Assembly: GCF_004353825.1 (NCBI RefSeq)
Contig: NZ_SMNA01000005.1
Location: forward strand, 434,001 to 498,000
From: Occultella glacieicola
Lineage (GTDB): Bacteria > Actinomycetota > Actinomycetes > Actinomycetales > Beutenbergiaceae
Length of the DNA: 64,000 nucleotides
Reading direction: 5' to 3'
Positions within the stretch are counted from its first letter, which is position 1; each line of letters opens with the position of its first letter. The position numbers and the translations under genes were made by a program. Shown here one piece after another: positions 1 to 64,000 of the stretch. The notes beneath the pieces were generated by a model that did not search any database, was not told where the DNA came from, and saw only the letters and a list, made by a program, of their open reading frames with translations.

Positions 1-310
1 CCGGCTCGGGCGTGGCGTCGAAGCCGATCTCGTCGAAGCCGACGTAGGCCTGGCACTCGCGGGCGAGCGCCTCCGTGAGTTCGGCGACCTTCGGGCCGGG
101 GACGATGTGCTTCCCGTCCTCGGCCACGACGGCGACCCGGTCCTCGTCGTCGGTCGCGATCGTCACGGCCACGGCGTACGGGGCCTCGGGGTCGGACTCG
201 ATCAGCGCGACCACCTGGGCGCCGTCGAGAAAGCCGTGGGCCCGGGCGGCGTGAGGGGTTCGTGCGCTGACGATCCCGGAGCGGCGGCGCCACGTCGGTG
301 TACTCGTCAT
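1..310 (-). CDS. hypothetical protein, 3' end cut by window edge
   Basis: An open frame runs leftward from ATG at 310 off the window edge, giving 103 residues with no stop. It begins MTSTPTWRRRSG and continues through a hydrophilic, acidic sequence (AVTIATDDEDRVAVVAED, then IVPGPKVAELTEALAR). No signal peptide, membrane segment or catalytic motif is visible. It lies 59 bp beyond the end of rlmB and points the same way, so it could be the last gene of a cysS-rlmB transcript. I do not recognise the family. Codon use has the strong GC third position of the neighbours, which supports it as a real gene. Confidence 0.6.
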   Translation of the reverse strand, partial: MTSTPTWRRRSGIVSARTPHAARAHGFLDGAQVVALIESDPEAPYAVAVTIATDDEDRVAVVAEDGKHIVPGPKVAELTEALARECQAYVGFDEIGFDATPEP

Positions 311-369
311 GGTCACGACCCTACCGACCGCGCGGTGTGCCGACACCCGCAACGCCGGGCCCGGCCAGG

Positions 370-1377
370 TCAGGCCGACGCGGCGTCACGGCGCTTGCGA
401 GCGACCTCGTACAGAGCGATCCCGATCGCCGTCCCGGCGTTCAGGGACTCGGTGGACGCCGCGATCGGGATCGAGACGATCAGGTCGCAGGTCTCCCTGA
501 CCAGGCGGCCCAGGCCCTTCCCCTCGGAGCCGAGCACCAGCACCAGCGGGTCGCCCGCGAGGTCCAGGTCACCGATCTCGGTGGGTCCGTCGCCGTCGAG
601 GCCGACGACGAAACAGCCGGCCTCCTTGTACATCTCCAGAGCCCTGACCAGATTCGTCGCGCGGGCGACCGGTATCCGGGCAGCGGCCCCTGCCGAGACC
701 TTCCAGGCCGACGCCGTGACCCCGGCCGCACGCCGCTGCGGGACCACGAGCCCGTCCACACCGAACGCACCGGCGCTGCGCAGGGCGGCCCCGAGGTTGC
801 GCGGGTCGGTGATGCCGTCCAGCGCGACGATCAGCGGGGTCCGCCCGTTGCCCGTGGCGAGGTCGAGGAGCGCCTCCGGTTCGGCGTAGGAGTACGCCGG
901 GACCTGGATGGCCACCCCCTGGTGCACGCCGCCGTCGGTGAGCCGGTCCAGCTCGGCCTTGGAGACCTCCAGCAGCGGCAGCGAGCGGGCGGTCACCTCG
1001 CGCAGGATGTCCCGGATCCGGTCATCGGAGTCGATCCGGCTGGACAGGTACACCGTGGAGACCGGGATGTCCGCCCGCAGCGCCTCCACCACCGAGTTCC
1101 GGCCGCCGACGATCTCGTGGCTCTTCGCACCGGACCGACCTTGCGAGCGGTTCTGGGACCTGCCCTGCCCGCCGCGGCCGCCCTTGCCGGCGTCGCGCTC
1201 GGAGGAAGCCTTCCGCTTGGCGGCCGGGTGGTAGGGCCGGTCCTCCGCCTTCGGGGTGGGCCCCCGGCCCTCGAGGGCCTGCCTGCCGTGGCCGCCGGTT
1301 CCGACCCGGGCACCCTTCTTGGAGCCCGGCTTGCGCACGGCCCCCTGACGTCGAGAGTTACCGGCCACCTGTGCCAC
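370..1377 (-). CDS. rlmB: 23S rRNA (guanosine-2'-O-)-methyltransferase RlmB, TrmH/SpoU family
   Basis: SPOUT-class methyltransferase expected to 2'-O-methylate a guanosine in 23S rRNA using S-adenosylmethionine. Residues 1-85 form a Lys/Arg/Gly-rich basic extension typical of actinobacterial members. A substrate-binding domain follows from about 88 ([14 protein letters not shown]), then the SpoU domain with its three motifs: [13 protein letters not shown] (191-203), [10 protein letters not shown] (281-290) and [16 protein letters not shown] (302-317). At 335 residues the length is normal. It overlaps the 3' end of cysS by 20 bp, a conserved pairing. The first codon is GTG at 1377; a second GTG at 1368 has a better-spaced GAAGGG ahead of it, so the start may be three codons later. 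TrmH-type tRNA methylation is a less likely alternative. Confidence 0.93.
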
Positions 1378-2782
1378 CCTTCACGCTCCACCGGGCTCCG
1401 CCCGGGGAGTCCTCGACAACGATTCCCGCTGCCGTCAGTCGATCCCGCAGCGCGTCCGCACGCGCCCAGTCCTTCTCGGCCCGCGCCTGGACGCGCTCGG
1501 CGAGTACCGCCTGCACGAGGACGCCGAGCGCTTGCTCCGCTCCGCCGTCGGCCGCTTGTGCTCCCGCCCACGGCTGCGCCAACGGGTCCAGTCCGAACAC
1601 GTCCAGCATCGCCCGCACCCGGCCCTGTGCGGCGCGCACCTGCGCCTCGTCCCCGGCGGCCAGGGCGTTGTTGCCGCCGGTCACCTGCTCGTGCACGACG
1701 GCGAGCGCGGCCGAGACGTTCAGGTCGTCGTTCATCGCGGCCGCGAACGCGTCCGGCACCTCGACGCCGGCCACCTCCGCGGGCGTGAGCGCACCGACGA
1801 GCTCCACGGCCCGCTGCACGAACCCGGAGATCCGCTCCCAGGCGGCACCGGACTCGTCGAGGCTGGAGTCGGAGAACTCGAGCGTGGACCGGTAGTGCAC
1901 CGCGGCGAGCGCGTAGCGCAGCACGACCGGTTCACCCCGCTCCAGGACCGCATCGACGGTGAGGGAGTTCCCGAGCGACTTGCTCATCTTCTCCCCACCC
2001 ACGGTCACCCAGGCGTTGTGCATCCACAGGTTCGTGAAGCCCCAGCCGGCGGCCTGCGACTGGGCCTGCTCGTTCTCGTGGTGGGGGAAGCGCAGGTCGA
2101 TACCACCGCCGTGAATGTCGAAGGACTCACCGAGGTACTTGCGCGCCATCGCGGAGCACTCCACGTGCCACCCGGGGCGCCCCCGGCCCCACGGAGTGGG
2201 CCAGGAGGCGCCGTCCGGGTCCGTGTCCTTGGTGGCCTTCCAGAGGGCGAAGTCCCGCGGGTCGCGCTTGTCCGAGGCCTCCTCCTCCACGGTGGAGAGG
2301 TTCTCCAGGAGCTGCCGGGTGAGCTCGCCGTACTTGCCCCAGGAGCGCACGTCGAAGTACACGTTGCCCTCGTCGCCGACGTACGCGTGGCCGCGATCGA
2401 CGAGCAGCGCGATCAGCTCGACCATCTCGGTGACGTGCCCGGTGGCGCGCGGCTCGTACGTGGGCGGTGTGACACCGAGCGTCTCGTAGGCGCGGTTGAA
2501 CTCCCGCTCGAAGCGGTGTGCCCAGGCCCACCACGGCACCCCGGCGTCGGCGGACTTCGTGAGGATCTTGTCGTCGATGTCGGTGACGTTGCGCACCAGG
2601 GTCACGTCCTCGCCGTTGCGGCGCAGCCACCGGAGGAGGATGTCGAACGCGATCGCCGAGCGCAGGTGCCCGATGTGCGGCGCGCCCTGCACCGTGGCGC
2701 CACACAGGTAGATGCCGACCCGCCCGGGTTCACGGGGGACGAAGTCGCGCACCTCACGGGTGGCCGAGTCATACAGGCGCAT
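1358..2782 (-). CDS. cysS: cysteinyl-tRNA synthetase
   Basis: Class I aminoacyl-tRNA synthetase that charges tRNA-Cys in the cytoplasm. The HIGH signature is seen as APHIGHLRS after the zinc-ligand cysteine in YLCGATVQG. Further zinc ligands lie in [13 protein letters not shown] and [10 protein letters not shown], and the KMSKS loop is [12 protein letters not shown]. The DALR-type anticodon-binding region occupies the C-terminal third. Two in-frame GTG codons precede ATG at 2782; the ATG gives [11 protein letters not shown], the normal family N-terminus, so I start there (474 residues). rlmB begins inside its 3' end. The leading motif and length separate it from the related mycothiol ligase MshC. 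Confidence 0.96.
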
Positions 2783-2848
2783 GGTCACCACGGGAGTTTA
2801 TCGGCCACCCGTCGCTGCGGGCACCCGCGCTCGCCCGTGAGGAAGTCG

Positions 2849-2896
2849 CCGACGCCCCGAGGCAGCCCTCACGTGAGGGCTTCCTCGAGGCGTCGG
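2849..2896. repeat. long near-perfect palindrome, probable terminator
   Basis: Two 24-base arms (2849-2872 and 2873-2896) are complementary at 22 of 24 positions with essentially no loop, meeting at CCTCAC/GTGAGG. It lies about 100 bp past the stop of the leftward FAH-family gene and upstream of cysS, so it could end that transcript or stop read-through into cysS. There is no T-run. The rest of the gap 2783-2996 is GC-rich and shows nothing else. Confidence 0.6.
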
Positions 2897-2996
2897 GGAC
2901 GGACAAGGCGGTCGACGGCGGGGGCCGGGTCGGGCGCCCTCCTCCCGGTGGCCGGAGCGCGGGGTCGGGCGCCCGGCTCCCGGCGGCGGGACCTGC

Positions 2997-3857
2997 TCAG
3001 GGGGCGGCGATCACGTCCTGGCGCTGGGAGCCGAGACCCTCGACGCCGAGCTCGACGACGTCACCGGGGGCGAGCCACTCCTGCGGGGACTTGCCCATGC
3101 CGACGCCGGCGGGGGTGCCGGTGTTGATCAGGTCGCCCGGCTCGAGCACCATGAACTGGCTCAGGTAGTGCACGATGAACGTGGGCGAGAAGATCATGTC
3201 CTTCGTGGAGCCGTCCTGCTTGGGCTCGCCGTTCACGGTCAGCCACAGGCGCAGGTTCCGCACGTCGCCCGCCTCCTCCGGGGTCACCAGGTAGGGGCCC
3301 GCCGGGTTGAAGGTCTCGGCGGACTTACCCTTGGACCACTGGCCGCCGCGCTCGATCTGGAAGGCGCGCTCGGACACGTCGTGGGCCGTGAGGTACCCGC
3401 CGATCACGGCCTCGGCGGCGGCCTCGTCCTGGAGGTAGCGCGCGCGGGCGCCGATCACGATGCCGAGTTCCACCTCCCAGTCCGTCTTCTCCGAACCGCG
3501 CGGGATGTGCACGGTGTCGTTGGGGCCGACGAGCGTGTTCGGGGACTTCGTGAACAGCACCGGCTCGTCCGGGGCGGCGGCGCCCGACTCGGCGGCATGG
3601 TCGGCGTAGTTGAGACCGATGCACAGGATCTGGTGCGGCCGGGCGATCGGCGCACCGACGCGTTGGCTGCCGAGATCGGCCACCTGGCCGGCAGCCACCC
3701 GCTCGGCCACCACCGGGGCCAGCGCCGCCGGTCCACCGCCGGCCCAGAACGCGGCGTCCACGTCGCCGATCACGTCGGACACGTCGACGTAACGACCCTC
3801 CTCGACGAGCACGGCCGCCCGCTCCGCTCCGAACTCTCCGACTCGCAACAACTTCAT
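2997..3857 (-). CDS. fumarylacetoacetate hydrolase (FAH) family protein
   Basis: 286-residue FAH-fold hydrolase or lyase acting on a 2,4-diketo acid or related acyl compound; the exact substrate cannot be read. Residues 1-70 form the short N-terminal domain common in the family. The metal-binding core follows, with SEKTDWEVELGIVIG (122-136, acidic metal ligands), the HDVSERAFQIERGGQW loop and the conserved C-terminal TGTPAGVGMGKSP. It starts at ATG 3857 behind GAGAGG. The acid-sugar dehydratase gene lies 1.6 kb away on the same strand, beyond the secreted-protein gene. Family members hydrolyse 2,4-diketo-3-deoxy sugar acids in L-fucose and L-rhamnose breakdown, so a role at the end of a sugar-acid pathway is plausible but inferred. 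Confidence 0.85.
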   Translation of the reverse strand: MKLLRVGEFGAERAAVLVEEGRYVDVSDVIGDVDAAFWAGGGPAALAPVVAERVAAGQVADLGSQRVGAPIARPHQILCIGLNYADHAAESGAAAPDEPVLFTKSPNTLVGPNDTVHIPRGSEKTDWEVELGIVIGARARYLQDEAAAEAVIGGYLTAHDVSERAFQIERGGQWSKGKSAETFNPAGPYLVTPEEAGDVRNLRLWLTVNGEPKQDGSTKDMIFSPTFIVHYLSQFMVLEPGDLINTGTPAGVGMGKSPQEWLAPGDVVELGVEGLGSQRQDVIAAP

Positions 3858-4253
3858 TGTCTCTCGCCTCTCGTGGGATGCCCGGGCCCGGGCACGGCTG
3901 GGACGTCCACCGACTCCGATCAGGCCGAGTCTAGGAGTGCCCGGACGGCGCCGGCGTCGGCGGCCGGTGGGCGAGACGCGCCGAGCTCCCGCCTCGGTGT
4001 GACGACGTCGGGCGGTCTACCCACGCGACCCCCTGATGTGAGACGGTAACGGCGGGCGAACTTCTGGCGAACCTATCCCGAACCGTGAGATGCAACGTAG
4101 CCACTCCGATAGCAGCACCAATAGCCTTCCTAGCGGGCTCACATCCGGGGGCAACCGAGTCCATCGGCTGCCGTCGGTCCAGGAGCGCCCGACTGCTCCA
4201 TCCGAATGGCATCGCCCGGCGACGCGCGATGTGCGACGAACCAAGGAGATTCG
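3858..4253. other. 396-bp divergent intergenic region
   Basis: This gap separates the leftward FAH gene from the rightward secreted-protein gene. It contains a 16-bp perfect palindrome (TGCCCGGGCCCGGGCA, 3879-3894) and, at 4040-4072, an 11-bp-phased direct repeat listed separately. I could not assign -35/-10 elements with confidence. The only good ribosome-binding site is AAGGAG just before ATG 4254. Confidence 0.5.
4040..4072 (-). promoter_or_regulatory. three 11-bp direct repeats resembling a PHO box
   Basis: Read on the minus strand, three consecutive 11-mers are GTTCGCCAGAA, GTTCGCCCGCC and GTTACCGTCTC. The GTTCNCC start and 11-bp phasing match the direct-repeat layout of PhoP-type PHO boxes in actinomycetes, and resemble the clearer site at 22776-22808. 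It lies 182 bp upstream of the secreted beta-helix gene. Its assignment is tentative because the third unit is weak. Confidence 0.35.
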
Positions 4254-5225
4254 ATGAAACGCCTCACCGCCGTCCTGGCATCCGTCAGCCTCGCCGCCGC
4301 CGGCCTGGCCGTCACCGCCACCGCCGCCTCGGCCGCCCTCACCACCCGGTGTGTGGGCGAGGCCGGTGCGGTCACCGTTCCCGGTGACCTCGTCGTTCCG
4401 GCAGACAAGACCTGTGTGCTGACCGGCACCACGATCGACGGTCGCGTCCGACTGCAGCCCGGCTCGAACCTGATCATCACCGACGGCACGATCACCGGTG
4501 CCGTCGTGCTGAACGCGGACAGCTACTTCGATGCGGTCGGCACCTCGGTCGCCGGCAACATCAACAACCGTGACGGCTACGGCGTCTACCTCGAGGACTC
4601 AACGGTCGCCGGCGCTTACGTCGGCCAGGCCGGCGAGTCGGAGAACCCGTTCTTCTACGCCGTCGGTGCGCAGGTCGACCGCCGCGTGGAGGCCGCCCAG
4701 GGCGCGATCTACCTGGAGAGCACCCAGGTCGGCGGCGCGGTCAGCACGACCGGCACCGAGTACACCGACGTGGTCGACTCCACTCTGCTGTCCAGCCTGA
4801 CGGTGTCCGGCAACGCCGCGGGCACCACGCTGTGCGGCTCGGAGGTCGACGGTGACGTCACCTACACCGAGAACGGTGGCGTGCAGGTCGGCACCGGTTC
4901 GTCGATCGCGGCCTGCGAGGACGTGACCTACATCGGGGGCAGCCTGAACGCCTCCAACAACACCGTCGGCGTTGCGGTCAACGAGACGATCATCCGCGGT
5001 GACCTCGGTGGCGAGGGTAACGACCCGGCTCCCACGGGCGCCGACAACCGCGTCCGCGGTGAGATCTCCGGTCAGTTCGTCGACCTGGCCCCCGCCGAGC
5101 AGCAGCCGCAGGCCCGCACGTTCGGCGCCGAGGTGTCGAACGAGCAGCAGCTCCTCGACAGCATCGAGCAGCGTCGCACCGCCGGTGAGGCCGAGGCCGC
5201 CGCGGACGGTCCGGCCAACCTCTGA
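4254..5225 (+). CDS. secreted beta-helix (bactofilin-like) protein
   Basis: 323-residue exported protein of unknown function. Start ATG 4254 follows AAGGAG at 7-nt spacing; upstream ATGs lack a site. Residues 1-27 are a Sec signal peptide (MKRLTAVLAS, hydrophobic core, cut after ASA). The mature part is built of short strands ending in Gly or Asp turns at a fairly regular pitch (TTIDGRVRL, GTITGAVVL, TSVAGNINN, STVAGAYVG, TQVGGAVST, SEVDGDVTY), the pattern of a right-handed beta-solenoid as in bactofilins. Four cysteines (33, 54, 194, 221) could form two disulphides. Residues 280-323 form a charged Gln/Glu-rich tail. No LPXTG motif or anchor is present, so it is probably released or cell-wall associated. 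The name is by resemblance only. Confidence 0.8.
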   Translation: MKRLTAVLASVSLAAAGLAVTATAASAALTTRCVGEAGAVTVPGDLVVPADKTCVLTGTTIDGRVRLQPGSNLIITDGTITGAVVLNADSYFDAVGTSVAGNINNRDGYGVYLEDSTVAGAYVGQAGESENPFFYAVGAQVDRRVEAAQGAIYLESTQVGGAVSTTGTEYTDVVDSTLLSSLTVSGNAAGTTLCGSEVDGDVTYTENGGVQVGTGSSIAACEDVTYIGGSLNASNNTVGVAVNETIIRGDLGGEGNDPAPTGADNRVRGEISGQFVDLAPAEQQPQARTFGAEVSNEQQLLDSIEQRRTAGEAEAAADGPANL

Positions 5226-5254
5226 GTCACCAGCACCACCCAGGTTCATCCCGG

Positions 5255-5292
5255 ACGCCCGGGTGTCGGCCCACCGGCCGGCGCCCGGGCGT
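5255..5292. terminator. hairpin after the secreted-protein gene
   Basis: Arms ACGCCCGGG (5255-5263) and CCCGGGCGT (5284-5292) are perfectly complementary, with further pairing inward around CGG/CCGG. It sits 30 bp after the stop at 5225 and probably ends that transcript. No U-tract follows. Confidence 0.55.
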
Positions 5293-5316
5293 TCGTCGTC
5301 CCTGCCCTCACCCACG

Positions 5317-5392
5317 CGCTGAGATAGGACCCGCCGCTTCGAGATCGGCCACGCCGAAGGGCGATCTCGAGGCGGCGGGTCCTATCTCGGCG
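5317..5392. repeat. hairpin repeat, family copy A
   Basis: Two 27-base arms (5321-5347 and 5362-5388) match at 26 positions around a 14-base loop, with a few more pairs outward. The arms start GAGATAGGACCCGCCGC. It lies between the ends of two convergent genes, so it can act as a bidirectional terminator. Its core is shared with the copies at 14578-14651 and 54917-54982. Confidence 0.75.
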
Positions 5393-5409
5393 GGGCGAGG
5401 ACGGCCCAG

Positions 5410-6594
5410 TCAGCGCTGGGGGAACTCGGCGGCGAGCGCACGCACGGCGTCCTCGTCGACCGTCACCCCCAGTCCGGGGGCGGTGGGCAGGGCGACGCGG
5501 CCGGCGGTGACGGCACCCTCGGCCATGAAGTCCGCGGCCATGAGCGGCTCGGACTTGACCGCCGTGTGCGGCCCGTACTCCATCGCCGCCAGCGACTCGG
5601 CGGCGCCGCTGACCTGCAGCCCGGCGGCGTAGGCCAGCGAGGTGGCCATCGAGTGGTGCGGGGCGATCGGCACGTAGTTCGCCGCCGTGACGCCCGCGAT
5701 CGCGAAACCCTCGCTGATGCCGGTGCGGCCGATGTCCGGCTGGGCGATCCCGACGGCCCGCCGCGAGCCCCACTCGGCGAACTCGAACCGGTGCCGCATC
5801 GCCTCGCCCACCGCCACCGGAGTGGCGAGGTCCTGGGCGAGCAGCTCGTGGCCGCGCAGGTCCTCGGGCGCCAGCGGCGCCTCGAAGAACCAGATCCCCC
5901 GGGCGTCCAGCGCCCGGCCGAGCGAACGGGCCGGGCCGAGCTGGTGTACCCAGTGGGCGTCCACCGCCACCCGGGGCGCGGGGCGGTCGCCGGCCGGCTC
6001 GCCCGCGAGCGCCTCCAGGACGGCGTCCACGGTGGCCAGTACGGTGTGCGGGTCCATGGTCAGGTGCAGTTTCATGGCGTCGAAGCCGGCCCGGTGCGCG
6101 GCGACGGCGTGCTCCGCCTTCTCCGACGGCGTCGCACCGCCGACCGTGGTCAGGTACAGCGGGATCTCGGTCCGGTAGGCACCGCCGAGCAGGGTGTGCA
6201 CCGGCAGCCCGTGGATCTGGCCGGTCAGGTCCCAGAGTGCGATGTCCAGGCCGGCGACGGCGTCGGCGTGGTGGCCGTTGAGGTGGCCGCGCTCGCGCAT
6301 GCTCTCCTGGAGGCGGAACGCGGTGGGCCGGGGCCCGTCGAGCTCGGTGCCGACCAGCAACGGGGCGAACACCTCGTTGATGATGACGGCGGGGGCCTCC
6401 GGGGCCACGGGCGCAAGGGCCTCACCCCAGCCGACGTGGTCGGCCGTGGCGATCCGCACGAGCACCGTCTCGTCGCGCGCCGGGTAGACGCTGCGGACGT
6501 TCGGAGCGGCCCGGTAGCGCGCTCCCCCGGCATCGCGACCGGGGGCCACGGGCAGCTGCAGCGGGAACGCCTCGACGGACGTGATGGTGGACAT
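5410..6594 (-). CDS. acid-sugar dehydratase, mandelate racemase/muconate lactonizing subgroup of enolase superfamily
   Basis: 394-residue Mg2+-dependent enzyme that abstracts the proton alpha to a carboxylate. After the capping domain (1-125) the barrel shows Lys175 in FDAMKLHLTM, metal ligands Asp212 (VAVDAHWVH), Glu238 (WFFEAPL) and Glu264 (AVGEAMRH), and a general-base His in APHHS (313-314). The Asp-x-His pair (212/214) is typical of sugar-acid dehydratases such as galactonate or mannonate dehydratase, so conversion of an aldonate to a 2-keto-3-deoxy acid is likely; the substrate is unknown. I start at ATG 6594, behind AGAAAGG; a start at 6630 would add 12 residues. It is the third-last gene of the sugar-acid set on this strand, with the lactonase gene just upstream. 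Confidence 0.87.
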   Translation of the reverse strand: MSTITSVEAFPLQLPVAPGRDAGGARYRAAPNVRSVYPARDETVLVRIATADHVGWGEALAPVAPEAPAVIINEVFAPLLVGTELDGPRPTAFRLQESMRERGHLNGHHADAVAGLDIALWDLTGQIHGLPVHTLLGGAYRTEIPLYLTTVGGATPSEKAEHAVAAHRAGFDAMKLHLTMDPHTVLATVDAVLEALAGEPAGDRPAPRVAVDAHWVHQLGPARSLGRALDARGIWFFEAPLAPEDLRGHELLAQDLATPVAVGEAMRHRFEFAEWGSRRAVGIAQPDIGRTGISEGFAIAGVTAANYVPIAPHHSMATSLAYAAGLQVSGAAESLAAMEYGPHTAVKSEPLMAADFMAEGAVTAGRVALPTAPGLGVTVDEDAVRALAAEFPQR

Positions 6595-6675
6595 CGGGGT
6601 GACGACCTTTCTGGCGATGGTGGGCGGCACCTGGTGGTGGCCGATACGGGTAGCCGGTCGCAGTGCCGGCCGGCA

Positions 6676-7551
6676 CTAGTGCGGCGGTTGACCGCGGAAC
6701 GGCGCGGCCGGCGGCGCGGACACGCCGACCTCCGCGGCGAGGATGCGGCCGCTGTCCGGCGGGACCGGATCGAGGCCGACCCGCGCGGTCGTGATGAACA
6801 GGACGCCGTCGGCGATGGTGACGGCGCTGGGCCGCGGTACGCCGGTCTCGACGACCGCCACCACCTCCCCGTCCGGCGAGATGCGCCGCACCTCGGCCGC
6901 GTCCCACATCGCCACCCAGATGCAGCCCTCGTCGTCGACGACCAGGCCGTCCGGATTCCCGCCGGTCAGGGTGGCGACGGTTCGGCGCCCGGTGATCCGG
7001 TCGCCGTAGACGTCGAACGCCTCCAGGCGCCGATGCGGGAGGGTGTCGATGTAGTACAGCGTCGCGCCGTCCGGGCTGAACCCGATCCCGTTGGACACCG
7101 TGACGCCGCTCAGCACCGTGGTCACGGCGAGGTCGGGACCGACCCGGTACAGCGCCGACGTCGGTTCCCGCGGGACGGACTGGGTGCCGACCCAGAACGC
7201 GCCGTCGGGCGCGCAGACGCCGTCGTTGAGGAACCGGCCCACGCCGTCGCCGACGCCGTCCACCCACACGGAACGGCCGCCGTCGGGCGTGACGTGCCAG
7301 AGCCTCTGGCCGCCCGCGACCGCCCAGCCCGCGCGCCCGGCGACCAGGGGGGCGCCCACGCCGATGCGGGAGCCGAGCTCGGCGAGGTCGGCCGTGAACG
7401 ACTCGGTCAGGACCGTGCCGTCGAAGGCGCCGGAGTGGAACGTGCCACGGTGCATGTCGACCCAGATCAGGTCGCCGGTCCGGGGATCGACCCGGATCGA
7501 CTCGCCCTGCTGGTAGGTCTGCGTGCTGACCGGTTCAGCTCTTGACCGCAC
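6676..7551 (-). CDS. SMP-30/gluconolactonase-family lactonase
   Basis: 291-residue six-bladed beta-propeller predicted to open a sugar lactone to the free acid with a divalent metal. Family blade motifs are visible: LIWVDMHRGTFHSG, CAPDGAFWVGTQS, TVSNGIGFSPDGATLYYID and GGNPDGLVVDDEGCIWVAM, including the Asn/Asp metal ligands of blades 3-5. The GTG start at 7551 overlaps the 3' end of the permease gene by 17 bp, so the two are translationally coupled. Placed between a sugar importer and a sugar-acid dehydratase, it fits the step lactone to aldonate. No signal peptide, so cytoplasmic. Confidence 0.87.
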   Translation of the reverse strand: MRSRAEPVSTQTYQQGESIRVDPRTGDLIWVDMHRGTFHSGAFDGTVLTESFTADLAELGSRIGVGAPLVAGRAGWAVAGGQRLWHVTPDGGRSVWVDGVGDGVGRFLNDGVCAPDGAFWVGTQSVPREPTSALYRVGPDLAVTTVLSGVTVSNGIGFSPDGATLYYIDTLPHRRLEAFDVYGDRITGRRTVATLTGGNPDGLVVDDEGCIWVAMWDAAEVRRISPDGEVVAVVETGVPRPSAVTIADGVLFITTARVGLDPVPPDSGRILAAEVGVSAPPAAPFRGQPPH

Positions 7552-8479
7552 CGGCGATGCCCTCCACGAACGAGCGCTGCAGGAAAAGGAACACGATGAC
7601 GATCGGGATGATCGCGATCGAGGCGCCCGCGGCCAGGCCGGTCCAGTCGGTGGTGTCGGTGCCGAAGAAGTTGTACATGCCGACGCCGAGGGTGCGCAGT
7701 TCGGGCCGGCCGAGGGTGAACACCAACGGGATGAAGAAGGAGTTCCACGCCCCGATGAAGTTCATCAGCACCACGGTGCCGGTGACCGGCTTGGCGAGTG
7801 GCAGCATCACCGAACGGAACGTACGCAGGTACCCGGCGCCGTCGACCCGGGCGGCCTCGCCGAGCTCGTTCGGGATCCCCGAGAAGAACCCGACGTACAA
7901 CAGCACCGGGACCACCAGTCCGGGGGCAGCCTGCGCGATCGCGGCGCCGAGCAGTCCGTCCTGGAGCCCGAGCGCGTTCACCAGCTGGAACACCGGGATG
8001 ATCGTGTAGCCGTGCGGGATGAACATCGCCGCGACCAGGACGCCCATCACGATCTTGCGGCCGGGGAGGGTCTTCTCGCGCAGTGCGTACCCGGCCAGGG
8101 ATGCCACGAGCACCTGGATCACGACGACCGCGATCGCGAACGTCAGCGTGTTTCCCGTGTACTCGCCGAAGCGGCCGGTGGTCCAGGCCCGGACGAAGTT
8201 GTCGAGCGTCCATTCGTTCGGCCACAGCCCGATCCCGCCGAGCAGCATCTCCGCGGGGGTCTTGAACGCGGCGGTCACCATCCACAGGAACGGGTAGATC
8301 CAGATGAAGCAGAACGGGATCAGGAACAGGTGCCACCAGCGCATCCGGCGGGACTGGCCGCTGACCCGGTTGCGCCCGCGCCTCGGCGATCCGGGCGGCG
8401 GGCCCGCCTCACCGGCGACCTGCGAGGCGGCGTCGACCCCGGCCTGAGCCCCGGCCCCTGGGGTGATCAGGGCACTCAT
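7535..8479 (-). CDS. carbohydrate ABC transporter permease, MalG/CUT1 type
   Basis: 314-residue inner-membrane subunit of a CUT1 sugar importer. Residues 1-42 are a hydrophilic Pro/Gly-rich cytoplasmic tail, followed by six membrane segments starting at WWHLFLIPFCFIWIYPFLWM. The EAA loop that docks on the ATPase is seen as GEAARVDGAGYLRTFRSVMLP. The C-terminus RSFVEGIAGAVKS is standard for MalG-type subunits. ATG 8479 follows GAGGAG and overlaps the MalF-type stop by 4 bp. No ATPase gene lies nearby, so a shared MsiK-type ATPase encoded elsewhere probably powers it. Confidence 0.93.
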   Translation of the reverse strand: MSALITPGAGAQAGVDAASQVAGEAGPPPGSPRRGRNRVSGQSRRMRWWHLFLIPFCFIWIYPFLWMVTAAFKTPAEMLLGGIGLWPNEWTLDNFVRAWTTGRFGEYTGNTLTFAIAVVVIQVLVASLAGYALREKTLPGRKIVMGVLVAAMFIPHGYTIIPVFQLVNALGLQDGLLGAAIAQAAPGLVVPVLLYVGFFSGIPNELGEAARVDGAGYLRTFRSVMLPLAKPVTGTVVLMNFIGAWNSFFIPLVFTLGRPELRTLGVGMYNFFGTDTTDWTGLAAGASIAIIPIVIVFLFLQRSFVEGIAGAVKS

Positions 8480-9432
8480 TGGGCACTCCTCTTCAGCCGG
8501 CCGGCCAGGAGCGGACCCTGGAGCAGCGTGATGATCAGGGTGAACACGCCGAAGATGACCCCGACGGCACACGCGAAGCCGTACCGCGGGGCGGCGATGT
8601 TCGCATCGAAGGCGTACCGGTAGATGTACGTCGGCAGCACGTCGGTGGAGAACACGGGCCCACCGCCGGTGACCGCCTGGACCAGATCGAACGTGTTCAG
8701 GCTGCGCTGGAAGGTGAGCAGCAGGATCACCACGGCGATCGGCATGATCACCGGCACCGTGATGTTCGCCAACTGCTGGCGGGCACCGGCGCCGTCGAGC
8801 TTCGCGGCCTCGTAGAGGTCCTTCGGGACGGTCTGCAGCGCGGCCAGCCAGTAGATCAGGGTGATCCCGAAGCCCTTCCAGATGTCCACCACGACCAGGG
8901 TCGGTAGGGCGATGTCCGGGTTGCCGAGGAAGTTGATCGGGCGGTCCACGAAGCCGATCGTGAGCAGCACCTCGTTGACCACCCCGCCCACCGGTGCCAG
9001 CAGCACCGCGATGACCAGGCCGATGACCGCCGTCGTGGAGACCACCGGGAGGAAGATCGCGAGCCGGTAGAAGGTGCGGCCCCGCAGCAGCGTGTTGTTC
9101 AGCAGCATCGCGAGACAGAGCGCGGCCGGGAGTTCGACGAACAGGGCACCGAGGGAGAAGAAGAACGAGTTCCAGAACGCGTTCCAGAAAGCGCTCGAGT
9201 TCAGGGCCTCGCGGAAGTTGTCCAGACCGACGAACACCTCCGGCGGGCCCACACCGTCCCAGTCGAAGAACGCGTAACCCCAGGAGGCGATGATCGGCCA
9301 CAGGCTGAACGCCGTGAACAGGACCACGAGCGGCACCAGGAAGAGCCAGCCCCAGAGCACCGCCTGACGTCGGGCGCGGGTCTTCGAGGGCGCCCTCGGC
9401 TTCGTGGGCGCCTTCATCACGGCCGTGGTCAT
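8476..9432 (-). CDS. carbohydrate ABC transporter permease, MalF/CUT1 type
   Basis: 318-residue partner permease. A basic N-terminal tail (residues 1-25) leads into membrane segment 1 (VLWGWLFLVPLVVLFTAFSL), and six segments in total are recognisable. The EAA motif is seen as LYEAAKLDGAGARQQLANIT. ATG 9432 follows a GGAGGT-like site. It lies between the binding-protein gene and the MalG-type gene; the 121-bp gap from the binding-protein gene holds a hairpin that could lower permease expression. Confidence 0.92.
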   Translation of the reverse strand: MTTAVMKAPTKPRAPSKTRARRQAVLWGWLFLVPLVVLFTAFSLWPIIASWGYAFFDWDGVGPPEVFVGLDNFREALNSSAFWNAFWNSFFFSLGALFVELPAALCLAMLLNNTLLRGRTFYRLAIFLPVVSTTAVIGLVIAVLLAPVGGVVNEVLLTIGFVDRPINFLGNPDIALPTLVVVDIWKGFGITLIYWLAALQTVPKDLYEAAKLDGAGARQQLANITVPVIMPIAVVILLLTFQRSLNTFDLVQAVTGGGPVFSTDVLPTYIYRYAFDANIAAPRYGFACAVGVIFGVFTLIITLLQGPLLAGRLKRSAQ

Positions 9433-9498
9433 CTCTGCACCTCCATCGTCTTGGCGGAGCGCCGCCGCGGACCTTCCGCGGGCGGGGTCGGGACGGGC

Positions 9499-9540
9499 CG
9501 GACGGCCCGCGACTCCCGGCGGGAGCCTACGGGCCGTCCG
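9499..9540 (-). terminator. intercistronic hairpin between binding protein and permease genes
   Basis: Perfect 11-bp arms CGGACGGCCCG (9499-9509) and CGGGCCGTCCG (9530-9540) enclose a 20-base loop that can itself fold (CTCCCGGCGGGAG). Such hairpins after the binding-protein gene commonly stabilise its mRNA or partly stop transcription, giving more binding protein than permease. The position fits, but function is inferred. Confidence 0.6.
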
Positions 9541-9553
9541 TGCGAGCCGTGCC

Positions 9554-11020
9554 TCATCCGGCCGTGTAGTCCTCGAGCGGGTCCCAGTCGGCGAAGGTCA
9601 ACAGGTCTCGGAGGTCGGGGGTGTCCGCCTCGTACTGGACGATCAGCGCCTCGACCTGGCTGTCGATGTTCGCTGCCAACGGCTCGTAGTCCACGTTGTT
9701 GACGATCGACTCCAGGTACGCGTTCTTGAGGTCCAGATCCGCGTTGCCGCCGGCATCGGCCCAGAAGGCCTCCGCGCCCTGGGCGAGCAGTTCCGGGTTG
9801 GGAGACGTGCGGATGTCCGTGGCAGCCACGGCCAGGATCCCCGCCTGGTCCTCGTTCTCCTGGGCCTGGTCCTCCCAGGCCACCTGGGAGGCCGTGAACG
9901 AGCCGAACTCCTCGTAGTATGCCCTGTAGAAGTCGACCGAGCCGAGGAAGTCCATGGCCGCGAGGGCCACCTCGGGATTGGCGGACTCCGACGACATCGA
10001 CCAGATCGGCTGGTGGGCAGCCGAACGCGCCGCGTAGGCGACCCGCCCGCTCTCCGGGAGCGGGATCGAGGCGATCCCCAGGCCGATGTCCGGCGCCAGT
10101 TTGCGGATCTCGGCGACGTGCCACGTGGCCGAGGGGTACATCGCCAGGCGGCCGGCGGCGAACTCCGTGAACGGGCGGCCACCGTCCCAGCTCTCCCAAC
10201 CGGGCATGTTGACGCCGTTCGCCTGCAGTTGACGCCAGAGCTCGACGGCGGCGACCCCGTCGGGGTTGGCCAGGTCCGGTGTCCCCGTGGTCAGGTTGAC
10301 ACCCGGCTTCTGTGCGAACGGCTGCACCACCTCGATGAGGTACTGCGGCGCCACGGGAGCCACGCCGAACACGCTGCCGCCACCGTTCTCGGTGATCGTG
10401 GTCGCCATCTCGACCATCTCGTCCCAGGTCGCGGGCGGGGCGTCGTAGCCGTTCTCGGCGAGGATGTCGGTGTTGTAGAGCCACAGATGCGTGTAGCCCC
10501 AGTCGCCCCACACGAGCGGGATGCTGACCAGCTTGCCCTCCCGGTGCAGACCGGAGGACGTCGGCTCGAGCGAGCCCTCGGGGAACCTCGCGGTGAAGTC
10601 GTCGTTGACGAGATCATCGAGGGGCGCCACCCAGCCACGGTCGTAGAAGCGCGTCAGGGCGCCGGAGCCCTGCACCCGCATCACGTCCGGCCCCTCGCCC
10701 TGCTGGAACATCAGCTCGAGCGCGTTGAGCTGCTGGTCGGAGGGGTTCTCGATGATGTTCACCGTGACCCCGGGGTTCGCCTCCTCGAAGAGATCGAACT
10801 GGGCCCGGTAGAACTCGCTGGCTCCGGGTGGGTCCGGTACCAGGGCGACCGTGATCTCACCGCTGAGTCCGCCCTCGCCACCGGAGGTACCGGCGTCCGT
10901 CGGGTCCTCGTCACCGCCGCCACCGACCAGGTTGCAGCCCGCGGTGGCCATCACCACGCCCGCCCCGAGCAGCACCGAACGCCGCGAGAAGCCACCGGCA
11001 CTTCCTTGTGTCCTCGTCAT
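9554..11020 (-). CDS. ABC sugar-binding lipoprotein (extracellular solute-binding protein family 1)
   Basis: 488-residue ligand-binding component of the importer whose permeases follow. ATG 11020 lies behind GAGAGG; an in-frame start 30 codons earlier has no site and would bury the signal peptide. The N-terminus has a twin-arginine-like SRRSVLLGAGVV stretch and lipobox ATAGC, so Cys29 should be lipidated. The mature protein has the family-1 fold (FYRAQFDLFEEANPGVTVNI, then QQLNALELMFQQGEGPDV). The ligand cannot be deduced; context suggests a sugar or uronate later handled by the lactonase and dehydratase. It is transcribed divergently from the DapA-family gene. Confidence 0.92.
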   Translation of the reverse strand: MTRTQGSAGGFSRRSVLLGAGVVMATAGCNLVGGGGDEDPTDAGTSGGEGGLSGEITVALVPDPPGASEFYRAQFDLFEEANPGVTVNIIENPSDQQLNALELMFQQGEGPDVMRVQGSGALTRFYDRGWVAPLDDLVNDDFTARFPEGSLEPTSSGLHREGKLVSIPLVWGDWGYTHLWLYNTDILAENGYDAPPATWDEMVEMATTITENGGGSVFGVAPVAPQYLIEVVQPFAQKPGVNLTTGTPDLANPDGVAAVELWRQLQANGVNMPGWESWDGGRPFTEFAAGRLAMYPSATWHVAEIRKLAPDIGLGIASIPLPESGRVAYAARSAAHQPIWSMSSESANPEVALAAMDFLGSVDFYRAYYEEFGSFTASQVAWEDQAQENEDQAGILAVAATDIRTSPNPELLAQGAEAFWADAGGNADLDLKNAYLESIVNNVDYEPLAANIDSQVEALIVQYEADTPDLRDLLTFADWDPLEDYTAG

Positions 11021-11102
11021 TGCACAACCTCTCTGTTGTCTCTCGGATGTCGCCAGGGATACAGGCGTGCTGTCCATCCGTCGCCCACTGTACACGTCCC
11101 CT

Positions 11103-11128
11103 GGTTCCATTATCTACGATATGGTTCC
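11103..11128. promoter_or_regulatory. putative operator between divergent sugar-acid transcripts
   Basis: Two TGGTTCC copies start exactly 20 bp apart (11102 and 11122) and flank an inverted CCAT/ATGG, in the only intergenic space (11021-11181) from which both the importer operon and the DapA-SDR-YesL operon can start. Two-turn spacing suggests a dimeric regulator; the nearby IclR protein is the obvious candidate. Confidence 0.4.
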
Positions 11129-11181
11129 TTCACCCTTCGGTTGGCCAAGGCATTCAACCGAGGCCCTTCGACGGGGAAGAA

Positions 11182-12108
11182 ATGAGGCTTCTGATGCAGA
11201 ACGTAGCGATCCGCGGGCTGGTGCCCGTGCTGGCAACGCCGTTCACCGACGCGCTCGACCTGGACCGCGGCTCGCTGCGCCGGCTCGTGGAGTTCCAGGC
11301 CCGGTCCGGCGCCGACGGCGTCGCGATCTTCGGCATGGCGAGCGAGGCGTTCACGCTGACCACCGCCGAGCGGGAGGCGATCCTGACCGACGTGGTCGCG
11401 GCGGCCGGCCCGCTGCCGGTGGTCGCCGGAGTTGGTGCCACCGCGATCGCGCCGGCCCTGGAGCAGCTGCGCCAGTTGGCCGACGGCGGCGCTCGCGCGG
11501 CGATGGTGCTGCCCCCGTTCATGGTGAAGCCCGGTCCCGGCCAGCTGGTGGAGTTCTACGCCACGCTCGCCGCCGAAGCCGTCCGACTCGGCGTCAGCAT
11601 CATGGTCCAGGACGCACCCGGCGCCACCGGAGTGGCCATGACGCCGGAACTGATCGCCGCACTGGCGGACATCGACGGAGTCGACAGCGTCAAGGTGGAG
11701 GCACCGCCCACCCTGCCGAAGATGTGCGCGGTGGCGGCCGCCCTCGGCGACCGGCCGATGGCGATGCTCGGCGGGCAGAACGCCCAGTTCGTCCTCGACG
11801 AGTACGCCTGCGGGGCCGTGGGCACCATGCCCGCCTGCGAGTTCACCGACCTGCTCGCGGTCACCCTGGCCACCTGGAACGCCGGCGACCGCGCCACCGC
11901 GCGGGAATCGTTCGCCCACCTCCTCCCGCTGATCGTCTGGGGCCTGCAGTCCGGGCCCGCGTGGGCGATCCACAAGGAGGTGCTCGTGCGGCGCGGCGTC
12001 ATCGACTCGGCCGCCGTGCGCGCTCCCGCCCAGCCGATCCCGCCCCGGATGGCGGAGCTGCTGACCGAGGTACTTGCCCCGCTCCCCCTGGCACCGGCTA
12101 GCGTCTGA
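11182..12108 (+). CDS. DapA/NAL-family (class I aldolase fold) lyase or dehydratase, divergent active site
   Basis: 308-residue TIM-barrel enzyme of the dihydrodipicolinate synthase/N-acetylneuraminate lyase superfamily. The Schiff-base lysine is in place (Lys171 in VDSVKVEAPP). The usual GTTGE carboxylate-binding loop is GMASE (51-55), and the Tyr of the PYYxxP motif is replaced (PPFMVKP, Phe113-Met114), so chemistry should differ from DapA. Lysine synthesis is unlikely; splitting or dehydrating a 2-keto-3-deoxy sugar acid fits the context. I start at ATG 11182 after GGGGAAG; ATG 11194 after GAGG is an alternative four codons later. It is the first gene of a rightward operon with the SDR and YesL-like genes. 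Confidence 0.82.
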   Translation: MRLLMQNVAIRGLVPVLATPFTDALDLDRGSLRRLVEFQARSGADGVAIFGMASEAFTLTTAEREAILTDVVAAAGPLPVVAGVGATAIAPALEQLRQLADGGARAAMVLPPFMVKPGPGQLVEFYATLAAEAVRLGVSIMVQDAPGATGVAMTPELIAALADIDGVDSVKVEAPPTLPKMCAVAAALGDRPMAMLGGQNAQFVLDEYACGAVGTMPACEFTDLLAVTLATWNAGDRATARESFAHLLPLIVWGLQSGPAWAIHKEVLVRRGVIDSAAVRAPAQPIPPRMAELLTEVLAPLPLAPASV

Positions 12109-12116
12109 GCCACAGC

Positions 12117-12148
12117 GCGGGCCCGAGCCGTCCCAGGTTCGGGCCCGC
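12117..12148 (+). terminator. hairpin between DapA-family and SDR genes
   Basis: Perfect arms GCGGGCCCGA (12117-12126) and TCGGGCCCGC (12139-12148) with a 12-base loop, 8 bp after the stop. It may partly terminate or protect the upstream mRNA. Confidence 0.5.
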
Positions 12149-12175
12149 CTCCGATCCACCGAACAGGGAGTATCC

Positions 12176-12895
12176 GTGCGCGCGGTCATCGTCGGTTCCA
12201 GCTCCGTCACCGCCCAGCGGATCACGCAGGCCCTGGTCGCCGACGGCGCCCGCGTGGTCGGGATCAACCCGACCGACTTCGAGCACCCGGCCCTGGCCGC
12301 GAACGTCGTCGCGGACATGTCCGAGCCACCACGTGCCGAGCTGGCCATGGCGGCGGCACTCGACCTCCTCGGCGGCATCGACGTGCTGATCACCGCCGCC
12401 GCCAAGCAGCTCGGCGGACGTCTGCACGAGACCACGGCGCAGACCTGGCGCGCGGTTCTGGCCGGCACCCTCGACACCACGTTCAACGCCATGCACGCGG
12501 CCGTGCCCCACCTCGGTCCTGGCTCCGCGATCGTCGCATTGACATCGGTGAACGCCTACCTCGCCCACCCGGGGAACTCCGCGTACGCGACCGCGAAGGG
12601 CGCGGTGCACGCACTGATCACGCAGGCCAGCCTGGAGTACGCGCCGCGGGGCATCCGGGTGAACGCGGTGGCGCCGGCGCTCATCGACGGCCACGCCATG
12701 CCCGATGGTGCGGCCGGCTACCCGATGGGGCGCACCCCCACGTCGGAGGAGGTGGCGCAGGCGGTCGCATTCCTGGCCTCGCCGCGCGCCTCCGGCATCA
12801 GCGGCGTGATCCTGCCCGTCGACGCGGGACTGTCCGTGGCCTCCCCCGTCGCCTTCATGCGGCCCGCCATGGCGCAGCGGTGGCAGACCCCGTGA
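12176..12895 (+). CDS. short-chain dehydrogenase/reductase (SDR)
   Basis: 239-residue NAD(P)-dependent oxidoreductase. GTG 12176 follows CAGGGAG and places the first beta strand (VRAVIVGSSSV) at the N-terminus, so I prefer it to an upstream frame opening at 12074. The catalytic Ser124, Tyr137 and Lys141 (LTSVNAYLAHPGNSAYATAK) are intact. The glycine motif is degenerate, with GSSSVTA in place of TGxxxGxG and TAAA for NNAG, so cofactor binding may be altered. In context it may oxidise the imported sugar to a lactone or reduce a keto acid; which one cannot be told. Confidence 0.83.
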   Translation: MRAVIVGSSSVTAQRITQALVADGARVVGINPTDFEHPALAANVVADMSEPPRAELAMAAALDLLGGIDVLITAAAKQLGGRLHETTAQTWRAVLAGTLDTTFNAMHAAVPHLGPGSAIVALTSVNAYLAHPGNSAYATAKGAVHALITQASLEYAPRGIRVNAVAPALIDGHAMPDGAAGYPMGRTPTSEEVAQAVAFLASPRASGISGVILPVDAGLSVASPVAFMRPAMAQRWQTP

Positions 12896-13647
12896 CCGGT
12901 GCCGGTGCGGGAGATGAGGCCCGACGGCGAGGGCTCGCTCGCCTCGCCGGGTCCGGTTCGCGCGGCTCGGGCCGCGCGGGCGGCTCGGGTGGTTCACGTG
13001 GCTCTGGCGGTTCGGCCGGCTCCGGCGGCTCGGGTGGTCTCGGCCTGGTCGAGGCGGTCACGACCTGGATCTGCCGACTCGCGGCGCTGAACGTCATGTG
13101 GCTCCTGCAGACCCTCGCGGGTGGGGTGCTCCTCGGGCTCGCACCGGCCACGTCGGTCCTGTCCCAGCAACTGCGGACCGGGCTGCTGGACGACGTACAG
13201 GTCGGCTACTACCGAGACTCCTGGCGGCGGTGGCGCCAGGAGTTCTGGCGATCGCAGCAGCGCTACCTGATCCCGCTGCTGACGCCGGTCGTGCTGGGCT
13301 TCTACCTGTGGATGCTGCGCGGCCAGGCGGTCGCGGTGAGCATCGCCATCCTGCTCGCTGTATATCTGTGCTGGCTGCTCCACCTGCCGGCCGTGGCCGC
13401 TCGGGCGGACGAGGCCGGCCCGGACCGCGAGCATGGCCCCACGCGGCTGTGGCTCCTGGCGCTGCGGGCCTTCGCCGCCACGCCGGTTCCGTTCGTGCTG
13501 GCGGGGCTCGTCGGAGCCGCGGCTGCGGTGCTCGGCTACCTGTACCTTCCGGGGGCCCTGGTGTTCGCCGTGCCGTCGGTGCCGGCGCTGGCCGCCTCGA
13601 TGGCGGCGCGGCAGGTGCCCGAGCGATTGCTCACACCGGCGGACTGA
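12880..13647 (+). CDS. YesL-like (DUF624) membrane protein
   Basis: 255-residue membrane protein starting at a GTG that overlaps the SDR 3' end by 16 bp. Residues 20-55 are a Gly/Ser/Arg low-complexity stretch. The DUF624 signature follows (LNVMWLLQTLAGGVLLGL, then APATSVLSQQLR), with four or five membrane segments. YesL proteins often accompany ABC sugar importers and polysaccharide-use genes, but their role is unknown. A second GTG at 12892 would shorten it by four codons. The Gly/Ser stretch reads as real coding sequence because the frame is unbroken and the membrane domain follows in phase. Confidence 0.75.
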   Translation: MADPVTGAGAGDEARRRGLARLAGSGSRGSGRAGGSGGSRGSGGSAGSGGSGGLGLVEAVTTWICRLAALNVMWLLQTLAGGVLLGLAPATSVLSQQLRTGLLDDVQVGYYRDSWRRWRQEFWRSQQRYLIPLLTPVVLGFYLWMLRGQAVAVSIAILLAVYLCWLLHLPAVAARADEAGPDREHGPTRLWLLALRAFAATPVPFVLAGLVGAAAAVLGYLYLPGALVFAVPSVPALAASMAARQVPERLLTPAD

Positions 13648-13656
13648 GCCCCGGCG

Positions 13657-14451
13657 TCAGGCCGAGAGCGCGGTGAAGCCCAGTCCCACCGAGATCCGGT
13701 CCGCCTGCTCGATCAGCAGCATCGCCAGACGGTCCTCGTCCTCGGCCAGGTTCATCGCCGAGAGGGGCCCGGAGACGGACATCGCCGCCACCACGGCGCC
13801 GGAGCGGTCCCGGATGGGCGCGGCCAGGCAGGCCCGGCGCAGCGCGAGCTCCTCGTTCTCCACCGAGTACCCCCGGCCACGCACGGTGTCGAGCTCGGTG
13901 AGCAGGTCGGCCAGCGAGGTGATCGTGCTACTGGTGTAGCGCGGGTACTCGCCACCGAGCAGACCCTCCACCCCGGCCCGGTCGTGGTCGAGCAGCAACG
14001 ACTTCCCGAGGGCGGTGGCGTGCAGCGGGCCACCGCGCCCGATCAGGGTGGACGCGCGGGGGGCCTGCTTGCCCTCGAAGTTGCAGAGGTAGAAGAGTCG
14101 GTCCCCGGCACGCTCGGCGACGTTGACGCCGAGACCGAGCTCGGCGGACAACTCCTGGGCGACCTGCCGGGCCTGGTGGTGCACGGGGTTCTGGTTCAGC
14201 ACCACCGACGCCAGGTTCACCACCTCCGGGCCGAGCGAGTACAGGCCACTGCGCGGGTCGTGGCTGAGGAACCCGAGCGAGAGCATCGCCCCGACCATCC
14301 GGGACACGGTGGACTGACCCAGGCCGCTGCCCGCGACGAGGTCCGCGATACGCTGCTGAGGATGCTGTGGCGTGAAGGCGGACAGTAGCGACAGCGCTCG
14401 GTCGATGCTCTGAGCGCCCTGCATCGGCTCCCGTTCGGATGCCTTCGCCAT
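13657..14451 (-). CDS. IclR-family transcriptional regulator
   Basis: 264-residue regulator. ATG 14451 has an ideal GGAGGG five bases upstream; earlier in-frame GTG and ATG codons (14496, 14478) lack one. An N-terminal winged helix (QSIDRALSLLSAFTPQ, then GLGQSTVSRMVGAMLSLGF) is followed by the IclR effector domain (LHATALGKSLLL, then GYSVENEELALRRACLAAPI). Such proteins sense small carboxylates or sugar acids. Lying convergent to the DapA-SDR-YesL operon and beside the importer, it is the likely local regulator of the cluster. Confidence 0.9.
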   Translation of the reverse strand: MAKASEREPMQGAQSIDRALSLLSAFTPQHPQQRIADLVAGSGLGQSTVSRMVGAMLSLGFLSHDPRSGLYSLGPEVVNLASVVLNQNPVHHQARQVAQELSAELGLGVNVAERAGDRLFYLCNFEGKQAPRASTLIGRGGPLHATALGKSLLLDHDRAGVEGLLGGEYPRYTSSTITSLADLLTELDTVRGRGYSVENEELALRRACLAAPIRDRSGAVVAAMSVSGPLSAMNLAEDEDRLAMLLIEQADRISVGLGFTALSA

Positions 14452-14516
14452 TCGTGCCCTCCACTCGGGGTCGGCCATGATCGAGTCAGGCCCCACTATA
14501 GCCGACCTTGGGACTG

Positions 14517-14529
14517 ATATGCAGCATAT
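14517..14529. promoter_or_regulatory. palindrome upstream of the IclR-family gene
   Basis: ATATGC-A-GCATAT is a perfect 13-bp inverted repeat, immediately followed by ATGCAT, 66 bp upstream of the regulator start in an otherwise GC-rich gap. It may be an autoregulatory operator. Confidence 0.4.
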
Positions 14530-14577
14530 GCATGCCCCATCGAGCCGGTCTACTCGGTACGCCGACCGGACTCCCCC

Positions 14578-14651
14578 GCTGAGATCGGACCCGCGGCACT
14601 GACCTCGGACACGCCGACCGACGATGTCAGTGTCCCGGGTCCGATCTCAGC
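14578..14651. repeat. hairpin repeat, family copy B
   Basis: Arms 14581-14603 and 14626-14648 match at 21 of 23 positions around a 22-base loop and start GAGATCGGACCCG, closely matching copy A at 5317-5392. It lies 100 bp past the end of the leftward ABC-exporter gene, as expected for a terminator or REP-like element. Confidence 0.7.
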
Positions 14652-14751
14652 AGCGGGGCGGGGTCGGCGCGGGCGGGGTCGGGCGCGGGCGGGGTCGGGC
14701 GCGGGAGGGATCAGGCGCGGGCTGGGGCGGGGGGCGGGGCGCGGGGCGGGG
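14652..14751. repeat. G-rich degenerate tandem repeats
   Basis: About 100 bp after the exporter stop consist of repeated GGGGTCGGGCGCGGGC-like units with many G-runs on the plus strand. It could form G-quadruplexes or be a slippage-prone spacer. No gene is visible. Confidence 0.5.
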
Positions 14752-16587
14752 TCAGGTGCGGGCGGGGGCGGGGGCCTGCGCGAGGCGCGCGTAGAGGCCG
14801 CCGAGCGCGATCAGCTCGTCGTGGCTGCCCGTCTCCACGATCCGCCCGTGATCGACCACCGCGATCTGGTCCGCGTCGCGCACGGTGGACAGCCGGTGCG
14901 CGATCGTGATGGTGGTGCGGCCGGCGCTGACCACGTCGAGGGCAGCCTGGACGGCCCGCTCGGTCTCGTTGTCGAGCGCGCTGGTGGCTTCGTCCAGGAC
15001 GAGCACCCGGGGATCACGTAGCAGCGTGCGGGCGATCGCCAGCCGCTGCTTCTCACCGCCGGAGAACCGGTAGCCGCGGGCGCCGACGAGGGTGTCGTAG
15101 CCGTCCGGCAGGGCCACGATCAGGTCGTGGACCTGGGCCGCACGGGCGGCCTCCTCGATCTCGGCGTCGGTGGCGTCGGGCTTGGCGTAGCGCAGGTTCT
15201 CCCTGATGGTGGTGTGCAGCAGGTAGGTCTCCTGGGAGACCACGCCGACCACACCTGCCAGGTCCTGCAGGGTCATGTCCCGCAGGTCCACCCCGTCGAT
15301 CGTGACCCGGCCGGTCGTCGGGTCGTGCAGGCGCGAGACGAGCGCCGCGATCGTCGACTTGCCCGACCCGGACTCGCCCACCAGGGCGAGGCTGCCGCCG
15401 GCCGGCACGGCCAGGGTCACCCCTGAGACCGCCGGACGGTCGCCGTCGGGATAGGTGAGACCGACGCCGTCGAGCGCGAGCGCGCCACCGCCGTCGACCG
15501 GTCGGACCGGCCTGATCGGCACTGCCGGATCGTCGATCGTGACCGGCAGGTCCAGGTACTCGAAGATCCTGCTGAAGAGGGCCATCGAGCTCGTCACCTG
15601 GACGCCGACGTTGAGCACGCCCATCAGCGGACGGAACAGGCCGGCCTGCAGGCCAACGAACGCGACCAGGGTGCCGATGGTCATGCCGCCGGACGTGGCC
15701 GGCAGGCCCGCGGCGAGGTAGAGGAGCGCGGGGATCGCGGCGAAGATGATGCTCATCGTGGCCATCCGCCAGCGCCCGGCGAGCTGGGCGCGGACCTCCA
15801 GGTCCAGCAGACCCTCGGAGGTGTCGGAGAACTTGGCGGTGAGGGACGGGCCGGCGCCGAGCGTCTTGCCGAGCAGGACCCCGCTGACGGACAGCGACTC
15901 CTCGACCTGCCCGTGCAGGTTCGCGAGCGCACGCTGCCGCTGGGCGGTGACCTCGCGGCGCATGTTGGCGACCTTGCGGGTCAGCCAGATCGCCGGCGGG
16001 AGCACGATCAGCGAGAGCAGGGACAGCTGCCAGCTGAGCGCGACCATGGCGATCGCGGTCCCGACGGCGGTGGTCACGTTCGAGGCGATCGAGGTCGCGG
16101 CACTGGTCACCACGGACTGCATGGCGCCGATGTCGTGGGTCAGTCGGGACTGCACCTCGCCGCCGCGGGTGCGCTTGAAGAAGTCGAGGGACTGGCGTTG
16201 CAGGTGCGCGAACACGTCGGTGCGCAGGCGGTGCATCACGCGCTGGCCGATCTCGGTGGAGATCCAGGTCTGGAACACGCCGAGGACGGCGGAGACCACG
16301 GTCACGCCGAGCATCGCCCCGACCAGCGTCAGCAGCAGGGGGACGTCCTGGTCCGGGATCGCGTCGTCGATGAGGTGTTTGGTCAGGAACGGGGTGGCGA
16401 GCCCGATCGCAGAGGTCGCGACGATGAGCGCGACCACGCCGGCGAGCCGGGCCCGGTAGGGCGCGAACAGGGCACCGATGCGGCGCAGGCTCACGGGGTG
16501 GGACTCGAGTTGGGCCCGGTCCTTGGGGTCCGGGCGCGCGGCGTCGCGGCCACGGGGGCCCCCGGGGTTCATGGCGAAGTCGGCCAT
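14752..16587 (-). CDS. ABC exporter, fused permease-ATPase half-transporter
   Basis: 611-residue ABCB-type multidrug or lipid exporter half, working as a dimer in the membrane. Six membrane segments occupy about residues 45-320 (first LAGVVALIVATSAIGLATPF). The nucleotide-binding domain follows, with Walker A GESGSGKST, signature FSGGEKQRLAIAR, Walker B VLVLDEATSALD and the switch His in ITIAHRLSTV. ATG 16587 follows AAGGTGA. The divergent marR gene starts 83 bp away, and a MarR-type operator lies over the predicted -10 of this gene, so it is probably induced by a compound that releases MarR. The substrate is unknown. Confidence 0.92.
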   Translation of the reverse strand: MADFAMNPGGPRGRDAARPDPKDRAQLESHPVSLRRIGALFAPYRARLAGVVALIVATSAIGLATPFLTKHLIDDAIPDQDVPLLLTLVGAMLGVTVVSAVLGVFQTWISTEIGQRVMHRLRTDVFAHLQRQSLDFFKRTRGGEVQSRLTHDIGAMQSVVTSAATSIASNVTTAVGTAIAMVALSWQLSLLSLIVLPPAIWLTRKVANMRREVTAQRQRALANLHGQVEESLSVSGVLLGKTLGAGPSLTAKFSDTSEGLLDLEVRAQLAGRWRMATMSIIFAAIPALLYLAAGLPATSGGMTIGTLVAFVGLQAGLFRPLMGVLNVGVQVTSSMALFSRIFEYLDLPVTIDDPAVPIRPVRPVDGGGALALDGVGLTYPDGDRPAVSGVTLAVPAGGSLALVGESGSGKSTIAALVSRLHDPTTGRVTIDGVDLRDMTLQDLAGVVGVVSQETYLLHTTIRENLRYAKPDATDAEIEEAARAAQVHDLIVALPDGYDTLVGARGYRFSGGEKQRLAIARTLLRDPRVLVLDEATSALDNETERAVQAALDVVSAGRTTITIAHRLSTVRDADQIAVVDHGRIVETGSHDELIALGGLYARLAQAPAPART

Positions 16588-16623
16588 AGGGACATCACCT
16601 TCTCCAATGTCTAGGTCATATAC

Positions 16624-16654
16624 TGAGGTTACCTCACAATGAGGGTGCCGTCAA
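16624..16654 (-). promoter_or_regulatory. exporter promoter overlapped by a MarR operator
   Basis: On the minus strand, TTGACG (16654-16649), 17 bp, then TAACCT (16631-16626) form a good sigma-70-like promoter for the exporter. The perfect 13-bp palindrome TGAGGTTACCTCA (16624-16636) lies over the -10, where a bound MarR dimer would block polymerase. TATACT (16619-16624) could be the -10 of the divergent marR gene and touches the same site. Confidence 0.65.
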
Positions 16655-16670
16655 TAGTAGGCTCACGAGG

Positions 16671-17108
16671 GTGACCGACCCCCGAGGACGCGACCGCGCG
16701 CCGGAGAGCGAACCCAGCGAACTGCTTATGCAGGCGACCCGGGCACTGCGCCGGCGCTGGGCACAGTCGCTGGAACCGTGGGCGCTCGCCCCGCACGAGG
16801 CCCGGGCCCTGCGGGTGATCTGCGAGAGTGACGGCGCCCGGCTGTCCGATGTCGCGGCGCACCTGCGGATCGCGCCCCGCTCGGCCACCGAGGTGGTGGA
16901 CGCCCTTCAGGAGAAGGGCCTGGTCGAGCGCACGCCGGATCCCACCGATCGGCGCGCCGTGCTCGCCGTCCCCACCGAGTCCGGGCATAGCCTCGCCGAG
17001 GAGATCGGCGCCGCCCGTGCCCAGGTCTCGCGGGACTTCTTCGCCCGGCTCGAGCCGGGCGAGTGGGAGCACCTCACCACGCTGCTGCGGCGCCTGATCG
17101 CCGACTGA
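16671..17108 (+). CDS. MarR-family transcriptional regulator
   Basis: 145-residue dimeric winged-helix repressor starting at GTG 16671. The core reads LLMQATRALRRRWAQ, then HEARALRVICE and the recognition region LSDVAAHLRIAPRSATEVVDALQEKGLVERTPDPTDRRAV (split here by its turns), ending in the wing sequence DPTDRRA that is diagnostic of MarR. It is divergent from the ABC exporter with a shared 83-bp control region holding a palindromic operator, so it most likely represses both the exporter and itself. Confidence 0.92.
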   Translation: MTDPRGRDRAPESEPSELLMQATRALRRRWAQSLEPWALAPHEARALRVICESDGARLSDVAAHLRIAPRSATEVVDALQEKGLVERTPDPTDRRAVLAVPTESGHSLAEEIGAARAQVSRDFFARLEPGEWEHLTTLLRRLIAD

Positions 17109-17197
17109 CCTCCTCATGCGGGCACGAGCGCGGCGCCGGCGGCATGCTCTCCACACCCGGCCCACGGGTCCACCTCCCATGCGTCTCGCACAACTAC

Positions 17198-17240
17198 TTG
17201 ATCTGACGTAGTACGACAGATACAGTAATTACTACGTCAG
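17198..17240 (+). promoter_or_regulatory. padR promoter within an 11-bp inverted repeat
   Basis: TTGATC (17198-17203), 17 bp, TACAGT (17221-17226) make a strong promoter for the padR gene. The perfect inverted repeat CTGACGTAGTA (17203-17213) / TACTACGTCAG (17230-17240) frames the -10 and the start point. The layout strongly suggests autorepression by the PadR product. Confidence 0.7.
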
Positions 17241-17262
17241 TCGGGGGGGGGAGAGGGATGTG

Positions 17263-17592
17263 ATGATCAGCGCAGACTTCATCCGCGGCTACGTGGATCT
17301 CCTGGTGCTTGAGTCGCTGCTCGACCAGCCCTCGTACGGATACGCGATCTCGAAACGGATCGAGGAGCTCTCCCGGGGCCAGTACGAGATGAAGGAGACC
17401 ACCCTCTACTCGGCGGTCCGCCGGCTCGAGAAGACCGGGGCCGTCACCTCGTTCCAGGGCACGCACAGCCAGGGACGTGCCCGCACGTACTACCGACTCA
17501 CCGAGTTCGGCCGCCGCTTCTACGACGAGAAGTGCGAGGAGTGGCGCCAGACCGTGGCCCTCGTCGGCCGTTTCGTCCGCGACCCCCACTGA
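17263..17592 (+). CDS. PadR-family transcriptional regulator
   Basis: 109-residue winged-helix regulator (start ATG 17263 behind AGAGGG; a GTG at 17260 is adjacent). The family core is clear: DLLVLESLLDQPSYGYAIS, then TTLYSAVRRLEKTGAV and RARTYYRLTEFGRRFY. Short PadR proteins bind inverted repeats such as the one over this promoter and are commonly released by small hydrophobic ligands or cell-envelope stress. The next gene, a permease-prefix membrane protein, starts 14 bp on, a widespread PadR partnership. Confidence 0.92.
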   Translation: MISADFIRGYVDLLVLESLLDQPSYGYAISKRIEELSRGQYEMKETTLYSAVRRLEKTGAVTSFQGTHSQGRARTYYRLTEFGRRFYDEKCEEWRQTVALVGRFVRDPH

Positions 17593-17606
17593 GAGGGATG
17601 CCCAAG

Positions 17607-18587
17607 ATGGATGCCATCACGACCTATGTCGACCACATCTTCCGTAGCCTGCCGCCGACCGCCGAGGTGGCGCGTGCTCGGTCCGAGCTCCTGCAGATGA
17701 GCGAGGACCGTTACCGCGAGCTGCTCGCCGAGGGGGTCAGCGAGCACGAGGCCGTGGGCCGGGTCATCACCCAGTTCGGCAACCTCGACGAACTGGCCGA
17801 CGATCTCGGCATCCGCAGCGAGCTCGACCGGGCGGGTCGCCCGGACGCGCCGATCGACCTCTCCCACGGGGAGGCCGAGCGGTACCTCGCCGTCCGCCGC
17901 CGGGGTGCCTGGCTCGTGTCGGGGGGCGTCCTCGTGATCCTGCTCGGCATCGCGCAGCTCGTCCTGTTCAGCGACGGCGCCGGGTCGGACCCCCACCCGC
18001 TGTCACTGGTGGCGTTCTTCGTGGCGATCGCGGGGGCGGTGGCGGGCTTCATCGTGGCCGGGGCGTCGATGTCGCGCTACGACCGGCTCAAGGACAAGGA
18101 GCTGCGGCTGGAGCCCCAGGTCGCCGCCGCCTACCGCGAGCAGCGCGAGCGGGAACAGACCTCGTTCGTGGTGAAGATCGCGGCCGGTGTCGCTGTGATC
18201 ATCCTCTCGGTCGCGATCCCCGCGACGCTCGACACGATGTACCCGGACTCGGAGCCCGTCACGAACCTGGCCGTCGCGGCCATGCTGGTGGCCATCGGGC
18301 TCGCCGTCGCGCTGCTGATCGAGGCCGGGTTGCGCCGCGGCGCGCTCGACCGGCTCACCGCCGAGGGCGACTACGCGCCGGAGAAGCGGGCGTCGAACTC
18401 GCTCACCGGACGCATCGCCGGTCCGTACTGGATCGTCGCGGCGGCGGTGTTCCTCGCCTGGAGCTTCATCGGAAACGCCTGGGACCGCTCCTGGCTCGTC
18501 TGGCCGGTCGCCGGGGTGCTGTTCGCGGCCGTAGCGGTCGGCATCGAGTCGTTCACGCCGAAGGAGAGGTCCGACGGCGGCCGTTGA
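17607..18587 (+). CDS. permease prefix domain/HAAS-like membrane protein
   Basis: 326-residue membrane protein. ATG 17607 sits 9 bp after GAGAGGG, whereas ATG 17598 touches it. Residues 1-90 form a helical domain (YVDHIFRSLPPTAEVARARS, then GVSEHEAVGRVITQFGN) known as permease prefix or HAAS-type, followed by about six membrane segments (first GAWLVSGGVLVILLGIAQLV). The family is encoded beside PadR regulators in many Gram-positive bacteria. A signalling or transporter-partner role is presumed, not shown. Its 3' end overlaps the convergent CPBP gene by 35 bp. Confidence 0.8.
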   Translation: MDAITTYVDHIFRSLPPTAEVARARSELLQMSEDRYRELLAEGVSEHEAVGRVITQFGNLDELADDLGIRSELDRAGRPDAPIDLSHGEAERYLAVRRRGAWLVSGGVLVILLGIAQLVLFSDGAGSDPHPLSLVAFFVAIAGAVAGFIVAGASMSRYDRLKDKELRLEPQVAAAYREQREREQTSFVVKIAAGVAVIILSVAIPATLDTMYPDSEPVTNLAVAAMLVAIGLAVALLIEAGLRRGALDRLTAEGDYAPEKRASNSLTGRIAGPYWIVAAAVFLAWSFIGNAWDRSWLVWPVAGVLFAAVAVGIESFTPKERSDGGR

Positions 18588-19436
18588 GCCCCGTAGGCAC
18601 GGTCCGATTGGCGGGGCGGTCACCGGGTGGCGCCGCGGGCGTCCGGGCCACCGCGACGAGCAGCGCCGCCGCGATGCCGAGCACGCCGACGAGGAAGCAG
18701 AGACCTCCGGCGAGCGCCGTGAACGGGAGCAGGGACAGCGCCACGTTCCCGGCGTAGTGCATCACGACGGCCGCGGGCACCCCGCCGCGCAGCCGCTCGC
18801 TGATGAACCAGTACGTCAGCGACATCGGCACCATCGAGACGAGGAAGCCCAGCCCCTCCACCGGGCCGAGCGTCGACTGCCAGGTCCCGGTGAGCAGGAA
18901 CAGCGGCAGGTGCCAGAGCGCCCACACGGTGCCGAGCACACCGGCGGTGGCGACCGGCGAGAGCCGGACCCGCAGCCGCGGCTGGAGGTAGCCGCGCCAG
19001 CCGAACTCCTCGGCGAGCGGACCGGCCACGGTGGCGATCAGCAGGAACTGGAGCAGCCCGGATCCGGCGAACGTGGCCGTGACGTCGTCCATGGTGAGCG
19101 CCGGGGCGCCGAACAGCGGGCCGGCCACCGCCGCGATGACCGCCGGGGCCGCTCCCAGCAGGGCCGCCGCCGGGAGCCACCGGGCGATCCGGGAGACCCT
19201 GGCCGACCTGGGGGTGCGGATGCCGCGCAGGCGCTGGACCAGCGCGGCCAGACTAGGCCCGAAGCCGCCGATCACGTACAGGACGAAGACGACGGGCGGT
19301 CGAGGTCGCCGCCGAGGGCCAGGGCACCCAGCCAGGGGGCCCAGGTGAGGGCGAAGGTGAGGGCGATGAACCCGCGGACCTTCTGCGGGGCGGGAGCGAT
19401 GCCGGCGCGGGCCGGTGCGGTGGTCGGTGTGGTCAT
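18553..19436 (-). pseudogene. CPBP-family intramembrane metalloprotease, frameshifted
   Basis: The gene is split between two frames. ATG 19436 opens MTTPTTAPARAGIAPAPQK and the first membrane segment (RGFIALTFALTWAPWLGA), but this frame ends at a TGA at 19272-19274. From about 19300 the second frame takes over with VVFVLYVIGGFGPSLAALV and continues to the stop at 18553. It carries the full CPBP (Abi/CAAX-like) motifs: the glutamate pair in AEEFGWRGYLQPRL, the WALWHLPLF histidine, and a later HYAGN histidine. One base is missing near the CCC/GGG run at 19294-19296; inserting one base restores a protein of about 294 residues. It is either a recent inactivation or a sequencing error. Confidence 0.8.
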
Positions 19437-19508
19437 ACCCACCAGCCAACAGGCGTGCGCCGAGCCGACCCAGGGGGCCTGCACCCGGACCGGATCCGAG
19501 GGTTGTCC

Positions 19509-19538
19509 CTACCGTGCCGACGGCCGCCGGCACGGTAG
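19509..19538 (-). terminator. hairpin downstream of carD
   Basis: Perfect 11-bp arms CTACCGTGCCG (19509-19519) and CGGCACGGTAG (19528-19538) with an 8-base loop, 20 bp past the carD stop. It probably ends the carD transcript before the CPBP gene. Confidence 0.65.
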
Positions 19539-19558
19539 GAGCGGATTCCCCCCGCGGG

Positions 19559-20041
19559 TCAGGACGCGAGCACCTCGTCGAGGATGGCCTCGGCCTTCTC
19601 CTCCTCGGTGTGCTCAGCCAGGGCGAGCTCCGACACGAGGATCTGACGGGCGCGCGCCAGCATGCGCTTCTCGCCGGCGGACAGGCCGCGGTCGGCGTCG
19701 CGACGGGACAGGTCGCGGACCACCTCGGCCACCTTGATCACGTCACCCGAGGCGATCTTCTCGACGTTGGCCTTGTAGCGACGCGACCAGTTGGTCGGTT
19801 CCTCGGTGTACGGTGCGCGCAGCACCTCGAAGACCTTCTCCAGGCCCTCCTTGCCGACGACGTCGCGAACTCCGACCAGATCGACGTTCTCCGCCGGTAC
19901 CTCGATGGTCAGGTCACCCTGCGCCACCTTGAGCCGGAGATAGAGCTTCTCCTCCCCTCGGATGATCCGCTTCGAGATCTCCTCGATGAGGGCTGCACCG
20001 TGGTGCGGGTAGACGACGGTTTCGCCGACTGTGAAGGTCAT
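19559..20041 (-). CDS. carD: CarD-family transcriptional regulator
   Basis: 160-residue RNA-polymerase-binding factor that stabilises open complexes, especially at rRNA promoters, in actinobacteria. The N-terminal Tudor-like polymerase-interaction domain starts [20 protein letters not shown], and the helical DNA-binding domain contains the conserved Trp in [16 protein letters not shown] and the closing [23 protein letters not shown] 20041 is behind AAGGGGAG; an upstream in-frame start would add non-family sequence. Elsewhere carD often precedes ispD-ispF, but here a disrupted CPBP gene follows. Confidence 0.95.
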
Positions 20042-20070
20042 GTGCTCGCACTCCCCTTTCGCAAGACCCA

Positions 20071-20076
20071 AGTTTA
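20071..20076 (-). promoter_or_regulatory. carD extended -10 element
   Basis: TGG-TAAACT on the minus strand (hexamer 20076-20071) is an extended -10; transcription would begin near 20064, leaving a leader of about 23 nt with the ribosome site. No good -35 is evident. The rest of the gap to 20305 holds nothing I can name. Confidence 0.4.
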
Positions 20077-20305
20077 CCACGCGAAACGCGGGCAATTTCG
20101 CGGGCGTCCGACGTTTGCGCAGGTCATGGCGGTAGGCTCCGGCCACTCCGGCCCCGGCATGCGCGAGCAGGATCTTGCGGAGAATGTGAAGGCCACGCCC
20201 CCCACCGGACAGGCACTAGGCTGACGGCCAGGTCCTGAACGTCCTCGCCCTACCCGCGTCCACGCGCGCGTCCGACGGCGCGGGCATCGTCGAAAGGAGA
20301 GCCTC

Positions 20306-20788
20306 GTGGCTCGCAACTCCCGCCGCCTCGTGGCGTCCCTGCTGATGGCATCCGCCGCGGTCGTGGCCGTGAGCGCCTGCTCCCCGATCGTGACCCAGTA
20401 CGGCACCGCCCCCAGCGACGGCATCCAGGTGGAGATCGGCGACCAGATCCGCGGCGAGAACCTGCTCATCCTGTCTCCGGCCGAGGGCGCCGAGGGTGTC
20501 CTGATCGGCGCGCTGGTCAACCGGTGGGAGTCCCCGACGACGGTGAGCCTGTCGGTCGGAGAGAGCGCCGAGGCCGTCACGGTCGAGGTCGACGGCGGCT
20601 CGACGGTCCTGCTCGAGCCCGACCACGAGCATGTCACCATCGCGTCCGTGCCTGCCGCCCCGGGCGCCACGATCGACGTGATCCTCTCCTCGCCCGAGGA
20701 GGGCTCGGTCAGCGTGGCGGTGCCGGTCCTGGACGGCACCCTCGCGCCCTATGACGAACTCGTGCCCGCCGCTCCCGAGGAGGAGTGA
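20306..20788 (+). CDS. putative lipoprotein of unknown function
   Basis: 160 residues from GTG 20306 behind AAAGGAG. The signal peptide MARNSRRLVASLLMASAAVV ends in the lipobox VSAC with Cys25 as the lipidation site. The mature domain (GIQVEIGDQIRGENLLIL, then LIGALVNRWESPTTVSLSVG) looks like an all-beta, Ig-like or copper-chaperone-like sandwich with no Cys or His cluster, and the C-terminus is acidic (APEEE). It lies tail to tail with regX3. I know similar actinobacterial lipoproteins of unknown role beside carD or the phosphate sensor genes; nothing here shows a function. Confidence 0.8.
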   Translation: MARNSRRLVASLLMASAAVVAVSACSPIVTQYGTAPSDGIQVEIGDQIRGENLLILSPAEGAEGVLIGALVNRWESPTTVSLSVGESAEAVTVEVDGGSTVLLEPDHEHVTIASVPAAPGATIDVILSSPEEGSVSVAVPVLDGTLAPYDELVPAAPEEE

Positions 20789-20827
20789 CCCGGCGGGCCG
20801 GATCGGACGGCCCGGCGCCCGTCGGCC

Positions 20828-21517
20828 TCAGCGCTGGTCGACGAGCTTGTAGCCCAGACCGCGCACGGTCACCAGCACCTGCGGGTTGACCGGATCCACC
20901 TCGATCTTGGCCCGGATCCGCTTGACGTGGACATCGAGGGTCTTGGTGTCCCCGACGTAGTCGGCTCCCCAGACCCGGTCGATCAGCTGACCCCGGGTGA
21001 GCACCCGGTCAGGGTTGCGCAGGAGCAGCTCGAGCAGCTCGAACTCGCGCAGCGGGAGCGCGACCTCCTCACCGTCGATGGTGACCACGTGCCGGTCGGT
21101 GTCCATCCGGATCCGGCCGACGCTGAGCACCGCCGGGGTGAGCGCGTCCATGGACTCGTTGCCACGCCGCAGCACCGCACGGATCCTGGCCAGGAGCTCC
21201 CGGAAGGAGTAGGGCTTGGTGACATAGTCGTCCGCGCCGATCTCCAGCCCGACCACCTTGTCGATCTCCCCGTCCTTGGCGGTCAGCATGATCACCGGGA
21301 CCGCGCTGCGCTGGCGCAGCTCGCGGCAGACCTCGACCCCGGACAGCCCCGGCAGCATGAGGTCGAGGAGGACCAGATCGGCGCCCGCGCGGTCGAACTC
21401 CACCAGGGCGTCGGTGCCGGTCGCGACCGGGACCACCTCGAACCCCTCGCGGGTGAGCTGGTAGGTCAGCGGTTCGCGGTAGGACTCCTCGTCCTCAACG
21501 AGCAGGATGCGGGTCAC
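20828..21517 (-). CDS. regX3: phosphate-responsive response regulator RegX3 (OmpR family)
   Basis: 229-residue two-component regulator. The receiver domain carries the acidic pocket in LLVEDEESY, the phosphorylation site Asp52 in LVLLDLMLPGLSG and Lys in MLTAKDGE. The OmpR winged helix follows (LPLREFELLELLLRNPDRVL, then VDVHVKRIRAKIE-type recognition helix, here LDVHVKRIRAKIE). GTG 21517 lies 23 bp inside the senX3 3' end, so the two are coupled. Its partner senX3, the divergent phoU and the adjacent gpmA reproduce the gene order around RegX3 in mycobacteria, which supports the phosphate-starvation assignment over other OmpR regulators. Confidence 0.93.
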   Translation of the reverse strand: MTRILLVEDEESYREPLTYQLTREGFEVVPVATGTDALVEFDRAGADLVLLDLMLPGLSGVEVCRELRQRSAVPVIMLTAKDGEIDKVVGLEIGADDYVTKPYSFRELLARIRAVLRRGNESMDALTPAVLSVGRIRMDTDRHVVTIDGEEVALPLREFELLELLLRNPDRVLTRGQLIDRVWGADYVGDTKTLDVHVKRIRAKIEVDPVNPQVLVTVRGLGYKLVDQR

Positions 21518-22715
21518 GGGTCTCTCCTCCTGCACCGGCCGAGGTGGGCGGTGCCTTCTCATCGCGGGACGGCGCGCCGCCGTCGCTGCTGTCGTCTGCC
21601 AGGGGAATACGCAGGGTGAACGTGGAACCGCGGCCGGGCGCGGACCAGAGGGTCACCTCGCCGCCATGGTTCTGGGCCACGTGCTTGACGATGCTCAGGC
21701 CGAGCCCGGTGCCACCGGTGTCCCGGGACCGGGCCGGGTCCACGCGGAAGAACCGTTCGAACACCCGCCCGGCGTTCTCGCTGGAGATTCCCGGGCCCTG
21801 GTCGACCACCGCGATCTCGGCGATCCCGTCGCGCGGCCGCACGCCCACGCTCACCCGGGTGCCGTTGTCCGAGTAGCGCAGGGCGTTGTCGAGCAGGTTC
21901 CGGACGGCCGTGACCAGGAGCGCATGGTCGCCGAGCACGTGCAGGCCCGTGGTGCCGCCGACGACGACCGTGATCTCGCGGGACTCCGCCTCGACCCGGA
22001 TCCGGTCCACCGCCTCGGTCACCACGCCGTCGACGGAGACGTCCACGTAGCCGACCTCGTTGTCCGGGGCCTGGAGTCTTGACAGTTCGATGATCTCCTG
22101 GACGAGGGCGGACAGCCGGACCGCCTCCCGCTGCATCTTCCCCGCGAACCGACGCACGAGTTCGGGGTCGTCGGCGGCGTCCGCGGCCGTCTCGGCGAGC
22201 AGTGCGATCGCCCCGACCGGCGTCTTCAGTTCGTGCGAGACGTTCGCCACGAAGTCCCGGCGAACCTCCTCGAGGCGACGTTGCGCCGTCTGGTCGTCGG
22301 CGAGCAGGAGGACCCGGCCGCCGGCCATCGTGGCGACCCGGACCTCGAAGGACAGCCGGTCCGCGCCCGGCACTGCCGAGCGAGGCACCTCCAGGTGCTC
22401 GTCACGGATCTGGCCGTCGGCGCGCGTGGCAGCGACGAGGTCGTTCAGCGTCGCGTGCGTGAGACGGCCGTTGCGGACCAGGCCCGTCGCATACGCGTCC
22501 GGGCTCGCGCGCAGGACCTCTCCCCCGGGCCCGAGCAGCACGGACGTCGAACGCAGTGCGGACAGCAGCGCGGCCACGTCGTAGGAGACCGCCGGCTTGG
22601 CGACCTCGGGCTCGCGGGCGTGGCTGCGCTCGCTCCATCGGAACGCCAGGGCGGCCGCGGCACCGACCAGCAGGCCGACCAGGCCCACCGCGATCAGTGC
22701 CCACGAACCGTCCAC
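21495..22715 (-). CDS. senX3: sensor histidine kinase SenX3 (PhoR-like)
   Basis: 406-residue membrane kinase that phosphorylates RegX3 under phosphate limitation. One N-terminal membrane segment (about 6-26, IAVGLVGLLVGAAAALAF) is followed by a PAS-like domain (45-140), the HisKA domain with His161 in VANVSHELKTPVG, and the ATPase domain with N box (LLDNALRYSDNG), G1 (VVDQGPGI), F box (VFERFFRVD) and G2 (GTGLGLSIVK). The GTG start at 22715 faces phoU across a 225-bp region holding a PHO-box-like array. In related systems PhoU signals phosphate sufficiency to this kinase. Confidence 0.93.
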   Translation of the reverse strand: MDGSWALIAVGLVGLLVGAAAALAFRWSERSHAREPEVAKPAVSYDVAALLSALRSTSVLLGPGGEVLRASPDAYATGLVRNGRLTHATLNDLVAATRADGQIRDEHLEVPRSAVPGADRLSFEVRVATMAGGRVLLLADDQTAQRRLEEVRRDFVANVSHELKTPVGAIALLAETAADAADDPELVRRFAGKMQREAVRLSALVQEIIELSRLQAPDNEVGYVDVSVDGVVTEAVDRIRVEAESREITVVVGGTTGLHVLGDHALLVTAVRNLLDNALRYSDNGTRVSVGVRPRDGIAEIAVVDQGPGISSENAGRVFERFFRVDPARSRDTGGTGLGLSIVKHVAQNHGGEVTLWSAPGRGSTFTLRIPLADDSSDGGAPSRDEKAPPTSAGAGGETRDPHPAR

Positions 22716-22775
22716 AGCGCCAGACTAGGCCCCGCCATCGGGTGCCCTCGGCCGCCGGTGGCCGGGTAGCCTGTT

Positions 22776-22808
22776 GTTCACCGTGGGTGCATCGCTCGTT
22801 CACCGTGG
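22776..22808. promoter_or_regulatory. PHO-box-like array, three 11-bp direct repeat units
   Basis: Three consecutive 11-mers are GTTCACCGTGG (22776-22786), GTGCATCGCTC (22787-22797) and an identical GTTCACCGTGG (22798-22808). GTTCACC with 11-bp phasing is the known PhoP direct-repeat unit in Streptomyces. The array sits between the divergent senX3 and phoU genes, exactly where a RegX3 or PhoP-type regulator would control both. Confidence 0.75.
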
Positions 22809-22940
22809 CGTGGGACTCTGAGGAGTACGTGTGCGCACGTCGGGGAGTCGGGTCCACAGAGACGCGACCGCCGCGGGTACGCACGGCCAACGGTTGGAAC
22901 GGCGGGCGGTCGCCCGCAACGAGAAGAGGAGAATGATCGG

Positions 22941-23606
22941 GTGCGAGCGATCTTCGAGCAGGAACTGAGCGCGGTCGGTGAGGGCCTGCTGCAGATGAGC
23001 CGGCAGGTCCAGACGGCGGTCCGAGACGCCTCCACGGCACTCGCGGCGGCCGATCTCCAGGCGGCCGAGCAGGTCATCGCCGCCGATGACGCGATCGACC
23101 AGCTGGAACGCGAGCTCGACGACCGGTGCGTCGACCTGCTGGCCCGGCAGCAGCCGGTCGCCACGGACCTGCGGATCATCGTCTCGGGGCTGCGGATGAG
23201 TGCCTCGATCGAGCGGATGGGCGACCTCGCCCGGCACGTCGCCCAGGTGACTCGGCTCCGGTACCCGGAGCTGGCGATCCCGGAACCGGCCCGCGACCTG
23301 TTCGCGGCGATGGGGGAAGCTGCGGACAAGGCGGCCACGGACGTGGTCCGGCTGCTCGAGACGCACGACCTCGAGTTGGCGGCCGCGGTCGAGCGCGACG
23401 ACGACGTGCTCGACCACCTGCACCAGCAGACCTTCAATCTGACGCTCAGCCCGGAGTGGGCCGGCACCACCGCCCAGACCGTGGACGTGACGCTGCTGGC
23501 GCGGTTCTACGAGCGTTTCGGTGACCACGCCGTCGCCATCGCCCGCCGGATCTCCTACCTGGTGACCGGCGACCTGGAGCACCTCGGCGACTACAACAAG
23601 GCCTGA
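22941..23606 (+). CDS. phoU: phosphate signalling protein PhoU
   Basis: 221-residue all-helical cytoplasmic regulator made of two PhoU repeats (about 10-95 and 115-205). It starts MRAIFEQELSAVGEGLLQMS, and the metal-binding motif region is seen in SIERMGDLARHVAQV and its second copy FYERFGDHAVAIARRIS, each with the conserved E-x-x-D/H pattern. GTG 22941 follows GAGGAG. It restrains the SenX3-RegX3 response when phosphate is ample. No pst transporter genes lie in the window. A strong hairpin terminator follows. Confidence 0.95.
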   Translation: MRAIFEQELSAVGEGLLQMSRQVQTAVRDASTALAAADLQAAEQVIAADDAIDQLERELDDRCVDLLARQQPVATDLRIIVSGLRMSASIERMGDLARHVAQVTRLRYPELAIPEPARDLFAAMGEAADKAATDVVRLLETHDLELAAAVERDDDVLDHLHQQTFNLTLSPEWAGTTAQTVDVTLLARFYERFGDHAVAIARRISYLVTGDLEHLGDYNKA

Positions 23607-23613
23607 GCGCCGC

Positions 23614-23665
23614 GATCACGAAGGCCGGGCCACCCGAGTCGGGTGGCCCGGCCTTCGTCGTGATC
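23614..23665. terminator. bidirectional terminator between phoU and gpmA
   Basis: Arms GATCACGAAGGCCGGGCCAC (23614-23633, continuing CC) and the complement from GGGTGGCCCGGCC through GTGATC (23641-23665) form a long stem around GAGTC, with one small bulge. It lies just after the phoU stop and just before the gpmA stop, serving both convergent genes. Confidence 0.85.
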
Positions 23666-23672
23666 GGAACGG

Positions 23673-24410
23673 TCAGCGGCCCTGATTGGCCACCGCGGCG
23701 ATCGCGTCCTTCGCGGCCTCCGGGTCGAGGTAGCGCCCACCGGGAGTGGTCGGCCTGAGGTCGTCGTCGAGCTCGTAGACGAGGGGGATCCCGGTCGGCA
23801 CGTTCAGCCCGGCGATGGTGTCGTCGTCGATGCCGTCCAGGTGCTTGATGATGGCCCGCAGCGAGTTGCCGTGGGCGGCCACGAGGACCACCTTGCCGGC
23901 GCGCAGGTCCGTGACGACGTCGCTCTCCCAGTAGGGCAGCGCGCGCTCGAGCACGTCCTTGAGGCACTCGGTGGCGGGGATCGGCTCGCCGGCGTAGCGC
24001 GGGTCCGCATCCTGGGAGAACTCCGAACCGGCTTCGATCGGCGGCGGCGGCACATCGTAGGAGCGGCGCCAGGTCATGAACTGCTCCTCGCCGAACTCGT
24101 CGCGGATCTGCTTCTTGTCCTTGCCCTGCAGCGCGCCGTAATGGCGCTCGTTCAGGCGCCAGTTCCGCTTCACCGGGATCCAGTGCCGGTCCGCCGCGTC
24201 CAGGGCCAGGTTCGCCGTCGAGATGGCCCGGCGCAGCAGCGAGGTGTGCACCACGTCCGGCAGCACACCGGCCTCGGCGAGCAGTTCCCCACCGCGGGTG
24301 GCCTCGGCGGTGCCCTTCTCGGAGAGCGGGACATCGACCCAACCGGTGAACAGGTTCTTCGCGTTCCATTCGCTCTCGCCGTGGCGGAGCAGTACCAGGG
24401 TGTACGTCAT
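23673..24410 (-). CDS. gpmA: 2,3-bisphosphoglycerate-dependent phosphoglycerate mutase
   Basis: 245-residue glycolytic enzyme interconverting 3- and 2-phosphoglycerate through a phosphohistidine. The active-site LRHGESEWN places His10 as the phospho-acceptor. [14 protein letters not shown] and [13 protein letters not shown] provide the catalytic Glu and second His. Length and the [11 protein letters not shown] tail are standard. I use ATG 24410; an in-frame upstream extension to 24638 contains no family sequence. The neighbourhood with senX3-regX3 is conserved in actinobacteria. Confidence 0.97.
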
Positions 24411-24484
24411 GGTTCCAGTCTGCCGCATCGCGGCGACCGGCCACGACCGGGTACCGCGAACCGGCGCCGGCCCGGGCGAACGCC

Positions 24485-25513
24485 TCAGACCGGCAGGATG
24501 AACATCGGGGTGGGCAGGGCCACGCTCGCCCGCACCGGGCCGATGACGCCGTCGGCGATCGGGTGGATGGCGACCTCGTCGGCACGTTCGCCGGCGACCA
24601 GGAGCTCGGATCCGACGATCTCGTGGTGACGTGGCCACGCGGCCGTGACAACCTCACCGGTGAGCTCGATGTGCGAGCCGTCCTCGGAGACGGAGAAGGT
24701 GGAGATCGCGTCCGCGCCCCGCACCCCGACCACCAGGCTGTCGCGGTGGGCGAGCAGGTGCGAGAGCTGGTGGACGTCCGCGCTGCGCCCGGGCAGGGTC
24801 GAGGCGGCCACCCGCTGGATCACCTCGCCACGGCCGCCGTCGGAGTCCCAGGCAAGCACCAGCACCTCGCCGCTGAGCTCCCCGGCCACGTACACGAAGT
24901 CGCCCGCGACCACCAGATGGCGCGGCCCGGTACCGGGCGGCAGATCGGTCAGGATCGGTTCGGGATCGGGCCGACCCATGTCGAGCGGGTAGGCCCGCAA
25001 CTGGTCGGTGCCGAGGTCCGCCACGATCAGGAACTCCCCGCCCGCGGACAGGTTCGCCGAGTGCGCGTGCGGCCCGTCCTGCCGACCGGACACCGGTCCG
25101 GACCCGGCATGCGGCAGGCTCACGACGTGGTCGGAGACATCGCCGGCCTCCGTCAGGGCGATCGCCCCGAGGCTGCCGTCGCCGTAGTTCGAGGCGTACA
25201 GCCAGTGCCCCTGGGGGTGCACGAGCAGGTGGCAGGGCCCGGCGCCGCCGCTACCGGTCACCGCGGTCCGGCGAAGCGCGCACTCGGCATCGACGGCGTA
25301 GGAGGAGACGGTCCCTGGGTCTCCCTCCCCGACCGCGAACAGCCGGTCCGCGGCCGGGTGCAGGGCGAGGAAGCTCGGGTGGTCCGCGGTCAGCATCCGC
25401 TGCGCCGTCGAGTCCGCCCAGTCGCCGCCGGCCGAGCGGTTCAGCCGCCAGATCCCGCCGGGGATCTGCGCGGTCGAGGTCGACCCGATCCACATGTGCT
25501 GGACAACAGTCAT
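24485..25513 (-). CDS. lactonase-family seven-bladed beta-propeller protein (6-phosphogluconolactonase-like)
   Basis: 342 residues starting at ATG 25513 (a TTG three codons earlier is less likely). The fold is that of the YbhE/Pgl-type lactonases, with blade motifs [42 protein letters not shown] and [20 protein letters not shown]. The HPxG and GPRH elements line the presumed lactone site. It could hydrolyse 6-phosphogluconolactone or another sugar lactone; no pentose-phosphate genes adjoin it. No signal peptide. It lies 100 bp downstream of lsr2 and 74 bp upstream of gpmA. Confidence 0.85.
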
Positions 25514-25613
25514 GGCACCCAACCTAACGGTCGGATGCCATGACGGTGGACGAGTGCGCGCGGTCCACGGATGCGATCTCGCTCACGTGATCGCGACGGC
25601 CACGACGCCCGGG

Positions 25614-25949
25614 TCAGTGGGCCTTTGCGTAGGCCTCACGGATCTCCGCGGAGACACGACCACGATCGCTCACCTGGAAGCCGTTCTCGCGGGCCCATTC
25701 ACGAATCTTTCCGGCGTCGGAAGCACCGCGCGAGGTACCGGACGAGCGACGAGCCGTCCCCGTGCTACGACGCCCACCGGAACGCCGGGCGTGTCCGATC
25801 CATGAGGCAAAGGACTCACGGATTCCCGCCGCATTCGATTCGTTCAGGTCGATCTCATACGTGACACCGTCGAGGGCGAACGTCACGGTCTCCACGGCGT
25901 CCGAACCATCGAGGTCATCGATGAGGAGGACGCGGACCTTCTGAGCCAT
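25614..25949 (-). CDS. lsr2: Lsr2-type nucleoid-associated protein
   Basis: 111-residue H-NS-like silencer of AT-rich DNA found in actinobacteria. The N-terminal dimerisation domain starts MAQKVRVLLIDDLDGSDAVE, a Ser/Arg/Gly linker spans about 62-80, and the DNA-binding domain ends IREWARENGFQVSDRGR with the RGR minor-groove hook and the closing SAEIREAY. ATG 25949 follows AAGGAA. It is the last gene of the tilS-to-lysS neighbourhood, as in many relatives, but has its own probable promoter. Confidence 0.96.
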   Translation of the reverse strand: MAQKVRVLLIDDLDGSDAVETVTFALDGVTYEIDLNESNAAGIRESFASWIGHARRSGGRRSTGTARRSSGTSRGASDAGKIREWARENGFQVSDRGRVSAEIREAYAKAH

Positions 25950-26006
25950 GTGTGTATTCCTTGCTCTCAAGAGACGGGCGAAATGCCCAACAATGCGTGC
26001 GCGCTC

Positions 26007-26036
26007 AGAATGCCACCGAGGAGAACAACCTGTCAA
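26007..26036 (-). promoter_or_regulatory. probable lsr2 promoter
   Basis: Minus-strand TTGACA (26036-26031), 18 bp, CATTCT (26012-26007) in the 111-bp gap upstream of lsr2, a stretch richer in A and T than its surroundings. It would give a leader of about 50 nt. Confidence 0.45.
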
Positions 26037-26060
26037 AGATCGTTGAACGTGCCACCAACG

Positions 26061-26240
26061 TCACATTTTCCCATCGCGCGATTCTCGGTCCGTCCGCGCG
26101 TCCTCTTCGGCCTCCACGCGCGCCCTGGCAATACGTTCACGACGATCCGCGTGGACCATCGCCCGAATGGCCACGATGAAGAGAAAGGCAACCCCCACCG
26201 AGGGTGCGAGTGCCGCCAGAGAATCCCAGAGTCCGCTCAT
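26061..26240 (-). CDS. 59-residue single-pass membrane protein
   Basis: A small protein whose ATG (26240) overlaps the lysS stop as ATGA, so translation is coupled. It starts [20 protein letters not shown], giving one membrane segment (about 11-29), followed by a long charged Arg/Glu-rich cytoplasmic helix ([20 protein letters not shown]) and a short tail. Small proteins of this layout sit between lysS and lsr2 in other Micrococcales to my knowledge, but no function is known. The tight coupling and matching codon use argue that it is a real gene. Confidence 0.75.
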
Positions 26241-27796
26241 CGGGGCTTCACCAATGGGAAGGTGATGGTCTCCCGGATCCCCTGCCCGGTCAGCGCCATG
26301 AGGAGGCGGTCCACGCCCATCCCCATCCCGCCGGAGGGCGGCATGCCGTGCTCCATGGCCTGCAGGAACTCCTCGTCCACACGCATGGCCTCGACGTCGC
26401 CCCGGGCAGCGAGCTGCGCCTGCGCCTCGAAGCGCTGCCGCTGGATCACCGGGTCCACGAGCTCCGAATAGGCGGTGCCCAGTTCGAATCCACGTATATA
26501 CAGGTCCCACTTCTCCACGACGCCCTCGATCTCCCGGTGCGCACGGGTCAGCGGTGAGGTGTCCACGGGGAAGTCCCGCACGAATGTGGGGGCATACAGG
26601 TGCTGCCCCACAAAGTGCTCCCAGAGTTCCTCCGCGACCTTGCCCGGCGTCGCAATAGCGGGGTTGATCGCGACGTCCACCCTCTCCGCGAGAGCGAGCA
26701 ATTCCGATACCGGGGTCTGCGGGGTGATCCGGACACCGGCCGCCTCCGACAGCGAGAGATACAGGGACAGGTCCTGCCATTCGCCCCCGATCTCGTACTC
26801 GGTTCCGTCCGACAACGTCATGACGGTGCCGCCGAATACATCACGGGCCGCCGTCTGTACCAGTTCCCTGGTGAGGGTCGCCATCGTGTTGTAGTCGCCG
26901 TACGCCTGATAGGCCTCGAGCATGGCGAACTCCGGAGAGTGCGAGGAATCCGCCCCTTCATTTCGGAAGTTCCGATTGATCTCGAAGACGCGGTCGATGC
27001 CGCCGACCACGGCGCGCTTGAGGAATAGTTCCGGCGCGATCCGTAGATATAGGTCGATGTCGAACGCGTTCATGTGCGTCATGAACGGCCGGGCCGTCGC
27101 ACCCCCGTGCATGGTCTGCAGCATGGGCGTCTCGATCTCGATGAAGTCGCTTGCGTGCAGGGAGTCCCGCAGGGACCGCACCACTGCGGCCCGGGTGCGG
27201 ACCATGTCCCGCGCCGCCGGGCGAGAGATCAGGTCGAGATAGCGGCGCCGCACCCGCGACTCCTCCGAGGACTCCTTGTGCAGGGTGGGCAGCGGGCGGA
27301 TCGCCTTCGCGGCGATCTCCCACGAGTCGGCCATCACGGAGAGTTCTCCGCGGCGGGACGCGATCACCCGGCCGTGCGCGTAGAAGTGGTCGCCCAGATC
27401 CACGAACGCCTTGAACCTCTCGAGCGACTCCTGACCCACCTCGGCGAGTGAGACCATCACCTGCAGCCGGCTCCCGGCACCGTCCTGGAGTGTGACGAAG
27501 CACAACTTCCCGGTGTTGCGCAGGTGCACGATCCGACCCGTGACGCCCACGACATCGTCGGTCTCGGTGCCCGGCTCGAGGTTCGGGTGGGCGGCCCGCA
27601 CCCCGGCGATGCTGTCCGTGACCGGCAGCGTGACCGGGTACGGCTCGATCCCGTCGGCGAGCAGCTTCTCGCGCTTCTCCCGCCGGATCCGGACCTGCTC
27701 GGGCAGGTCGTCACCATCGGCGTCATCAGAGCCGACAGAGCCACCGATGAGGTTCGGCTCGGTCGGCACGGTGGAGGGCGGGGTCTCGTCGGTCAC
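26237..27796 (-). CDS. lysS: lysyl-tRNA synthetase, class II
   Basis: 519-residue synthetase charging tRNA-Lys. The N-terminal OB anticodon-binding domain covers about 55-170 ([20 protein letters not shown]). The class II catalytic core follows with motif 1, motif 2 [20 protein letters not shown] and motif 3 [15 protein letters not shown]. The acidic N-terminal extension of about 30 residues is common in actinobacteria. The GTG start at 27796 lies 9 bp after the PanC-fusion stop, so the gene is part of that leftward operon. It lacks the membrane domain of LysX, so it is not a lysyl-phosphatidylglycerol synthase. Confidence 0.97.
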
Positions 27797-27805
27797 GCCC
27801 CAATC

Positions 27806-29692
27806 CTAACGAGAACGCGGATCGGCCCAGCTCACGACCGCGTTGTCGATGAGCCGCGTGGAGCCCACGCGGGCGGCGATCACGAGCAGCCCGTCCTCGG
27901 CCGGCTCGCCCTCCCGGGGGTAGGCGGTCATCGTCACCGGGTCGACGAGCTCGAGGTAGTCGACCCGCACCAGCGCCGGGTCCGCGGTCGCCAGCTCGGC
28001 GCGCGCAGCCTCGAGAACGTCCGCCGGCGGGCGCCCCTGCAGCGCGGCCCCCGCGCCCGCGCGCACCGTCCGGGAGAGCACCAGGGCGGCGCTGCGATCC
28101 GTCCGTGACAGGTGCACGTTCCGGCTGGAGAGCGCGAGCCCGTCCGGGTCGCGCACGGTCGGGACCGCGACCACGTCGACGCCCATGTTCAGATCGGCGA
28201 CCATCCGGCGCACCAGGGCGAGCTGCTGGGCGTCCTTCTGCCCGAAGAGCGCGACGTCGGGGCCGGTCAGGTTCAGGAGTTTGTGCACCACGGTGAGCAT
28301 CCCGTCGAAGTGCCCGGGCCGGTGCTCCCCCTCGAGCAACTCGCCCATCCGACCGGCGACGATCCGCACCTGCGGCTCCCCGCCGGGGTACACCTCGTCC
28401 ACGGACGGCGCGAACACGACGTCGACGCCCTCCGCGCGGAGCACCGCCACATCCGCGTCGAGCGTGCGTGGGTAGGTCTCGAGATCCGCCTCGGAGGAGA
28501 ACTGCAACGGGTTCACGAAGACGGTCACCACGACCTCGTCGGCCAGCTGCCGAGCGGCGCGCACCAGCGCGACGTGCCCCGCGTGCAACGCGCCCATGGT
28601 CATCACGACGGCGCGCCGGCCGCGCGGGCGGACCGCCCGCAGGTCAGCGACGGTGTGCACGACGACCGGGCCGTCATCGCCGTCATCGCCGTCGGTGGCC
28701 TCGCCGTCGGTGGCTTCACCGTCGGCACGCCGGTCGACGGCGGCACTCGCCCGCGTAGCCCCTGCCGCGGTGGCTGCCGGTGGTGGGCCGCCCGGGGTGG
28801 CGCTCTCCAGGGCGTCGAGCAGTTCGCCGGCCCGGGCCTCGCCGATCCGGCCGTTGACCAGCGCGCGCTGCACCGTGGCGCGCGCGAGTGCCACGTAGGT
28901 GGGAGCGATGTCGACGAGTCCGGGCCTGCCGTCGTCGGCCTCGGCCAAGGCGGTCAGGTGCTCGCGCACGGTGCCAACGTCGCCGCGGACCACGGGCCCG
29001 GTCAACGACGCCTCGCCACCGCGGAGTGCGCCGTCGAGCGCGGCCTGGAGCAGCGGCGTGAGCAGGGCCCCGCCGTCCTCCACCCCGGCCGCGGTCAGCA
29101 GTCGGATGGACTGAGCGGTCAGGGTGACCAGGTGGTTCGCGCCGTGGGCGAGGGCCGCGTGGTAGAGCCCACGGACGTCCTCGCCGAGGACCACCGGTTC
29201 GCCGCCGATCTCGACCACGAGGGCCTGCGCGATCGGCAGCACCGGGCCTGCGGCGGTGACCGCGAACGGGGCGCCGACGATCCGGGCCAGGTCCAGGCTG
29301 GTCCCGGTGAACGTCATGGCCGGGTGGATCGCCAGCGGGATCGCGCCTGCGGCGCGGGCCGGGGCGAGCACACCGGTGCCGTACCGGCCGGCGGTGTGCA
29401 CGACGAGCTGTCCGGGCTGGAATGCCCCGAGGGTCGCCAGGCCGGAGACCAGGTCCCCGAGCACGTCGTCGGGGACGGTGAGCAGGAGGAGTTCGCTCCG
29501 TTCGACGACCGCCTCCACGTCGAGGACCGGCACGCCGGGCAGCAGCGCGTCGATCCGCTCGAGGGTGTCCTCGGACCCTCCGCTGGCGCCGACGACGGCG
29601 TGCCCCACCGAGCGCAGGGCGCTCGCGAGCACCGCCCCCACCCGGCCGGCACCGACGACCCCGACGCCGAGCCGTCCAGGTCGTGAGGTCAC
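27806..29692 (-). CDS. panC: fusion of a PanG-like Rossmann/DUF2520 reductase with pantothenate synthetase PanC
   Basis: 628-residue fusion. Residues 1-300 are a Rossmann reductase with GVVGAGRVG (11-19) and a C-terminal helical DUF2520 domain (LYHAALAHGANHLVTLTAQS), the architecture of PanG, an alternative ketopantoate reductase. A Pro/Ala and Asp/Gly linker (301-342) leads to PanC (343-628), which condenses pantoate with beta-alanine using ATP, with HIGH-type TMGALHAGH (365-373), LFGQKDAQQ (482-490) and GLALSSRNVHLS (518-529). If the first domain is PanG, one chain does the last two steps of pantothenate synthesis. Its ATG overlaps the PH-protein stop by 4 bp. No panD, panB or coaX is adjacent. 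Confidence 0.9.
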   Translation of the reverse strand: MTSRPGRLGVGVVGAGRVGAVLASALRSVGHAVVGASGGSEDTLERIDALLPGVPVLDVEAVVERSELLLLTVPDDVLGDLVSGLATLGAFQPGQLVVHTAGRYGTGVLAPARAAGAIPLAIHPAMTFTGTSLDLARIVGAPFAVTAAGPVLPIAQALVVEIGGEPVVLGEDVRGLYHAALAHGANHLVTLTAQSIRLLTAAGVEDGGALLTPLLQAALDGALRGGEASLTGPVVRGDVGTVREHLTALAEADDGRPGLVDIAPTYVALARATVQRALVNGRIGEARAGELLDALESATPGGPPPAATAAGATRASAAVDRRADGEATDGEATDGDDGDDGPVVVHTVADLRAVRPRGRRAVVMTMGALHAGHVALVRAARQLADEVVVTVFVNPLQFSSEADLETYPRTLDADVAVLRAEGVDVVFAPSVDEVYPGGEPQVRIVAGRMGELLEGEHRPGHFDGMLTVVHKLLNLTGPDVALFGQKDAQQLALVRRMVADLNMGVDVVAVPTVRDPDGLALSSRNVHLSRTDRSAALVLSRTVRAGAGAALQGRPPADVLEAARAELATADPALVRVDYLELVDPVTMTAYPREGEPAEDGLLVIAARVGSTRLIDNAVVSWADPRSR

Positions 29693-31296
29693 CCGTGCAT
29701 CCTGCCACCGTCGCCGGGGCTGGTCGTACCCGCGCTGCGCCCCGGGAGCACGCCACCGTAGACGGGGCGCACCGGCGGGCTCGGCAGGATCCCGCCGTAG
29801 ACGCCCGGTGGCACGGCCGGGCCGGCGACCCCGGAACCGCCGGTCTCCTCACCGGGGCCGGATTCGGCGCCGACGGCCAGCCGGGCGGTGCGGGGCAGCA
29901 TCCAGCGCTCCGGCCCGGCCTCGCGACGGGCCCGGCGGGCCCGGTCGGCGACGTCCACGAGCAACTCGCGGACAGTGTCGGCGTCGATGTGTGTGACCAT
30001 CGGCGTGATCGGGCCGGGGGTGGAGTGCAGCGAGAAGTTGGCGACCCGCAGTCGTCGGTCCAGCGGCCCTTCGGACAGGCCGAGGGACTGGGTGCGCTCG
30101 TGCGGCACGATGACCAGACGGCGCCAGATACGGCCGGTTCGAAGGATCGTCACGGTGTCGGTGACCCGGAAGCCGGTGCGGCGCCAGACCCACGGGTCGA
30201 GCCAGCGCACCCGGCGGGGGGAGGTCACGAAGCCCTCGTCGCCGCCGGTGCCGGACAGGCCGGCCTCGAGCAGTTCGAGCGGCCGCGGGTCGCCGAGGTC
30301 GGGCTGGACCAGGTACAGCAGCCGGCCGACCTCCTCGGTGGTGGCGACCGGATACAACACGCTGCCCGTGGTCTCCTCGGCGCCGTAGCCGGCGATGTTC
30401 ACCTGCAGGCGCCACCAGCCGCGCTTGCGCCACAGCAGTGGCTGGGTCACCTGCACGGCCTGCACCCGGCCCGGAGGCACCGTCCGGGCCTTCGACTCGA
30501 GCAGGCCCTGCCGCACCCGCACGCCGTCGGGCGAGGTGGCGACTCGGAAGGCGAACTCCCCCGCGAACCGGCTCCACACGTACGCGGCCGCACCGAGCAG
30601 GGCGGGCGCGACGCCGAGGAACGGCGCGAGGCTCTGGTTCACCACGGCCAGCACGACGAGCACCGCCCCGGCGATCACGAACGCCATCACCCAGAACGAG
30701 AGGGCGAGGGAGCCGACCAGCCGGCCGGGTGCGAGCGCGAGCACCTCGCGCTCGGGTGCGGCTGGTGCGGAGGGTGCCGCGGCGCCGTCGGCCGCTTCCT
30801 CCACGGTCAGTCCGGCGGCCCGGGCCAGGAGTTCGTTGCGCAGCCGCTGCGCCTCGTCCTCGGTGAGGAAGGACAGGGTCAGGTTCGAGCCCGCCCCGCC
30901 CGCCGACTCGATCTTGAGCGAGGCGAAGCCGAACAGCCGGGCCAGCAGCGGCTGGGTGACGTCCACGGTCTGCACCCGGTCGAGCCGGAGGTGGCGCTGC
31001 TGGCGGAACAGCACACCGGAGTGCAGGTAGACGCTCTCCGGGCTGACGCCGTACCGGGTCCGGCTCCAGGCCAGGGCCGAGTAGCCGAGGCCGATCAGCG
31101 AGCCGACGACGATGACACCGATGATCACGAGCAGGAGCTGGGTGGCGGGCAGATCCAGCTGCCCGAGGGTGTCGGAGTACTGCCAGACGAAGATCGCGAT
31201 CAGCGCGGCCGCGACCTTCCAGGCGTTCAGCAGCGGGGTGACGCGGTGCAGCTTGCGCCAGTCCACCTCCGCCTTCGTGGCGCGGTCGATGCTCAC
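29689..31296 (-). CDS. large PH-domain (bPH2, YdbT-like) membrane protein
   Basis: 535-residue membrane protein with two or more bacterial PH (YdbT-type) domains. Membrane helices near 25-85 are followed by a PH domain containing the family core LAWSRTRYGVSPESVYLHSG and LRLDRVQTVDVTQPLLARLF; a second copy reads VQAVQVTQPLLWRKRGWWRL. The C-terminal 70 residues are Pro/Gly-rich (GSGVAGPAVPPGVYGGILPS, a VYGG-type repeat seen twice). GTG 31296 overlaps the upstream PH gene stop as GTGA. Paired YdbS/YdbT proteins are widespread in Gram-positives; the role is unknown, possibly envelope-stress related. Confidence 0.85.
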   Translation of the reverse strand: MSIDRATKAEVDWRKLHRVTPLLNAWKVAAALIAIFVWQYSDTLGQLDLPATQLLLVIIGVIVVGSLIGLGYSALAWSRTRYGVSPESVYLHSGVLFRQQRHLRLDRVQTVDVTQPLLARLFGFASLKIESAGGAGSNLTLSFLTEDEAQRLRNELLARAAGLTVEEAADGAAAPSAPAAPEREVLALAPGRLVGSLALSFWVMAFVIAGAVLVVLAVVNQSLAPFLGVAPALLGAAAYVWSRFAGEFAFRVATSPDGVRVRQGLLESKARTVPPGRVQAVQVTQPLLWRKRGWWRLQVNIAGYGAEETTGSVLYPVATTEEVGRLLYLVQPDLGDPRPLELLEAGLSGTGGDEGFVTSPRRVRWLDPWVWRRTGFRVTDTVTILRTGRIWRRLVIVPHERTQSLGLSEGPLDRRLRVANFSLHSTPGPITPMVTHIDADTVRELLVDVADRARRARREAGPERWMLPRTARLAVGAESGPGEETGGSGVAGPAVPPGVYGGILPSPPVRPVYGGVLPGRSAGTTSPGDGGRMHG

Positions 31297-31787
31297 AGGC
31301 CGGCCAGCCTCGCCTCACCGCGAGCGGTCAGTTGATCGCGCAGCCGGGCCGCCTCCTCCTCGGCCAGTCCGGGGATCGAGGCGTCCGAGCCGGCCGAGGC
31401 GGTGTGCAGTTGCACGGCGGCGATCTTCATCTTGCGCGCGATCGGGCCGGCCTCGACGTCCACGTACTGCATCCGCCCATAGGGCACCACCACGAGGGAG
31501 CGGAACATCACCCCGCGTCGGATGAGCAGGTCGTCCTCGAGCTCGGCATAACCGATCGCGCGGACCTGCCGCGGGATCAGCCAGAGCAGCCAGGCGGTCA
31601 GCGCGAGCAGCCCGATCGGGAGGAGCCACATCGCCGAACCGACCACGATGGCGGGCCAGATCGTCACCAGGCCGGGCAGACCGAGGAAGATCCCGACGGA
31701 GATCTGGCGCACCGGGATCAGGCGTAGGGAGATCGGGCGCCACTGCACGCCCTCGATGTCGAGTGCAGGGCTGGTCGGTGTGGGCAT
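31293..31787 (-). CDS. small PH-domain (bPH2, YdbS-like) membrane protein
   Basis: 164 residues from ATG 31787. Two membrane helices (about 28-70, VGIFLGLPGLVTIWPAIVVG and the next) precede one bPH2 domain with YAELEDDLLIRRGVMFRSLV, VPYGRMQYVDVEAGPIARKM and the ending GLAEEEAARLRDQLTARGEA, which matches the LPxxEAxRL signature of YdbS. It forms a coupled pair with the larger PH protein downstream. It was separated from an upstream run of the same frame because the family N-terminus and a start codon coincide here. Confidence 0.87.
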   Translation of the reverse strand: MPTPTSPALDIEGVQWRPISLRLIPVRQISVGIFLGLPGLVTIWPAIVVGSAMWLLPIGLLALTAWLLWLIPRQVRAIGYAELEDDLLIRRGVMFRSLVVVPYGRMQYVDVEAGPIARKMKIAAVQLHTASAGSDASIPGLAEEEAARLRDQLTARGEARLAGL

Positions 31788-31870
31788 GCGGCCATTCTCC
31801 CCGATCGGCCGGGGGTTTCGCGTCCACCGCGCGGTGGAGGGCCGTGGGGCGGACCACCCGGGTGACGAAC

Positions 31871-32365
31871 TCAGCCGGGAGCCGGGCCGTCGTCCTCGTC
31901 CTCGGGGGGCACCTTGCAGCACCACTGGGTGAACAGGCCGGCCGCGATGAGCACCCCGGCGACGACGATCGCCACGCCGGCGGCGAACGCCTGCTCGCGC
32001 GGGTCGGGGGCCTCGGCGCGCGGCAGCGACAGCAGCAGGACCGCGAGGAAGTACCCGACGTGCACCGCACCGGTGAGCGCGGCGGCCTGCCCCAGCACGA
32101 GGATCCGGGCCGCGCCGATCGGGTCCGTGATCGTGCGTGCGCGCACGCCCCGCCGCACCCGCAGGCCCAGCAGCGCGACGCCGGCCGCGACCACGGCGAG
32201 CAGCACCACGACCGCCGGCGAGACCGGCGGGAGGGTGTTCCCGCGGCTGTCCCACCAGCGCAGCCCGATGACGGCGATGGTTCCGGCCACGATGATCGTG
32301 GCTGCCAGCACCCGCCAGCCGACCCGCTGCACGGTCAGTTCGGGTCGCGGCGCAGCGGCTGCCAC
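31871..32365 (-). CDS. DUF3180-family membrane protein
   Basis: 164-residue protein with four membrane segments (first VLAATIIVAGTIAVIGLRWW, last AGVAIVVAGVLIAAGLFTQW) and a conserved C-terminus CCKVPPEDEDD. The family is almost confined to actinobacteria and is encoded just after folK, as here; its function is unknown. The GTG at 32365 overlaps the folB-folK 3' end by 31 bp; a GTG at 32332, after that stop, would remove 11 residues and is equally possible. Confidence 0.83.
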   Translation of the reverse strand: MAAAAPRPELTVQRVGWRVLAATIIVAGTIAVIGLRWWDSRGNTLPPVSPAVVVLLAVVAAGVALLGLRVRRGVRARTITDPIGAARILVLGQAAALTGAVHVGYFLAVLLLSLPRAEAPDPREQAFAAGVAIVVAGVLIAAGLFTQWCCKVPPEDEDDGPAPG

Positions 32366-34686
32366 TTCGGAGTGGCCTGCTGTTGGGCCTCCGGCTCGGA
32401 CTCCGGTCCGGTCCAGCGCCGGCCAGGCCCACGGGTCTGCTCGTCCAGTTCGCCGTCATCGTCGGCCGGTGGGAACGACGCCGGTCCGGACCGGACGAAC
32501 CCCGGGGAGGGCTCGGCCGCGGGTGGCTCGGGCGCGGACGGTTCGAAGCCCGACGGCGGCGCCTGGGGTTCGAAGCCGGACGGCGCCGGCGGCTCGTGGG
32601 TGGGTGGCTGCGGTGCGGGCGGCTCGTAGGGGGACGGCTGGTACGGCGGCGGCTCATGGCCGGGCGGTTGCGGGGGCGCGGGTGGCTCGTAGGGCGGCGG
32701 CTCGTGGCCGGGCGGCTGCGGGGGCGCGGGTGGCTCGTAGGGCGGCGGCTCATGGGCCGGCGGCTCGGTGGGGCCGGGCCGGGCGGGTCCGGGCGCCTCG
32801 CCGGACGACTGCCCGTAGGACGTCTGCCCGGACGGCTGCCCATAGGAGGGCTGCTCGCTGCCCGGCTCCTCATAGGAGGACTGCTCCTGGGAGGGCTGCC
32901 CGTAGGAGGGCCGCTCGTGCGCTCCGGGCTGCACCGGCGGCGCCTGGTACGTCGGGGCCGGGCTCGGGGGCAACGGCTCGAACGCAGACCTCCGGGCCGG
33001 GCCATCGGTCCGGGGCACCTGGGCCTCCGGAGGAAGCCCGAACGTCGATCCGCCTGGCTGCTCGGCCGCGGGCCGCCCGTACACGGACTCCGCGAACGGC
33101 TCCGGATCGGCCGACTCGTGTTCGCCGTCGACGGCACCAGTGCCGTCAGGGCTGTGAGGTCCGTCAGTGGCTGCTGGGCCGGAATGGGCGAGCAGCTCGA
33201 GGTCCTCGACCGACTCGCGGCCGGCCTGCTCGGGGGCGGCGAACTCGGAGGCAGCCGGCTCGGGGAGGTCGTCGGCCGTGGCCAGCGGAACGGCCGGGGG
33301 CATCCCGGACGCCTCGGATGCCATCGGGTCGATGAGGGCCCAACCCGCGCCGGACTGCTCGGGCTCGGGCGGCAGCTCGGCGTCGGCCGGGGCCACCGGT
33401 GCCGGCGGCGGCACCGGTGCCGGCGGGGGCACCGCCGGCGGGGCCTCTGACTCCGCCGGGGCAACGGGCGCCGGCCGGCTGACGAACTCCGGCGGGGCCG
33501 GCTCGCCGGCGGATTCGGCCGCGGCCGGCTCGGGCGCCGGGGCGGCTTCGGCGGCGTGGGACCGCGGCCCGTTCGTCGCGTCCAGCCAGTCGAGGGCGAG
33601 CCAGCGCACGCCGGTCCGGTCCGGAGCGGTCTCGGCGAGGGCCGCGACCGGCCCACCGCCGAGGCCCGGCAGGAACGCCGACGGGTCCGCCTGGGCCCAC
33701 GGAACGAGCACGAACGCCCGCTCGTTGGCCCGCGGGTGCGGCAGGGTCAGTTCGGACTCGGCGCTGGAGATGCCGTCATAGGCGACGATGTCGATGTCGA
33801 GGGTGCGCTCGCCCCAGCGCTCGCGACGCTGGCGGCCGTGGGCGTCCTCGATCTCGTGCACCCGGTCCAGCAGGTCCATCGGGGACAGCGTGGTGCTGGC
33901 GAGCACGACGGCGTTGAGGAAGTCGGGCTGCGGCATCGCGTCCGGGAGCACGACGGCGGCGGTGCGAGCGAGCGGTGACACCGTCGCGACGCTCAGGCCC
34001 GGGACCTCCCGCAGATCCGCGACCGCGGCCCGCAACGTCGCCCGCACGTCGCCGACGTTGCCGCCGATCGAGAGGACCACCTCCGCGGGCTCGTCCGGCA
34101 CCCGATGCAGGGCGGCGCCGGGCTCCTCGGCGGCCTCCTCGGGGACGCCCGGCACGCCGTCGAACGACTCGTCCGCGGCGGCGGCCGGAGACATCGAGTC
34201 GGCAGCGGGCGACGCATGCCCGAGCGCGGCAGCGGCCATCGCCCCACCAGCACCGGCGGGCACGGCCTCCGGGGCTGCGTCGTCCCCGGCGGCCCAGGGG
34301 CCGGTGACCGAGTCGCGCCGGATGGTGAGCTGCACGTCGGTGAACGGCACCCCGACCGGCGCCTCCGGCTTGTGCACGGTCACCTCGACCGACCGGACCG
34401 CGTTCGGCGCGAGCGCGGCGTCCGCGATCCGGGCCGCGAGCGTCTCGATGAGCTGGACCGGCTCGCCCTCGATGATCGCCACGACCGACTGGGCCACCGC
34501 GGCGTAGTCGACCGTGTCGACGAGGTCGTCGCTGGCGGAGGCGGCGCGGGTGTCGACGTGCAGCGTGACGTCCGCGAGGAAGGTCTGGCCGTCACGGCGT
34601 TCCTCGGCCAGGACGCCGTGGCGGCCAACCCCACCCAGCCCGATGAGGCGGATGACGTCGTGGACCTGGTTGTCCTCGGAGTTCAT
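32335..34686 (-). CDS. folK: FolB-FolK bifunctional folate enzyme with a 410-residue Pro-rich tail
   Basis: 783-residue fusion. Residues 1-125 are dihydroneopterin aldolase (IGLGGVGRHGVLAEERRDGQ, catalytic Tyr61 and Lys106 regions). After an Ala/Glu linker, residues 200-371 are HPPK, which pyrophosphorylates 6-hydroxymethyl-dihydropterin (VLSIGGNVGD, 204-213; ERWGERTLDIDIVAYD, 289-304; LPHPRANERAFVLVPW, 315-330). From 372 to 783 the chain is disordered-looking, with acidic Pro/Ala sequence then Tyr/Gln/Ser-rich YGQPS repeats and Pro-rich HEPPPYEPPAPPQPPG units. Normal FolK is about 160-190 residues, so the tail is exceptional. The ATG overlaps folP by 4 bp. The frame is unbroken and the tail ends 30 bp inside the next gene. 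Confidence 0.92.
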   Translation of the reverse strand: MNSEDNQVHDVIRLIGLGGVGRHGVLAEERRDGQTFLADVTLHVDTRAASASDDLVDTVDYAAVAQSVVAIIEGEPVQLIETLAARIADAALAPNAVRSVEVTVHKPEAPVGVPFTDVQLTIRRDSVTGPWAAGDDAAPEAVPAGAGGAMAAAALGHASPAADSMSPAAAADESFDGVPGVPEEAAEEPGAALHRVPDEPAEVVLSIGGNVGDVRATLRAAVADLREVPGLSVATVSPLARTAAVVLPDAMPQPDFLNAVVLASTTLSPMDLLDRVHEIEDAHGRQRRERWGERTLDIDIVAYDGISSAESELTLPHPRANERAFVLVPWAQADPSAFLPGLGGGPVAALAETAPDRTGVRWLALDWLDATNGPRSHAAEAAPAPEPAAAESAGEPAPPEFVSRPAPVAPAESEAPPAVPPPAPVPPPAPVAPADAELPPEPEQSGAGWALIDPMASEASGMPPAVPLATADDLPEPAASEFAAPEQAGRESVEDLELLAHSGPAATDGPHSPDGTGAVDGEHESADPEPFAESVYGRPAAEQPGGSTFGLPPEAQVPRTDGPARRSAFEPLPPSPAPTYQAPPVQPGAHERPSYGQPSQEQSSYEEPGSEQPSYGQPSGQTSYGQSSGEAPGPARPGPTEPPAHEPPPYEPPAPPQPPGHEPPPYEPPAPPQPPGHEPPPYQPSPYEPPAPQPPTHEPPAPSGFEPQAPPSGFEPSAPEPPAAEPSPGFVRSGPASFPPADDDGELDEQTRGPGRRWTGPESEPEAQQQATPKWQPLRRDPN
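32647..32756 (-). repeat. 48-bp in-frame tandem repeat inside folB-folK
   Basis: Two nearly identical 48-bp units (32647-32694 and 32695-32742) and a partial third encode HEPPPYEPPAPPQPPG repeats in the tail of the FolB-FolK protein. Because the unit is a multiple of three, copy number can change without breaking the frame. Confidence 0.85.
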
Positions 34687-35534
34687 GGTGTCCCTTCTCG
34701 ACCGTCCGAAATGGCTTCATTCTGCGCCGAACGCAGGGCCTGGGCCACCCTGACGGCGTCCACGGAGCCTGCCACCTCGTGCACCCGCACGCCCCACACC
34801 CCGTGGGCGGCCACCAGGGCGGTGACCGCGGCCGTGGCTCGGTCCCGGAACACCGGCAGCGACTCTGCCCCCGCGGCCTCGAGCAACTGCCCGAGGAACC
34901 GTTTGCGTGAGGCTCCGATCAGCACCGGATGGCCGAGCGCCGTCAGGGCGTCGAGTCCCGCGAGCAGGCGCCAGTTGTCGGCCCCGTTCTTGGCGAACCC
35001 CAGGCCCGGGTCGACGATGAGCCGCGCGGGATCGGCGCCCGCCGCGACGAGCGCCTCGAGGCGCCCGCGGAGTTCGGCGACGACCTCGCCGACGACCTCG
35101 CCGTAACCGGCTCGCTCGGCCATGACGTCGGCGTGGCCGCGCCAGTGCGAGACCACGTACCGGAACCCGCCCGCGGCGACGAGCGGCACCATCCGTGGGT
35201 CCGCGAGACCGCCGGAGACGTCGTTGATGATCTCGGCGCCGGCCTCGAGCGCGGCCTCGGCGACCTCGGCCCGCATGGTGTCCACGCTGATCACGGACCC
35301 GGAGGCGGCCAGGGCCTCGACGACCGGGACCACCCGCTGGAGCTCCTCGGCGAGGCTGACCCGTTCCGCGCCCGGACGGGTGGACTCACCACCGATGTCG
35401 AGGATGTCCGCGCCCTGCGCGAGCAGGTGCCGCCCATGGGCGATCGCGACGTCCTGCTCGAACCACTGTCCGCCGTCGCTGAACGAGTCCGGGGTGACGT
35501 TGACCACGCCCATCACGAGCGTTCGCGGTGTCAT
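34683..35534 (-). CDS. folP: dihydropteroate synthase
   Basis: 283-residue TIM-barrel enzyme joining 6-hydroxymethyl-dihydropterin pyrophosphate with p-aminobenzoate; the target of sulfonamides. Signatures are MGVVNVTPDSFSDGG (8-22), ILDIGGESTRPGAERV, ISVDTMRAEVAEAAL, IINDVSGG, IVDPGLGFAKNGADNW and LIGASRKRFLG. The start at 35534 and the 4-bp overlap with folB-folK place it inside the folate operon. All substrate-binding elements are present, so it should be a true DHPS rather than one of the inactive FolP2 paralogues. Confidence 0.96.
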   Translation of the reverse strand: MTPRTLVMGVVNVTPDSFSDGGQWFEQDVAIAHGRHLLAQGADILDIGGESTRPGAERVSLAEELQRVVPVVEALAASGSVISVDTMRAEVAEAALEAGAEIINDVSGGLADPRMVPLVAAGGFRYVVSHWRGHADVMAERAGYGEVVGEVVAELRGRLEALVAAGADPARLIVDPGLGFAKNGADNWRLLAGLDALTALGHPVLIGASRKRFLGQLLEAAGAESLPVFRDRATAAVTALVAAHGVWGVRVHEVAGSVDAVRVAQALRSAQNEAISDGREGTP

Positions 35535-35596
35535 CCGGCCACCCTATCCAGTCGCCGGCGTGCGACCTCCACTCCCCGACGGGCGCGAGCCATCGC

Positions 35597-36187
35597 TCAG
35601 TCGCGCGCGATGAGGCTCATCGCCTCGGCGCGGGTGGCCGTGTTCCGCATCTGACCGCGCACCGCCGAGGTGACGGTCCGCGCACCCGGCTTGCGCACCC
35701 CGCGCATCGACATGCACAGGTGCTCGCACTCGACGACGACGATCACGCCGCGGGCATCCAGCAGCCGGACCAGTGCGTCCGCGATCTGGCTGGTCAGCCG
35801 TTCCTGGACCTGCGGCCGCTTCGCGAACACGTCGACCAGCCGGGCCAGTTTGCTCAAGCCCGTGACGGTGCCGTCCACCGACGGGATGTAGCCCACGTGG
35901 GCGACCCCGTGGAACGGCAGCAGGTGGTGCTCGCAGGTGGAGTAGACGGCGATGTCGCGGACGATCACCATCTCCTCGTGCTCGATCTCGAAGAAGGTCT
36001 GGACGACGTCCTCCGGTTCGGCATGCAGCCCCGCGAAGATCTCCGTGTAGGCCTTCGCCATCCGCTTCGGGGTGTCCCGCAGGCCGTCCCGGTCGGGGTC
36101 CTCCCCGACCGCGATCAGCAGGTCCCGGACGGCCCGCTCGACACCCTCGGCGTCATACGGGCGAGCGGGACGTACTTCTTCGGCCAT
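35597..36187 (-). CDS. folE: GTP cyclohydrolase I
   Basis: 196-residue zinc enzyme making dihydroneopterin triphosphate from GTP, the first step of folate synthesis. The zinc and active-site residues are seen in [20 protein letters not shown] and [20 protein letters not shown] (two Cys and a His), with the closing [14 protein letters not shown] 36187 is 14 bp past the ftsH stop. A 62-bp gap separates it from folP. It is the type IA zinc enzyme, not FolE2. Confidence 0.97.
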
Positions 36188-36201
36188 GTCGGTCCGCCTC
36201 C

Positions 36202-38346
36202 TCAGGCCTGACCCGACGTGGGCGTGTCCGGTCCGGGCTCGCCGGACCCGCTCGACCCGCTCGAGCCACTCTGCCCAGCCTGCCCGGGGCCGGCGCCCGG
36301 GGTGGACTCGCCCGGGTAGGCGAACCGCTCCGGAACCTCGACGATCGTCTCGGCGGGCGCCTCGTCGTCACCGGCCGCTGCGGCCTGGTCCTGCGGCAGC
36401 ATCGGCGCGTCGCCGCTGGCGATCTCGCGTGGGGACTGCACGGGCGGCACGTCGCTGACGGCGCGGTGCTGGCTGGACAGCCACACCGGGCGCGGCTCCC
36501 GCTTCGTGATCGGGATGAACACCTCGGCCAGCTCCGCCTGGTTCAGGGTCTCCCGCTCCAGCAGCGCGAGCGCGAGGTCGTCGAGCACCTGGCGGTAGTG
36601 GGTGAGGATCTCCCACGCCTCGTCGTGGGCGGAGTCGATGAACCGGCGGACCTCGTCGTCGACGAGCCCGGCGACGTCCTCGGAGTACTCCCGCTGGTGG
36701 CCCATGTCGCGGCCGAGGAACACCTCGCCGTCGGCCTGCCCGAGCCGGATCGCACCGACGCGCTCGCTCATGCCGAACTCCTTGACCATCTTGCGTGCGG
36801 TCGCGGTGGCCTTCTCGATGTCGTTCGAGGCACCCGTGGTCGGGTCGTGGAAGACGATCTCCTCGGCGACCCGACCGCCCATCGCGTACGCGAGCTGGTC
36901 GAGCAGCTCGTTGCGGGTGGTCGAGTACTTGTCCTCGGCCGGCATCACCATCGTGTACCCGAGGGCTCGCCCACGGGGCAGGATCGTCACCTTCGTGACC
37001 GGGTCGGTGTACCGGAGCGCCGCCGCCACCAGCGCGTGCCCGCCCTCGTGGTAGGCGGTGAGCTTGCGCTCCTTCTCGTTCATGATCCGGGACTTCTTCT
37101 GCGGGCCGGCGATCACGCGGTCGATCGCCTCGTCGAGCTCATGGTCACCGATCAGCTCCAGCCCGGTGCGGGCCGTGAGCAGGGCGGCCTCGTTCAGGAC
37201 GTTCGCCAGGTCGGCACCACTGAATCCGGGGGTGCGCTTGGCCACGGCGTGCAGGTCGACCGTGGGCGCCATCGGCTTGCCCCTGGCGTGCACCTCGAGG
37301 ATCGCCTGGCGGCCCTTCAGGTCCGGTGACTCGACGGAGATCTGACGGTCGAAGCGCCCCGGGCGGAGCAGGGCGGGGTCGAGGATGTCCGGACGGTTCG
37401 TCGCCGCGATCATGATGACGTTCGCGTTCGCGTCGAACCCGTCCATCTCCACCAGGAGCTGGTTCAGGGTCTGCTCACGCTCGTCGTGCCCGCCGCCTAG
37501 GCCGGCACCACGCTGACGACCGACGGCGTCGATCTCGTCCACGAAGATGATCGCCGGGGCGTTCGCCTTCGCCTGCTCGAACAGGTCCCGCACGCGCGAG
37601 GCACCCACACCCACGAACATCTCGACGAAGTCCGAACCGGAGATCGAGTAGAACGGGACCTCGGCCTCGCCGGCGACGGCGCGCGCCATCAGCGTCTTGC
37701 CGGTACCCGGCGCTCCGTACAGCAGCACACCCTTGGGGATCTTCGCCCCGACGGCCTGGAACCTGGCCGGCTCGGTGAGGAAGTCGCGGATCTCCTCGAG
37801 CTCCTCGATGGCCTCGTCCACGCCGGCGACGTCGCTGAACTTGACCTTCGGAGCCTCCTTGGAGACCTGCTTGGCCTTGGACTTCCCGAAGTTCATCATC
37901 CGGGAGTTGCCGCCCTGCAGGCGGGACATCAGGAACCAGAAGAGCCCCACCAGCAGCAGCACCGTGAGCAGCGTCATCAGCAGCGAGGACCACCACGGGG
38001 TCTGCGGGACGACGGAGTTGTACCCACCCTCCGGCTCGGCGGTCGCGATCGCCTCGGCGACGGTCTCGGCCTGCGGGGCGGCGTAGTAGAACTCGACGTC
38101 GCGGCCCATGTTCTGCTCCTCGTCGCCGTCGACGAGGTAGTCCTCGGTGAGCGTGAGGTTGACCCGCTGCTGACCGTCGGTGATCTGCGCCTGCTCGACA
38201 GTGTCCCCGGCGAGCAGTTCCAGACCCGCGGACGTGTCGATCTGCCGGGTTCCGCCGCCGCTCATGAGCTGGAAGCTCACGAAGATGATGACCAGCGGAA
38301 GGAGCACCCAGATGAGCGGCCCGCGCAACAACTTCTTCACATTCAT
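36202..38346 (-). CDS. ftsH: ATP-dependent zinc metalloprotease FtsH
   Basis: 714-residue hexameric membrane AAA+ protease degrading unstable and misassembled membrane proteins. It has membrane segment 1 ([18 protein letters not shown]), an extracytoplasmic loop, and membrane segment 2 ([20 protein letters not shown]). The AAA domain has Walker A GAPGTGKT, Walker [16 protein letters not shown] and the second region of homology around [19 protein letters not shown]. The zinc site is [15 protein letters not shown]. The last 110 residues form a variable Pro/Gly/Ser tail. ATG 38346 gives the usual MNVKKLLRG start, although CGAGG abuts it; a GTG at 38385 would add 13 residues. The hpt-ftsH-folE order is conserved in actinobacteria. 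Confidence 0.96.
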
Positions 38347-38482
38347 CCTCGGTGTGGGGCCGGGCCCCGTCCCTCCTGCTCGCACTGTTAGACCGTGACG
38401 CTATACGACGGGGCCGGGAATCCCGTCATGTGTTCGCCGACGGCATGAACGCCGAGCCAGCCCGGCGCACCCGGCAGCCGGC

Positions 38483-39037
38483 TCAACTCTGGTACACGTG
38501 TGGTGCGAGCGTGCCGACGAACGGCAGGTTGCGGTAGCGCTCGTCGTAGTCGAGTCCGTAGCCGACCACGAACTCGTTCGGGACCTCGAAGCCGATGTAG
38601 CGGACGTCCACGTCCACCTTGGCGGCGTCCGGCTTACGGAGCAGGGTCGCGATCTCGAGCGAGGCGGGGTTGCGGCTGCGGAGGTTGGACACGAGCCAGG
38701 AGAGGGTCAGCCCCGAGTCGATGATGTCCTCGACGATCAGCACGTGCTTGTCCAGCAGGTCGGTGTCGAGGTCCTTGAGGATACGGACCACGCCGGAGGA
38801 CTTCGTGCCGGACCCGTAGGAGGAGACTGCCATCCAGTCCATCTTGAGGTCGGTGTGCAGCCGGCGGGAGAGGTCCGCCATGACCATCACCGCACCCTTG
38901 AGGACGCCGACCAGCAGGAGCTCCCGGCCCGCGTAGTCGGCGTCGATCTGGGCCGCGAGCTCATCGAGCCGGGTCGCGATCTGCGCCTCGCTGACCAGGA
39001 CCTTCTCCAGGTCCGAGCCCATGTCGTTGGCGTCCAC
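38483..39037 (-). CDS. hpt: hypoxanthine phosphoribosyltransferase
   Basis: 184-residue purine salvage enzyme transferring phosphoribose from PRPP to hypoxanthine or guanine. The PRPP-binding loop is [17 protein letters not shown], preceded by [20 protein letters not shown] and followed by the [20 protein letters not shown] ending typical of HPRT. GTG 39037 directly follows the tilS stop and has GGGAGAG at good spacing; ATG 39022 is a weaker option. The tilS-hpt-ftsH order is widely conserved. Confidence 0.95.
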
Positions 39038-40426
39038 TCAACTCTCCCGATTGTCACTGTGTCGATGAGGTGCTGTCGGTCCGTGCGGATCATCGGGTGC
39101 GGCGGCGCGAGCCGACGCTTCCGGAGCGCGCAGGAACAGCCTGCCATACCGACGGACCGCCTCGGTCGGCCCGGGTAGGTGGATGGGACCCTGCCCGTGC
39201 CAGTCGGTCAGGAGCGCGTCGAGGGCCCGCACGTGGATCCGGGCGAGCGCGCCGTCGTCGGCGCCGGCCTCGAGGGCGGCCAGCCGCAGGGCCCGACGGC
39301 GCAGGGCCGGGTGGGCGTCGACGAGCACCGACACCTCGAGCACCACGGCGGGCCCGACGGCGTCGGTGCCGTCCTGGGGGCCGGTGGCGGTTTGGAGGTC
39401 GACACCGGCCCGGGCGTCGGCGCCGTCCTGGAGGTCGGCGCCGGACCGGAGGTCGCTGCGCGAGCGGTGGCGAGCGTCCTCGAGCAGGCCGCGGGCGAGC
39501 TCGTCGAGCAGATCGGCGTCGTCGCGGGCCAGGTCCGCGGTGCGGGCCAGCGCGACCTCCACCCCGGGACCGAGGGCGCGGGTGAGTTCGGGCAGCACGC
39601 GATCCCGCACGGCCGCACGGGGCAGTGCGGCGCCGCCGGCGGTGCGCAGCGGTCCGTCGGCCGCGTTCGTGGGGTCCGTCCACACCAGCAGGTCGCCCAC
39701 CTCGCAGGCCCGCCGGGTCTGCTCGCGGCTCACGTCCAACAACGGGCGCCAGAACCGCCCGCGCACGGGCGCCATGCCGGCGAGCGCGCGGGTGCCGGAG
39801 CCTCGCGCCAGACCGAGCAGAACCGTCTCGGCCTGGTCGGCCCGGGTGTGCCCGAGCAGCACCCCGACGGCGTGGAACTCGGTCGCCGCCGCGTCGAGCA
39901 GTTCGTACCGCAGCAACCGGGCGGCGCCCTCCGGGCCCTCGCCCCTGGCGCCACCCACGCGACCCTCGGCCGCGTCCGGGACGGGACCGTGCCCACCCGC
40001 CGCACCACTGGCCGCTCCCCCCACGGCGACCACCCGCTCGACGGAACCGTCCTCGCCCATCGCACCGGCCGATCCCCCAGCGGCGACCACCCGCCTGGTG
40101 GAACCGTCCTCGCGCACCCCGCCGCCGTCGGGCGTCAGCACCCGGGCCGGGTCCAGGCCGAGCCCGGCGCACGTGGCGACCGCCCGCTCACTGACGGCAC
40201 GGCTGCCGTCCTGCAGGCCGTGGTCCACGCTGACGGCGCCCGCGCGGACCCCGAGCCGGGGTGCCACGAACGCGGCGGCCGCCGCGAGCGCGAGCGAGTC
40301 CGCACCACCGGAACAGGCCACCAGGACAAGGTCACCCGGGGTCAGGGCGCCATCGTCGAGTCGAGCCTGCAGGAAGGTCCGCACCGCAGTACGGACCGCG
40401 GCGACGGCGGGGTCGAGCCGTGGCAC
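39038..40426 (-). CDS. tilS: tRNA(Ile)-lysidine synthetase
   Basis: 462-residue enzyme that puts lysine on C34 of tRNA-Ile2 so that it reads AUA. The N-terminal PP-loop ATPase motif is [13 protein letters not shown] (37-49), followed by [31 protein letters not shown] and [12 protein letters not shown]. Two segments are inflated beyond the usual length: a near-duplicate insert at 106-143 ([13 protein letters not shown] and [13 protein letters not shown]) and an Asp/Gly/Ala-rich stretch around 330-365 ([17 protein letters not shown]). Both lie in loops and leave the motifs intact, so activity is likely. It overlaps the upstream gene stop by one base. Confidence 0.93.
40024..40115 (-). repeat. 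57-bp imperfect tandem duplication within tilS
   Basis: CGGCGACCACCCGC begins copies at 40024 and 40081, and CGGAACCGTCCTCGC or TGGAACCGTCCTCGC recurs at the same offset. The 57-bp period keeps the frame and encodes a 19-residue repeat of the TilS insert. Confidence 0.75.
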
Positions 40427-41499
40427 TAGCCGTGGACCCGCCGTACCCAGGCGGCGGGGTCGGCGATCTCGGCGGCGGACGGCAGGTGTTCGGGCGCGGC
40501 CCAGACCGCGTTCAGGCCGGGGTGCCCGACCTTCGCCACGACGGCCCGGACGAACGCCGCGCCCTCGCGGTACTGGGCGAGCTTGGCGTCAAGGCCGAGG
40601 ACCCGGCGCAGCAGTGTGTCCACGAAGCCCTGGCCGGCGCGGCGGGCCTCGAAGGACTTGCGGATCGTGCGCACGGTGGGCACCACCCGCGGGCCGACCG
40701 CGTCCATCACCACGTCCGCGTGCCCCTCCAGCAGTGACATGACCGCGATCGAGGCGTCCATCGCCTCCTGCTCGGCCTCGGTCAGGACCGCGCCGAGGAG
40801 CGCGCCGCCGGCGCTCGCGGTCGCGGGCTCGCCGTCGCCGCGCAGCACTCGGGGCAGGGCGCCGATCAGGTCCCGCATCCGGGAGGCCGCGTCCTCCTCG
40901 ACGAGCAGGGTCGCCATGAGCTCACGCATCCGGGTGCGCATGTGGTCGGCGAGCCACGGAGCGGCGGCGAACTGGAGGGCGTGCGTCTGTTCGTGCAGGC
41001 AGACCCACAGGTGGAAGTCGGCGGCCCGGAGGTTGAGCTGGCGCTGCACGTGCAGGATGTTCGGGGCCACCAGGACCAGGCGGCCCGCGGTGACCGTGCC
41101 GTCGCCCTCGGTCCCGGTCGACGGCGGGGTGAACGGGTCGTACTGGCCGAGTACCCGGGAGGAGAGCAGGCTGAGCAGCGCGCCGAGTTCCTCGGCGGCG
41201 AACCGGGGGCCGCCCGGGCCCTTCGGGACCGGCATGAGGTCGCCGACCAGGTGCCGCAGCATGGCCAGGTTGCCCGCGGACCAGCGCGGCCGGTCGATCA
41301 CGTACACGGGCCCGGCCGCGGTCCGTTCCGCGGCCTCGGTCAGGTCGGTGACGGTGCCCACGAACTCCGGCGCGCGAACCGCCCCGGTGCGCAACGAGGC
41401 GACCAGCGCGCTCAGTTCCTCACGGTCGGCCGTGGGCCCGGGCCGGGCCAGCCGCGCCGCGCGGCGCGCGGCCAGGTCCCAGTCGACGGCGTCGGTCAC
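40426..41499 (-). CDS. DUF2342 zinc-dependent metalloprotease-like protein
   Basis: 357-residue protein of a family found mainly in actinobacteria and once named for co-occurrence with coenzyme F420 genes. GTG 41499 lies behind GGGGGAG and yields [20 protein letters not shown], the family start. [15 protein letters not shown] and the zinc-protease motif HEQTHALQF (169-177) are present, with downstream acidic stretches that may supply the third ligand. The substrate is unknown and the protein is predicted cytoplasmic. It precedes tilS with a one-base overlap, the usual neighbour in this group. Confidence 0.88.
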
Positions 41500-41710
41500 C
41501 GGCTCGCTCCCCCGCGGGCCGGCGCAGCGGAGCGGGTGAGGCGTGGGACCGGCGCGACGGGATACATCCCCCCAGCCTAGGCGCGACATGCGGGCCGACG
41601 GCGGCCGAGCCGGCCGGGAGTGACGAAGTGGTCGCCACTCCAGCACCCCCACCGATGGGTCGGACGCGCGGAGCCCGGAACAAGTGGGCAACGAGTGGGG
41701 AACGGGTGGG

Positions 41711-43135
41711 TCAGGAGCAGCCGCACGCGGCGAGTCCGGCCGCCCACGCGTCGATCGCGACCCGAGCCTGGTAGGCGGCGCCGGGCGGGAAGGAGTTCGC
41801 GAGCACGCTGAATGCGAGCAGGCGGCCGTCCGACGTCGTCACCAGACCGGCGAGCGAGACCACCTGGGGCAGCGTGCCGGTCTTCGCGGACAGGGTCCCG
41901 GCGGCGTCGGTGTCGCCGAGCCGGTCGGCCAGGGTGCCCTCCAGGTGGGCGACGGGCAGGGCCTGGACGGCGGCGAGCAGTTCCGGCCGGCCGCCGGCGG
42001 CGATCAGGACGGTGGTGTCGGTGAGCATCCGCGGGGTGAGGGTGCTGTCGCGGGACAGGCCGGAGGTGTCCTGGAACTGCGCGCCGGTGACGTCGACGCC
42101 GAGCCGGGCGATCACGTCCAGCACGGCGATCCCGGCGCCGACGAAGCTGGCCTCCTGCCCGGTCTGCACGGCCGTCATCCGGCCGAGGACCTCGGCGAGG
42201 ACGTTGTCCGAGTGCTGCATCATGTACGCCACGATGTCCCGCAGCGGTGCGGACTCCACCGAGCCGAGCACGGTCGCGGTCTCCGGCCGGGCCGCCCGGG
42301 TCACGTCCCCGGTGACCGTGATGCCGCGGGCCGCGAGCGCAGCCGCGAAGTCCCCCGCCGCGGCCAGGGCGGCGTCGGAGGATCGGCGCGTGACGCCGTC
42401 GACGATCCCGATGTTGACGGCGAGCGGCATGATCGGCATCGCCCAGCCGCCGGCCAGGTCGACCTCACCCCAGTCCGGAGCGAGCGCGGGGCCGGTGAAC
42501 AGGGTGTCGTCGAGGGTGAGGGCGACCTCGGTGCGGCCCTGGGCGAGGAGTTCCGTGGCCACCTGCTCGGCGAGGTCGCCGAGCCCGGCGTGACCGATCG
42601 TGGCCTCGGGGTCACCGGCGTCCGCGGCGACGGTGATGTCGCCGCCGGCGACCAGAGTGATGGTGCCGTCGTCGGCGCCGACGACCTCGGTGGTGAACGT
42701 GTGCCGGTCCCCGTACGTCTCGAGCACCGCCACCCCGGTCAGGAGCTTGAGGGTGGACGCGGGCACGTACGGGTTGGTGGCCGACGACGCGTACAGCTCC
42801 TCGCCGGTGGCCACGTCCCGGACCGAGACCCCCGGGGTGGGGCCGACCCGGGCGTCCTCGAACAGCGGCGCCGTCAGCGCGGCGAGCGCATCCGCCGTCG
42901 GGACCGGTGCGTCCGGGTCGACGCCGGGTGCCTCGGCAGGGCTCGCCACGGTCGGCGAGGCCGGGTCCGGGAACGGGTCCGCGTCCGGCCACGGCGGGTC
43001 GTCGGTGAGCACACCGGGCGCCTGATCCGTGATGTCGAGGTAGGCGTAACCACCCAGTCCGACGATCACCAGGGCGAGGACGAGGCCGACGGCGAGTCCC
43101 CGACGGCGCCGCCGTCGCCGTTTCGTGCGTGCCAC
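41711..43135 (-). CDS. dacB: D-alanyl-D-alanine carboxypeptidase/endopeptidase, PBP4 type (S13)
   Basis: 474-residue penicillin-binding protein trimming peptidoglycan outside the membrane. A run of eight arginines and lysines precedes a single N-terminal membrane anchor (13-32, GLAVGLVLALVIVGLGGY) and a Pro/Asp-rich spacer. Catalytic motifs are SxxK as PASTLK (Ser127, Lys130), SxN as HSDN (Ser309) and KTG as SAKTGTLPQ (418-420), with the S13 inserted domain between the first two. GTG 43135 is chosen; GTG 43141 would add two residues. It is divergent from ppa, as in many actinobacteria with tilS nearby. Confidence 0.94.
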   Translation of the reverse strand: MARTKRRRRRRRGLAVGLVLALVIVGLGGYAYLDITDQAPGVLTDDPPWPDADPFPDPASPTVASPAEAPGVDPDAPVPTADALAALTAPLFEDARVGPTPGVSVRDVATGEELYASSATNPYVPASTLKLLTGVAVLETYGDRHTFTTEVVGADDGTITLVAGGDITVAADAGDPEATIGHAGLGDLAEQVATELLAQGRTEVALTLDDTLFTGPALAPDWGEVDLAGGWAMPIMPLAVNIGIVDGVTRRSSDAALAAAGDFAAALAARGITVTGDVTRAARPETATVLGSVESAPLRDIVAYMMQHSDNVLAEVLGRMTAVQTGQEASFVGAGIAVLDVIARLGVDVTGAQFQDTSGLSRDSTLTPRMLTDTTVLIAAGGRPELLAAVQALPVAHLEGTLADRLGDTDAAGTLSAKTGTLPQVVSLAGLVTTSDGRLLAFSVLANSFPPGAAYQARVAIDAWAAGLAACGCS

Positions 43136-43257
43136 GCTCACCCCATCCGGTCCTCTGCCGCCACCTGCCGCCACCTGCCGCCACCGGGATGCCGCAGCCC
43201 GGGCCGGCGTAGGACAGACTATGGCAAGGACCATCAGGCGAACGGGAAGAGAAGACC

Positions 43258-43773
43258 GTGGAATTCGACGTCACCATCGAGATCCCCAAGGGGCAGCGCA
43301 ACAAGTACGAGGTGGATCACGAGACCGGACGGATCCGCCTGGACCGGATGCTGTTCACCTCCACGCGCTACCCGGACGACTACGGCTACATCGAGGGCAC
43401 CCTCGGCGAGGACGGTGACCCGCTCGACGCGCTGGTGCTGCTGGAGGAGCCGACCTTCCCCGGCTGCCTGATCCGGTGCCGGGCACTGGGGATGTTCCGG
43501 ATGCGCGACGAGGCCGGCGGCGACGACAAGGTGCTGTGTGTCCCGAAGGGCGACCAGCGCGCGTCCTGGCGCTCCGACATCGACGACGTCTCCGAGTTCC
43601 ACCGACTGGAGATCCAGCACTTCTTCGAGGTCTACAAGGACCTCGAGCCCGGCAAGTCCGTGGAGGGCGCCCACTGGGTCGGCCGCGCCGAGGCCGAGGC
43701 CGAGATCCAGCGCTCGTTCCAGCGTGCGATCGACACCGGCTACTCACACCCACAGCCGCATATCGCACACTGA
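43258..43773 (+). CDS. ppa: inorganic pyrophosphatase, family I
   Basis: 171-residue Mg2+-dependent cytoplasmic enzyme hydrolysing pyrophosphate and so pulling biosynthetic reactions forward. Family I features are [13 protein letters not shown] (substrate Lys and Glu), [20 protein letters not shown] with the DxDPxD-like metal cluster as [11 protein letters not shown], and KVLCVPKGD. The GTG start at 43258 follows GGGAAGAG. It is divergently transcribed from dacB across 122 bp. Confidence 0.97.
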
Positions 43774-43867
43774 CCGGGGGCGGCCGAGCCTGAGGTCGCA
43801 CGGTGAGTTTCGGGAACGACCCGGGTCTGTTCCGGGTGAGATGACCCTACCCACCCCTGGAGCCACC

Positions 43868-44371
43868 ATGCCCGGACCACGCCTGTCCCGCCCGGACCCC
43901 CGCTACGGGGACGACCCGACCGCGGCGCCGTGGGCCCGCACCGACCGGCTGCTGGCCGATGCGGAGCTGTACTGGCTGAGCACGGTGCGCGCCGACGGGC
44001 GCCCGCACGTGACGCCACTGATCGGCGCGTGGTTCGACGACCGGTTCCACTTCGCGAGCGGAGCCAGGGAGCAGAAGGTGCACAACCTCCTGCTGAACCC
44101 CCAGGTGGCCGTGACCACCGGGGCGAACGCATGGGCGGCGGGCACCGATGTGGTGCTCGAGGGCACGGCGCAGCGGTTGACGGAGCCGGTCCGGTTGCAG
44201 GCGTTCGCCGACGCCACCCTCGCGAAGTACGGCGAGGCGTGGCGGTTCACGGTCCACGGTGACGGCGTGGGCGACGGCGACCACCCGGCCTGGGTGTTCG
44301 CGGTGACACCGGCGAAGGTGCTCACGTTCGGCAAGGAACCGCACTCCCAGACGGCCCACATGTTCGACTGA
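43868..44371 (+). CDS. pyridoxamine 5'-phosphate oxidase-family (split-barrel flavin/F420) protein
   Basis: 167-residue split-barrel protein. ATG 43868 sits well behind TGGAG; an ATG nine codons earlier abuts its site. The core is LYWLSTVRADGRPHVTPLIG, then HFASGAREQKVHNLLLNPQV and the strand VVLEGTAQRLTEP, matching PNPOx-like proteins that bind FMN, F420 or haem. The C-terminus ends HSQTAHMF. True pyridoxal synthesis is unlikely because the PLP-binding residues of PdxH are not apparent; it is better seen as a flavin or F420-dependent reductase of unknown substrate. Confidence 0.82.
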   Translation: MPGPRLSRPDPRYGDDPTAAPWARTDRLLADAELYWLSTVRADGRPHVTPLIGAWFDDRFHFASGAREQKVHNLLLNPQVAVTTGANAWAAGTDVVLEGTAQRLTEPVRLQAFADATLAKYGEAWRFTVHGDGVGDGDHPAWVFAVTPAKVLTFGKEPHSQTAHMFD

Positions 44372-44415
44372 GTCCCGTCTTCGCGGGGCCCTCGCCGAGC
44401 GGGCGGAGCATCGAC

Positions 44416-44456
44416 GCGAACGCCGGACGACCTTCCCCGGGTCCTCCGGCGTTCGC
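44416..44456. terminator. bidirectional hairpin between convergent genes
   Basis: Perfect arms GCGAACGCCGGA (44416-44427) and TCCGGCGTTCGC (44445-44456) around a 17-base loop, between the PNPOx-family stop and the NlpC/P60 stop. Confidence 0.75.
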
Positions 44457-44467
44457 CGTCCGGCCGG

Positions 44468-45814
44468 CTAGGGACGACCCGCCATCGGCAGCACGTTCGT
44501 CCACCAGATCGGGACGAGTTCCACGCTGCCACCGGGCCGCGGTGCGTGCACGCGCATCCCGTTCCCGGCGTAGATGGCCACGTGGTAGATGCGGCCGTTC
44601 TCGGCGTAGAAGATGAGGTCGCCGGGGATCATCTGGCTGACCGGGACGTGGCTGACGGCCGCGTACTGGTCCCTCGTCGTGCGCGGCAGGTTCACGCCGG
44701 CGTTCTGATAGGCGCGCATGGTGAGTCCGGAGCAGTCGTAACTGTTCGGGCCTGCAGCGCCGTACACGTACGGCTTGCCGATCTGCGTGCGCGCCCAGGC
44801 GAGGGCCGCGGCACCGGCGCCCGACGACGGCGGCGGGGTGGCGGCGGGCGGGGGCGTCGGCGCGGGAGTCGCCGGCGGCGCAGGGGTCGACGGCGGTGGC
44901 GCGGGTGTCGCGGGTGGTGCCGGGGTGCTCGGAGCCGGAGTGCTGGGCGCCGGGGTGCTCGGCCCGGCGGGCGTCGCCGGGGCGGCGGGCGTCGCCGGGG
45001 CGGCGGGCGCGGCCGGGGTTGCCACGGGAGCGCTGATCGCGGCGGCGGCCGCAGCGTTCTCCCGGTCCCGCTGCTGCTGCTCGAGCGCGGTCTGACGCTC
45101 GGCCTCGAGTTCCGCGGTGGTGTTGCGCAGGGCGGCGAGTTCGTTGATGAGGCCGGCCCGCTCGGACTGGGTGGTCTCGAGGGTGGTCTGTGCGGTGAAC
45201 GCGGCGGCATCCGCGGCGTCGGAGGCCTCCTCGAGCTCGGCGGTGGCCGCCTCCTGCTCCGCGAGCGCGTCGTCGGCCCGCTCGTGCATGATGTCGGCGA
45301 CCAGCTCCGCCGCGTCGAGCTCGCCGAGCGCGTCCGTGGCGTTGCCGCCGAGCCGGTCGAACGTCGTGGCCCCGTGGACCGCGTCCTGGACGCCGTCCGC
45401 GGACAGGAACATCGAGAGCTGCTGCAGGTCGCCGCCGTTGCGGTAGGCCGCGGTCGCGATGCGGGCCACCTCCTGGCTCGCTACGAGGACGGCGGCGTCC
45501 GCCTGGTCCGCGGCGACCTGGGCCGCTTCCGAGGCCTGCTCGGCATCCTCGAGGTCAACGGCAGCCTGGTTGTAGGCCTCGGCGGCGACGGCCGCCTCGA
45601 CGTTGGCGGCGTCGGCCGCGGCCGCGTTCGTGGCCAGCTGCACCTCGAGCGCGGCGATCTGGGCCGCCGTGCTCTGCTGGGCGGCCCGGGAGTCATCGAT
45701 GTCGTCCTGGCTGGGGATGGTCGGCTCGGCGGACGCCGACCCGACCGCCAGGGTGCCCGCGAGCGCCACCGAGCCGAGTACGGCGACGAGGCGTCGCCCG
45801 GGTCGTGCTCTCAC
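44468..45814 (-). CDS. secreted NlpC/P60 peptidoglycan endopeptidase with coiled coil
   Basis: 448-residue cell-wall hydrolase cutting the stem peptide. A signal peptide (1-29, cut near GSASA) is followed by an Ala/Glu/Gln-rich coiled coil (35-245), a Pro/Ala/Thr linker (about 255-335, repeated PSTPAP and PATPA units) and the NlpC/P60 domain. The catalytic triad is Cys361 in SYDCSGLTMRAYQNAG, His411 in RIYHVAIYAGNG and His423 in VHAPRPGG. This is the RipA-like layout in which the coiled coil inhibits or targets the enzyme during division. GTG 45814 follows GGAG. The 362-bp upstream gap is shared with metY. Confidence 0.92.
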   Translation of the reverse strand: MRARPGRRLVAVLGSVALAGTLAVGSASAEPTIPSQDDIDDSRAAQQSTAAQIAALEVQLATNAAAADAANVEAAVAAEAYNQAAVDLEDAEQASEAAQVAADQADAAVLVASQEVARIATAAYRNGGDLQQLSMFLSADGVQDAVHGATTFDRLGGNATDALGELDAAELVADIMHERADDALAEQEAATAELEEASDAADAAAFTAQTTLETTQSERAGLINELAALRNTTAELEAERQTALEQQQRDRENAAAAAAISAPVATPAAPAAPATPAAPATPAGPSTPAPSTPAPSTPAPPATPAPPPSTPAPPATPAPTPPPAATPPPSSGAGAAALAWARTQIGKPYVYGAAGPNSYDCSGLTMRAYQNAGVNLPRTTRDQYAAVSHVPVSQMIPGDLIFYAENGRIYHVAIYAGNGMRVHAPRPGGSVELVPIWWTNVLPMAGRP

Positions 45815-46176
45815 CGATCAGTCTCCATCCACTCCAGTGCCGAACGAATCCCCTCGACCCCGGTGACCGACCCAGAACTACACCGATGTCATTCGGATCT
45901 GAGTTTTCCCGGCGTGTCGGGTTGACGATTCGATCGCTGTCCGCCGCTCAACGTAGTGGAAGTTGTTGAATTTGTGAACACGAGTCCCAACTTTCACATT
46001 TGTCACACGTGTCACAGGCACGAATCGCGGTGCCAGCATGCCGATCTCTACGTCCGAACCACTCACAGCCCGACGTCTTGCCATGTGAGATTTGCCAGTT
46101 ACCCCTTGGGACGGCACCTATCGTGGGAAACCATCGGTCCAGGACCACCCCACCCCCACACGCACCGGAGAGAGCC
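45815..46176. other. 362-bp divergent intergenic region upstream of metY and the NlpC/P60 gene
   Basis: Between 45880 and 46090 the sequence is markedly richer in A and T than the surrounding genes, as expected of a control region. It holds three 9-bp direct repeats with TCACA (listed separately) and a TGTGA at 45973. I see no SAM riboswitch core and no convincing open frame. The metY ribosome site CGGAGAGAG is at 46165-46173. Confidence 0.55.
45992..46018. promoter_or_regulatory. three 9-bp direct repeats (TTTCACATT, TGTCACACG, TGTCACAGG)
   Basis: TCACA recurs at 45994, 46003 and 46012, exactly 9 bp apart, with an upstream TGTGA at 45973-45977. The array lies about midway between the NlpC/P60 and metY starts and could be bound by a repressor or by a Crp/GlxR-like factor. 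Function is inferred. Confidence 0.4.
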
Positions 46177-47526
46177 TTGAGCGAGAACTGGAACTTCGAG
46201 ACCCGTCAGATCCACGCCGGCCAGAGCCCCGACGGCCAGACCGGTGCCCGAGCCGTGCCGATCTACCAGACGACCTCCTTCGTGTTCAAGAACACCGAGG
46301 AGGCCGCGAACCGGTTCGCCCTGGCCGACCTGGGGCCGATCTACACCCGCATCGGCAATCCGACCCAGGCCACCGCGGAGGACCGGATCGCCTCCCTCGA
46401 GGGCGGCGTCGGGGCGCTCCTCGTGGCCTCCGGGCAGGCGGCGGAGACGCTCGCGATCCTGAACGTCGCCGAGGCCGGCGACCACGTCGTGGCCAGCCCG
46501 AGCCTGTACGGGGGCACCTACAACCTGCTCCACTACACGCTGCCCAAGCTCGGCATCTCGGTGACGTTCGTGGAGAACCCGGACGACCCGGAGTCCTGGC
46601 GCGCCGCCGCGCAGGAGAACACGAAGCTGTTCTTCGGGGAGACCATCCCGAACCCGAAGGGCGACGTCCTCGACATCGAGGCCGTGGCCACCGTGGCCCA
46701 CGAGGTCGGCGTGCCGCTGTTCGTGGACAACACCGTCGGCACCCCCTACCTGGTACGCCCCATCGAGTTCGGCGCTGACGTGGTCATCCACTCGACCACC
46801 AAGTACCTCGGCGGCCACGGCACCCAGATCGGCGGCGTGATCGTGGACGCCGGTAGCTTCGACTACGCCCAGCACCCGGAGCGTTTCCCGAACTACAACA
46901 CCCCGGACCCGAGCTACCACGGGCTCACCTACGCCAAGGACCTCGGCGTCGGCGGCGCGTTCGGCGTCAACCTCTCGTTCATCCTCAAGGCCAGGGTCCA
47001 GCTGCTGCGCGATCTCGGGCCGGCGGCCAGCCCGTTCAACGCGTTCCTGCTGCTGCAGGGGTTGGAGACCCTGTCGCTACGGGTCGAGCGACACATCGAG
47101 AACACCCAGAAGGTGGCGGCCTACCTCGAGGCCCACCCGCAGGTCCGCTCGGTGAACTACGCCGGCCTGCCCTCGAGCCCGTACCACGCGCTCGCCCAGA
47201 AGTACCTGCCCAAGGGCGCGGGCGCCGTGCTCGCGTTCGAGATCGAGGGCGGCCTCGACGCCGGCCGCGCGTTCGTGGACGGTCTCGAGCTGCACTCCCT
47301 GGTCGCGAACATCGGCGACGTGCGGTCCCTGGTGATCCACCCCGCCTCGACCACGCACAGCCAGCTCACGCCCGAGGAGCAGGCCGCGAGCGCCGTCACC
47401 CCGGGGCTCGTGCGCCTGTCCGTCGGCCTCGAGCACATCGACGACATCATCGCCGACCTGGACACCGGGTTCGCCGCGGCGATCGCGGTCCCGGCCGACG
47501 AGGCCGCCGAGCCGGCCGGCATCTGA
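46177..47526 (+). CDS. metY: O-acetylhomoserine sulfhydrylase
   Basis: 449-residue PLP enzyme making homocysteine directly from O-acetylhomoserine and sulfide. The start is TTG 46177 behind GGAGAGAG, giving LSENWNFETRQIHAGQSPDG, the family N-terminus; nearer ATGs lack sites or fall outside the domain. The PLP lysine is Lys209 in HSTTKYLGGHGTQ, with VDNTVGTPYLVRP and the IYTRIGNPTQATAEDRIAS substrate loop before it. The long MetY-type insertion (NYNTPDPSYHGLTYAKDLG) separates it from MetB/MetC. metX follows 74 bp later, so the two form the direct-sulfhydrylation methionine operon. Confidence 0.96.
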   Translation: MSENWNFETRQIHAGQSPDGQTGARAVPIYQTTSFVFKNTEEAANRFALADLGPIYTRIGNPTQATAEDRIASLEGGVGALLVASGQAAETLAILNVAEAGDHVVASPSLYGGTYNLLHYTLPKLGISVTFVENPDDPESWRAAAQENTKLFFGETIPNPKGDVLDIEAVATVAHEVGVPLFVDNTVGTPYLVRPIEFGADVVIHSTTKYLGGHGTQIGGVIVDAGSFDYAQHPERFPNYNTPDPSYHGLTYAKDLGVGGAFGVNLSFILKARVQLLRDLGPAASPFNAFLLLQGLETLSLRVERHIENTQKVAAYLEAHPQVRSVNYAGLPSSPYHALAQKYLPKGAGAVLAFEIEGGLDAGRAFVDGLELHSLVANIGDVRSLVIHPASTTHSQLTPEEQAASAVTPGLVRLSVGLEHIDDIIADLDTGFAAAIAVPADEAAEPAGI

Positions 47527-47600
47527 CCGGGAACCGGACGACCGGGCGCACGAGGCAGGGACGAACTACCGTGGACGCAGTCCAGCAGGCGGAGGTGGCC

Positions 47601-48797
47601 ATGAGCGAGTCCGAACGACGCGCACACCGCCCGTCGGCGCGCGACCGCACCGCCGGTGGTCCGATCCCCGCCTCGTGCGCGTGGCGGGAGACGGATCCGG
47701 TCGGCAGGCGACGGTTCGCCGACCTCGGTCCACTGCACCTCGAGGCCGGTGGCAAACTGCCCGAGGTCCGGATGGCGTACGAGACCTGGGGCACGCTGAG
47801 CGCCCGGGCCGACAACGCCGTGCTGGTCCTGCATGCCCTCACCGGCGACTCGCACGTCACCGGCGACGCCGAGCCGGGCCACCCGACGGCCGGCTGGTGG
47901 TCGGACATGATCGGGCCGGGTCGTCCGATCGACACCGACCACTACTACGTGGTGGCGCCGAACGTGCTCGGTGGCTGCCAGGGCAGCACCGGTCCCTCCT
48001 CGGACGCCCCGAACGGAACCCCGTGGGGCAGCCGGTTCCCGTACGTGACGGTGCGCGACCAGGTGGCCGCCGAACGCGAACTCGCCGACCGGCTCGGCGT
48101 CGGCACCTGGGCCCTGGTCGTCGGGGCCTCGATGGGTGGGCACCGGGCCCTGGAATGGGCCGCCGGAGAGCCGGACCGGGTCGCCGCCGTCGCCGCGATC
48201 GCGACGTCGGCGCAGAGCACGGCGGACCAGATCGCGTGGGCGCACGCCCAGATCGGGGCGATCCGCGCCGACCCGCGCTACCGCGGCGGTGACTACTACG
48301 ACGCGGCCGCGGGCGACGGCCCGCACGTCGGCCTGGGGATCGCCCGGCAGATCGCCCACACCACCTACCGCAGCGCCCGCGAGCTGGACGAACGGTTCGG
48401 GCGGCTGCCCCAGGGCGGCGAGAACCCGCTCGGCGGCGGCGGCCGGTTCGCCGTCCAGTCCTACCTCGACCACCACGCGAACAAGCTCGCCCGCCGCTTC
48501 GACGCGAACTCCTACGTGGTCCTGACGGAGTCGATGAACACCCACGACATCGGCCGGGACCGAGGTGGCGTGGAGTCCGCGCTGGCCTCGATCACGGCCC
48601 GCACGCTCGCCGTCGCCGTGGATTCCGACCGCCTGTTCCTGCCCACCCAGTCCGAACGGATCGCCGCCGGCGCCCCGAGCGGCACCTACCGGTTGCTGCA
48701 CTCGGACTACGGGCACGACGGCTTCCTGATCGACTTCGACCAGCTCGGGCCGATCATCGCCGAGTTCCTCGGCAACCGCGCCTATCTGACCCGCTGA
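47601..48797 (+). CDS. metX: homoserine O-acetyltransferase
   Basis: 398-residue alpha/beta-hydrolase-fold enzyme acetylating homoserine with acetyl-CoA. ATG 47601 follows GGAGGTGG; an earlier GTG at 47571 is less well placed. The nucleophile Ser177 lies in VVGASMGGHRALEWA, with oxyanion region VLVLHALTGDSHV, the PNVLGGCQGSTGP loop that is diagnostic of MetX, and catalytic His372 in DYGHDGFLIDFD. It supplies the substrate of the upstream MetY. Homoserine succinyltransferase activity is possible in the family but the actinobacterial members are acetyltransferases. Confidence 0.96.
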   Translation: MSESERRAHRPSARDRTAGGPIPASCAWRETDPVGRRRFADLGPLHLEAGGKLPEVRMAYETWGTLSARADNAVLVLHALTGDSHVTGDAEPGHPTAGWWSDMIGPGRPIDTDHYYVVAPNVLGGCQGSTGPSSDAPNGTPWGSRFPYVTVRDQVAAERELADRLGVGTWALVVGASMGGHRALEWAAGEPDRVAAVAAIATSAQSTADQIAWAHAQIGAIRADPRYRGGDYYDAAAGDGPHVGLGIARQIAHTTYRSARELDERFGRLPQGGENPLGGGGRFAVQSYLDHHANKLARRFDANSYVVLTESMNTHDIGRDRGGVESALASITARTLAVAVDSDRLFLPTQSERIAAGAPSGTYRLLHSDYGHDGFLIDFDQLGPIIAEFLGNRAYLTR

Positions 48798-48834
48798 GAC
48801 CCCCCGGGTCCCTCGTCGGGCCCGAACCTGACCG

Positions 48835-49830
48835 TCAGCGCTCGTGGAGCGCGACCCCGATCTGGTCCGCGGCTCGCTGCAGCACGGCCTGCACGGCGAG
48901 CGTGTCCGCCCAGGGCATGATCTCGCTCTGCACGGCGCCGGCGGCCAGGGCCCGGTTCACCTCGTCGAACTCGAGCGCGTATCCGGCGCCCCCGGGTGCG
49001 ACGTCCATCGGCTCCGGGTCCGCCCCGTCCCGGTGCAGCACGAGCGAGGTCGGGTGGTGGAAGCGCGGCGGAACGTCGATCCACCCGTCGGTCCCGAAGA
49101 TGCGTCCCTGGCCCGGCAGCGGTAGCCGGAACGAGGTGAGCAGGCTCGCGGCACGCCCGTCGGCGTACCCCAGCGTGATCGCGGCCTCCGCGTCCACGCC
49201 GGTCTCGAGCAGGGTCCCGCTCGCCGTGACGGTGTCCGGGCCCCCGAGGAAGTGCTGGGCGAAGGAGACCACATACACGCCGAGGTCGAGCAGCGCGCCG
49301 CCGCCGAGCTCGAGCGCGAACAGGCGGTCGGAAGGTTCGAACTCCCGGCGCACGCCGAGGTCGGCCTGGACCGCCCGGACCTCACCGATCGCGCCGTCGG
49401 CGATCAGTTCGCGGGCCCGCACCAGCGCCGGCTGGAACCTCGTCCACATGGCCTCCATGACGAACGTGCCGGACTCCCGGGCCGCGGCCAGCACCTCCTC
49501 GGCGCCGGCGAGCGTGGCCGTGAACGACTTCTCCACGAGCACCGCCTTGCCGGCCCGCGCCGCCGCGATCGCCTGCCGGGCGTGGTCGGAGTGCGGCGTG
49601 GCGATGTAGATCGCGTCCACGTCCGGGTCGTCCAGCAGGGCCTCATGGGACCCGTGCGCCCGGATCTCGGTGCCGAGGGCGGCCCCGTGCTCGGTCGCGA
49701 AGGCCCGGGCCCGGTCCAGGGACGAGGAGCCGACGGCGGCCAGCACCCCGCCGTCGACGTGGCCGAAGTCGGCGGCCACCTTCGCCGCGATCCGACCCGG
49801 CCCGAGGATGCCCCAGCGCACCTGCGTCAT
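48835..49830 (-). CDS. Gfo/Idh/MocA-family oxidoreductase
   Basis: 331-residue NAD(P)-dependent dehydrogenase of sugars or inositols. The N-terminal Rossmann domain starts VRWGILGPGRIAAKVAADFG; the EKP-type catalytic lysine appears as VLVEKSFTATLAGAEEVL with Ser replacing Pro. The C-terminal domain contains GGGALLDLGVYVVSFAQHFL, matching the trans-dihydrodiol or glucose-fructose oxidoreductase-like branch. ATG 49830 follows GGACGGGA. It is convergent with metX and divergent from the DinB-like gene. The substrate cannot be inferred. Confidence 0.87.
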   Translation of the reverse strand: MTQVRWGILGPGRIAAKVAADFGHVDGGVLAAVGSSSLDRARAFATEHGAALGTEIRAHGSHEALLDDPDVDAIYIATPHSDHARQAIAAARAGKAVLVEKSFTATLAGAEEVLAAARESGTFVMEAMWTRFQPALVRARELIADGAIGEVRAVQADLGVRREFEPSDRLFALELGGGALLDLGVYVVSFAQHFLGGPDTVTASGTLLETGVDAEAAITLGYADGRAASLLTSFRLPLPGQGRIFGTDGWIDVPPRFHHPTSLVLHRDGADPEPMDVAPGGAGYALEFDEVNRALAAGAVQSEIMPWADTLAVQAVLQRAADQIGVALHER

Positions 49831-49939
49831 GTCCCGTCCATCTCCCGCGATCGTCGCGAACGTTTCCGACCCTGCCGTCCGACCTGCCAGTGGCACGCGC
49901 GGCGCGCGAGTTCCACCATCGTTCCGCCATCATGGTGGC

Positions 49940-50644
49940 ATGCCGACACCGCTGCCGACCCTGACCGCCGAACTTCGGGACCAGTGGGACCTGCTCCGGG
50001 GCAGGCTCGAGGACCTCGACCACGACGTGCTCGCCGAGCCGAGTGCCGTCCCCGGCTGGAGCGTCGCCGACCTGGTCGCGCACCTCGGACGTTCGATCGC
50101 GGCGTTCTCCGCCTGCGAGGCACAGCCCGCCGAGGTGGAGCCCCTGTCCCTCGGGGAGTACCTGCGCGGCTACGCGATGGGCGCCGAGGAGATCACCCGC
50201 GCGGCGAAGACCCTGGCGGCCGACCTCGGCGACGATCCCCTGCCCCGCCTGGACGAGCTGTCCGAGGCCGCCTTCGAACGCCTCGCCGCGCTCACGGAGG
50301 CGGGACCGGATGCGGTGGTGCTCGCCCGGCGCGGGCCGATCACCGTGCGCGACCTGGTGCTCACCCGGATCATCGAGCTCGTGGCGCACGGGTACGACCT
50401 CGCCACGGACCTGCCCGACCCCGCTCCGGTCGACGCCGGGGCGCGCAGGCTGGCCGCGGAGGCGCTGCTCGAGGCGCTCAACTGGGCCAGCGGCTACGAC
50501 CTGCAGGTGGGCGACGAGGTCGCCTGGATCAAGACGGCGACGGGACGGCTCACCTGGGCCGACGCGGTCGCCGCGGGGGCGCTGCGCCCGGAGTACCTCA
50601 GTGACGGGCTCCCCGACGTGAGCCGTTTCCTTCCGTTGATCTGA
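49940..50644 (+). CDS. maleylpyruvate isomerase-like, DinB-superfamily (mycothiol-dependent) protein
   Basis: 234-residue four-helix metalloprotein. It starts at ATG 49940, 109 bp from the divergent oxidoreductase. DinB/MDMPI features are VPGWSVADLVAHLGRSIAAF, with the first metal His, and LTRIIELVAHGYDLATDL, with the Glu and second His of the metal triad. The C-terminal 70 residues form the mycothiol-type SCP-like domain. Members use mycothiol, the actinobacterial thiol, in isomerisation or detoxification; the reaction here is unknown. Its 3' end overlaps the next, convergent gene by 47 bp. Confidence 0.85.
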   Translation: MPTPLPTLTAELRDQWDLLRGRLEDLDHDVLAEPSAVPGWSVADLVAHLGRSIAAFSACEAQPAEVEPLSLGEYLRGYAMGAEEITRAAKTLAADLGDDPLPRLDELSEAAFERLAALTEAGPDAVVLARRGPITVRDLVLTRIIELVAHGYDLATDLPDPAPVDAGARRLAAEALLEALNWASGYDLQVGDEVAWIKTATGRLTWADAVAAGALRPEYLSDGLPDVSRFLPLI

Positions 50645-51764
50645 GCGCCCGGCGGCTCGGCTCGCCGCCCGTTCGGGCGGCCTGGGCCGCGGGTGCCTGG
50701 CGGTGCCCCGACCGGTCTGTCCGGATCACCTCGGCGCGGGCATCGGCGAGTGCGAGACCGCCCTCGGCGAAGCGCCACTGGGACCAGGCGTCGGCCGGTT
50801 CGTGACCGAGCAGGTGCGCGGCCGCGGCGTCGAGCTCTCCGTGCTCGACGCCGCCGGAGACCACGACCACGCCGTCCTGCCGGAGCCACGCCGTGTGGTC
50901 GCGCTCTCGCGAACGCAGCACGATCCGCACCGGGGCGTCGACCAGTGCCGCGACGGCGCGCAGGTGCTCGGACGCCCGCACCGGTTCGGGTTCGCGCCGC
51001 AGCGGGAACCGGGTGGTGGGGTGGGCGGCTGGCGGCTGTGGTGGCGGTGCGGTCGCAGCGGCCGCTACTGGGGCGGACCGGACCGGCTCGGCAGGCGCCG
51101 GCGCGGTCGCCGGCGCCGCGGCCCGCCCGATCGATGCCGGAGCGGTCTCCGGCACCGCGGTCGAGCCGACCGGTGCCACCGGACCGGTGACGGGAGCGAG
51201 TTCGGGCTCCGCCTCGCCGTCGAACACCCGCACCCGGGACGGCGCGACGTCGGTGACGTCGAGCAGCGGCGCACCGGAGGGGCCCTCCCGGACATCCACG
51301 GCGACCACCCGCACACCGTGCATCACCCGCAGGCCGGCGAGCACCTCGGCGGACACGTCACCGGCCACGAGGTACAGCTGCGGGCCCGGTTGGGCGCCCG
51401 CGGGCCGGGACTCCCGGAACGCGTTCCAGTCACGCCGGAAACCGGCCACACCGGACCGGTACCGACCCGCGATGGTCAGCCAGGACGCCGCCGCGTTCTC
51501 ACCGGCACCGGCGAGGGCGCGCATCAGCGTGGCCTCGTCGAGCCGGTCCACGACCAGGGCGGTGACCACCTGACCGGCGGGATCCATCGCGGTCAGCACC
51601 GGCTCGGCCCCATCGCTCCAACAGATCGGGAAGAGGTCCGCTTCGAGCACGTCGAGCAGATATCGCCGTAGCGCCGATCTGTGGTCGGGGTTCAGCCGGC
51701 TCGGGCCCTGCCGTCCGAACGTCGCTGGGACGAGGTGACCGGACTCGAACGCGAACGACGGCAT
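50598..51764 (-). CDS. unknown protein: N-terminal globular domain, Pro/Ala linker, C-terminal RAMA-like domain
   Basis: 388 residues from ATG 51764 (MPSFAFESGHLVPATFGRQG); a GTG at 51800 would add 12. Residues 1-183 form a mixed alpha/beta domain (ALRRYLLDVLEADLFPICWS, then LYLVAGDVSAEVLAGLRVMH and VDVREGPSGAPLLDVTDVAP) reminiscent of NERD or PD-(D/E)XK-type folds, though I see no clear catalytic set. Residues 184-262 are a Pro/Ala linker. Residues 265-345 (VRIVLRSRERDHTAWLRQDG, then GVEHGELDAAAAHLLGHEPADAWSQW split at its turn) resemble the RAMA domain seen in restriction and methylation proteins. No function is claimed. No restriction genes adjoin it. Confidence 0.7.
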   Translation of the reverse strand: MPSFAFESGHLVPATFGRQGPSRLNPDHRSALRRYLLDVLEADLFPICWSDGAEPVLTAMDPAGQVVTALVVDRLDEATLMRALAGAGENAAASWLTIAGRYRSGVAGFRRDWNAFRESRPAGAQPGPQLYLVAGDVSAEVLAGLRVMHGVRVVAVDVREGPSGAPLLDVTDVAPSRVRVFDGEAEPELAPVTGPVAPVGSTAVPETAPASIGRAAAPATAPAPAEPVRSAPVAAAATAPPPQPPAAHPTTRFPLRREPEPVRASEHLRAVAALVDAPVRIVLRSRERDHTAWLRQDGVVVVSGGVEHGELDAAAAHLLGHEPADAWSQWRFAEGGLALADARAEVIRTDRSGHRQAPAAQAARTGGEPSRRALRSTEGNGSRRGARH

Positions 51765-51881
51765 CGGCAAGGGTTCTCTTCTGATGGCAGCGGCGGGCAC
51801 GGCAGTGCTTCCGCGGAAGCGCGCCGTCAGTTCTGTGACTGTCCTGCCCCGGGGACCATTCTGACACTCCCAGCGCAGGGA

Positions 51882-54827
51882 TCAAGAGTGCCGGAGCAAC
51901 TGGGCCAGTTGCATTCCGGTAACGTCTGCCAACTGCTTCGCCTGGGTGCGGCAGGAGAAGCCGTCGGCCAGGTACACGGCCCCCTCCGGCGCCTCCCGCA
52001 GCGCCGGCAGCAGCGCCTGCTCGGCCACCGCGACGGACACGTCGTAGTGGCCCTTCTCCATGCCGAAGTTCCCGGCCAGCCCGCAACAGGTACCGAGCGT
52101 GGACACCTGCGCACCGGCCCGGCGGAGCAGTTCCAGGTCCGCCTCGTATCCCATCACGGCGTGCTGATGGCAGTGCGGCTGGGCGATGACCTGCGTCCCG
52201 TCCAGGTCCGGCGGGGCCCAGTCCGCGGGACCGACCGGGGCCGGGGCGGTCAGGAGCTCGGCGAGGGTGTAGGTCCCCTTCGCCAGGGCGGCGGCACGTG
52301 GGTCGTCGGGGAACAGGTCCGGCAGGTCCGAGCGCAGCACCGCCGTGCAGGACGGCTCGATCCCGACGATCGGGATGCCCGCCTCGGCGTACGGCCCGAG
52401 CACGTCCATGGTCTGGCTCAGCCGGGCCCGGGCACCGTCGAGCTGGCCGGTCGAGATCCAGGTGAGGCCGCAGCACGCACTCGCCTCCGGCAGCCGCACG
52501 GTGTACCCGGCCTGCTCGAGCACGTCGACCATCGCCCGGGCCCCGGCGGTGTCCAGATGCTCGGAGAACGAGTCCGCCCAGAGCAGCACCTCGGTGCCCG
52601 ATCGGCCCATGCTGCCCGACGTCGTCACTCGCCCCGGCGCCGACGTCACCTCGGCGGTCGGCACCCGGGCGCCCGGCCCTTCGGGCCGGCTGGGCGCCCG
52701 CCTGCGCCACCACCTGCTGAACGGCTCCTCGGCGAAGGTGACCATCCGCCGTCGGACATCCATGCCACCGCCGGCGAGCACCAGCTTCGCGATCGGGCGA
52801 ACCCCGAGCACCGCATTCACCAGCCGTGAGACACCCGGCACGGCCGTGATCAGCCGGGCCCAGCGGGGCAGCCAACCGAGCGCGTAGTGGCTGATCGGAC
52901 GCACCTTGCCGCGGTAGCTGCGGTGCAGCACCTCGGACTTGTACTGGGCCATGTCCACCCCGGCCGGGCAGTCCGACGAGCACGCCTTGCAGGACAGGCA
53001 CAGGTCCAGCGAGTCGTGCACCTCCGGGGCGTCCCAGCCCTGCACGAGGGTGCCGTTGGCCATCTCCTGGAGCACCCGGGCGCGGCCGCGGGTGGAGTCC
53101 TTCTCGTCCCTGGTGGCCAGGTAGGAGGGGCACATGAAGGACCCGGCGTCGGTCAGGTCGGCGCGGCACTTGCCGACGCCGACGCACCGGTGCACGGCGG
53201 TGGTGAAGTCGCCGTCGTCGTGGGCGAACGCGAAGCCCGAGGAGGCCAGCATCGGCAGCGGGCGGGCGTGCGGGCGGCGCAGGTCCTCATCCACGCGCCG
53301 GGGCCGCACCACGACTCCGGGGTTGAGCAGGTCCTCGGGGTCGAAGAGCGCCTTGACCGCCTCGAAGGTGGCGATCGCCTCGGCCGAGTACATCAGTGGC
53401 AGCAGCTCCCCGCGGGCCCGGCCGTCCCCGTGCTCGCCCGAGAGGGAGCCGCCGTGGGAGGCCACGAGTCTCGCCGCGTCGAGCATGAAGGAGCGGAACT
53501 GCGCGGCGCCGGCCTCGTCGGTCATCGGGAAGTCGATACGCACGTGGATGCAGCCGTCCCCGAAGTGCCCGTACGGCAGTCCGTCCACACCGTAGGAGGC
53601 CATGAGCGCCTCGAACTCGCGCAGGTAGGTGCCGAGCCGCTCCGGCGGCACGGCCGCATCCTCCCAACCCGGCCACGCCTGGGCACCGGACCCGGTGCGC
53701 CCGGCCAGCCCTGCGCCGTCGGCCCGGATCTTCCACATCGCGGTCGCGTCCGGTCCCGGCGGCATGATCCGGGTCGCCTCGGTGCCGGAGTCCGCGACGA
53801 TCGCGCGGGCCGAGGCCAGTGCCGCCTCCTGGGTCTCGCCGCCGACCTCCACGAGCAGCCAGCCGGCGCCCGGCGGCAGGTCCGGCACCGAGTCGGGACC
53901 GTGGTGGGCGCGCACGACGTCCACGAGTTTCGCGTCAAGGCCCTCGATCGCGAGCGGGGCGTGGGCGAGCATGGTCGGCACCGCGTCCGCGGCCGAGGGC
54001 ATGTCCGGGTAGCCGAGCGCCACCAGCATCGGGGAACTCGGGATCGGCACCAGCGCCACGGTGGCCTCGAGGATGGTGACCAGGGTGCCCTCGGTACCGA
54101 CCAGGAACTTCGCCAGGTCGGTGCCGTTCTCGGGCAGCAGGTGCTCGAGGGAGTACCCGGACACCTGGCGGCCGAAGCGGCCGAACTCGGTGCGGATCAG
54201 GGCCAGGCGGGAGCGGACCAGGTCCGCCAGGCCGGGGATCTCGTCAAGGGCGCCGGCCCCGGTGCCGGTACCGAAGCGCCGCCCGGTGCCGTCCACGACG
54301 TCGAGGGCGATGGTGTTGTCCACCGTGCGCCCGTAGGCGACGGCGTGCGGGCCGCAGGCGTTGTTGCCGATCATCCCGGCGAGGGTGGCTCGGGCCTGGG
54401 TGGACGGGTCCGGCCCGAACCGCAGGCCGTGCGGCCGCGCGGCCGCCTGCAGGTCGGACATGATGACGCCCGGCTGCACCCGCGCGGTCCGCGCGACCGG
54501 GTCGATCTCGAGGACCTTGTTCAGGTGCCGGGAGAAGTCGATGACGATCCCGGGCCCGACGGCGTTGCCGGCCACCGAGGTGCCGCCACCTCGGGCGGTC
54601 ACGGGGGTGCCGTACTCACGGGCGGTGGCGAGCGTGGCGAGCACGTCCTCGGTGCTCCTCGGGAACACCACCACCTGGGGCGGGACCCGGTAGTTCGAGG
54701 CGTCCGTGGCGTATTCCGATCGGCGCCGCGCGGAGGCATCCACCTCCCCGGTGATCGCACGGCCGAGGGCCGCGACCAGATCCGCCACCTCGGGCGCCAC
54801 GGGGGGATTCGTGCTCAGGGTCGACAC
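51882..54827 (-). CDS. FAD-linked and 4Fe-4S D-2-hydroxyacid dehydrogenase (GlcD/YdiJ-like)
   Basis: 981-residue single-chain dehydrogenase joining an FAD oxidase to an Fe-S/CCG module. The FAD_binding_4 region contains VTARGGGTSVAGNAVGPGIV and MIGNNACGPHAVAYGRTVDN; the FAD-oxidase C-terminal domain follows (YGHFGDGCIHVRIDFP, SLSGEHGDGRARGELLP). Two iron-sulfur clusters are read from CVGVGKC with FMCPSYLATRD and CLSCKACSSDCPAGVDM. Two CCG domains end the chain (CCGLTWIST, CCGLAGNFGMEKG). YdiJ-type proteins oxidise D-2-hydroxyglutarate or D-lactate and pass electrons to the quinone pool. GTG 54827 is chosen because a hairpin repeat lies in the upstream extension. Confidence 0.92.
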   Translation of the reverse strand: MSTLSTNPPVAPEVADLVAALGRAITGEVDASARRRSEYATDASNYRVPPQVVVFPRSTEDVLATLATAREYGTPVTARGGGTSVAGNAVGPGIVIDFSRHLNKVLEIDPVARTARVQPGVIMSDLQAAARPHGLRFGPDPSTQARATLAGMIGNNACGPHAVAYGRTVDNTIALDVVDGTGRRFGTGTGAGALDEIPGLADLVRSRLALIRTEFGRFGRQVSGYSLEHLLPENGTDLAKFLVGTEGTLVTILEATVALVPIPSSPMLVALGYPDMPSAADAVPTMLAHAPLAIEGLDAKLVDVVRAHHGPDSVPDLPPGAGWLLVEVGGETQEAALASARAIVADSGTEATRIMPPGPDATAMWKIRADGAGLAGRTGSGAQAWPGWEDAAVPPERLGTYLREFEALMASYGVDGLPYGHFGDGCIHVRIDFPMTDEAGAAQFRSFMLDAARLVASHGGSLSGEHGDGRARGELLPLMYSAEAIATFEAVKALFDPEDLLNPGVVVRPRRVDEDLRRPHARPLPMLASSGFAFAHDDGDFTTAVHRCVGVGKCRADLTDAGSFMCPSYLATRDEKDSTRGRARVLQEMANGTLVQGWDAPEVHDSLDLCLSCKACSSDCPAGVDMAQYKSEVLHRSYRGKVRPISHYALGWLPRWARLITAVPGVSRLVNAVLGVRPIAKLVLAGGGMDVRRRMVTFAEEPFSRWWRRRAPSRPEGPGARVPTAEVTSAPGRVTTSGSMGRSGTEVLLWADSFSEHLDTAGARAMVDVLEQAGYTVRLPEASACCGLTWISTGQLDGARARLSQTMDVLGPYAEAGIPIVGIEPSCTAVLRSDLPDLFPDDPRAAALAKGTYTLAELLTAPAPVGPADWAPPDLDGTQVIAQPHCHQHAVMGYEADLELLRRAGAQVSTLGTCCGLAGNFGMEKGHYDVSVAVAEQALLPALREAPEGAVYLADGFSCRTQAKQLADVTGMQLAQLLRHS

Positions 54828-54916
54828 GTTCGCCAGTTTCCCACGCCCGCGCCCGGCCCCGTGCTCCCGCCCCGGTTGTGAGACCGCCACGGCCACGGGA
54901 CCCATCCCGGACGCCG

Positions 54917-54982
54917 AGATCGCACCGGCCGCCTCGAGATCGTGCCCCCCGGCGTACGAGTTCGAGGCGGCAGGTGCGATCT
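54917..54982. repeat. hairpin repeat, family copy C
   Basis: Arms 54917-54937 and 54962-54982 match at 20 of 21 positions around a 24-base loop, starting AGATCGCACCGGCCGCC. Core and layout resemble copies A and B. It is about 60 bp past the stop of the leftward anti-sigma-like gene and upstream of the dehydrogenase gene. Confidence 0.7.
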
Positions 54983-55041
54983 GAAGCCGCGGCCTCACCG
55001 ACCACCCGCCCGGGCCCCTCCGGCCCGGGCGAGCGGGCGTC

Positions 55042-56544
55042 TCAGTCGGCGCCGAAGTCCAGACCCGCGTCGGCGACGGCGTTCATGGTCCAGACCCCGC
55101 CCTCGGTGTCGAACAGCCGCCACGCCGGGACGAGCACCACGGCGCCGTCGTCGGAGTACACCGACATCAGGACGAGTTCCGACCCGTTGATCGTGACCTG
55201 ACGGACCGGCCAGTCGATCGGGGCGCCCACCTCGGCGGGCGCCGGCGCCTCGGTCGGTGGCGCGGCATCGACCGGCGCGTCGGCCGGGCCGGCGGGCGCC
55301 TCGACTGCTTCCGGTGCCGACTCCTGTGCCGACTCCTGAGCTGGATCCTGGGCTGTGCCCGGGGCCGTCTCCTCGGCCGCCGTGCCGGGGGCGGGCTCAC
55401 CGGCACCGGAGTCCTCCACGGGTCCCGCCGGAGCCTCCGCGACCGCGGAGCCGGCCGCGCTGAACGGCATGATCCCGCCACCGCCGGCGCCGAACCGTGG
55501 GTCGGTGAGCCGCTGCACCGCTTCCGCGGGCGAGACCACCTCGTAGGAACCGAGGGAGAAGACCTCGGCCATCGACCCCCATGCCGAGGCGATCCCCTCG
55601 GTGGTGACGGTGAACTGCCAGCCGATCACGCCCTCGACCGTGCCCGCGCCGATGTTCGGGGTCGCGAGCACGTTCGTCGCGTGCTCACCCGGCTCGGTGA
55701 TGCTCCAGTTGTAATCCCCGACGTCGCCGCCGGCCGCGGTCACGACCGCCTGGGCGGCGGCGATCGCCTCGTCCTCGCCGGCGGCCACCTGTTCACCCTC
55801 GCACTCGGCCGCGGCGGTGTCACCGCCGCCGGTGTCCGGCTCGATCTGCTCGATGGCGGCGCACCGCCACGGGTCCAGAGACGGGTTCGTATAGCTCGTC
55901 GAGGCCGTCCCGTCGACGTACACGGACAGCACCGGGCCGCCGCCGTCCCAGGAACCGACCGTCCAGGCGCCGTCGGCGAGCACCGGTTCGCCCTCGAGAC
56001 CGAGGGCCTGCGCCACCTGCGCGACCCGCTCTGCGGTCAGCGCCGCGCCCGCGTCCAGCCCGTACGCCTCCGCCGCCGAACCCTGCGTGGAGAGCCCGTC
56101 CGCGGTGAACTCCGTCCGGCCGTAGCCGGCGAGCATGGTGTCCGCCACCCTCCCGAGCGCTTCCTGCTCCACCGCCCCCCCGGCAGCGTCCTCGGAACCG
56201 TCGCTCGCGACGACGCTGCCGCCGTCGGGCTCCGTGCCGCTCGCGGCACCGATCGCGTACCCGCCGCCACCGAACACCGCGAGCGCGGCGACCGACGCGG
56301 CCACCAGCAGACCGCGGCGGCCCCGCCCGACGGCTGCGCGCCGGTTCCGCTTGGCGAGCAGCTCGTCGTCGTGCTCGGTGTTCTCGCGCTCGCGCCGCCC
56401 GGGGCCGTCCTCCTCGAGGTCGCCGACCCGAGCGGTCACGGCACTGCGCAGCATGTCCAGGTCCGGGGTGGAGCCGGCGGCCGGGTCGGCGGCGCGCAGG
56501 CGTCGGAACGCCTCGTCGGTGCCGGTGGGATCGTCGCTGCTCAT
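55042..56544 (-). CDS. membrane-anchored protein beside an ECF sigma factor, possible anti-sigma regulator
   Basis: 500-residue single-pass protein. Residues 1-77 are a charged cytoplasmic domain (DEAFRRLRAADPAAGSTPDL), then a membrane segment (78-100, GLLVAASVAALAVFGGGGYA), then a large extracytoplasmic part. This has a globular domain (110-360), an Ala/Pro/Glu-rich spacer with QESAQESAP repeats (about 370-445), and a final small domain (IDWPVRQVTINGSELVLMSV). It lacks the HxxxCxxC of ZAS-type anti-sigma factors. Position 163 bp downstream of the sigma gene on the same strand suggests that it controls that factor, but this is inference. ATG 56544 follows AGAGGA. Confidence 0.75.
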   Translation of the reverse strand: MSSDDPTGTDEAFRRLRAADPAAGSTPDLDMLRSAVTARVGDLEEDGPGRRERENTEHDDELLAKRNRRAAVGRGRRGLLVAASVAALAVFGGGGYAIGAASGTEPDGGSVVASDGSEDAAGGAVEQEALGRVADTMLAGYGRTEFTADGLSTQGSAAEAYGLDAGAALTAERVAQVAQALGLEGEPVLADGAWTVGSWDGGGPVLSVYVDGTASTSYTNPSLDPWRCAAIEQIEPDTGGGDTAAAECEGEQVAAGEDEAIAAAQAVVTAAGGDVGDYNWSITEPGEHATNVLATPNIGAGTVEGVIGWQFTVTTEGIASAWGSMAEVFSLGSYEVVSPAEAVQRLTDPRFGAGGGGIMPFSAAGSAVAEAPAGPVEDSGAGEPAPGTAAEETAPGTAQDPAQESAQESAPEAVEAPAGPADAPVDAAPPTEAPAPAEVGAPIDWPVRQVTINGSELVLMSVYSDDGAVVLVPAWRLFDTEGGVWTMNAVADAGLDFGAD

Positions 56545-56707
56545 CAGATGTCCTCTCGCCGAGGGGCTTCGGGAGCCGCGACCGTCCTCGCCGGCCCGAT
56601 CCGTGGCGGATCGTGTGGTCGCCCTCGCCTTCGCCCTCTGCCCTGCCTGTGTGCCGTCGACGGCGGGTGTTGCGTCGGCGCCCGGCGCGCGGTGGGTGAC
56701 CCGGACC

Positions 56708-57241
56708 TCACGCGGTCACGCGCTCGTCCCAGGCCGAGCGCAGCCGCGCCCGGGCCCGGGACAACGCGGCGGCCGCCCCACCGCGGCCGATGCCGAGCGC
56801 CGCGGCCAGTTCCTCGCCGTCGAGGCCCTCCCAGGCGTGCAGCATCAGGACGTGCCGGTCCCGGTCGCTCAGCGCGGCGAGCGCATCACTCACCTGGGCG
56901 TCCGCGAGGACGAGATCTGCGGGATCGGCGGCGTACTCGCCGTCGGCGTCGTCGGGCAGCGACTCGACCGGGACCGGCCGGCCCTTGCGCCGGTGGTTGG
57001 CGAGCACGAACCCGGCCGTCCGGTACAGCCACGGCAGTTCGTGGCCCTCGGGGAGATCCGCGCGCCGACGCCATGCGGTCGCGAGGACGTCGGCCGTCAG
57101 GTCCTCGACGTCGTCACGGGGCGCACGGCGTAGGAAGTACCGGTGCACGGCGCCGGCGTGGGCGGTGAACAAGTCCTCGAACCAGGCTCGGTCACGGCCG
57201 GCGGGATCAGCCGCGGGCACGGGGCCGTCGTGGTCCGTCAT
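56708..57241 (-). CDS. ECF-type RNA polymerase sigma factor
   Basis: 177-residue alternative sigma factor. ATG 57241 follows GGGAG. Region 2 reads LFTAHAGAVHRYFLRRAPRD, then DLTADVLATAWRRRADLPEG with the conserved DLTADVLATAWRR helix, and region 4 reads LAALSDRDRHVLMLHAWEGL, then EELAAALGIGRGGAAAALSR as its helix-turn-helix. The length is normal for the ECF group. Its target promoters are unknown. The membrane protein encoded next is its probable partner. Confidence 0.92.
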   Translation of the reverse strand: MTDHDGPVPAADPAGRDRAWFEDLFTAHAGAVHRYFLRRAPRDDVEDLTADVLATAWRRRADLPEGHELPWLYRTAGFVLANHRRKGRPVPVESLPDDADGEYAADPADLVLADAQVSDALAALSDRDRHVLMLHAWEGLDGEELAAALGIGRGGAAAALSRARARLRSAWDERVTA

Positions 57242-57354
57242 CGTCACTCCCGGATCTGCTGGGGGCACGGGCGGAATGCCACGGTGCTCTCAAGATGCCT
57301 ATGTCCCCATCACCGCGATCGTTGCACACGATCACACAGCCGACGTCGGTTCCG

Positions 57355-58305
57355 TCAGCTGGGTAGGTGGGCGCGGACGCGGGCGAGCAGGTCGGCGAAG
57401 GCGGCGTCGTCGAGCAGGAACGAGGCGTCCGCGAGAACGCCGAGCAGGGCGGTCGGTGCGTCGGGGTTAGTCGCGGCATACAGCATCCGCCACAGGACGA
57501 TCTCGTTGCCGGCACCGAGGAACGCCCGCCGGGCAGCGAGATCGGCGCTGGCGTCGAGTGCCCGGTTCGCCAGCGTCGAGACCACCTCGGCGCGCTGTCC
57601 GGCACCGGCCGCGGCAGCCACCTGGCCCGCGGACTGCCAGGTCAGTTCGCGGACCAGTCCCGCGTCCGCCGCAACCGCTGCGGCGGTGAGCGTGGCCACG
57701 TCCTGGTGCCAGGTGTGCCGGTTCCCGTACTGCTCGGGCAGCGGCGGCACCAGCAGGTACGCGCAGGGCTGGGTCCGGAGGTGCTGCCACAGTTGCTGCG
57801 TCAGGGACAACCCGACGAGTTCGGCCTGCGCCCGCAGGCCCCACGCGACGGCGCCGAGCGCCTCCACGCCGGAACCCGGCAACCCGAGCGGCGCGACCAA
57901 CTCGCGGAACCGGTCCGCACCGTGTGGCTGAGTGTCATTGATCCCGCCGATCACGGCACCGTTCTCGGCGATCTCCACGTCGGTGAGCAGGTTGACGTTC
58001 CAGTAGACGGAGACGGCCAGCCCGCCCGGGGAGGCCCGCCGGAGCACCACGGGGTTCGTGCCGACCCACCCGTTGGGTTCGACCACCAGCACCCGACCGG
58101 CCACGGCCGCGACCACGGCCCACGGCAGCGGCAGGTCCCCGCCCGAGGCCTCCTGCATCCGGGTGCCCGGCGGCACCGGGGTGCCCATCGCCCCGAAGGC
58201 CTTGAGCACGGCGCCGCCGTCCACGCCGCGCAGCACCGTGATCGTGGCGCCGTCGGCCAGGTCGCTGCTCTCCATCCAGCCCAACGGACCCACGGTGGTG
58301 GCCAT
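57355..58305 (-). CDS. hypothetical protein (DUF6461-like N-terminus)
   Basis: 316-residue cytoplasmic protein. ATG 58305 has a strong GAAGGAG. The N-terminal third (MESSDLADGATITVLRGVDG, then PWAVVAAVAGRVLVVEPNGW) resembles the actinobacterial DUF6461 family of unknown function. The C-terminal part (residues 200-316) is Ala-rich and helical (EVVSTLANRALDASADLAAR). No motif suggests an activity. It is 113 bp upstream of the sigma-factor gene on the same strand. DUF6461 assignment rests on overall resemblance and is tentative. Confidence 0.7.
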   Translation of the reverse strand: MATTVGPLGWMESSDLADGATITVLRGVDGGAVLKAFGAMGTPVPPGTRMQEASGGDLPLPWAVVAAVAGRVLVVEPNGWVGTNPVVLRRASPGGLAVSVYWNVNLLTDVEIAENGAVIGGINDTQPHGADRFRELVAPLGLPGSGVEALGAVAWGLRAQAELVGLSLTQQLWQHLRTQPCAYLLVPPLPEQYGNRHTWHQDVATLTAAAVAADAGLVRELTWQSAGQVAAAAGAGQRAEVVSTLANRALDASADLAARRAFLGAGNEIVLWRMLYAATNPDAPTALLGVLADASFLLDDAAFADLLARVRAHLPS

Positions 58306-58448
58306 CTCGCTCCTTCACGTCGATGCGGCCATGGTGTCATGCAGCGCCGCCCGGCGAGATGGGGGATTTCCCTCATGACGCCACGGCGCGCACCGACCAG
58401 GGTGGACCCACCAGACCCGCCGGGTCACCGGACACCCGAGGAGAGGCC

Positions 58449-58718
58449 ATGCCGACGTTCCTGATCCGCCGCGCCGTTCCGAGCGCGGGGGAACTCACTC
58501 CGCAGCAGCTCCGCGCGCTGTCGACGGCATCGAACGCCGCCGCACGCGCGCACGTCGGCGCATCCGCCCGCTGGGAGCGGACCTTCGTGGCCGGCGACCA
58601 CCTGGTCTGCCTCTATCGCGCCGCCAGCGAGGCGCACGTTCGCGAACATGCCCGGCTCAGTGGGTACGTCGCCGAGGAACTCCGCCACCTGTTCGGACGA
58701 CCCACCCACCTGTCCTGA
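58449..58718 (+). CDS. DUF4242-like small protein
   Basis: 89-residue protein from ATG 58449 behind GAGAGG. The sequence MPTFLIRRAVPSAGELTPQQ, then WERTFVAGDHLVCLYRAASE and VREHARLSG follows the ferredoxin-like DUF4242 family, whose Streptomyces member SCO4226 binds nickel. The ligand-type His residues here include HVREHARL. It stands alone between a leftward gene and the arsR-like gene. Function is unknown. Confidence 0.75.
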   Translation: MPTFLIRRAVPSAGELTPQQLRALSTASNAAARAHVGASARWERTFVAGDHLVCLYRAASEAHVREHARLSGYVAEELRHLFGRPTHLS

Positions 58719-58741
58719 AACGGGGATGGCCCCGATCGCTC

Positions 58742-58771
58742 TTGACAGATCGGTAACCGTTAGGTTACCAA
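58742..58771 (+). promoter_or_regulatory. arsR-like promoter and operator, leaderless start
   Basis: TTGACA (58742-58747), 18 bp, TACCAA (58766-58771) predict transcription starting at or next to the ATG at 58778. A perfect 7-bp inverted repeat GGTAACC-GTTA-GGTTACC (58752-58769) fills the spacer and -10. The downstream gene has no ribosome-binding site, consistent with a leaderless mRNA repressed by its own product. Confidence 0.7.
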
Positions 58772-58777
58772 TGTGAC

Positions 58778-59143
58778 ATGGACGCCTTCGCCGCCCTCGC
58801 GGACCCGGTACGCCGGGACCTCGTGAGCCGGCTCGCCAACGGATCGGCGCGTGTCGTGGATCTCGCGGGCGAACACGCCATCAGCCGACCGGCGATCAGC
58901 CGCCATCTGCGGGTGCTCGGCGAGGCCGGCCTGGTGGCCGCGGACGACGTCGGGCGCGAGCGGCACTACCGGCTCGAGCGCACCGGGCTGGCCCCGGTGG
59001 CCGACTACCTCGCGGCGCTCGAACCCCAGCCGCGCTTCGACGACTCCGTCCTCGACGGTCTCGACCTCGAGGTCCGACGCGCCGTCCGGGACCGGACCGG
59101 CACCGACGCCATCATCCACACCACGACCGAGGAGACCGCATGA
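58778..59143 (+). CDS. ArsR-family transcriptional regulator
   Basis: 121-residue winged-helix repressor. It begins MDAFAALADPVRRDLVSRLA and has the recognition helix region ISRPAISRHLRVLGEAGLVA and wing VGRERHYRLERTG. It lacks the metal-binding ELCVCD motif, so it belongs to the non-metal ArsR branch often paired with AHSA1/SRPBCC proteins, as here. The next gene overlaps its stop by 4 bp. A palindrome in the promoter is its probable operator. Confidence 0.92.
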   Translation: MDAFAALADPVRRDLVSRLANGSARVVDLAGEHAISRPAISRHLRVLGEAGLVAADDVGRERHYRLERTGLAPVADYLAALEPQPRFDDSVLDGLDLEVRRAVRDRTGTDAIIHTTTEETA

Positions 59144-59661
59144 GTACCACCGACACCCCCCGCGCCACAGGGCGACACCAGGAACGGGACGGGGTCGCCT
59201 ACCTCGTCTTCGAGCGCACGTTCCGGGCGCCGATCGCCGACGTCTGGGCGGCCGCGACCGAGTCCGACCGGCTGGTGCGCTGGATCGGCCACTGGGCCGG
59301 AGACCCGTCCAGCGGCTCGGTGTCCTTCTGGATGACCGCCGAGGCCGCAGACGCACCGGAGGAGACGATCTACATCGACGTCTGCGACGCGCCTCAACGC
59401 CTGGTGATGCGGTCGGCGCGTCCCGACGACAGCGCCGTCGAGTGGACCTGGCAGATCGACCTCGCCGAGACCGACGGCGTCACCACGCTGACATTCGCCC
59501 AGGAGGTCGGGGATGCCACCCTCGCGGAGGGCGTGGGCCCGGGGTGGGACTACTACCTCGACCGGATGGTCGCGGCGGAGACCGGCGCCGATCCCGGTAC
59601 GGTCGACTTCGACGCGTACTACCCGGCCCTCACCGAGCACTACCGCAACGAGTTGGCCTGA
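59140..59661 (+). CDS. SRPBCC (AHSA1-like) ligand-binding protein
   Basis: 173-residue START-like fold protein. The family start is YLVFERTFRAPIADVWAAAT and ESDRLVRWIGHWAGDP; the closing helix is VGPGWDYYLDRMVAAETGAD. AHSA1-like proteins coupled to ArsR regulators are thought to bind hydrophobic small molecules. The ATGA overlap with the arsR-like gene indicates co-translation. The ligand is unknown. Confidence 0.88.
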   Translation: MSTTDTPRATGRHQERDGVAYLVFERTFRAPIADVWAAATESDRLVRWIGHWAGDPSSGSVSFWMTAEAADAPEETIYIDVCDAPQRLVMRSARPDDSAVEWTWQIDLAETDGVTTLTFAQEVGDATLAEGVGPGWDYYLDRMVAAETGADPGTVDFDAYYPALTEHYRNELA

Positions 59662-59670
59662 CCGGCACCC

Positions 59671-60003
59671 TCACGTCCCCGGAGCGTTCGCGGCCCACCG
59701 GTGCGCGGCGTAGTCGACACCCACCGCCAGCCGGTAGACGCCCACAAGCGTCGCGACCAGACCCACCCCCGCGACGATGAGACCGACGGTCAGCCAGACC
59801 CGGCCGGGGTCGTTCTGCGCGGCACCGGTGAGTTCCCAGACCAGGCTGAGGTACCGGGCGTGGTCCACCGCCAGCCAGCCGCCCACCAGCAGCGCCACGC
59901 CGAAGGTGAGCACGACGGCGGAACCCACCGGCGACGGATCCGGCACCCGCAACCCGCCGCTCCCCTGCGTGCCCGACTCCCCCGCATCGCTCATGCGGGC
60001 CAT
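59671..60003 (-). CDS. small two-pass membrane protein
   Basis: 110 residues with a hydrophilic Gly/Ser N-terminus and two membrane helices (SAVVLTFGVALLVGGWLAVD and VWLTVGLIVAGVGLVATLVG), ending in a short basic tail. ATG 60003 is used; ATG 59994 would drop three residues, and neither has a clear ribosome site. Gene direction and GC pattern support coding. Unknown function; it does not resemble a transporter subunit. Confidence 0.6.
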   Translation of the reverse strand: MARMSDAGESGTQGSGGLRVPDPSPVGSAVVLTFGVALLVGGWLAVDHARYLSLVWELTGAAQNDPGRVWLTVGLIVAGVGLVATLVGVYRLAVGVDYAAHRWAANAPGT

Positions 60004-60069
60004 CAAACCACGCCGCGGCGACGGGCTCGGACCTGCCGGCCGCCTCGCGCGGACGCTCCCTCGGTCCGG

Positions 60070-60975
60070 TCAGCCCTTGATCCCGGTGAGCGTCACGCCC
60101 TCGACGAAGTAGCGCTGCAGCACGAAGAACAGCAAGACGATCGGGAGGATCACCACGAGCGATGCCGCCATCAGCAGACCCCACTGTGCGGTATAGGTGC
60201 TCTGGAACGTCGCGAGCCCGAGGGCCAGCGTGAAGTTGTCGCTGTCGGTCAGGTACAACAACGGGCCCAGGAAGTCGTTCCAGACCCCGATGAAGGTGAA
60301 GATCGTGACGACCACGATCACGGGTTTCGACAGCGGCATCACGATCCGCGTGAACACCTGCCACGGGTTCGCACCGTCGATGTAGGCGGCCTCATCCATC
60401 TCGTAGGGGATGGTGAGGAAGAACTGCCGGATCAGGAAGATGTTGAAGACACCGCCGCCAGCGCCGGCGAACCACGCCGGCAGCGTCAGCGGGATGAAGG
60501 TGTCCAGGGCACCGAGCGCGGCCCAGCCCACGAACGTCGGGATGAGGGTGACGGCGTACGGCAGCATCACGCCGGTCAAGAGCAACCCGAACACCAGGTT
60601 GCGACCGCGCCACCGAAGTCGCGCGAAGCTGAAGGCGGTCAGCGAGCAGGTCAGCACCGTCCCGGTGACGACGAGCACCTCGATGATCATCGTGTTGAGG
60701 AAGTAGCGCACGAACGGCTGCGCGGTCAGCGCGTCGGGAAAGTTCTCCCACGCGACCGGGTTCGGGATCCACTGGGGTGGATTGATGAAGATCTGGGCGT
60801 CCGTCATCAGGGCGCTGCGGACCAGCCAGACGAATGGCATCAGCATCGCCGCCGCGCCGAACGCGAGGATCAGGAACATCATCGCTCGCGTCAGGGGCCG
60901 CCCACCCGTGACCTGGTCGCCGGTGCGCCGACGTCGGCGTCCGACGCTCAGCACGGATCGCATCGAGGAACTCAT
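60070..60975 (-). CDS. carbohydrate ABC transporter permease, MalG/CUT1 type (second importer)
   Basis: 301 residues from ATG 60975, overlapping the MalF-type stop by 4 bp. After a basic N-terminus come six membrane segments (first MMFLILAFGAAAMLMPFVWL). The EAA loop is MDEAAYIDGANPWQVFTRIV and the ending FVEGVTLTGIKG is typical. It is the last gene of the operon, and no ATPase gene follows before the next rightward or leftward gene, again implying a shared ATPase. Confidence 0.93.
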   Translation of the reverse strand: MSSSMRSVLSVGRRRRRTGDQVTGGRPLTRAMMFLILAFGAAAMLMPFVWLVRSALMTDAQIFINPPQWIPNPVAWENFPDALTAQPFVRYFLNTMIIEVLVVTGTVLTCSLTAFSFARLRWRGRNLVFGLLLTGVMLPYAVTLIPTFVGWAALGALDTFIPLTLPAWFAGAGGGVFNIFLIRQFFLTIPYEMDEAAYIDGANPWQVFTRIVMPLSKPVIVVVTIFTFIGVWNDFLGPLLYLTDSDNFTLALGLATFQSTYTAQWGLLMAASLVVILPIVLLFFVLQRYFVEGVTLTGIKG

Positions 60976-61928
60976 CGCGCACCTCCCGCTTCGTAGTAGA
61001 CCCAGCTCCGGGCGTTGCGGAACAGCAGCGCCGTGATGACGAGCACGATGAGGAACAGCACCCAGGCCAGGGCGCTCGCGTATCCCATCTGGCTGTCCGT
61101 GAACGCCTGGGTGTACAGGTAGTAGATGTAGAACAGCGTCGCGTTGTTCGGGCCACCGCTCGTCATGATGTAGGCCTGGTTGAACACCTGGAACGTGCCG
61201 ATCACGCCGGTCACCAGGTTGTAGAAGATCACCGGCGTCATGAACGGCAGCGTGACGTGCCGGAACTTCGCCCACGCACCACCGCCGTCGAGTGCGACTG
61301 CCTCATAGAGGTGCCGTGGAACCCCCTGCAGCCCGGCGAGGAAGATCACCATCGCGTTCCCGAAGCCCCACGTGCTCATGATGATGAGCGAGGGCACCGC
61401 CGTGGACTCGGCGTAGATCCAGTTCGACGTCGGCAGTCCCAGCGCCCGCAGCACCGAGTTGAAGAGCCCGGAGTCCGGGTTGAAGATCCAGATCCACAGG
61501 ACCGCGCTGGCGACCGCGGGCACGAGTGTCGGCAGGTAGTAGATCGTGCGCCACATCGACTGCCGCCGCCAGCCGGCGTTGACCAGCATCGCCACGACGA
61601 ATCCGACCACCAGGGCGATCGGGACCGCGGCGAGGGTGTAGTAGGTGGTGACCCCGAGCGACTTCCAGAACAGTGGGTCGTCGACCATCGCCTGGTAGTT
61701 GCCCAGGCCGATGAAGTTCGGCGCCGCTCCTACGGTCCAGTCGGTCAGGCTGAAGATGAAGGACGCCACCATCGGCCCGATCGTGAAGATCAGGAAGCCG
61801 AGGATCGCCGGCATCGCGAACAGGACTCCCCACCGTGCCTCGGCGCGGCCCATCCGACTGCGACGCCGCCCTGCTGGTCGGGGCGGGGTGGTCGCCTCGG
61901 TGACCGGGTCCGCCGTCGCCGTGCTCAT
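60972..61928 (-). CDS. carbohydrate ABC transporter permease, MalF/CUT1 type (second importer)
   Basis: 318 residues from ATG 61928, overlapping the binding-protein stop as ATGA. A Pro/Arg-rich N-terminal tail precedes the first segment (GVLFAMPAILGFLIFTIGPM). EAA motif: LYEAVALDGGGAWAKFRHVT. The substrate-channel segment contains SGGPNNATLFYIYYLYTQAF, common in glycoside importers. Unlike the first importer there is no hairpin before it, so stoichiometry is not visibly adjusted. Confidence 0.93.
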   Translation of the reverse strand: MSTATADPVTEATTPPRPAGRRRSRMGRAEARWGVLFAMPAILGFLIFTIGPMVASFIFSLTDWTVGAAPNFIGLGNYQAMVDDPLFWKSLGVTTYYTLAAVPIALVVGFVVAMLVNAGWRRQSMWRTIYYLPTLVPAVASAVLWIWIFNPDSGLFNSVLRALGLPTSNWIYAESTAVPSLIIMSTWGFGNAMVIFLAGLQGVPRHLYEAVALDGGGAWAKFRHVTLPFMTPVIFYNLVTGVIGTFQVFNQAYIMTSGGPNNATLFYIYYLYTQAFTDSQMGYASALAWVLFLIVLVITALLFRNARSWVYYEAGGAR

Positions 61929-63295
61929 ACCCGCGGGTTCGGGTAGAAGCCCTGCAGCATCCCGTCGTTGAGCTGGCCGGCGACCTCGTCCATCACGGTC
62001 TGGACGTCTTCCTCGCCGGTCTGGATGCGTTCCATCGCGGGCGAGATCACCTTGTCGATGTCCTCGTAGTTCTTCATCCTCTCGGCGAAGTACCGCGTGG
62101 AGCTCGAGACCGCGTAGTCCACGACCGCGGTGCGGTACTCCTCGGGGTGCGCGTCGTTGTCGATCCAGACCTTCACGAGGTCGTCGTCGGTGTAGTACTT
62201 CTCCTCGACCGGCATCCACAGCCCTGACGAGAACAGGCTGACCACCGACGGGTCGGACTGGTAGGTGTACAGCTCCAGCGCCTCGTCGAGATGCTCGGTC
62301 TCCGTGGAGATGCCGATCGCGCCACCCATCGACGCCGTCGAGGGTGTTCCGTAACTCGGGAGCACCCCGATGCCGTACTCGAAGTCGGCCCCGCTGATGT
62401 CCAGCAGCGCCCACTGCCCGTCGATCGCCATCCCGAGGCGATCGGAGGCGAGTTGCGCCGCGGTCGACGGCGCATTGTTACCGAGCTGTGTGGGTGAGGG
62501 GGCCACCCGGTGCACGTGCATGAGGTCGACCAGGTTCTGCAGCACCTCCACCGCCTCCGGGCTGTTGAGCAGGGTGGTCGTGCCGGACTCGTCGACGACG
62601 TCGACGCCGTTGCTCAGCAGCAGCCCGTACCAGGCGGCCGACCACATGTTCGCCAACGTCCCGAACCGGGCCACCTGGGTGGTGTCGAACCCGTCCTCGT
62701 CGGGTCGGCGCCCGCTCTGGTCCACGGTGAGCCGGTACGCCGCCTCGACGAACGCGTCCCAGTTCCAGGCACCGTCGGCCGTGACCGGCGGCAGTTCGAT
62801 CCCGGCTTCGGAGAAGGCCTTCTTGTTGGTGAACAGGCACATGATCTCGAGTGCGGCCGGTGTGCCGAAGGTCTGGGTCTCGCTCCAGTAGTTGTACGCC
62901 TCCGGGAGCCGCTCGCCGATGCCCGGATAGTCGTCGAAGTACGGGGCGAGGTCGAGCAACCTGTCCTGTTCGGCCAGCCGGTAGGCCATCGGGTTGTTGA
63001 TGTAGGCGACGTCGGGCATCCGGTCGGACGCGATCAGGGCGTTGAGCTTGGTGTCGTAGTCGTCCGGCGTGTACAGCGGCTCGACCGTCAGGTCGACGTC
63101 CTCGGGCAGCGTGGTCTGGAAGCTGGAGAGCATGCCCTCGACCGCCTCCTGTTCCGCGGTCGACCCCCAGAACATGTACTGCATCTTGGGGCCGCCTGAG
63201 CTGCAGGCGACGAGGGAGCCGCCGACGGCGGTTCCCAGCGCGGCGACGCCGCCGAGACGGAGCACGTCTCGGCGGTTGAGGAAGATCGGCTTCAT
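61925..63295 (-). CDS. ABC sugar-binding lipoprotein (second importer)
   Basis: 456 residues from ATG 63295 behind AAGGAG. The export signal has a twin-arginine motif NRRDVLRLGG and lipobox LVAC with Cys31 lipidated. The mature protein is a family-1 solute-binding protein (MQYMFWGSTAEQEAVEGMLS, then VAYINNPMAYRLAEQDRLLD and DRLGMAIDGQWALLDISG). Several Trp residues (SAAWYGLLLSNG) suit a sugar ligand. The oxidoreductase encoded upstream in the same direction may process the sugar. Confidence 0.92.
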   Translation of the reverse strand: MKPIFLNRRDVLRLGGVAALGTAVGGSLVACSSGGPKMQYMFWGSTAEQEAVEGMLSSFQTTLPEDVDLTVEPLYTPDDYDTKLNALIASDRMPDVAYINNPMAYRLAEQDRLLDLAPYFDDYPGIGERLPEAYNYWSETQTFGTPAALEIMCLFTNKKAFSEAGIELPPVTADGAWNWDAFVEAAYRLTVDQSGRRPDEDGFDTTQVARFGTLANMWSAAWYGLLLSNGVDVVDESGTTTLLNSPEAVEVLQNLVDLMHVHRVAPSPTQLGNNAPSTAAQLASDRLGMAIDGQWALLDISGADFEYGIGVLPSYGTPSTASMGGAIGISTETEHLDEALELYTYQSDPSVVSLFSSGLWMPVEEKYYTDDDLVKVWIDNDAHPEEYRTAVVDYAVSSSTRYFAERMKNYEDIDKVISPAMERIQTGEEDVQTVMDEVAGQLNDGMLQGFYPNPRV

Positions 63296-63348
63296 TGTCG
63301 GGCTCCTTGCGGGTGGGTGTGCGAGGGGTGGGATCTTCCTGACGAGCG

Positions 63349-64000
63349 TCAGGAGGTTGTGGCGACCGGCACGCGCCGCCCGGTCTCGAAGGATGCGATC
63401 GCCGCGTGGGCCAGCTCGAGTGCACGGCGCCCGGCACGTGCGTGGATCGGTGGTGGGTCGCCGGCGCGCAGCGCCGAGAGCAGGTGCTCGACGTGTCGGT
63501 CGAACGTCCCGTGGAAGCGACGCGCCTCGTCGTCGAAGTAGCCCGCCTCCCAGACGCGGCGCTCCGCGTTCCCGGCTCGGGCGACCTCGAGACGACGGAC
63601 GGTGTCGTGGATCGTCAGGCGGCCGTCGGTCCCGTTGACCTCGACGAGCTGGCTGTCCGGATAGGCGTAGGAGGTGTCGTAGCTGCCCAGCATGGTGGCG
63701 ACCACGCCGTCGGCGAGTTCCAGCGCCAGCGCGATCGTGCTGTAGTCGCCGTACGTGGCGTCGGTCATCTGGGCCGCGACGGACACCACCGGACCGGCGA
63801 GGTGCTCGATCATGTCGAAGCCGTGGCACTGGGTCTCGATGAGGTTGGCGTGCCGCGAGGTGCCGTGGTTGGCCTCACCTCCGAACCGCCAGGTGACGAA
63901 GACCAGCCGCCCCAGCTCGCCGGCGTCGATCGCGGCTTTCGCGCGCTGCACGGGCTCGGCGTACCGGTGGTTGAAGTTGATCGCGAAGAAGCTGCCCGAC
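63349..64000 (-). CDS. Gfo/Idh/MocA-family oxidoreductase, 5' end beyond window
   Basis: The C-terminal 216 residues are present, entering the window in frame with FFAINFNHRYAEPVQRAKAA and the family motif AAIDAGELGRLVFVTWRFGG. The substrate-binding half shows NLIETQCHGFDMIEHLAGPV and the His pair of this family, then VEVNGTDGRLTIHDTVRRLE. The Rossmann domain lies outside. It is 53 bp upstream of the binding-protein gene and likely first in that operon, probably oxidising the imported sugar, polyol or inositol. Confidence 0.87.
   Translation of the reverse strand, partial: SGSFFAINFNHRYAEPVQRAKAAIDAGELGRLVFVTWRFGGEANHGTSRHANLIETQCHGFDMIEHLAGPVVSVAAQMTDATYGDYSTIALALELADGVVATMLGSYDTSYAYPDSQLVEVNGTDGRLTIHDTVRRLEVARAGNAERRVWEAGYFDDEARRFHGTFDRHVEHLLSALRAGDPPPIHARAGRRALELAHAAIASFETGRRVPVATTS

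Follow-up and report, generated by a model that had tools for sequence, protein, structure and literature searches.

Transcription at the pho box of Escherichia coli phoA is activated by PhoB. In Streptomyces, phoU and the kinase-regulator operon phoRP are divergent, and 11-nt units with a GTTCACC core point toward phoU, with a weak unit lying between stronger ones (PMC6283541; PMC6988585). The phoU-phoRP region of S. filipinensis is reported to hold four units in the phoU direction, of 3.3, 10.6, -2.8 and 6.3 bits, and to be bound by PhoP in a gel shift (PMC6283541). PHO boxes are also listed upstream of phoU and pstS in Actinosynnema (PMC9019756), and PHO boxes at phoU are, on these published accounts, already known from both genera. 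The RegX3 box has been given as G(T/G)TCAcc-n4-cG (PMC7884335) and, for mycobacteria, as an inverted GTGAAC repeat with a 5-7 bp spacer (PMC7525159); both papers cite Glover 2007 for it. In M. smegmatis, phoU1 is described as induced via SenX3-RegX3, and PhoU1 as shifting SenX3 to phosphatase (PMC12301784).

The window, i.e., the whole 64,000-nt stretch of Occultella glacieicola DNA that was analysed, has an array of three units in exact 11-bp register between the divergent senX3-regX3 and phoU genes (Table 1). The initial annotation described it as two identical units flanking a degenerate third with exact 11-bp phasing, and its coordinates and letters are correct. It was silent on a weak fourth unit in the same register and on the conserved -10 elements on both sides. 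The array consists of at least two 11-nt units in one orientation, each with a GTTCACC-like heptamer that is exact in units 1 and 3, as in Streptomyces-type PHO boxes. The genes are also arranged as in the SenX3-RegX3 and PhoR-PhoP systems (the latter as in Streptomyces), with a kinase and an OmpR-type regulator adjacent in the same direction and phoU divergent. Thus the proposal that the layout is that of the Streptomyces PhoP box, with 11-nt units and a GTTCACC core, is borne out by sequence comparison. The window differs from S. filipinensis in having three to four units, of which the outer ones are identical. The PhoP box of Saccharopolyspora erythraea is similar in its two 11-nt units (GtTCacc plus 4), but other target genes were studied there (PMC6880422).

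Table 1. Features of the senX3-phoU intergenic region and adjacent genes; positions are those of the window.
Feature	Position	Strand	Basis
regX3, OmpR/PhoB-type response regulator, predicted start	20828..21517	-	best solved relative M. tuberculosis RegX3 (2oqr), E 4.9e-101
senX3, histidine kinase, start GTG 22715	21495..22715	-	PhoR/PnpS-type kinase models, below equivalog cut-offs; beside phoU in 30/30 loci
Predicted senX3 -10, TAGTCT, 6 nt before GTG, leaderless geometry	22722..22727	-	4/4 congeners
Weak fourth unit, GGTAGCCTGTT, 4/7 to GTTCACC, in 11-bp register	22765..22775	+	invariant in 4/4 congeners
Unit 1, GTTCACCGTGG	22776..22786	+	mean 0.52 mismatches to GTTCACC at this position (27 phoU loci)
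Unit 2, GTGCATCGCTC, degenerate, 5/7 to GTTCACC	22787..22797	+	covers -35 region of predicted phoU promoter
Unit 3, GTTCACCGTGG, adjoins predicted phoU -10	22798..22808	+	mean 0.56 mismatches (27 phoU loci)
Predicted phoU extended -10, TGG-GACTCT (TG 22811-22812, hexamer 22814-22819)	22811..22819	+	4/4 congeners
phoU	22941..23606	+	TIGR02135, 179 bits against a cut-off of 130

The heptamer GTTCACC occurs 31 times in the window where 6.65 copies are expected, and thus is no evidence by itself. When up to 3 mismatches are allowed, the spaced pair GTTCACC-N15-GTTCACC has 15 matches in the window, as against 5.77 expected, and is free of mismatches only at the array. A pattern of the full 33-bp array, again at up to 3 mismatches, has a single match in the genome of 5,339,675 bases and none in a reversed control.

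The surroundings of phoU were compared in 30 loci, the best among those listed for 56 of 59 matching genomes, the window genome being counted among the congeners. Units spaced by 11 or 22 bp with no more than 2 mismatches are found less than 300 bp from phoU in 29 of these 30 loci, all pointing toward phoU, as against 0/30 coding stretches and 0.7% of shuffled sequences; the loci are related and the counts hence not independent. The spacing is 22 bp in 26/30 loci and 11 bp in 14/30, and any other spacing from 8 to 30 bp appears in at most three. The 22-bp pair is absent from L030 and L031, and only a poor pair is present in L022; these three are left out of the counts by position and offset below, which cover the other 27 loci. 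Over the four congeners, hardly anything varies between GGTAGCCTGTTGTTCACC and GAGGAGTACGTGTGCG other than the tails and some of the middle unit. As judged by sequence comparison, conservation is stronger proof of the array than these match statistics. The identity of the two 11-mers and the frequency of GTTCACC in the window might be expected of a chance array, or of a recent tandem duplication without function, but the array is kept in 4/4 congeners with different tails and across the order in all but one of the 30 loci. A chance origin is ruled out by this conservation, and the probability left to the explanation as a whole is negligible.

Tandem copies were also searched for elsewhere in the genome. 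GTTCACC-N4-GTTCACC with up to 2 mismatches is present at 78 places, two of them exact, as against 7 in a reversed control, in which codon usage is not preserved. One exact tandem (C9:18617) is located 131 bp upstream of pstS. Profile models name PstS and Ppk among the open reading frames of this locus, and the others are, to judge by their sequences, putatively a NUDIX gene, pstC, pstA, pstB and pit. Among the best 30 matching pstS loci, from the window genome and its relatives, a tandem pair with up to 2 mismatches is found in 29, all in the direction of the gene, and in 0/30 pstS coding stretches of the same size. The sole exception (L154) is a locus cut by a contig end, and was left out of the offset counts. 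The boxes at pstS are direct tandems, and the motif is thus located at Pho regulon genes, pstS included. The initial annotation had named a lack of similar arrays in front of phosphate genes as grounds for refutation; with the tandem present at pstS both in this genome and in its relatives, no such lack is seen. It had also suggested a scan for GTTCACC repeats upstream of pst and alkaline phosphatase genes; the first part held, and for the second only a weak pair was found, at phoD. This pair, GTTCACTCGGA ATTCGCCTTAC, has 3 mismatches over its two units and precedes the ATG of the sole PhoD-type phosphatase gene that was detected by 116 bp (G000:C19, near 359414; L175, L164, L179). A similar weak pair is present in the one congener that has phoD. 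The pair is weak on its own, because with the window divided into 188 tiles of 340 bp, a tandem of equal or better quality is found in 11 (two with two mismatches, nine with three).

The second exact tandem (G000:C17:87586-87603; L035, L165, L186) precedes a gene for a non-ribosomal peptide synthetase of the Pls/PosA family (TIGR02353). Its second unit begins 16 nt before the hexamer GATAAT, and this arrangement, with a -10-like hexamer at offset 16, is displayed by 4/4 congeners, the window genome included. The synthetase gene is a predicted phosphate-controlled target. The arrangement is also recognisable in L191, L192, L194 and L195. Further weak tandem units in 11-bp phase are found at G000:C11:257458-257486, C23:92896-92924 and C19:324924-324941 (L042, L043, L046).

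The middle unit of the array is degenerate in general, with a mean of 3.04 mismatches in the 27 phoU loci as against 0.52 and 0.56 for its neighbours. Positions C4, A5, C6 and C7 are retained in 24, 20, 20 and 19 of the 27. Because CACC is retained, the unit fits a direct copy of GTTCACC and not an inverted one (GGTGAAC). The position of the fourth unit averages 4.4 mismatches in the same 27 loci, and thus its role as a binding unit is uncertain. These data bear on whether the site could be an inverted RegX3 repeat, GTTCAC-N5-GTGAAC, of the type stated for mycobacteria in PMC7525159, and not a direct array. The middle unit, GTGCAT, is equally close to GTGAAC and to GTTCAC, so that GTTCAC-N5-GTGCAT has 2 mismatches whether read as direct or as inverted, and the 5-bp spacer sits on the same 11-bp lattice. 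The best inverted pairs of GTTCAC and GTGAAC with a 5-7 bp spacer in the intergenic region of the window have 2 mismatches, and share bases with the direct reading. Against the inverted repeat are the two exact copies on the same strand, 22 bp apart, the CACC retained in the middle unit, and the direct tandems at pstS. An inverted site is thus very improbable.

At pstS the units follow in the order strong, strong, degenerate and intermediate (mostly GGTCACC or CGTCACC), followed by exactly 5 nt and TANNNT. Counted from the fourth unit, TANNNT has an offset of 16 in 28/29 loci, and every other offset from 8 to 37 gives 0/29. At phoU, NANNNT is found at offset 16 from unit 3 in 21/27 loci and TG at offset 13, also in 21/27. 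The stricter TANNNT is found at phoU offset 16 in 0/27 loci, and the window hexamer, GACTCT, is without the first T. Transcription of phoU is predicted to start near 22826 (+). The phoU ATG comes 6 nt after the -10 in L033 and 7 nt after it in L028. A last unit 16 nt before the -10 suggests an activator of the PhoB type, placed as at promoters that lack a -35 box. The pho box of E. coli phoA is similar in having two 11-bp units directly upstream of the -10, but its core is TGTCA and the offset from the last unit to the -10 is 17 as compared with 16. In S. filipinensis the last unit is described as lying 4 nt from the phoU -35 (PMC6283541), whereas in the window it is 5 nt from the predicted -10.

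On the other side of the array, senX3 is the divergent neighbour of phoU in all 30 phoU loci, and its transcript is predicted to be leaderless, with a start at 22715 (-). At senX3, TANNNT precedes an in-frame ATG or GTG by 5-8 nt in 30/30 phoU loci, and in 107/109 loci in a wider sample. The same rule applied to the other two frames is satisfied in 16/109 and 0/109 loci, with fewer start codons looked at (407 and 145, against 891 in frame). L091 and L125, which have no leaderless start, were dropped from the wider test, and L064 was excluded as a probably mis-named record. The L064 contig is filed as an Acidobacteria MAG, its regX3 is 95% identical to that of M. tuberculosis, and it is probably a mis-binned mycobacterial contig.

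The distance between the array and the senX3 -10 falls into three main classes of 48-49, 58-60 and 69-72 bp. Taken modulo 11, it is in phases 3-6 in 104 of 107 loci, a figure that is not to be read as a probability because the sequences are related, while shuffled upstream sequences give a flat distribution. The loci are from the order of the window genome (30), Mycobacteriaceae (18), Nocardia and relatives (29), Pseudonocardiales (24), and Geodermatophilales and others (6), where the assignment of named records to groups is our own. What counts for the lattice is that from one group to another the absolute distance shifts by roughly one unit and the phase remains constant. The stepping of the distance between array and senX3 -10 by about 11 bp in five actinobacterial groups is possibly new. 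Neither this rule nor that of offset 16 was found in print in a search that missed most subscription journals and did not have the spacing itself as a query.

The initial annotation set the array apart from the site reported for mycobacterial RegX3, and this contrast is not supported. The RegX3 of the window and that of M. tuberculosis (2oqr) are identical over a 30-residue stretch that includes the recognition helix, and the 11-residue sequence of this helix is found in 79/80 RegX3 loci. Moreover, an 11-bp direct array is present upstream of senX3 in 18/18 mycobacterial loci, where it is degenerate and in phase 3 or 4 of the lattice in every case. These upstream sequences share a conserved block, ACAGGTGTTCGGCnGCCGTTCACCCGCnGTTCGCC, that points away from senX3. 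The half-sites are also alike, since GTGAAC is the complement of GTTCAC. What differs is that the mycobacterial site is described as an inverted repeat (PMC7525159), that its units are more degenerate, and that a conserved GTTCACC also points toward senX3, beside its -10. The latter is found in L054-L072, about 1.2-1.4 kb upstream of regX3 and about 7 nt before the -10, which in fast growers is TACGAT. It could be this senX3-ward GTTCACC that has been described in the literature as an inverted repeat.

In the 18 mycobacterial loci, a direct 11-bp pair with up to 2 mismatches over two hexamers is present in 9 and the inverted GTTCAC-N5-7-GTGAAC in 11, while inverted arms in the opposite order occur in 2. 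Most of the 11 GTTCAC-N5-7-GTGAAC pairs have the conserved GTGAAC as their second arm and a first arm that overlaps the senX3 -10. The pair counts by themselves do not decide between direct and inverted, but the lattice result favours the direct reading, as far as sequence can tell. Most likely the RegX3 and PhoP proteins of different actinobacteria read one common box.

The array could also be read by another protein of the same genome, one of the OmpR type or a DevR-like one, and RegX3 would then play a secondary part or none. For PolR of Microlunatus phosphovorus, described as highly DevR-like, binding to GTTCACnnnnnGTTCaC has been reported at pit, ppk and pstS, the footprint covering 32 bp (PMC6754071), and the genome has 33 matches with RegX3 as query, RegX3 itself included. 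However the box is beside senX3 in 30/30 phoU loci, and, of nine other regulator regions examined, seven have a readable DNA-binding region and the 10-residue recognition sequence is found in 0/7 of these, the nearest being TRTVDVHVRR. On the phoU loci and these seven regulators, another regulator is quite unlikely. A DevR-like PolR on the same GTTCACnnnnnGTTCaC box (PMC6754071) would mean two unrelated types of regulator on one motif, which would be odd.

From its sequence, conservation, spacing and gene context, together with the identical recognition helix, the array is very probably a PHO box that belongs to the phosphate-starvation system SenX3-RegX3 (PhoR-PhoP) and would serve two promoters, with RegX3 as the presumed binding protein. 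At low phosphate, SenX3 would phosphorylate RegX3, and RegX3~P would bind the 11-bp units head to tail, strongly at units 1 and 3 and cooperatively at the degenerate middle one. On the phoU side, RegX3~P would activate in the manner of PhoB at a class II promoter, where the last unit, 16 nt ahead of the -10, would substitute for a -35 box. On the senX3 side, the array, 48 bp upstream of the -10 of the leaderless promoter and in a fixed helix phase, would drive autoregulation. PhoU, made from the other side, may then turn SenX3 to a phosphatase, and thus damp the response.

A wider proposal is that the senX3 operator of actinobacteria, mycobacteria included, is one ancestral 11-bp lattice, i.e., a head-to-tail array that keeps 11-bp steps (about 48, 59 or 70 bp) to the -10 of a leaderless senX3 and, if it is followed on its far side by phoU or some other target, 16 nt to the -10 of that gene. 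We give this an even chance. If it is true, the description of the mycobacterial site as an inverted repeat would have to be revised, and the targets of RegX3, the Pls/PosA peptide synthetase included, could be predicted from one spacing rule. A small muddle in naming, between RegX3 box and PhoP box, is most likely settled. The spacing rule, 16 nt to the -10 of the target and steps of 11 bp to the senX3 -10, can serve to locate targets in genomes without expression data, and the inverted repeat reported for mycobacteria is now open to a direct test.
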